From a virus, in IMG/VR virus record IMGVR_UViG_3300048026_000700, positions 1 to 24,100 of that record: DNA of 24,100 nt. One strand, given 5' to 3'. The notes beneath the pieces were generated by a model, which was given only the letters and a program-made list of their open reading frames with translations, was not told where the DNA came from and did not search any database. Positions 1 to 24,100 of the stretch are shown piece by piece. Both the position numbers and the translations under genes were made by a program. How positions within the stretch are numbered: position 1 is the first letter of the stretch; each line of letters begins with the position of its first letter.

Positions 1-1
1 A

Positions 2-664
2 AAGAAAAACGCCCTGGCTGTGCTCAGCTCGATAATGAATCATGCGGAGGTTAGCCCTAACCCATGCCGGCAGGTAAAGATCCGACGCGGCCAGAAGGCG
101 CCTATTCAACGTTACACCCCATCTGAACGCGAGACACTCCTGGGCGCTCTGGACGGCGACTATAAAGTGTTCTTTGCCATCCTGTTTGGCTGTGGCTTGC
201 GAACTGGCGAGGCGATGGCGCTGACCTGGGCGGACTATGACGGCGAGCACCTAGACATATCTAAACAGGTCGTTAGGCGGCGCCTGGAAAAGACAACCAA
301 AACGTCAGTGCGCCGCAAGGTATTCGTGCCGCAGTGGGTGAGGGGATATATCAATAGCTTGCCGTCGCGCTTTCCTGGTGACTACCTGTTCCCAAATCAG
401 TATGGCCGGCACCACCAGGACGCCGATGCCTTCAATAACGAATGGGCCCGCATACACAAACGCTGTCGCTTGCCCTATAGAGTCCCATACACCTGCCGAC
501 ACACCAGGGCGGCCGAACTGCTTAGCGTGGGCGCAACCCCAGCCTCTGCGGCCAAACAACTGGGCCATAGCGTTGAGATATTTTTGCGGACCTATGCTGA
601 GTTTTTAGAGGAATATGCAGACACGTCGATGTTTGATACACCCCTACAGCGTAAGCGTGGTTAG
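2..664 (+). CDS. int: Tyrosine recombinase (phage integrase), 5'-truncated by window edge
   Basis: Site-specific recombinase that would insert and excise the phage at a tRNA-Asp attachment site. The frame is open to the left edge, so the N-terminal DNA-binding domain is missing; what remains is the end of the core-binding domain plus the catalytic domain. Numbering residues from the GTG codon at 20, the catalytic set is visible: Arg61 in GLRTGEA, Lys94 in the TKT beta-turn, Arg160 in YTCRHTRAAELL, His183 in KQLGH, and nucleophile Tyr192 in FLRTYAEF. The position that is usually His in the HxxR box is Tyr157. The gene ends 85 bp before the tRNA-derived core at 750-772, the usual arrangement of int next to attP. 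Identity as a tyrosine recombinase is secure. The true start lies outside the window; the GTG at 20 is not a credible start. Confidence 0.95.
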   Translation, partial: KKNALAVLSSIMNHAEVSPNPCRQVKIRRGQKAPIQRYTPSERETLLGALDGDYKVFFAILFGCGLRTGEAMALTWADYDGEHLDISKQVVRRRLEKTTKTSVRRKVFVPQWVRGYINSLPSRFPGDYLFPNQYGRHHQDADAFNNEWARIHKRCRLPYRVPYTCRHTRAAELLSVGATPASAAKQLGHSVEIFLRTYAEFLEEYADTSMFDTPLQRKRG

Positions 665-676
665 GTCACGACAAAT

Positions 677-890
677 CGAGTTTTTAGTTTTGGACTTGCT
701 AAAAAACTCGCTAGTTTTTGGAAGAATGGCTTACCTAAGCGGAAAAAAATGGCGGAGCGGACGGGACTCGAAACCTACCCCCAAAGTTTTATGTGGGCGT
801 ATGTGTAGTGTTTATGCGGTCTGTAGCCTGAAGCGACACATACAAAGCCACGATTCCCCATCAAAAACTCGCTAGAACCTCGCTAATTTT
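677..890. repeat. Repeats flanking the att core (candidate integrase arm sites)
   Basis: The 13-mer AAAAACTCGCTAG occurs at 702-714 and 863-875, one copy on each side of the tRNA-derived core. An inverted copy of its first nine bases (CGAGTTTTT) lies at 677-685, and a partial copy (CTCGCTA plus a T-run) at 879-890. Short repeats on both sides of a core are what integrase arm-binding sites look like. The inverted pair 677-688 / 699-710 could also form a hairpin, and might additionally end int transcription. The arm-site role is inferred from position and repetition only. Confidence 0.6.
750..772 (-). other. attP: attP core: 3' end of a tRNA-Asp gene (partial tRNA)
   Basis: Read on the - strand, these 23 bases are a tRNA 3' end: T-loop TTCGAGT, the 3' side of the T-stem, the acceptor strand CCGCTCC, discriminator G and encoded CCA. 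From memory this matches gammaproteobacterial tRNA-Asp(GTC) 3' ends; E. coli tRNA-Asp differs at one base in the acceptor arm. Further 5' on the - strand, the T-stem partner does not pair and no anticodon arm is present, so this is not a functional tRNA. Such 3'-end copies are the standard attachment cores of tRNA-integrating phages, because they restore the tRNA after insertion. The core sits between int and the early genes, with phage genes on both sides, so attP is favoured over attL or attR. Confidence 0.85.
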
Positions 891-914
891 TTTTAAATTA
901 ATTGATAAAAACAC

Positions 915-943
915 TTGACCTAGTATCGGTAGGCGGTTAATAT
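915..943 (+). promoter_or_regulatory. Promoter/operator unit 1
   Basis: Sigma-70 type promoter: -35 TTGACC (915-920), exactly 17 bp spacer, -10 TAATAT (938-943). It is the first of four related units in the + strand block (others at 1482, 2591 and 3550). All contain TTGACC and a spacer resembling TNGTATCGGTA. The 26 bases at 895-920 recur exactly at 3530-3555, upstream of unit 4. In this copy the right half of the dyad is GGTTA rather than the AGGTCA seen in units 2 and 4, so its operator may be weaker. It drives the gene starting at 969. Confidence 0.85.
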
Positions 944-968
944 GGGTTCATTGATTAAGGAGATAGAT

Positions 969-1451
969 ATGAACAACATTAAAAACCAAGTTAAAGAAGC
1001 CTTTGCACAGCATGACGCCGACGCTATCGCTGACGTGCCTGCCGCTATCGCAGAAGCCCGCGCCCAGTATCGTGAAATGAAAGCGGCTTACTTTGCCCTT
1101 CCCCGCAGTGAGGCTGGCAAGCGACACGACCAAATGAAGGCAATCAAGAGCCTTTTCAATAAGCGATTCATTGAGGATTTTGACTGGGGCGAAGCCGAGC
1201 ACGTTGCCCGATTCATCAAGAACCTGGAAAAGAATCACGAAGCCCGCAACGAGCGAATTGCCGCGAAGTTTGCCAAGGCTGGAATTGAGAGCATCGATGC
1301 CGCCGACTTCCGAGCTGTTTACGGCGAAGCCTTCCAGGGAATGTGGGTCATCGACGGTCACCGCGTCAAGATCGAAATTATTCTGGCTGGTGGCTACAAC
1401 ATTCAACGCCTGCACCAACGAGTGCTGGTCAACGTCAAGGCGGCCGCGTAA
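969..1451 (+). CDS. Conserved phage protein of unknown function (160 aa)
   Basis: First gene of the + strand early block. The ATG at 969 is chosen because AAGGAG sits six bases upstream and promoter unit 1 ends at 943; an in-frame ATG at 942 lies inside the -10 box and cannot be the start. The product is mostly helical and charged (residues 1-110), then has a short beta-like segment ending in AGGYNIQRLH (140-149) followed by a basic valine-rich tail. That C-terminal motif reminds me of a domain in phage and plasmid proteins of unknown function, but I cannot name the family with certainty. There is no signal peptide or membrane segment. It is likely a cytoplasmic early accessory protein. Function unknown. 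Confidence 0.85.
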   Translation: MNNIKNQVKEAFAQHDADAIADVPAAIAEARAQYREMKAAYFALPRSEAGKRHDQMKAIKSLFNKRFIEDFDWGEAEHVARFIKNLEKNHEARNERIAAKFAKAGIESIDAADFRAVYGEAFQGMWVIDGHRVKIEIILAGGYNIQRLHQRVLVNVKAAA

Positions 1452-1481
1452 GCGGCCCCAGCTAAACGGTAATATTAACAC

Positions 1482-1510
1482 TTGACCTTGTATCGGTAAT
1501 AGGTCATAAT
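1482..1510 (+). promoter_or_regulatory. Promoter/operator unit 2
   Basis: -35 TTGACC (1482-1487), 17 bp spacer, -10 CATAAT (1505-1510). TGACCT (1483-1488) and AGGTCA (1501-1506) form an inverted repeat with a 12-bp centre that is itself partly symmetric (about 18 of 24 positions pair). The palindrome covers the space between the -35 and -10 boxes, where a bound repressor would block RNA polymerase. The 31 bases at 1478-1508 are identical to 3546-3576 in unit 4. It drives the gene at 1536. Confidence 0.85.
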
Positions 1511-1535
1511 GTGTTCATCAACTAGGGAGATAGAT

Positions 1536-1766
1536 ATGAAAACAATATTCGACAACAGCAACCGAATGGTTACCGTGACTTACGAAACCAATCGCGGCGG
1601 TATCAAAGAGGTGAGCGGCGTCATCGTTGAACGACCCGTATTTGGTGACACCTCTGCGCCTTACCGCATCCGCACCAAAGACCGTGATGTTTGGGTGAAG
1701 CTCGGCGGTGAGGTCGGCACGATAGATCGCCGTCTCGGTTACACCATCCGACTCGTTGACGCGTAA
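1536..1766 (+). CDS. Small hypothetical protein (76 aa)
   Basis: Starts at ATG 1536 behind a GGGAGA ribosome site; an in-frame ATG at 1509 overlaps the -10 box of promoter unit 2 and is rejected. The protein is beta-rich with alternating polar and hydrophobic residues (VTVTYETN near the start, YRIRTKD and VWVKLGG in the middle, YTIRLVDA at the end), which suggests a small beta-barrel or sandwich. No family is recognised. It is the first gene of the unit-2 block, probably co-transcribed with those at 1795, 2046 and 2268. The stop lies inside GCGTAAGCGGCCC, a 13-mer that also ends the previous gene at 1446-1458. Confidence 0.8.
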   Translation: MKTIFDNSNRMVTVTYETNRGGIKEVSGVIVERPVFGDTSAPYRIRTKDRDVWVKLGGEVGTIDRRLGYTIRLVDA

Positions 1767-1794
1767 GCGGCCCAACCAACCAAGGAGATCAAAA

Positions 1795-2031
1795 ATGTTT
1801 AACGAAAATTTCAACGCAAAACGTGAAGGCCGATATATTGGATTCGCGGTCGCCTATGACCTGGATGAGCTTGACGCTGTTTTCATTCCCGCGGCATTTG
1901 AAGTGGCCGCCAGGAAAGCAGAAATGGAGCTCGATGAATTTTTGGATGTTGTCTTTAACCCAAAGCGTCCAATGATCGAAATGATGGATTACCTGGCTGA
2001 GGCAATCGGCCAGGCACAACAAGCGGCATAG
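1795..2031 (+). CDS. Small acidic hypothetical protein (78 aa)
   Basis: ATG at 1795 follows AAGGAGATCAAAA, a clear ribosome site; upstream in-frame codons overlap the previous gene and lack one. The product is acidic and mostly helical, with a hydrophobic patch (YIGFAVAYDLDELDAVFIP) and then a helix rich in Glu, Met and Ala, ending in GQAQQAA. It has no membrane segment or enzyme motif. Small acidic early phage proteins are often inhibitors or DNA mimics, but nothing here proves such a role. It belongs to the unit-2 block, 28 bp after the previous stop. Confidence 0.8.
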   Translation: MFNENFNAKREGRYIGFAVAYDLDELDAVFIPAAFEVAARKAEMELDEFLDVVFNPKRPMIEMMDYLAEAIGQAQQAA

Positions 2032-2045
2032 CCAGGGAGATAGAA

Positions 2046-2234
2046 ATGTCAGACCAGAAGCATGAGGCATATTTAATATTCGCGACCCCAGCGGATAGCT
2101 GGACTGAGACTATGGCGATGGCCACAACATGGGATGACGCCCAAGAGCGCGTCTTTTGGTTTGGCGAAAATGGCTATGAGTCTGTCCGAGTAATTCACCC
2201 TAGCGGCAGAAAAGAAAAAGTCGGATGGGTGTAA
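2046..2234 (+). CDS. Small hypothetical protein (62 aa)
   Basis: ATG at 2046 with GGGAGATAGAA just upstream, 14 bp after the previous gene. The sequence reads as a compact alpha/beta fold: a beta-strand (EAYLIFATP), a helix (TWDDAQERVFWF) and a beta-hairpin (ESVRVIHPSGRKEKVGW). It resembles many small phage proteins with a strand-helix-hairpin pattern, but I do not recognise a named family. No cysteines, signal or membrane segment. It is a member of the unit-2 transcription block. Coding is supported by the ribosome site and tight packing. Confidence 0.75.
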   Translation: MSDQKHEAYLIFATPADSWTETMAMATTWDDAQERVFWFGENGYESVRVIHPSGRKEKVGWV

Positions 2235-2267
2235 ACGCCGCGACCGCGGCATAACCAGGAGAATGTA

Positions 2268-2573
2268 ATGGACTACAAAATACTAAACGCCGAAGAATTC
2301 GATGCTGAGATTGCCAAAAATACTGGCTTCAAAAGCATGAATGATTTGCTCACCGCTAAAGGGACTTACCGCCCATCATGCGATGTCGATAACCCTTTTC
2401 ACCTTGAGCTGGCAGATCGGTTTGACCTGGAGATGAAGCGCATGGGCCTGGAGCACCGCGCCTATCGTTACGGCCGGTCAATGTCCGCAGTTGACAAAAT
2501 GATCAGAGCTGACAAGCGCATTAAGGCCAGGGAGGCAAACTCAATTCGCCGGCTCCTGGCTGGTCGCCACTAA
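2268..2573 (+). CDS. Hypothetical protein (101 aa)
   Basis: ATG at 2268 follows CAGGAGAATGTA. The protein is helical and charged: an acidic N-terminal third (EEFDAEIAKN), a middle with a short PSCDVDNPFHLELADRF stretch, and a strongly basic C-terminus (KMIRADKRIKAREANSIRRLLAGRH) that could contact nucleic acid. It ends just before promoter unit 3, so it closes the unit-2 block. No recognised domain; a nucleic-acid-binding role is only a guess from charge. A perfect 6-bp inverted repeat (GCCGCG-AC-CGCGGC, 2237-2250) lies between the previous gene and this one. Confidence 0.78.
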   Translation: MDYKILNAEEFDAEIAKNTGFKSMNDLLTAKGTYRPSCDVDNPFHLELADRFDLEMKRMGLEHRAYRYGRSMSAVDKMIRADKRIKAREANSIRRLLAGRH

Positions 2574-2590
2574 ATTGGTAATATTAACAG

Positions 2591-2619
2591 TTGACCTAGT
2601 AGCGATATTGGGTCATAAT
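2591..2619 (+). promoter_or_regulatory. Promoter/operator unit 3
   Basis: -35 TTGACC (2591-2596), 17 bp spacer, -10 CATAAT (2614-2619). It is the most diverged copy in the spacer (TAGTAGCGATATTGGGT) but keeps the dyad ends TGACC and GGTCA. The upstream 13-mer GGTAATATTAACA (2577-2589) is shared with unit 2 (1468-1480), so units 2 and 3 form one subtype and units 1 and 4 another. It drives genes from 2664 onward. Confidence 0.82.
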
Positions 2620-2663
2620 GTCTCTGTTGTTTGAGTGAAGTCAATTTTAACCAGGAGAACGTG

Positions 2664-2900
2664 ATGGCGAGCAAGCAAAAACTCATTGATGCGGTGGCGG
2701 CCCTTGGCGGCGCCATCGACTGGGGTGTCTCTTTCATCGAGCGAGGCGAAAAGCACATCTGCATCGACGCGCCGGCCGGCATGGTCTGGTCTGCAAACGG
2801 GGCGCCCTGCCTAGTCCAGTCCTGGTACAGCGGAACCGCCAGTGATTTTTATGATGACGTGTTAGCCGACCTGGCTGACGGTCTAAACCAGGGAGAGTGA
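2664..2900 (+). CDS. Small hypothetical protein (78 aa)
   Basis: First gene after promoter unit 3. ATG 2664 is preferred because AGGAG lies six bases upstream; the GTG at 2661 is a possible alternative, and the TTG at 2631 lies too close to the promoter. The protein starts with a basic helix (MASKQKLIDAVAALGG), then an aromatic-rich middle with Cys34 and Cys49, and an acidic helical end (SDFYDDVLADLADGL). I do not recognise the family. The ribosome site of the next gene is embedded in its last codons, so the two are probably translated together. Confidence 0.8.
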   Translation: MASKQKLIDAVAALGGAIDWGVSFIERGEKHICIDAPAGMVWSANGAPCLVQSWYSGTASDFYDDVLADLADGLNQGE

Positions 2901-2901
2901 A

Positions 2902-3150
2902 ATGATCGATAAAGCAATTAAAGGCAATTATTACTGGACTCATCGCGGAAGCCACAGGCGATATTTTCCTGGCGCCGAAGTCATCAAGGTGTTTGCAAAA
3001 ACAGGCGGCAAAGAATTCCCGCTGTGCACTGAGCGCCAGGGCGAGATGGCCCACCCGACCAGCACCGGTTCTTTGTTTGAAACTTATGAAGCGGCTGTTG
3101 AATACGGCGAGCTCCAAAAAAGACTTAGTGAGGAGAATAAAAATGGTTGA
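2902..3150 (+). CDS. Small hypothetical protein (82 aa)
   Basis: ATG 2902 begins one base after the previous stop, with GGGAGAGTGAA as ribosome site. The product is basic at its N-terminus (aromatic and His/Arg-rich, YYWTHRGSHRRYF), has a central segment with one Cys, and ends in an acidic helix (YEAAVEYGELQKRLSEENK). No known domain. Its last eight bases overlap the next gene. It sits in a four-gene translationally coupled run (2664-3525), suggesting that these proteins are made together. Confidence 0.78.
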   Translation: MIDKAIKGNYYWTHRGSHRRYFPGAEVIKVFAKTGGKEFPLCTERQGEMAHPTSTGSLFETYEAAVEYGELQKRLSEENKNG

Positions 3151-3361
3151 AATAATTGTTGGATTAGCGTTATTGCCCGTGGCCATCGTGGTTGCGTTTT
3201 ACCTAGGCGCGCTCGCAATCGGCGCGGCCTGGATTCTTGGCGGGCTCATCCTTTTGTTGTGCGGCATTTTGCTTGCAATTGAAGGCATCAACCCAGGTGG
3301 ATTTATTTGCATGTTATTCGGTGGCGCCTGGTGCGCTTATAGTTGGGGAGTAGTGAAGTGA
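3143..3361 (+). CDS. Small integral membrane protein (72 aa)
   Basis: ATG 3143 follows AGGAGAATAAAA; it overlaps the previous gene by 8 bp and the next by 4 bp. Nearly the whole protein is hydrophobic: segments at about residues 3-22 and 25-47 are clear transmembrane helices, with a third weaker one near 53-70 rich in Gly, Trp and Cys. The charged residues are mostly at the ends. Small phage membrane proteins of this shape include superinfection-exclusion proteins and holins. A holin is less likely because no lysis enzyme is adjacent and the gene sits in the early block. Function unknown. Confidence 0.8.
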   Translation: MVEIIVGLALLPVAIVVAFYLGALAIGAAWILGGLILLLCGILLAIEGINPGGFICMLFGGAWCAYSWGVVK

Positions 3362-3525
3362 CAGATGAAATTAACAAAGCGGCCCAGGCGCTCAGCCTAT
3401 CCAGGACAGAGCAAACGCTGGAGTGCCAGGAGTGCGGCAAAGAGTTTAAAGCCAGGGACGTGCGGGCCCGCTTCTGCACCGATCGATGCCGGCAGATTGT
3501 GCGGCGCCGAAACGCCAAAAAATAA
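3358..3525 (+). CDS. Small zinc-finger protein (55 aa)
   Basis: The GTG at 3358 is chosen: GGGGAG lies seven bases upstream and the GTGA overlaps the previous stop (TGA 3359-3361), a classic coupling signal. The protein has a helical N-terminus, then a zinc-ribbon-like set of four cysteines: CQEC, then FCTDRC, followed by a very basic tail (RQIVRRRNAKK). This CxxC...CxxxC pattern with an arginine tail is typical of small nucleic-acid-binding zinc fingers found in phages and in bacterial regulators. It is the last gene before promoter unit 4, so it could be a candidate for contacting the shared operator, although only the basic tail supports that. Confidence 0.78.
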   Translation: MTDEINKAAQALSLSRTEQTLECQECGKEFKARDVRARFCTDRCRQIVRRRNAKK

Positions 3526-3549
3526 TTTGAAATTAATTGATAAAAACAC

Positions 3550-3578
3550 TTGACCTTGTATCGGTAATAGGTCATAGT
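3550..3578 (+). promoter_or_regulatory. Promoter/operator unit 4
   Basis: -35 TTGACC (3550-3555), 17 bp spacer, -10 CATAGT (3573-3578). It carries the same TGACCT/AGGTCA dyad as unit 2. Bases 3546-3576 are identical to 1478-1508, and 3530-3555 are identical to 895-920, so this copy looks like a mosaic of units 1 and 2. It drives the gene at 3613. Confidence 0.85.
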
Positions 3579-3612
3579 GATCGTGTTGTTTCATTAATCA
3601 GGGAGAGTAAAA

Positions 3613-4089
3613 ATGGCAAAGCAAATGAGTGAAAACGCAAGAGCGGCAAAGATGGTGCGCCAGGAGCTAAAGGCTCGCGGCATCAAGGGCCGCGTAACGA
3701 GCCGTCAGTACAGCATGGGCTCAAGTATGGACGTGGTTATTCTGGAGGATGTGAACCCAGAAATTTATGAGTCGGTTAGAGAGTACGCACGTCAGTTTCA
3801 GTATGGTCACTTTGACGGTATGCAGGACCTGTATGAGTACAGCAACAGCCGCGATGACATCCCCCAGGTAAAGCACGTTTTTACCAGCATTGAGTACAGC
3901 GATGAGCTCAAGCAAAGGGTTTGGAATTACATTCGCAACGTGTACGCAAATATGGAAGATGCGCCAGAACTGCTAGAAGAGTCTTATAACTTCTACAGCA
4001 AGCACTGGGGCGCCAGCGCCATTGGCCTGGTCAACCGTATTTTGTTTGATTCTAATGATGTCGCCTGGAATGGAGGTCTCCAGGCGTGA
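3613..4089 (+). CDS. LPD29-like domain protein (158 aa)
   Basis: ATG 3613 follows GGGAGAGTAAAA under promoter unit 4. The N-terminal 80 residues match my memory of the large polyvalent protein-associated domain 29: a basic helix (RAAKMVRQELKARG), a Ser/Gly-rich turn (YSMGSSMDV, 33-41), a beta-strand, then the hallmark FDGMQDLYEY (67-76). In other phages and conjugative elements this domain is attached to large injected proteins or stands alone in early regions; its activity is unknown to me. The C-terminal half is helical and aromatic-rich, with no named motif. A cytoplasmic early accessory or counter-defence role is possible but not shown. Confidence 0.8.
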   Translation: MAKQMSENARAAKMVRQELKARGIKGRVTSRQYSMGSSMDVVILEDVNPEIYESVREYARQFQYGHFDGMQDLYEYSNSRDDIPQVKHVFTSIEYSDELKQRVWNYIRNVYANMEDAPELLEESYNFYSKHWGASAIGLVNRILFDSNDVAWNGGLQA

Positions 4090-4111
4090 TATACTTTCAC
4101 CGGAGGTTGTT

Positions 4112-4270
4112 ATGGAATTCGTTATCTTTCTTTACTGCCTGGTGGCCGCTGTCGGCGCTTACCAGATCCTGGTGCCTTACCAGTACCTGCCCGCTTACAC
4201 TCCTGAAGAGTTAGAGCGTATTGCTTACTGGGATGACATCATCGCCAACTCAAGCTCAGAGGATAGCTAG
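4112..4270 (+). CDS. Small single-pass membrane protein (52 aa)
   Basis: ATG 4112 follows CGGAGG with five bases between; the in-frame ATG at 4022 is inside the previous gene and has no ribosome site. Residues 2-20 form a hydrophobic helix (FVIFLYCLVAAVGAYQILV), followed by a Pro/Tyr-rich linker and an acidic C-terminus ending SSSEDS. It would sit in the inner membrane with a short soluble tail. The stop codon shares the palindrome CTAG (4267-4270) with the stop of the convergent kinase gene. Coding is likely but modest because of its size. Confidence 0.68.
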   Translation: MEFVIFLYCLVAAVGAYQILVPYQYLPAYTPEELERIAYWDDIIANSSSEDS

Positions 4271-5415
4271 ATAGTCAAACCTGGCACCGCGTCCAGGATA
4301 CCGCTATTCATTAGGACCGGCTTCAGGCCCTTCGCGGGTACTTCCGGTCCGTTTGCTACCTGGGATATTCCGTCAAATAAACCGTTTTGATTTGACTTCA
4401 AGACGCCAAACGTGTCGATAGCGCCCTGGGCGTCTTTATTGAATATGTCAACGGGGATGTGTCGCCCCGTACCTGCTGACCGTAAAAGCATTCGCTTACC
4501 GGCCTCTTCCGCTGAAACATCCATATTTAATAGCTGAACGTCATAACCCTTCGCCCTGAGCTGTTCAGCCGTCTTTAAGACATTATCGGGGTTTGACCCT
4601 ATCCGCGGTATCACTAGGTTGTAACGGTCCCTCATGAGCTCCTCCTGGAGCTGTTCCGTCATTACTTTGGACTGCGGATGTACCGCATTGGCGCCCATCC
4701 CGTCAGCAAATCCTGGAAGCATCTTTTTAGCCTCATCAGGATCAACAATGGCCGCGTTGTATTGCCTGGCTATTGGATTGGCCACAGAGCTCTTTCCTGC
4801 CGCCGCCGCCCCCGTTACCAGGATCGCCCTGGGCTTTTCACCTTTAGCCACCGGCTTAGCGGCGCCCTCTAGGCCATCATCCGCCCAGCCTAGTCTGGTG
4901 GCGCCCTGGTAAAAATCTTCCTGGAGCTTTGGCCTGTTGGCGATTTGGTCCACCGGCAATGGCGCGTAGTCACTGCTGGTAACAATGCTCTCGCGATGCT
5001 TTACCAGGGGAGTGCCTGCGGCCTCTCTGAAGCTTTTGCCCTCGTTATCGAACATGTGCCGCATTTCATCTTTCATGTGCTGGGCGGGGTCTGGGCTCTG
5101 ATACCAGCGGTTCATTGTCCCGATCTTATCCAGCGCCTGGCCTGCAACCTTGGCCGGCCCTACTGGCACACCCACGTCCAGGGCGGCGCCTGCGGCCTGT
5201 CCTGGCGACATGGTGCCGTGATACGCAAAGTTATTAAGCGCATCATCCAGGCTGTTGGGGTACACCCAGCTCGCTATAGAGCCGTCCACGGCCCTCTCGC
5301 CTGCATTAAGGGCTTCGGCCACCTTTGCCATCCACGGGTGCCTGGGGCCCATTACGGAGCTCTCAGGGGCCCTTGCCTTTGGTTTGTTGCTTGCCGCCGC
5401 GTCTAGGATACCCAT
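4267..5415 (-). CDS. Zeta-toxin-like kinase with N-terminal extension (382 aa)
   Basis: Last gene of the late operon. The C-terminal half looks like the zeta-toxin kinase fold: Walker A GAAAAGKS (202-209), then IVDPDEAKKMLPGF (223-236) at the position of zeta's catalytic Asp region, then EELMRDRYNLVI, a KGYDVQLL strand (290-297), and an Arg-rich lid (Arg308, Arg312, Arg318). Classical zeta toxins phosphorylate UDP-N-acetylglucosamine and are blocked by an epsilon antitoxin; no epsilon-like gene is visible. The first ~190 residues are Ala/Gly/Pro-rich, not part of the kinase, and resemble phage structural proteins in style. The ATG overlaps the previous stop by one base (TAATG) with no clear ribosome site, so translation probably depends on reinitiation. 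It could be a virion-delivered effector or a lysogeny gene. Confidence 0.82.
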   Translation of the reverse strand: MGILDAAASNKPKARAPESSVMGPRHPWMAKVAEALNAGERAVDGSIASWVYPNSLDDALNNFAYHGTMSPGQAAGAALDVGVPVGPAKVAGQALDKIGTMNRWYQSPDPAQHMKDEMRHMFDNEGKSFREAAGTPLVKHRESIVTSSDYAPLPVDQIANRPKLQEDFYQGATRLGWADDGLEGAAKPVAKGEKPRAILVTGAAAAGKSSVANPIARQYNAAIVDPDEAKKMLPGFADGMGANAVHPQSKVMTEQLQEELMRDRYNLVIPRIGSNPDNVLKTAEQLRAKGYDVQLLNMDVSAEEAGKRMLLRSAGTGRHIPVDIFNKDAQGAIDTFGVLKSNQNGLFDGISQVANGPEVPAKGLKPVLMNSGILDAVPGLTI

Positions 5416-5705
5416 TAGATTCTGAATTTCTCGTAATCGCCGCTGTTGAGCTCGATCTGGACAATGCTATCAAAGGCTTCATCGTCCTGGCGAACTCCCC
5501 ACTTGTTACTCCACACCTGCTCTAAAAAAGGCGGGTAAGCATATTGGGGTTCGCTAATCTTCTCGCCCATAAAATTAAAAATTTTCCCAGTAGCTTCGCG
5601 CTTGTGCCGTAAATAAGTGGCCTGGTCCAGGTAGGGATTAGGATCGTGCTTTTCAATATGTAAAAGCTTCCCATCCTGTACTTCAAAAGATTCGCCAATT
5701 TTCAT
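5415..5705 (-). CDS. Conserved post-capsid phage protein (96 aa)
   Basis: ATG at 5705 is preferred over upstream in-frame codons because GAGGTGACG precedes it and the upstream part covers a terminator. The product begins MKIGESFEVQDGKLLH and contains HDPNPYLDQATYLRH, then an acidic C-terminal region with KWGVRQDDEAF and a terminal SGDYEKFRI. I recall proteins of this plan (IGE.xE.QDGK at the start, SGD.KFR near the end) directly after the capsid gene in other podoviruses, where their role is unknown to me. It is separated from the capsid gene by a strong terminator and coupled to the kinase gene that follows. Confidence 0.82.
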   Translation of the reverse strand: MKIGESFEVQDGKLLHIEKHDPNPYLDQATYLRHKREATGKIFNFMGEKISEPQYAYPPFLEQVWSNKWGVRQDDEAFDSIVQIELNSGDYEKFRI

Positions 5706-5723
5706 CACGTCACCTCTGTAATT

Positions 5724-5748
5724 AAAAAAAGGGGGCATTTCTGCCCCC
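5724..5748 (-). terminator. Rho-independent terminator after the capsid gene
   Basis: On the - strand the stem GGGGGCA / TGCCCCC (seven pairs, positions 5731-5748) with a four-base loop is followed by seven T's (5730-5724). It begins 17 bp past the capsid stop codon, so most capsid transcripts should end here and the two genes beyond would be made only by readthrough. Confidence 0.93.
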
Positions 5749-5764
5749 GTGAAGAGTGAACCAA

Positions 5765-6775
5765 TTACTTGGTGTATGTCGCCATGTGACCACTTGATGC
5801 CTCATTATGAGCCACCAGTGTATGCTCGCCCACGATATGGCCGTGCATTGAATCACCGGTTTTAGCGAGAGTCTCTTGCTTCCAGCCGCGCAATGTTGCG
5901 ACTTTCCACTTCTTTGACTCCAGGACATACAAAGACCCAGCAGGCATAAAGCGATCAGGTACAAACGTGATCAAGCCCCAGGGCGTTTGGTAGCGAACCA
6001 TTGAGTTAACCACCTTCTCTTCGGTTGCCATGATGTTGCCACGCTGGTTGTTGTTGCCTTCCAGCTCTGCGACCGCCGCAGACATTAAATCCGCTCGCAA
6101 ATATACGCGATCGGGCTCTCCGCCTTCGGTCCATAACGTTTCCAGGAGCTGATCAAAATCACCCTGGGTAAACGATGCACCAGTGCCAGCAACAAAACCG
6201 CCTGAGCCGTCACCAGCAGTGGGGAAAGTAGCATCGCCAACCGTGTTGGTGGCCATCCAGCCGCCTACACCACACATAATGCGAGGCGTAGAACCAGAAC
6301 CAGCGTCACGGCCCTGAGTACCCAAAAGAGCAACCTCCAGGTCACGCTTGAGCTCTTTACCTTTCTGCAAAGCCTGGTAAGCGTATTCCTTATTTCGGCC
6401 TGCCGTTGTGACACTTTGGACAGTGCCCGACACGCGGAAACCACGCTTTCCAATTTGGGTGTAGTTTCCGATTCGCTCAGTCTTGTTGAACTCAGCACCG
6501 GAATCAGCACCTTCGATGTGAGCGTTAATCTCAGCATCCTGGAGCGCTGTTGTCTGCCATTCAGTGTACGTGTTCTTAGCAGACTCTTTGCCACACTTTG
6601 TATAAAAAGGTGTCTCTGTGGGCGAAATATCAGAAATAATATCTGACAATTGCTCGCGGATACCAGTAACGAAACTCTCATCAGGGTATCCAGGACGGTT
6701 TAAATCACTTCCGTAAGTGGAAGCCGTGATTACCGGAGCAGTGTTACCTGATCCGTCAATTGCTCGATTACTCAT
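5765..6775 (-). CDS. Major capsid protein (SU10/DUF5309-like)
   Basis: Forms the icosahedral head shell. The ATG at 6775 is chosen because GGAG lies seven bases upstream; the in-frame TTG at 6787 overlaps that ribosome site. Family signs: DISPTETPFYTKCG near residue 50, NTYTEWQTTALQDA (69-82), then RIGNYTQIGKRGFRVSGT, AGRNKEYAYQ and GKELKRDLEVALL, which match the SU10-type phage capsid family. The 336-aa length fits. It follows the scaffold gene and is followed by a strong terminator, as expected for the most abundant late product. Confidence 0.93.
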   Translation of the reverse strand: MSNRAIDGSGNTAPVITASTYGSDLNRPGYPDESFVTGIREQLSDIISDISPTETPFYTKCGKESAKNTYTEWQTTALQDAEINAHIEGADSGAEFNKTERIGNYTQIGKRGFRVSGTVQSVTTAGRNKEYAYQALQKGKELKRDLEVALLGTQGRDAGSGSTPRIMCGVGGWMATNTVGDATFPTAGDGSGGFVAGTGASFTQGDFDQLLETLWTEGGEPDRVYLRADLMSAAVAELEGNNNQRGNIMATEEKVVNSMVRYQTPWGLITFVPDRFMPAGSLYVLESKKWKVATLRGWKQETLAKTGDSMHGHIVGEHTLVAHNEASSGHMATYTK

Positions 6776-6804
6776 AAATTTCTCCAATTAAACTATTAAT
6801 AAAA

Positions 6805-7785
6805 TCACTCTAAAAGAAGGCCAATTGCATCCTCAATATCTCCAGTCTGCTTTAACCTGTCTCTCTGCTTTTGCCGTTGTTGCTGATCGGCATTAACTTT
6901 TCGCTTAGTCGATCGCACCTGTTTGGCCTGGACTTTTTGCTCAACTCGCTTTTTGCCCGATTCGCTGTTTAGCTGTCGGTAGGCAATCGCATCCATTAAC
7001 ACGCGCATGTGTCTATGATCCATAACGCCATTAATCTCTTCAGGGCTGAAGCCGTAGCTTTCAGATGCCTGGGTGACTAACCGCTCTTTCACTTCCGGTC
7101 CCTTTTCTGCGTCAAAAAGCTCTGGGTGAAACCCTTTAAGCATTTCGACTTCTTGGGAAAGGTAAGCACTCCGCGCCTGTTCGTTGGTCTGCTGATTAGC
7201 CTGGGCTTGTTGTTGCATATACCCAACCTTTTCTTGAAAAGCCTGCTGGTCCTTTTGATACTGAAGTTGTTGCTCCATATACGCCATAGGATCAGACTGA
7301 AATAGCTCTTCGCTTGGTGCCTGCGGGGGATGGGCAAAGGTTCCATCTGATAGCATCTGGAGTGCCGCTTGCACTTGCGCCCGCTCTTGACTTAACGCCG
7401 CAAAAACTTGCTCGGTCTCTTTACGATTCTCCGCAACCCTTTGCATTTGAGTGGTGATATAACTTTGTCCTGAATAGCCTCTCTTCAATTCTTCCAGGTT
7501 TACCGAGTGTTCCTCTCCGTCAATTTTAACGGTGAACATTTCGGGCTCTTCCGAATCATCAGGAGTGCTTTCATCAATAGTCTCATCAACCTCTTCAACT
7601 TCTGCCACCTCTTCAGTCTCAGATTCCATTTCTGGAGTCTCTTCAACTTCTTCGGCGGGTTCTTCTACTGGCTCGGGAGCAGTCTCTGTTTCAAGCATTC
7701 GCTCAATCAAAGATTCCTCGGTTGCCTGACCAATATCATCTGTTGCGGGAGATCGCTCATCGCCGTTACCAACAAAATCATCCAT
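6805..7785 (-). CDS. Capsid scaffolding protein (326 aa)
   Basis: Directs capsid assembly and then leaves the prohead. The ATG at 7785 has AGGAG eight bases upstream; a longer frame to 7917 overlaps the previous gene and lacks one. The architecture is typical: a highly acidic Glu/Asp-rich N-terminal region (about 20-90), a central Gln-rich coiled coil (about 160-220), and a strongly basic C-terminus (277-326, many Lys/Arg/Gln) that would contact the coat. The position between portal and coat is the classic scaffold slot. Sequence identity to a named scaffold was not tested; the call rests on composition and context. Confidence 0.88.
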   Translation of the reverse strand: MDDFVGNGDERSPATDDIGQATEESLIERMLETETAPEPVEEPAEEVEETPEMESETEEVAEVEEVDETIDESTPDDSEEPEMFTVKIDGEEHSVNLEELKRGYSGQSYITTQMQRVAENRKETEQVFAALSQERAQVQAALQMLSDGTFAHPPQAPSEELFQSDPMAYMEQQLQYQKDQQAFQEKVGYMQQQAQANQQTNEQARSAYLSQEVEMLKGFHPELFDAEKGPEVKERLVTQASESYGFSPEEINGVMDHRHMRVLMDAIAYRQLNSESGKKRVEQKVQAKQVRSTKRKVNADQQQRQKQRDRLKQTGDIEDAIGLLLE

Positions 7786-8020
7786 CGTTACTGCTCCTAT
7801 CATTTTGGATACGCTCATTGCCCTCAATGGAGTCAAACTTGCGTTCCAAGAGTCCCACGGCCCGTATGGATTCGTGGGCTTCGATAATCCTCTCCGCTGT
7901 GGAGTTGGGATTTTCAAAGATGTCGATAGCCTCTGATCGTATTTCAGTCAGCACTATCTGCAACGTGGTGTCCTGCTTTAAGCGTCGGACGCCTGCCGCC
8001 ATGTCTTCGGTTCTACTCAT
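7778..8020 (-). CDS. Small helical protein between portal and scaffold (80 aa)
   Basis: ATG 8020 overlaps the previous stop (TAATG) and its end overlaps the scaffold start by 8 bp, so it is tightly coupled in the head operon. The sequence is almost entirely helical and charged (VRRLKQDTTLQIVLTEIRSEAIDIFE and so on), with no cysteine or signal. Probably a cytoplasmic or head-assembly accessory protein. No family recognised. No clear ribosome site; translation is likely by reinitiation. Confidence 0.75.
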   Translation of the reverse strand: MSRTEDMAAGVRRLKQDTTLQIVLTEIRSEAIDIFENPNSTAERIIEAHESIRAVGLLERKFDSIEGNERIQNDRSSNDG

Positions 8021-8244
8021 TAGGCATACGTGTCAATGACACGTCCCTTGGTTGTGTCTGTGCTTGGAGTTGTGTCGATTGTCCTCGGCGTAAAAGGGAC
8101 TTTTGAACTCTCCGCAGGAATCCTGCTGTTGTTAAGGTTCTGCGGGTCCATTGCCGTGTTAACCCCCGTGCTGTAAATGCCGGTCGGTTGCTGGAAATTG
8201 TTGTCCCATCTAACGCCTGCAATATTGATTGGGTTTGTTGCCAT
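8020..8244 (-). CDS. Small hypothetical protein after portal (74 aa)
   Basis: ATG 8244 is chosen as the first good start after the portal stop (8258), 13 bp downstream; the ribosome site is weak (GTGGTATCTAT). An in-frame ATG at 8316 lies inside the portal gene. The product is polar and rich in Asn, Thr and Pro (NPINIAGVRWDNNFQQPTGIY at the start, TPSTDTTKGRVIDTY at the end) with no hydrophobic helix, suggesting a mostly disordered small head-module protein. Function unknown. Confidence 0.7.
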   Translation of the reverse strand: MATNPINIAGVRWDNNFQQPTGIYSTGVNTAMDPQNLNNSRIPAESSKVPFTPRTIDTTPSTDTTKGRVIDTYA

Positions 8245-8257
8245 ATAGATACCACGA

Positions 8258-10327
8258 TTATTGTCCCGTCCCTTGTCTTGGCGCGTTAATTTTCGCATAT
8301 AAACTAGCCTCATCAAGAGCCAATTTATTGTCTAGCTTCGCGCCCTCAAGGGCAATTTTAGCGTCAAGCTCATCCCGCTTTAGATCACGGTCAAGCGCGT
8401 CCTGGCCAAACTGGGCTTGTAGCTTGCCCATCTCTATTTGACCCTTCTGTTGTAGCTCAGCCTGCTTGATCTGTTGCTGAGCCTGGGCCTTGACCTGCTC
8501 CGCCTGAACTAACGCCTGGCTTGGGTCGCCCTGTTGTTGTGCGGCCGCTTGTTGTTGCTGGGCCATTTGCATCAATTGCTGTTCTTTCTGATCATCAATT
8601 GGCTGGAAATATCTGTCCGCATTCTGAACACCTGCCATACGCAATAGGTCGGTTATTGTGTTGACCAATTCTTTTGGTCCAACAATGCCGTTAGTGAGCC
8701 CGAACTGGGCGACGACTTTCTCTTGTGCAAGCATCGCTTGTTGCAGGGCCATCATCTTTTGTTGCTCATTACCCGTACCCAGACCCACGTTGACCTGAGT
8801 ATCCATTTCTACATCCCAGGTCGTTGGGTCAAACTGTACAAAATCAGAGCCTGAGACCTTTTGCATCATCTCATCGGTAGCATTCTCAATAACGAGCTTG
8901 AGAATCCGCTTAAACATCGCTGTGACGCCCCCCTCTGCCAGGTTGCGGGCCATTAACTCCAATGTGGCGTTATTGGCTGAGACCATCGCATTGGCCGCTG
9001 TGGCGCTACTGTTGGCCTTCAGGGCGTCAGGGTTTAGACCGTTAGACGCTGAGTTAACGCCGGTCTTGGCTTCGCAATTACGGTCCAGGTAATTCAGAGC
9101 CTCCAGGGTCTGACCCGCGACAAACGGCACAACCAAGGGCATGACAGAACCTAATTGCTTGGACCGGACAATGCCGCCAATTTCGTTATTCAGTAGGTCG
9201 TCAATGTTTACGGCGCCATCAAGGATTTCCAGGCGCGGATTATTCACCAGGGCGGTGTTATCTAAGATACCCCTAAGCACAACCGTAGAGCTGTCTTGTT
9301 CCGCAAAAAGCACGTCGGCAATAGATTGGCCAAAGAATGCGTGAGGGATAGGATCAGCGCAGAATGAAACAAACGGCACGTCATCCCAGGGCTCATGGGA
9401 AAGCATTTTATACTTACTGCCGCCCATCAAGAACTTGTAAGGCTGGGGTATGCCAGTACCCTCAACGTCAACCTTCATATAACACTCTGTGACCATGACG
9501 GGCCTTGTCGATGGGTCCGTACCCTCTCGCTCATCATCGTAATGAGTGCGTTCAAATTGCTCGTTTTCGGACTCTCCGTCCAGGCCATCAAGCCCTTCTA
9601 ATTCAGACCATTTAAAGCCCATTTCCACCAGGTCACCAATAGTCTTTTCAGTGCGCTGGCCAATGATGTAAGCATCCTCTACACAACTGGCGCCGGCATC
9701 AACAAAGAACTGCTCGGGGGGGATAGACTCTAATTTGATCTCACCAGACTGAATGGTTTTCACCAGCTTAATATCGTGGGCCTGCATTAACTGATCGCCG
9801 CCGACTATCTCCTGGGTTGTATGCTCCAGGACCTCAAGCTCTGGGTCTGACGCAATCATTGCCAGCTCTTCATTGGTTAGATTGGCGTACTCAATAATTT
9901 CCTGCTTTTCTTCTGGGTCAAAGTAGATTTTGGCAATGCCGTTTTTATGTAATAACGAATCGTGAAAAACGTCCTGGAGTAGCTCATAGCCGCCCTGCTT
10001 GTTGAATACGATCTGACAGTATTCAGAGGCGTTTTCCGCCGCCTGGGCTTGTTGGGGATTTGCCCCTTGAAATTCAACCGGCTTTTCTGATTGCAGGAAT
10101 ACCCGCATCAGGCTGGGTTTGATCTGCCGAATGGTGTCCCGAATCTTTGTGGCGACAATCTTGGACCGGCCGCGCTCATGGCCAATGTCACACTTGCCCT
10201 CGTAATAACGCATCGCTCTCTCACGATCTGGGGCAATGCTGGTCTCAACGTAGCCAACAGCTTCCTCAATAGCCGTTCTCACGATATTGCGGATCTCTGT
10301 ATCTGCTAACGGCTTGGGCTTATTCAT
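8258..10327 (-). CDS. Portal protein (P22-like, 689 aa)
   Basis: Forms the dodecameric ring at the tail vertex through which DNA enters and leaves. The N-terminal region (EEAVGYVETSIAPDRERAMRYYEGK, 21-45), KIVATKIRDTIRQIKPSLMRVF (56-77) and the FVDAGA and PHAFFGQSIADVL segments match P22-type portals. The C-terminus (about 579-680) is a long Gln/Ala-rich coiled coil, like the barrel extension of P22 portal. The length is typical. The ATG overlaps the preceding ejection gene by 8 bp. Next come two small genes, the scaffold and the coat, the standard head order. Confidence 0.93.
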   Translation of the reverse strand: MNKPKPLADTEIRNIVRTAIEEAVGYVETSIAPDRERAMRYYEGKCDIGHERGRSKIVATKIRDTIRQIKPSLMRVFLQSEKPVEFQGANPQQAQAAENASEYCQIVFNKQGGYELLQDVFHDSLLHKNGIAKIYFDPEEKQEIIEYANLTNEELAMIASDPELEVLEHTTQEIVGGDQLMQAHDIKLVKTIQSGEIKLESIPPEQFFVDAGASCVEDAYIIGQRTEKTIGDLVEMGFKWSELEGLDGLDGESENEQFERTHYDDEREGTDPSTRPVMVTECYMKVDVEGTGIPQPYKFLMGGSKYKMLSHEPWDDVPFVSFCADPIPHAFFGQSIADVLFAEQDSSTVVLRGILDNTALVNNPRLEILDGAVNIDDLLNNEIGGIVRSKQLGSVMPLVVPFVAGQTLEALNYLDRNCEAKTGVNSASNGLNPDALKANSSATAANAMVSANNATLELMARNLAEGGVTAMFKRILKLVIENATDEMMQKVSGSDFVQFDPTTWDVEMDTQVNVGLGTGNEQQKMMALQQAMLAQEKVVAQFGLTNGIVGPKELVNTITDLLRMAGVQNADRYFQPIDDQKEQQLMQMAQQQQAAAQQQGDPSQALVQAEQVKAQAQQQIKQAELQQKGQIEMGKLQAQFGQDALDRDLKRDELDAKIALEGAKLDNKLALDEASLYAKINAPRQGTGQ

Positions 10328-12374
10328 AAGATAATAGTCCTTCTATATCGAGCGCATTTTTAACTTTCTGCTCGTTTAATAACTGCAATGATTTTGCCTG
10401 GTCCGCGTCACCAACTGCCTTAGCGGCCCTGCCCGCAAACGTTGACCCAATCATTGGCGCCCTGCCAACTACATCCATTACAGCCTTTAATTTGGTGTTA
10501 CCAGACTGAGAATAGTTTGCGCTATTGCCGTATGGCATGGTGTTAATTGTTTCGCCAACCTCGGCAATGTCTCGCAATTCCTGGGCCTTCTGTCGCCCAT
10601 AAAGAGCTTCAAGCTTCCCAGACCGGTCAAGTTTATCGAGCTCGTTTTTAAATGCTCGCGCATTGAACTCGCCAGGCTTACCCTTTTGCGCCGTATTCAC
10701 CAGGTCCATCATTACCCGTTGCCCCAGGGTGTGAATGAGCTCCACCCCATTGGGCACCTTTGCCGCCATTCGTAACAGGCGCTTTACATCGGCAATTGGG
10801 GCGTTTTTGATCCTTGAATAAACCTGCTCATCAGCAGTAGATGGGGACTGTGTGCGGCCCTTCTTACCCGTTAATTGCGTGACCAGGGCATTTCCATCAG
10901 TCTCGGTTTTATTCCTGGCGTATGCCGCCCTGGCGCGCTTGTATGCCTTGGCTGAGTCGGGGACGTTATCCAGAGACCTATCAACGGCGTCTTTTAAAAC
11001 CTTAGCCATTGCTTTGTGATTTGGATTTAACGGGTCCTTTAAAACTCGATTTATCTGGACGCGGAATTTCTCAACATCATTAATGGTGCTCATTCGCCCA
11101 TTGGAAACGCCAATTTCATCTGCCATATCTTTCAGCATCTTGAAATCGCCGCTCTGTACCTTGTTGTAAAACCCATCCTCTAACGCTCTAAAAGCGGCGT
11201 CTAACCCGTCAACCCTGATAGGGGTATCCATTGCCCCCTGCTCTCTGGCCTCTTTGTAAAGGGCGTCGGTCTTTTCCTTATTAGCCTTTGCTCGCGCCGC
11301 CAGGGTAGTTTTTACTTTGCGCCCCAGGGCCTCATCGCTATCCAGGTCCATCCAGTTAGCGCGTGGCGCTTCCTGCTGATCTAGGTTTTGCTGTAAAAGC
11401 CGCTGTTGATCGCGCTGGAACTGTGCCAGCGGCGCCCCCGTTTTGGGGTCCTGCCTGGGAATGTTGTATTCATCTGACATTTGCGCGGCGTTGCGAGTAG
11501 CTTGTCCCTGGGTCAAAGGGATAGGCGTGGGTAAGTTTTGCGCCGTTGCAACCCTCTGCCTGGCGCCCTCAACCTGGGCGGCGCCGGCTGACAGGTCATC
11601 CACATCTGGCTCAGCCTCAATGGATGATAAGAGCGTGGGCGCTATTCTGCTTTTGCGCTCTTGCTCTGCCTTATCTGCCGCCTTAGACGCCTGCCTGGCC
11701 TCATACTTGGCCGCGATTGGAGCCTTTGCGGCGTCATAAATCTCGCCACCCGCAGACTTTGCAATTCTAAGACCCATATTACCCATGCCGCCGGTAGCGA
11801 CACCCGCCGCGGCTTCAGGTCCCAGGGATGCCAGAATGCCCGCTAAGGGCGCCGCTGGAGCTAGTGGGGTCTCTTTAAGGTAATCGTTAGTATTCTGGCC
11901 CCAGGACTCTGCCGTGCTGTCTAGCCAGTTAAATATGGGCTGGTCAAATGCCTCGCCAACCTTGCCAATCATTCGCTCGCCGCTCGCGGACCTGGGCGCA
12001 ACCGTTAGATCGCTAGAGAGCTGATTCTGGGCCGCCTTAGCTGTTTCATAGTCCTCACCCGTAACAGAGCCATAAAGCCCCCTGGCAAGCCCTGCTAGGC
12101 CACCCCCAACGCTAGAACCTATCGTATCAAGCGTTTCCTGGAAAGGTCTGTCTCCCGTCTTTGCTGACTCCTGAAACGAATCTGTCAATGCCCCCAACCA
12201 CGAATTTGACTCTGGGGGAGAAGCGGCCTCTACCCCAGGCAAAGGTCTCCACTCACCGCCAACCAGCCCGACCTGGGCACCAGAATCCGGATTCGTTGCA
12301 ACCTTCAAAGGCACCCACTGCCCATTTTCAAGAATCAGGCGCTCACCTGTTGTGGGGTTATGTGCTACTTCCAT
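10320..12374 (-). CDS. DNA-ejection / internal virion protein (684 aa)
   Basis: Probably packaged in the head and injected to help DNA cross the cell envelope. The first 45 residues contain a duplicated 22-residue unit: NPTTG (6-10) ... GQWVPL and NPDSG (28-32) ... GEWRPL. Residues about 170-200 are Ala/Gly-rich and mildly hydrophobic, which may insert in membranes; the rest is a long helical, charged body. The gene lies directly before portal with GAGG eight bases from the ATG. The position among other ejection-type proteins supports the role; no catalytic motif was seen. It resembles phage DNA-transfer proteins in style, not by tested homology. Confidence 0.8.
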   Translation of the reverse strand: MEVAHNPTTGERLILENGQWVPLKVATNPDSGAQVGLVGGEWRPLPGVEAASPPESNSWLGALTDSFQESAKTGDRPFQETLDTIGSSVGGGLAGLARGLYGSVTGEDYETAKAAQNQLSSDLTVAPRSASGERMIGKVGEAFDQPIFNWLDSTAESWGQNTNDYLKETPLAPAAPLAGILASLGPEAAAGVATGGMGNMGLRIAKSAGGEIYDAAKAPIAAKYEARQASKAADKAEQERKSRIAPTLLSSIEAEPDVDDLSAGAAQVEGARQRVATAQNLPTPIPLTQGQATRNAAQMSDEYNIPRQDPKTGAPLAQFQRDQQRLLQQNLDQQEAPRANWMDLDSDEALGRKVKTTLAARAKANKEKTDALYKEAREQGAMDTPIRVDGLDAAFRALEDGFYNKVQSGDFKMLKDMADEIGVSNGRMSTINDVEKFRVQINRVLKDPLNPNHKAMAKVLKDAVDRSLDNVPDSAKAYKRARAAYARNKTETDGNALVTQLTGKKGRTQSPSTADEQVYSRIKNAPIADVKRLLRMAAKVPNGVELIHTLGQRVMMDLVNTAQKGKPGEFNARAFKNELDKLDRSGKLEALYGRQKAQELRDIAEVGETINTMPYGNSANYSQSGNTKLKAVMDVVGRAPMIGSTFAGRAAKAVGDADQAKSLQLLNEQKVKNALDIEGLLSYE

Positions 12375-12384
12375 TTAAATAACC

Positions 12385-13788
12385 TCAAAGTTGAAAGCCA
12401 TCGGGAAGCGGCGGGATGTTCGCATCGTTACGCCAGGGCATATCCCTGGGCTGATAAAACTCGCTATTAAAAACGTCGTCGTATCTGCCACTTCCCAGCT
12501 CGGAATTATAGTCCTCAATAGTCCTTTCTTTATCTCTAATTAATCGACGTAAAAGCTCAGAGTAAGCTTGCGGCGTCATACTCTCAAGACCACCGAATGC
12601 CTCGAGCAATCGATTGTATTCAGCAGGCGTATCCATTCCCCTGGCACCTAGTCCAGATTGCTTAAACCAATTCATAACCCGCCGCGCTGATCCAGCTCTC
12701 AGTAACTGGTCCTTTGTTGCGCCGCTTAAATCGGTATTGTATTCCTCACCCAATTCCGCCTGTATTGCATTAAACATTTTCTCGATTGGGGCAAACAATC
12801 CTTCAGCTCTGGCTGGGTCCATAGACAGCGCCAGCTCTTCCTCCAATAGCGGTATCTGTCTGGCTGAGTCTTTAGCATTCTGTGATAGTTTTGCAATCTT
12901 CTCAGAATCACTTGATGCAACGTCCGACGCGGATGTAGAACTGTAGGTGCCCGCTAAAGCTTGCTCTGGCGTGATAACAGTTTCCAGTGACCCATCAGCC
13001 CGTCTAACTTGAACTGAACCATCAGTGCCCTTAATGATCTTATCGCCACGCTGAACACCCAAGAATGCTTTTTGGCTCTCCGGATCAAGACTATTGAAGT
13101 ATTCGTAGTTACGGATGGCCGCAGTATCATCCTCACCGGTAGCCTTCCTAAACTTAGACTGCATCGCGAGCTTCATATAGTCGCCGCGCTGGCCTGGCGG
13201 AATTTTAGCCATGACTTTAAACATCTCTGGATTATTCTCAGCCAGATATTTCATGGTCTTGTTGTCTTCGATGCCCTGCATCCCGACCTTCATCAGCATG
13301 TCATTCGTGCCCTTCAGGCCAGAATTACCACGCAAGGTCATGTTGCCAAAGCCGTTGCTTGCCGCGGCCAGCATCATGCCCAGGCGGTTTTTATCTTTGT
13401 ACCACTTTTGATCGATCCAGGCGGGAGCCTTTTCCCTCTCAGGGACACCAATTTGATTGGCCAGCATTCCCTCAACGCCGTTTTCCTGGAGCTGGTCCCT
13501 GGGTGGCCCTTGCAGTCGATCGGCGCCCGCGCCCAGGTCACCCAGCAAATGCTTGGGAGGTCCTGCAACTTCTGGCGGTCCCATCGGCGGACCTGGAGGA
13601 CCCATCTGGTAGGGAACGTTTCCAGGCGGCCGCTGGAGGCCAGGCATCATTGGGGTCTCGCTCATAGCATTAACCGGCGGTTGCTGGCCACCCGCGTTAG
13701 TCGGCTGGGGCATATAAGGCGGAGTAGCCCCTGGAGGGGACCCGCCCTGATTGCCCATTAGCTGGCCAATTATTTCCATTAAGCCCAT
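12385..13788 (-). CDS. Internal virion / ejection-type protein (467 aa)
   Basis: The N-terminal ~80 residues are Pro/Gly/Met-rich and disordered. A helical region follows (WIDQKWYKDKNRLGMMLAAASNGFG, starting near residue 123). The C-terminal half is a long charged helix set with NWFKQSGLGARGMDTPAEYNRLLEAFGG, a pattern I associate with podovirus injection proteins. The ATG at 13788 lies two bases after the previous stop with GAGGG upstream. It sits between the S74-domain protein and the 684-aa ejection protein. No enzyme motif. The likely fate is injection into the host with the DNA. Confidence 0.75.
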   Translation of the reverse strand: MGLMEIIGQLMGNQGGSPPGATPPYMPQPTNAGGQQPPVNAMSETPMMPGLQRPPGNVPYQMGPPGPPMGPPEVAGPPKHLLGDLGAGADRLQGPPRDQLQENGVEGMLANQIGVPEREKAPAWIDQKWYKDKNRLGMMLAAASNGFGNMTLRGNSGLKGTNDMLMKVGMQGIEDNKTMKYLAENNPEMFKVMAKIPPGQRGDYMKLAMQSKFRKATGEDDTAAIRNYEYFNSLDPESQKAFLGVQRGDKIIKGTDGSVQVRRADGSLETVITPEQALAGTYSSTSASDVASSDSEKIAKLSQNAKDSARQIPLLEEELALSMDPARAEGLFAPIEKMFNAIQAELGEEYNTDLSGATKDQLLRAGSARRVMNWFKQSGLGARGMDTPAEYNRLLEAFGGLESMTPQAYSELLRRLIRDKERTIEDYNSELGSGRYDDVFNSEFYQPRDMPWRNDANIPPLPDGFQL

Positions 13789-13790
13789 CG

Positions 13791-15389
13791 TTATGCCCTC
13801 ATCATTACGGTTTTGGCCACTTCTGGAAGCTTGGCGTAATCAACCATCAGCCAACCGTCTGCGTTCTCAGTGATCGCGTCAGGTCTAGTTTCCTGAACTT
13901 CCTGAGCCAGGACGCCAAACGTGCTCTGACCTGGAAACGCCTTCTGGCCTTCCTCGTTCCAATCCCAGTTATAAAGATTAATTCCGTTAATCGTCGCCAC
14001 CTTCTGGATGTTGTCCTTTAGGCGCATATCAGAGCCCATGAGAGCCGCGGCACCCAGTTGCGTACCCATTCCCATGTAATCCATCTTCCCAGGGCTGTAT
14101 GACTGCGTACCGCCGCCAGAGAGTGCTGACAATGGCCCCAGCATGTTCTGGAATTGACTTTGTGGGGCATTCTGCTGATTCATAAACATCTGGATCTGCT
14201 GGTTGATCAGGTTTTGGTTCAAATCGTCGATTTGGCCGCCGACCTGACCCATTTGATCCAAGGCGTTTTGGCCCATGTTAAAGCGGTCTTGACCCATGCC
14301 GTAAGCCTGGTTAGCCGCATCAAACTGCATACCCTGCTGTTTCATCATTGCGGCCAATGCGGCCTGCTGTTGCTGTGCCTTCATCTGCATCATTGCCTGG
14401 ACGTTGTTGCCGCCACTTTGTGCCATCTGAGTAGCTGACTGAAGATTGGCCGTTTCCGCCGCCATCTGGTTTGCGTTAGCCGTCTGACCAACAAACTGAT
14501 CACGCGCATTTTGTGCCGCCGTGTTTGCCATGTTGGCCTGCTGAGCCATTGCCGCGTTAGAACTCAGTGCCTGGTTCTGAGAGCTCACGTCACTCATTGC
14601 CGCATTCTGGGCATTCTGATAACCCTGGTTGCGGAGTTGTGCGCTAGTCCTGGCAACGTTCTGCATATAGTCGTTGTTGTTCTGAGCCTCCATAATCCCG
14701 TGACGATCACCGCCAAAGGCGCCGCCGCGGGTAGCCGCAACACCTGAGCTGTTAATGGCGTTTTGTCTCGCCATATCCAAGTCACCCATCGTCGTATCGA
14801 TCACGTTTTGGGTGTAGGGATTCATGTAATCGTTAATGTTTTGGTCTTTTAACTGAGCCGCTTGCCAGGATTGCCCTTCTGCCATCGTTGGGTCATAGCT
14901 GTAAAGGTCCTGACCTGGCACCTTCATCTGATAGGCTGGGCCACTAAAACCCGCCCCTCCGCCCATTGGCATGGCATTACCGCCAGCGGCCATTTTGGCG
15001 ATCAGGTCATTCATTGCTTGACTGCCGCCGCCATTCATTTGGTTTTGGAAAAACTGCATTGACCCGTTCTGAGCATCCAGCCCAGTTTGGAACGCATTAG
15101 GCCCCATGGTGTTCTGAGTAGGCGTCCCCATAGGGCCCTGCTGGCCCGTCTGGGCCGCAGAAGATGCGTTTGTTGGGGGGACAAAGTTTGAGCCAATGCC
15201 GGCCCCCATCATGGGCGGCTGACCAATTCCGACACCCGCGCCGCCGGCCATCGATCCACCCTTGCCGCCGCCTACACTATCGTTGCTCATGGTGTAATTC
15301 ATGCCAGGAGCGGTGGGCTGTGACGCGCTTGCGCCACCTTTGCCGCTACCATTCATTGGTCCCGCTTGCTGTTGTCCGCCGGCACTCAT
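13791..15389 (-). CDS. Ejection-type virion protein with C-terminal S74-like chaperone domain (532 aa)
   Basis: The N-terminal ~120 residues are low-complexity Gly/Ser/Met/Gln. Residues ~185-240 contain YMNPYTQNVIDTT ... RGGAFGGDRHGI, a signature I associate with phage internal proteins, followed by Ala/Gln-rich helices to ~400. The last 80 residues look like a peptidase S74 intramolecular chaperone: SDMRLKDNI with Ser453 and Lys458 five residues apart (as in the known Ser-Lys dyad), then NWDW, FGVLAQEVQE and a terminal YAKLPEV. In S74 proteins this domain helps trimer folding and usually cuts itself off just before the Ser. The ATG overlaps the previous stop by 4 bp. Confidence 0.82.
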   Translation of the reverse strand: MSAGGQQQAGPMNGSGKGGASASQPTAPGMNYTMSNDSVGGGKGGSMAGGAGVGIGQPPMMGAGIGSNFVPPTNASSAAQTGQQGPMGTPTQNTMGPNAFQTGLDAQNGSMQFFQNQMNGGGSQAMNDLIAKMAAGGNAMPMGGGAGFSGPAYQMKVPGQDLYSYDPTMAEGQSWQAAQLKDQNINDYMNPYTQNVIDTTMGDLDMARQNAINSSGVAATRGGAFGGDRHGIMEAQNNNDYMQNVARTSAQLRNQGYQNAQNAAMSDVSSQNQALSSNAAMAQQANMANTAAQNARDQFVGQTANANQMAAETANLQSATQMAQSGGNNVQAMMQMKAQQQQAALAAMMKQQGMQFDAANQAYGMGQDRFNMGQNALDQMGQVGGQIDDLNQNLINQQIQMFMNQQNAPQSQFQNMLGPLSALSGGGTQSYSPGKMDYMGMGTQLGAAALMGSDMRLKDNIQKVATINGINLYNWDWNEEGQKAFPGQSTFGVLAQEVQETRPDAITENADGWLMVDYAKLPEVAKTVMMRA

Positions 15390-15907
15390 ACGCTGATCCC
15401 TCCGCGCTTCATCATTTCCAGGATCTGCTCATAACTCATTTGGCTACCGCCTGGGCCCGCTTGCCCGCCGCCCGCGGTGCCTGGGGCGTCTTCCCAAAAG
15501 CCCTTGCCGCGATGGATTGTGGAAGGGTCTAGTAAGCCAGGAATCAGGCTATTCATTGCGGCAACTCGCTCAGGGTAAAGCTTCTGCTGTCGGCCTAATT
15601 CACCTTGATAACCAAAGTTAGCGTCATAGCCTTTCATACCCTGCATTTCTCTCAATCGATTGCCGCCAGGCAAATCATCAGTCGGCTTACCAGAGGCCAT
15701 TCCTAGACCCAGCATATTCGCCATGTCATTGGTTTGGTTCCAGGATGACTGGGTTGCCTGACTAGGCGCCGCCTGGGTAATACCCGTGTAAGTCAGCGGA
15801 GCCGTTGTAGCTAGTTTCTCGCCACGGTCATAAGCCCCTAAAATTCTCTCTTTAAATTCTGGGGGTATTTCTGTAGTTGTCTCGCCACCTTTGCCGCCGC
15901 TACTCAT
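15386..15907 (-). CDS. Virion-module protein of unknown function (173 aa)
   Basis: ATG 15907 overlaps the previous stop (ATGA), and its end overlaps the S74-domain gene by 4 bp, so it belongs to the ejection cluster. The product starts with a Gly/Thr-rich segment and PPEFKERILGAYDRGEKLA, has a central Thr/Gln/Met-rich stretch, a YPERVAAMNSLIPGLLDPS helix, and a Gly-rich tail ending MMKRGGISV. The style matches its neighbour, and it may be a companion or chaperone of the S74-domain protein. No known family. Confidence 0.75.
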   Translation of the reverse strand: MSSGGKGGETTTEIPPEFKERILGAYDRGEKLATTAPLTYTGITQAAPSQATQSSWNQTNDMANMLGLGMASGKPTDDLPGGNRLREMQGMKGYDANFGYQGELGRQQKLYPERVAAMNSLIPGLLDPSTIHRGKGFWEDAPGTAGGGQAGPGGSQMSYEQILEMMKRGGISV

Positions 15908-16287
15908 CGCCCAAACTCCTTTGTTACATATCGTAATTCGTTATGACCAAAACCCAAATCAGATAGTGCTTTTACCCATCCAGGACGGCCCGTTAATGAA
16001 AGACCCGCACAGCCCATTTCTTTTGCGAATTTTACTACGTCATCATGCAATTGTTTAATTTCTGAGAGGTCACCGCCCGCCAGAAAAATGTGCAACATCC
16101 GCTTATTTGGGAAGTTGTGAAATTCGGTAACAATCGCTGAGTTTTCTGTTGGCCATAAAATCAAGCTTCCGTTAATGACGCCTTGCACTATGTGCACAAA
16201 ATCATGGGTGCCATTGCCATATTTAAGCGCCGGTTCCAGGAATGGCCGCACCCGCAAAACCTCTTGATGAATATCAATTGCTTCCAC
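15904..16287 (-). CDS. GNAT-like phage protein in the tail module (127 aa)
   Basis: The GTG at 16287 is chosen: GAGG lies seven bases upstream and no ATG is available nearby. Features of an acetyltransferase-like fold: LILWPTENSAIVTEFHNFPNKRMLHIFLAGGDL, then a helix and GCAGLSLTGRPGWVKALSDLGF. I recall short proteins with FLAGGDL ... GRPGW beside tail or ejection genes in other phages, some related to the P22 gp14 region. The usual acetyl-CoA-binding Q/RxxGxG/A loop is not clear, so activity is uncertain. It overlaps both neighbours. Confidence 0.75.
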   Translation of the reverse strand: MEAIDIHQEVLRVRPFLEPALKYGNGTHDFVHIVQGVINGSLILWPTENSAIVTEFHNFPNKRMLHIFLAGGDLSEIKQLHDDVVKFAKEMGCAGLSLTGRPGWVKALSDLGFGHNELRYVTKEFGR

Positions 16288-16456
16288 TATTTAACCTCAG
16301 TGCCGCGGCCGCTTCTAAATTCTTAATTTTCTCATCCAGCGCCTGGAAGCGACGTTTTAAGTAATTATCCAAATCTTCCGCCCATAGCTTTGTATCGCCA
16401 GAATATGGCGGGGGCGCCTCACCTGTTCCCAGGTATTCTTTTCTGTCACTACTCAC
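16274..16456 (-). CDS. Small coiled-coil protein (60 aa)
   Basis: GTG at 16456 forms a GTGA overlap with the stop of the 616-aa tail gene. The N-terminus is Pro-rich (EAPPPYSGDTK), followed by a charged helix (LDNYLKRRFQALDEKIKNLEAAAALR) with heptad-like spacing of Leu, consistent with a short coiled coil. Its end overlaps the GNAT-like gene by 14 bp. Probably a small virion or assembly factor; no family recognised. Confidence 0.75.
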   Translation of the reverse strand: MSSDRKEYLGTGEAPPPYSGDTKLWAEDLDNYLKRRFQALDEKIKNLEAAAALRLNSGSN

Positions 16457-18303
16457 CGCAAGCCTCCCAGGGTAATTAGTAATCTCATGTCGCCAATTCG
16501 CACATCTTCAGTGCCCGCCAGGCCATCTCCGTAATTAGGTAGATTCGGGTTACCTGGTGCCGGCGGTGGTGGCTCTTCGGGCTCTTCTGGTGGCGCAACC
16601 TCAATGTCTTCCCATTTGGTTGCTACGTCGTCCCACTTATCAAATGAATAAGTCCACCCAGCATAAATCTCTGCGCGAGTTTCTGCTTTTTCTACTAGCG
16701 GATTGTTTGCTTCATCCCAATCGCGCTTTTCTTCGTTCCAGGACTTATCACCCAGGTTGTGCCATGTCTCATAGACCACAGGGGGCGCTGAGTAAGCCTC
16801 CAGGCGCATTCGGATCTGTCGCCCAGTGAATCGCACGTCCGTCTTTGGCTTGACCACATAGGGCCCGTGGACGGTCTCAGTACCTTGTGGCTCAAAGCGG
16901 GTTTTAAACGTGGCATTTAGCCGGTCAGTGGGGAATGAATCAGACAGCAATTGCGTGGCCGTAATCACCTGGTCACCGTTGCCCACATCAATAGGCCCGC
17001 TCTCCGCCCAGGGCTTGGCGCCACCGTGGGGAGCGTTCTCAATCTCATGGCGATAAACACGATTACGTGAATCAATATATATAGGGTCTCGGAACACACC
17101 CGAATCAACGCCGGCATGGCGGTCAATCTCACCAAACGACCAATGCCCTTGCGCGTAGTCATAAGAAACATAACGGCTGTTAACCTTGCGGATGACCTTC
17201 TCGCCGTCTATTTCTTCCTCTACGCCATCCTGGCCCATGCCAGTGTAAAACCATACGATCTCATTAAATTTGGCGTTAGCGACCGCGTACACGTTGTGAG
17301 CGTATGTATTGTCTAGGAAACGGAAAACACGGTCTAAGACCTCACAGGGGAGCTCCCGAACGGATGAACCGTCATATTGATAAAAGCCATCTCTGCCCAT
17401 CCAAAAGGCGCCAGCACCCGTGGCCGCAACAGCCCTATCAGAAATCACGCCGCAGTTTTTGCCGACCTGCTGAAATCCATACACCAATGGCGGGCCCGAA
17501 TATGTCGCAACGTGGGCGTCTGTGGTGGTCAGGATGAGCGTTCTTCCCCTGACCCTAATGCCACAGCGAATAGCCCCGTCAGTCTGGAGCTCAAAGCCAC
17601 CGGCCTCGTTGAGAGCCGTAGCCGTCCAGGTCGTGGGGTCTTCCCGATCACACCAGGCGACACGCCTAACGTTGACCGTCCCGTTGACTTCTGCCGCCAG
17701 AGCAAAAACAAATCGCTCTTCAGTAGCTACAAGAGATAAGCACTTGGGGGAGTTTTCTAATACGCCAAACTTGTCGTCTGCTGGTTCCCATGCCCATATC
17801 CTGCGATCACTAGTCGATACACCCAGGAGCCACTCGCCGTAATTATCTAGTGTCCAGGACGTTGCAGGGATTAGTGTTTGTATGCCGTCAAGCTGTCGAG
17901 GCGTTCCGTAAGCTTCAGCACCATACTTGCCGCCGCCATACCCTTTGTTTGCGAAAGGTGTTTCAGACCCCTGAAGATCGATGTTCTCAGTCAGATTAGT
18001 TACTGCACCACCCGCGTCCATGACATAAAGATTTAGGGGCGTTGCGGCCGCCATATATCTGCCGACATCAGTGTCGCCGCTCTGCTGGTTTAAAAACCAT
18101 GAGTGGGCATTTCTGACAACCATCGTGTCAGGGATAACAACAGGTGAAAGAGTGTTCGCCAGGTATTGCAACCAGCCGCCCACAGGCATCATTGCCCCCT
18201 GATCCCACCGCATCAGAGACCCGTCATGCCAGCGGTCAGAACACTGTAATGCTGTCCCCTGCCAACGTATCCCCGCTGGAATTGTGAGCTTCAGGTAATT
18301 CAT
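16453..18303 (-). CDS. Large tail / DNA-stabilisation-type protein (616 aa)
   Basis: The N-terminus (residues 10-44: AGIRWQGTALQCSDRWHDG and MRWDQGAMMPVGGW) matches a common podovirus virion family that I remember by this RW..G...RW.QG..MPVGGW pattern. Most of the protein reads as repeated beta-strand segments with aromatic-Gly turns, consistent with a beta-propeller-like tail hub or head-closure protein. The C-terminus has a Pro/Glu-rich linker (about 570-595) and a short tail ending RLLITLGGLR. The start overlaps the glycine-rich gene by 4 bp (ATGA). The exact role (P22 gp10-like or tail hub) was not established. Confidence 0.78.
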   Translation of the reverse strand: MNYLKLTIPAGIRWQGTALQCSDRWHDGSLMRWDQGAMMPVGGWLQYLANTLSPVVIPDTMVVRNAHSWFLNQQSGDTDVGRYMAAATPLNLYVMDAGGAVTNLTENIDLQGSETPFANKGYGGGKYGAEAYGTPRQLDGIQTLIPATSWTLDNYGEWLLGVSTSDRRIWAWEPADDKFGVLENSPKCLSLVATEERFVFALAAEVNGTVNVRRVAWCDREDPTTWTATALNEAGGFELQTDGAIRCGIRVRGRTLILTTTDAHVATYSGPPLVYGFQQVGKNCGVISDRAVAATGAGAFWMGRDGFYQYDGSSVRELPCEVLDRVFRFLDNTYAHNVYAVANAKFNEIVWFYTGMGQDGVEEEIDGEKVIRKVNSRYVSYDYAQGHWSFGEIDRHAGVDSGVFRDPIYIDSRNRVYRHEIENAPHGGAKPWAESGPIDVGNGDQVITATQLLSDSFPTDRLNATFKTRFEPQGTETVHGPYVVKPKTDVRFTGRQIRMRLEAYSAPPVVYETWHNLGDKSWNEEKRDWDEANNPLVEKAETRAEIYAGWTYSFDKWDDVATKWEDIEVAPPEEPEEPPPPAPGNPNLPNYGDGLAGTEDVRIGDMRLLITLGGLR

Positions 18304-19199
18304 TGGCTAACGTCCGCGTTATTGGGATAACTGTATTTAATGCCCCAAATAATTCTCACTGCACCACCGCCAGGCTGGGTGTAATCAGGGGCAACTGACG
18401 GGGATTCGTTATAGAGCCCTGAGCCACCAGCTCCAAAGTCTGCGCCAGTGCCACTAGAGCCAGAATTACCCCTTTCGGGGGCTTGCCCTTCAGCCTGGAC
18501 GGGACTGCCGGCACCGCTTGCGCCGACTCCTTTAACGCCCACGCCACCGCCTGCTGACCCCCTGGAAAAGCCACCCTGAAATCCGGTGTTCCGGTAATAG
18601 GTAAATCCGCCTGCCGCGCCGCCGCCCTGGCCGCCGTTGCTGACAGCACCAACCTGAGCAGACTTGCCAGCACCGCCATTGCCCTGGTAGCCGGCCGCTC
18701 CGCCACCCGCGCCGGTCCAAACTTCAATATTCGATCCGTTATTAATAATTCTCTCGCTTGAGCCGTCACCGCCGGTCCCGCCGCCACCTGCGCGGCCCTG
18801 TAAGTCATATCCGCCACCTGGTCCGGATGCGCTCCCACCGTAAGCCTGGATAAAAATATCATCAAACTCTTGCAGGTTTTCTTTGGGGATACCTATTGAT
18901 GAGTGCCTGCTATCACCCCCAACGGCTGGGGCGCCCACCCTAATCAGCAATTGCTTGCCTGGGTCAACTTCAATGTCGTTAGCCCATACCAGGCCACCAC
19001 CACCGCCACCGTTGTAAGATGTAGTCAGCGCGTAATCGTTATAAGCGCCCGCCCCAATACAACAGACGTGTATCCTGGTAACGGACAGGGGTACATTCCA
19101 GTAGTAAAACCCTGGGGTTAAAAACTCTTTTTCGCCAATATAGATATTGCCGCCCTCACCGGAGCCGCCAATAGCCGTCAATAGCTTGCTTCTGATCAA
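18300..19199 (-). CDS. Glycine-rich phage adhesin (299 aa)
   Basis: Probable receptor-binding or tail-tip protein. I choose the TTG at 19199: it overlaps the stop of the upstream gene (TTGA) and GGGG lies eight bases before it. A longer frame with ATG at 19259 would overlap by 64 bp. After a short beta N-terminus (KEFLTPGFYYWNVPLSVTRI and HVCCIGAGAY) the protein is dominated by Gly-rich runs (NGGGGGG, GGGGTGGDG, GGQGGGAAGG) and ends GGGAVRIIWG. This layout resembles phage glycine-rich tail adhesins with polyglycine-II sandwiches, such as S16 gp38. Family placement is by pattern only. Confidence 0.75.
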   Translation of the reverse strand: MIRSKLLTAIGGSGEGGNIYIGEKEFLTPGFYYWNVPLSVTRIHVCCIGAGAYNDYALTTSYNGGGGGGLVWANDIEVDPGKQLLIRVGAPAVGGDSRHSSIGIPKENLQEFDDIFIQAYGGSASGPGGGYDLQGRAGGGGTGGDGSSERIINNGSNIEVWTGAGGGAAGYQGNGGAGKSAQVGAVSNGGQGGGAAGGFTYYRNTGFQGGFSRGSAGGGVGVKGVGASGAGSPVQAEGQAPERGNSGSSGTGADFGAGGSGLYNESPSVAPDYTQPGGGAVRIIWGIKYSYPNNADVSQ

Positions 19200-19855
19200 G
19201 ACGCGACCCCAGAATAAGCACCAAATAACTCGTTGCCGTTGCCGGCGTTCGCCGTCCAAAACTGAATAACATTTATGCCTGTATTTAAATCAGGCTCGCC
19301 GCCGCCAATCCACTTGACCGCGTTACTCGCGCCGTTGTGCTTCCAAACAATATTGGTGGCGCTGGATGTTTGCTTGTTCAGCATGAGCGTTATGCCCTGA
19401 CCACTTGATGGCATCGCCAGGTTGTATGTATAAGTCTGGTTTTGACTGATAACCGCAGAGTGAATGGTGCCCTGATCAATAGAAAGGGTTGCCGTTGTGC
19501 TGTTAATTAGCGCGGCATTTTTTTCTGTGATTCCGCCCTGGCAATCAATGCTTCTGGCGTCCAAGTCAACGTTAGATATATTACCGTTAGGGTCATCCAT
19601 GCCCACCAGATTTTTTACCTTGCCGCTAATCTCAACGTCTGGGTGTATCTCTACATCATCATTAACGCCGCCAATCGGTCCGGTAATTGCTGAGCCAGAT
19701 ACCTCGCCCGAATCAATCTTAATGCCGTTAATGGGCTGATCGCCGCCCAATAGCGCATCAATCTTGTCCAGGTCATCATTGAGGTTGCCACCCCACTCGT
19801 TTTCTGACCCGCCAATGGTTGGCTTGACTAGGGCATAATTAGTTGTGATTGCCAT
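19196..19855 (-). CDS. Tail protein (219 aa)
   Basis: ATG 19855 has GGAG eight bases upstream. The N-terminus TTNYALVKP ... EWGGNLNDDLDKIDALLGG (4-38) is a signature of many phage tail-fibre-associated proteins. The rest is beta-rich with Asn/Asp/Thr repeats (VNDDVEIHPDVEISG, TLSIDQGTI) and a C-terminal NVIQFWTANAGNGNELFG, typical of a short trimeric spike or fibre. It lies between the lipoprotein and the Gly-rich adhesin, so it probably anchors or adapts a fibre. Confidence 0.8.
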   Translation of the reverse strand: MAITTNYALVKPTIGGSENEWGGNLNDDLDKIDALLGGDQPINGIKIDSGEVSGSAITGPIGGVNDDVEIHPDVEISGKVKNLVGMDDPNGNISNVDLDARSIDCQGGITEKNAALINSTTATLSIDQGTIHSAVISQNQTYTYNLAMPSSGQGITLMLNKQTSSATNIVWKHNGASNAVKWIGGGEPDLNTGINVIQFWTANAGNGNELFGAYSGVAS

Positions 19856-19866
19856 CTAAATAACTC

Positions 19867-20685
19867 CTATTGGCACTGCGGGGGCCGTGGCGCAAATGTC
19901 ACCGCACAGTTAATCTCTGTCACCTTGGTGGCGCCATCGCCGCCAGACACGTCGGGAACCCCATCATTGTTTAAATCAATTGAGTAAGTGGCGCCGGCAG
20001 ACTTGAGCGTTGTTACTAGCTCACTCAAAGTCATGTTTGTCCCTTGGTAATCAATTGTCGTATCCATTGAATACGATGTCGTAGTTGTAGTATTAGTGTC
20101 CGCGCTCGTATCCGTAACGACGCTTTGATCAATAACAGCCTCATCCTGAAGAGTGTAGTAATCACCACCCACTGCCACCCCAGTTTGAGCCGCCGCAACA
20201 CTACCCAGGCTCGCAACCGCCTCAACAATTCCTCTGTCTGCAATTTGGTCTCCCAAGAGTATGTCCCTATTATTGTCCGACGCATTTCGCTGTGTCTCAC
20301 CGTTTATACCGGCGATCGCTACTCCCGTTATCATCCCACCAATTGAAGGCGCCAAGGCTTTGGTCCACTCCAGTGCGCTATTCTCCTGGCGTTGCAATGC
20401 GAGGATAGGGGTTTGTCCCGTCCCTTCTTCGTTCATGCTTTGAAACGCCAAGGCCATTGCGACCATTCCAGAGCTGGACGGATCAGCCTGAGCGACTGAA
20501 GCAAGCGCCTTATAAAGCTCTGCTTTTGCTGTAGCTTCTGCAATCTTTTGATCCTTGATTGCTTCGTGCTGGACTGCAACCATTCTCACCTGATCAGTGC
20601 CGTGCTGGGATGCTCGCTCATTCCCCAACTTTGTGGCGCAACCAGAGACCAGAACCAAAGAAATCGCTAAGGCTAATTTTTTCAT
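19867..20685 (-). CDS. Phage-encoded lipoprotein (272 aa)
   Basis: Residues 1-16 are a classic lipoprotein signal peptide: MKK, hydrophobic core, lipobox LVSGC with lipidated Cys16. The mature part is helical and Ala/Gln-rich (about 35-110), has a Gly-rich hydrophobic patch (115-127), a Thr/Ser-rich linker (190-210), and DLNNDGVPD (237-245), which fits a DxNxDGxxD calcium-binding loop. Two later cysteines (260, 271) may pair. The start overlaps the previous stop (TAATG). Position in the tail-fibre cluster is unusual for a lipoprotein: it could be a superinfection-exclusion protein that masks the receptor, or a host-envelope anchor for assembly. Function unproven. Confidence 0.82.
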   Translation of the reverse strand: MKKLALAISLVLVSGCATKLGNERASQHGTDQVRMVAVQHEAIKDQKIAEATAKAELYKALASVAQADPSSSGMVAMALAFQSMNEEGTGQTPILALQRQENSALEWTKALAPSIGGMITGVAIAGINGETQRNASDNNRDILLGDQIADRGIVEAVASLGSVAAAQTGVAVGGDYYTLQDEAVIDQSVVTDTSADTNTTTTTSYSMDTTIDYQGTNMTLSELVTTLKSAGATYSIDLNNDGVPDVSGGDGATKVTEINCAVTFAPRPPQCQ

Positions 20686-21323
20686 TACGGTTGACCTGCA
20701 AACATGTCAATAACGATCATACTGAATGACGTGCGCTGTGCCGGCATCGGGTCCCACACCCCATTGTTAAGCTCATAAGCAAAAAACGTCAGGTAATTGG
20801 ATGTAGGCGCAACAACGTTAATGATTACTGGCTTGCCCGTTAACGTAATCGGGGTGATATTAAAGGCGTAGTGAGCACTTAAATCGTCGGTCCAATCATC
20901 TAGTTGATTAGCAAAATTAATTTGTGTGCCGTTTGCTCCAGAGGCCGTAATTGATGCGATGTTGTGTTTGTACACTAAACCCTGCTGAATGCCTTGATCC
21001 AAGAAAGCAGTGTTGTAATAACATGACGCAACGTTACCTTCATACTTATTGGCGATAGCGTCGTTAACAGTGGCCTCTAGCGTATTGAAATCGGTATTTA
21101 GCTTTGTAACGTCAGCCTCGAGATCATCAATGGACTGGGAAGTGTCCCCTATGTTATTGAGATCCGTATGAGATGCCGTTACCTCACCCTTAACGTTGGG
21201 AAAGGTTTTCTTAATTGCATGTTTAATAACCCTGATATGGTTATCGCCTTCGCTGATACTTTCGGTTCCCAGTGGAGCGTCAGCATCAAGCTCATGGATT
21301 CCATTTGCATTTTCAACACCCAT
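20685..21323 (-). CDS. Tail fibre protein (212 aa)
   Basis: ATG 21323 directly follows the previous stop, with GGAGG eight bases upstream. The N-terminus carries the fibre attachment signature LGTESISEGDNHIRVIKHAI ... FPNVKGEVTASHTDLNNIGD (18-60), seen in many phage tail fibres. A short coiled coil follows (SIDDLEADVTKLNTDFNTLEATV, about 64-86), then a beta-rich C-terminal head. It is a short fibre or an adaptor for the larger fibre genes beside it. Receptor specificity cannot be read from the sequence. Confidence 0.83.
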   Translation of the reverse strand: MGVENANGIHELDADAPLGTESISEGDNHIRVIKHAIKKTFPNVKGEVTASHTDLNNIGDTSQSIDDLEADVTKLNTDFNTLEATVNDAIANKYEGNVASCYYNTAFLDQGIQQGLVYKHNIASITASGANGTQINFANQLDDWTDDLSAHYAFNITPITLTGKPVIINVVAPTSNYLTFFAYELNNGVWDPMPAQRTSFSMIVIDMFAGQP

Positions 21324-21893
21324 TTAATTAACCTCCATACTTTTCTCAAACAACTCATCAAGCTGTTCATCTGTGATATTAGCCGCCTGAGCCACCTCAA
21401 TTACCCACTCGTCCAAGCGGTTGATCGTGGTAGCGAAGCCCCAGTGAATAGCGTAAGGCGTCACGTCTACACCGTTAGCCTCAGCCGTAGCGTCCAGAGT
21501 AGCCACAGCCGCATTCATAACGCCGTATACGCCAATCTGGTCTAGCTGTAGTCTGAGGTTCTCGTTAGTTGCCGAGAGTCCCTGACGCTTCTTGAGTAGC
21601 TTCTGAGCCTCGTAGTCAGCTATCTGCTGTTCTACTGTGGCTTCTTCTGTGGCAGTGAACATGGGCTGTACCTTCCACGCCTCTACCCAGTTACCATCTG
21701 ACTGCACAGCGCCGTCACCCACAGCCACCTCGTACTCACCTAGCTCAGGCTTAGGACTAGGGAGGACGGGGTCAACGCCTAAAGACTCTAGGGTCGCCGC
21801 CGTCCATACCTTGGGAAAGCTGGTGTTGGTGTTTTGTGCCTTTAGCTCTGACTTGGTAGCCAAGGAGCCGTCTGTTCTCTTCCTGTATTTCAT
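21324..21893 (-). CDS. Tail fibre assembly-type protein (189 aa)
   Basis: ATG 21893 has AAGGAG six bases upstream. The N-terminus (MKYRKRTDGSLATKSELKAQN ... FPKVWTAATLESLGVDPV) is a pattern I associate with phage proteins next to fibres; the middle has a WVEAWKVQPMFTATEEATVEQQI segment typical of fibre-assembly chaperones, and the C-terminus is helical and acidic (ANITDEQLDELFEKSMEV). It sits between two fibre genes and probably assists their trimerisation. Confidence in the chaperone role is moderate. Confidence 0.72.
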   Translation of the reverse strand: MKYRKRTDGSLATKSELKAQNTNTSFPKVWTAATLESLGVDPVLPSPKPELGEYEVAVGDGAVQSDGNWVEAWKVQPMFTATEEATVEQQIADYEAQKLLKKRQGLSATNENLRLQLDQIGVYGVMNAAVATLDATAEANGVDVTPYAIHWGFATTINRLDEWVIEVAQAANITDEQLDELFEKSMEVN

Positions 21894-21903
21894 GTGTTGC
21901 TCC

Positions 21904-23850
21904 TTATGCTATTGCCATGTAAATGTATTCAGCGCCGTCAATGCTGGGGTTCCATGTGTCCCCGTCAGTTGTTACAGGGAGTACTGTGAATGCACCGCTT
22001 GTGTATGAGAACCTTTTGTCCTTTTGAGCGTCTGTAGTGTTGAGGGCTAAGGTTCTGTTTAAACCACCAGGAAAGTCCGTATACATCCAGTTGCCATTCC
22101 CATCAGTGCGCTTAACCATTACAAATCGAGGAATTGCCGCACCGAATCCGCAGTCAACGACCACATTAGAGCCAGTACCCGTGTAAGTACCGATGTCACA
22201 GATGCCGGGGACTGAGGCGAAGAGGTAGGCTATGTGGAAAACGGTTCGCCCTGCGTTTAAATCGTTGTCGGGGCCATTCTTTATCTCAAACACTTCATCA
22301 GTAGGCTCGTTGAAGAGTCTGAAACCAAACGTGGCCACTGAGTTTAACTTTCCATCTAGGGCTACGGAATCTGAATAAACCGCCCAGTCACCATTACCAT
22401 TCTTACACTTAACCCACATCATCTCAGGCTTAACGCCGAGGCTATGAGGAACTTGAAGTCCTGCCACACCAGTACCCTCATACGTCACCACATCGAAGAA
22501 GCCGTGTGCGCGCCTCCACATAGCGCCTACATAATCTAGGCTATCGCTCCCGTTGGACATTGCCCCGTCTTGATAATCAAAAGCGAAAGCAGAGGACTCC
22601 ATTCCGGTACCTGGGTCAGATGTAACAAGCGTACTTCCCTGAGTAAGGCGCGCCATAAGCATCGGATAGTTTGCACCGCCTGTAATGACTGACCGAAGAA
22701 GCGCGTCAGCTGGAAAACCTGACACATAGTTAGGCTCGGTTGATACTTGATTGCTGAGAGCAAACAACTCCTCTGGCTCGAACTCACTCGCTGGCTTGTT
22801 CGGGCGGCGTATCGCCATGTAGATGTATTCACCGTTACTGGCATTTACACTGCTAGTCGTGTCGTTTACCTTAAAACCTGTTGGGGTTATATCTAGGCGT
22901 GCAGTATTGGCCGATTCCGCATCTGATAGATTTGCGCTTAACTTTGGAAAGTTAGCCCCAACCGGCCAGCCTCTCATATTGTCTCTTAACACCCAATCCC
23001 CAGAACTAGAGGCGGGTTTAAGGAGCAACCACTGAGGCTCCCATCCGAGATCAATCTCAGGGCCGTCTGCGTTTCCGTTACCCGTGTAGCTCCCGCACTG
23101 GATCACGCCCTCTTCACTGTCGTCGTGGGCGAAGACGTAGGCGACGTATTCAGAGTTTAGAGTGTTTACGTCACTATGTGAGCCTACTGTGAATGCAGAA
23201 CTGGTAGGGGATGTTGAGGTAAAGGTTTCGGCTTGCAACTGAGCCTCCGCCCGATCCTCTAATAATAACCTAGCAGTAGTGCCAGTAGAGATCGACCTAT
23301 TCCACACAGGCCATTTTCCAGTACCGTCGGTTCGCTTTACAATAATCATCCCTGGCTCAACGCCTAAGTTATGGGGTATCTCACGCCCCGTTACGCCATC
23401 ACCCGTGTACGTCACCACGTCGAAGAACGAAGGTGCCTTGCGGAAGGTCCAAGAGACGTAGCCTACTCCAGATGAATTATAAGACCCAGTGTATTTTGGC
23501 CCGACAGAGTAACCGTTGGAGTTAAAGCTGGTGAGGTCTTTGCCTGCGGGTGCTACTTGGGCGCCAAACGCCTCATTAGACTGGAGGTTGCCGCCAGAAA
23601 CACCCCTCTCCGTATCCATCAGGCCGTGGTCGTATCCTGCCGTCCTGTCCTTGGTCCACACCATCCCGCCCTCACCGTCGAGGTCGATACCATTAACGAT
23701 GTCTTGATCTGCGTCCGTACCCGTGTATAAGTAAGTCGAAAACACGTCGTCAACAAAGGTGCCGCCTGAGCCGCCGCCGCCAGAGTGATCGCCACCGTTA
23801 TCAGGGTCAGATGCCGCTGTCGCTGTGCCGCTTATTCTGCGTGTTGGCAT
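21904..23850 (-). CDS. Tail fibre / receptor-binding protein with repeated modules (648 aa)
   Basis: After a Gly-rich N-terminal linker (16-30) the protein is built from repeated beta modules. FFDVVTYTG ... PHNLGVEPGMIIVK (142-172) recurs as FFDVVTYEG ... PHSLGVKPEMMWVK (451-481), and shorter related units appear as CGSYTGNG ... EPQWLLLK (252-278) and IGTYTGTG ... PRFVMVK (553-580). EYIYMAI closes two modules (341-347, 641-647). The pattern matches the DUF7483-type tail proteins I know from aquatic phages. The ATG at 23850 has AAAGGAC upstream. Likely binds the host surface; ligand unknown. Confidence 0.83.
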   Translation of the reverse strand: MPTRRISGTATAASDPDNGGDHSGGGGSGGTFVDDVFSTYLYTGTDADQDIVNGIDLDGEGGMVWTKDRTAGYDHGLMDTERGVSGGNLQSNEAFGAQVAPAGKDLTSFNSNGYSVGPKYTGSYNSSGVGYVSWTFRKAPSFFDVVTYTGDGVTGREIPHNLGVEPGMIIVKRTDGTGKWPVWNRSISTGTTARLLLEDRAEAQLQAETFTSTSPTSSAFTVGSHSDVNTLNSEYVAYVFAHDDSEEGVIQCGSYTGNGNADGPEIDLGWEPQWLLLKPASSSGDWVLRDNMRGWPVGANFPKLSANLSDAESANTARLDITPTGFKVNDTTSSVNASNGEYIYMAIRRPNKPASEFEPEELFALSNQVSTEPNYVSGFPADALLRSVITGGANYPMLMARLTQGSTLVTSDPGTGMESSAFAFDYQDGAMSNGSDSLDYVGAMWRRAHGFFDVVTYEGTGVAGLQVPHSLGVKPEMMWVKCKNGNGDWAVYSDSVALDGKLNSVATFGFRLFNEPTDEVFEIKNGPDNDLNAGRTVFHIAYLFASVPGICDIGTYTGTGSNVVVDCGFGAAIPRFVMVKRTDGNGNWMYTDFPGGLNRTLALNTTDAQKDKRFSYTSGAFTVLPVTTDGDTWNPSIDGAEYIYMAIA

Positions 23851-23852
23851 TC

Positions 23853-24100
23853 TTAGATGTCCTTTCCTGCCACTAGGCCGGTGTAAGTAGATCCGCCGTC
23901 GCTAGTGGTAAAAATAAATGCGTCTGTCTTGTCTGCTGTAGCCGTAAGGTCTGGTGTAGTACCTCCAGGCCACCTAACCGACGCGGGCCACGTTACCGTG
24001 AAGCCACTGCCGCTAGCATCTTGGGTAATAGATAAGCTAAAACCTGCCGCTCCGGTGCTGGGCGCGCCCGTGAAACTGAAGGTTGTATTCCCAGACAGCA
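23853..24100 (-). CDS. Tail fibre protein, C-terminal part (5'-truncated by window edge)
   Basis: The - strand frame is open from the right edge to a TAA at 23853-23855, just before the 648-aa fibre gene starts. The visible 81 residues include FTGAPSTGAAGFSLSI, TVTWPASVRWPGGTTPDL and DAFIFTTSDGGSTYTGLVAGKDI, the C-terminal pattern common to many phage tail fibres (a beta domain with WPAxVxWPGGTxP). The start is outside the window. The other frames are not supported. Confidence 0.8.
   Translation of the reverse strand, partial: LSGNTTFSFTGAPSTGAAGFSLSITQDASGSGFTVTWPASVRWPGGTTPDLTATADKTDAFIFTTSDGGSTYTGLVAGKDI

Follow-up and report, generated by a model that had tools for sequence, protein, structure and literature searches.

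Four promoter units with a dyad-symmetric spacer, probably under repressor control, in the accessory-gene block of a podovirus-like temperate phage

A podovirus-like temperate phage carries four copies of a promoter unit among small accessory genes; the units are real, beyond chance, and probably make up a set of repressor-controlled promoters. We think it fairly likely that they are operator-promoters bound by a dimeric protein, in the first place the phage repressor, which would switch the accessory cassettes together. From the sequence we infer protein binding, repression, a phage origin of the protein, the timing and the use in lysogeny, as follows. Each unit would be a strong sigma-70 promoter of the host type, with an operator for its spacer. 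The 24-bp dyad TGACCT-nn-TATCGRTA-nn-AGGTCA would be bound by a dimeric protein, which is most likely a repressor of the phage itself, encoded beyond the available sequence; bound there, it would exclude RNA polymerase, so that the four units keep their set of small cassettes off in a lysogen and turn it on directly after infection or on induction. The operator copies and a common start sequence would also permit gain and loss of cassettes.

The promoter units and their setting

The 24.1-kb stretch analysed here, referred to as the window, is a whole virus record that ends on the left within the integrase gene int, so the region left of int lies outside it. The features under discussion are listed below.

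20 to 664, plus strand: tyrosine integrase, 5' end cut by the record edge (Pfam Phage_integrase, 2.2e-12; phrog_1 integrase, 2.2e-33)
705 to 714, plus strand: integrase arm-type repeat AACTCGCTAG, left arm
750 to 772, minus strand: attP core, an exact 23-bp copy of the tRNA-Asp 3' end, TTCGAGTCCCGTCCGCTCCGCCA
866 to 886, plus strand: integrase arm-type repeats of the right arm, AACTCGCTAG at 866 and an imperfect ACCTCGCTAA at 877
895 to 943, plus strand: unit 1, with an AT-rich upstream extension, TTGACC-N17-TAATAT and a degenerate dyad (14/24)
969 to 1451, plus strand: gene 1, 160 aa, with the C-terminal motif ILAGGYNIQRLHQRVL
1464 to 1510, plus strand: unit 2, GGTAATATTAACAC, TTGACC-N17-CATAAT; putative operator at 1483 to 1506, TGACCTTGTATCGGTAATAGGTCA, 18/24
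1536 to 2573, plus strand: small genes 2 to 5 (76, 78, 62 and 101 aa), with no match in family searches
2032 to 2048, plus strand: best copy of the start-associated sequence, CCAGGGAGATAGAAATG
2573 to 2619, plus strand: unit 3, GGTAATATTAACAG, TTGACC-N17-CATAAT; putative operator at 2592 to 2615, TGACCTAGTAGCGATATTGGGTCA, 18/24
2664 to 3525, plus strand: small genes 6 to 9 (78, 82, 72 and 55 aa, the third membrane-like and the last zinc-finger-like)
3529 to 3578, plus strand: unit 4, AAATTAATTGATAAAAACAC, TTGACC-N17-CATAGT; putative operator at 3551 to 3574, TGACCTTGTATCGGTAATAGGTCA
3613 to 4089, plus strand: gene 10, 158 aa, with a weak LPD29-like match (Pfam 3.6e-4, below the cut-off)

The integrase and the tRNA-Asp attP show a temperate phage. 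Its portal is nearest to that of an Octadecabacter phage (42%), and its hosts are probably Pseudomonadota. Of 399 genomes of the phylum, 86 contain an exact match to the attP core, with a tRNA-Asp present at both of the matching loci examined (n=2); the integrase is without a close relative in the viral collection. The right-arm repeats lie about 28 bp upstream of the −35 element of unit 1, which starts directly after the right arm, and the units belong to a rightward run of small genes of unassigned function beside attP. This block would therefore come to lie at one edge of the prophage after integration, with the integrase at the other. The capsid, scaffold, portal and tail-region genes are on the opposite strand and meet the block end to end. 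A 382-aa late-strand gene adjoining the capsid genes (4267-5415, minus strand) has a C-terminal Zeta_toxin-type kinase domain (Pfam 6.6e-24); it is identical in a sister phage, G001, and without a match in a more distant relative, G002.

Four TTGACC promoters with a 17-base spacer had been predicted, and all are present, at 915, 1482, 2591 and 3550, with TAATAT, CATAAT, CATAAT and CATAGT as their respective −10 hexamers. The spacer core that had been described as common to them is borne out as well: with up to three mismatches, the 17-mer TTGACCTWGTATCGGTA occurs at four sites in 24.1 kb, exactly units 1–4, against a mean of 0.07 sites and a maximum of 1 in the shuffled window. The significance of the units lies in this common spacer, and plain sigma-70 resemblance is unremarkable, a bare sigma-70 promoter search of the window having returned 6 promoters against 3.9 expected. 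A weight-matrix scan gave 34–41 bits at the four sites and less than 2 bits in the rest of the window, apart from their opposite-strand readings, and across the window, G001 and G002 it found sites only at promoter units. The upstream extensions differ as predicted, with ATTGATAAAAACAC common to units 1 and 4 and GGTAATATTAACA to units 2 and 3.

Operator symmetry in the window and in related phages

Counted over 24 bases starting at base 2 of each unit, dyad symmetry is 14, 18, 18 and 18 of 24 for units 1–4. Units 2, 3 and 4 follow the pattern TGACCT-nn-TAnCGnTA-nn-RGGTCA, which fills the −35/−10 interval exactly. The original prediction had seen the palindromes of units 2 and 4, which hold an identical 24-mer, and had passed over unit 3, which is equally symmetric. 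Only 9 of some 24,000 24-mers in the window reach 18/24, and three of those are units 2–4; given the local base composition, the probability of mirrored arms around the core by chance is about 0.001 for units 2 and 4 and 0.0045 for unit 3. In unit 1 the right side of the dyad is degenerate and one arm is lost. A mirror-pair analysis of the variable operator positions, done by hand, was judged not significant. Dimeric repressors that act by keeping RNA polymerase off the promoter normally sit between the −35 and −10 elements, and a symmetric site overlapping promoter elements, a general trait of temperate phage operators, is present here. To our knowledge, the sequences of the units resemble neither LexA-like nor lambda-CI-like sites.

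The dyads of the four units go back to common ancestry, and there are really two observations, one of the window type and one of the G002 type. G002 is about 67–84% identical to the window phage over most aligned late genes and has one site, before its gene 1 homologue (78%), which reads TTGCAT-N17-TATAGT and contains ATAACA-G-TATCGGTA-T-TGTTAT. The core TATCGGTA is the same as in the window; the arms are wholly different, yet mirrored (ATAACA/TGTTAT, P about 0.0014). As far as the arms go, the symmetries in the window and in G002 are independent, and with two independent dyads an operator for a dimeric protein is the best reading. Replacement of the arms would also follow from a joint change of the operator and of repressor specificity. 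The sister phage G001, 95–99% identical, keeps units 3 and 4. Its unit 3 is unchanged, with an identical operator, and its unit 4, TGACCTCGTATCGATAATAGGTCA, has two changes; through one of them the centre becomes TATCGATA, with 20 of 24 positions symmetric instead of 18.

These comparisons bear on a rather unlikely alternative, that the units are promoters, constitutive or early, which were duplicated together with small-gene cassettes and are read by host RNA polymerase on entry, the dyad being a passenger that binds nothing specifically. Upstream extensions and start sequences are common to the units too, so recent copying would explain part of their similarity; the dyad of unit 1 is broken; and relatives of gene 1 in other phages, 27–77% identical, have promoters of their own, which in the distant relatives are plain and sigma-70-like with no similar dyad. 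A passenger, however, would not be expected to acquire a new pair of mirrored arms around the same core, as in G002, or a symmetry-raising change, as in G001, and we continue to favour operator-promoters bound by a dimeric protein.

The original prediction had taken a lack of copies elsewhere as a sign against it, and part of that lack was observed: there are no further units in the extra 7.5 kb of G001, and among 2.9 million viral contigs the exact window-type dyad has no other occurrence. An exact 16-base motif had 6 matches in the viral collection, about the chance number, none with the right arm or with a suitably spaced −10 hexamer; two of the six, read in context, look like unrelated sequence. 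The G002-type dyad pattern matched seven other contigs, none with the promoter arrangement. Among further relatives, G007, with a capsid 69% identical, carries an integrase of its own and none of the units, the contigs L028, L029 and L031 have gene 1 and lack the units, and L072, L074 and L076, relatives of genes 7 and 10, have none either; a genome scan with the capsid protein returned only relatives of 32–44%, too distant for operator comparison.

The predicted regulon stands in so far as repeated dyad promoters precede small accessory genes of a temperate phage; no repressor gene was recognised in the window, in the 7.5 kb beyond its right end (from G001) or in about 10 kb of G002. That result would also suit an operator for a host transcription factor, by which the accessory genes would answer to host physiology and not to lysogeny. 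Many phage repressor sites are shorter than a 24-bp dyad, and the length found here likewise leans that way. We nevertheless regard a host factor as very improbable: the exact site occurs in no other viral contig, and the arms differ between related phages, where a single constant site would be the likelier outcome for a host factor.

Cassettes of small genes

G001 has an extra gene between two start-associated sequences (window 2886-2902) and a second directly after unit 4; cassettes are thus gained and lost at these common sequences. The idea that the copies are recombined would fit both these gains and the mosaic of upstream extensions. It is possible to go further and regard the repeat mainly as a patch for homologous recombination in cassette shuffling, with promoter activity secondary, a reading for which the pairing of extensions (1 with 4, 2 with 3) and the two G001 insertions speak. 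Recombination, however, needs neither a dyad nor an exact 17-bp spacing, and the G001 cassette at 2886-2902 uses the start sequence, not a unit; we give this reading little credence and retain the operator-promoter interpretation. Two contigs of relatives, L051 and L053, start (position 1) at a promoter unit or immediately behind it, as though the assembly had broken at the repeated element, and copies additional to those seen may be missing from them.

Variants of the start-associated sequence CCAGGGAGATAGAAATG end at gene starts, with 10–17 of 17 matches at 9 of the 11 block genes and 4–10 at late genes. Several small genes end in a GC-rich hairpin whose loop holds the stop codon (GGCCGC-RTAA-GCGGCC), as at window 1441-1460, L051 1640-1655, L053 245-258 and 1592-1608, and around L076 4975. 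One of them reads GGCCGC-GTAA-GCGGCC, and the arrangement recurs in G001, G002 and L076; a short terminator-like T run follows only at L053 1592-1608.

The gene 1 family is found in many unrelated phages (L027-L045), with a near-invariant C-terminal ILAGGYNIQRLHQRVL. The AF2 model of gene 1, though a good one (pLDDT 86.6), had no fold match in the PDB, so it offers no clue to what is regulated. In all three phages a 55-aa zinc-finger-like protein (CxxC...CxxxC; window 3358-3525, L053 888-1048) is encoded immediately before a unit, of which it could be a regulator.

Master repressor sites are usually spread over early promoters. The present sites are clustered in one block and not over early promoters (the early region is outside the record), which speaks against our reading. 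A bolder proposal, which we consider improbable, is that the block is a self-standing accessory-gene system of the prophage edge, with mobile cassettes and a regulator of its own that is not the lysis-lysogeny repressor. Each cassette would be bounded by a repressor-readable promoter, the common start sequence and often the stop-codon hairpin, and operator arms would vary between phages around a constant core.

Relation to known phage regulons

Sets of promoters combined with inverted repeats are known from other temperate phages (PMC11373665, PMC10516654), which favours our reading. The nearest analogue is the ESAS/SAS promoter set of cluster K mycobacteriophages; SPBRE/MrpR of SPbeta comes second. 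Adephagia has seven intergenic 46-47-bp ESAS, with −35 and −10 elements spaced 17-18 bp and an inverted repeat, and separate SAS at start codons; their role is stated as unclear (PMC11373665, PMC3203893). The analogy to start-associated sequences in the original prediction is apt (PMC3203893, PMC11373665): in both cases a temperate phage has several intergenic promoter copies with 17-18 bp spacing and an inverted repeat, a separate conserved sequence at start codons, and mostly small genes of unassigned function. The inverted repeats of ESAS are, however, 15-17 bp, whereas here 6-bp arms and a central TATCGRTA all lie within 24 bp, and the host phylum differs. The SAS consensus GGGATAGGAGCCC had 0 matches, at up to two mismatches, before start codons in the window.

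In SPbeta, the SPBRE lies in the promoters of about ten mostly uncharacterised genes and is bound by the master repressor MrpR (PMC10516654). The likeness is in a repeated element in promoters of several mostly uncharacterised genes, for which, in SPbeta, one repressor maintains lysogeny (PMC10516654); the difference is in a 15-bp motif over about ten promoters and a tyrosine-recombinase-like repressor, against four sites in one block. The stoperators of cluster A phages are many sites for one repressor, and the site drifts between related phages with repressor specificity (PMC6550527). Arm replacement between G002 and the window phage resembles such heteroimmune repressor-operator pairs (PMC6550527). 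Stoperators, however, are 13-bp sites, mostly in one orientation and mostly outside promoters, that block elongation (PMC6550527), whereas all four sites described here are 24-bp, symmetric and inside promoters.

The present set is, by these comparisons, alike in layout to ESAS/SAS and SPBRE and a member of neither, since it lacks the SAS consensus, has another repeat geometry and has no recognised repressor in the available sequence. The set is ordinary in kind and new in sequence. If our reading is true, a podovirus-like temperate phage of probable Pseudomonadota would have the ESAS-type layout independently and in unrelated sequence, which would suggest that temperate phages repeatedly reach coordinated regulons for their accessory genes. 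The 24-bp putative operator, with arms that differ around one core, would then provide a handle for finding the repressor and for studying how its specificity diverges.
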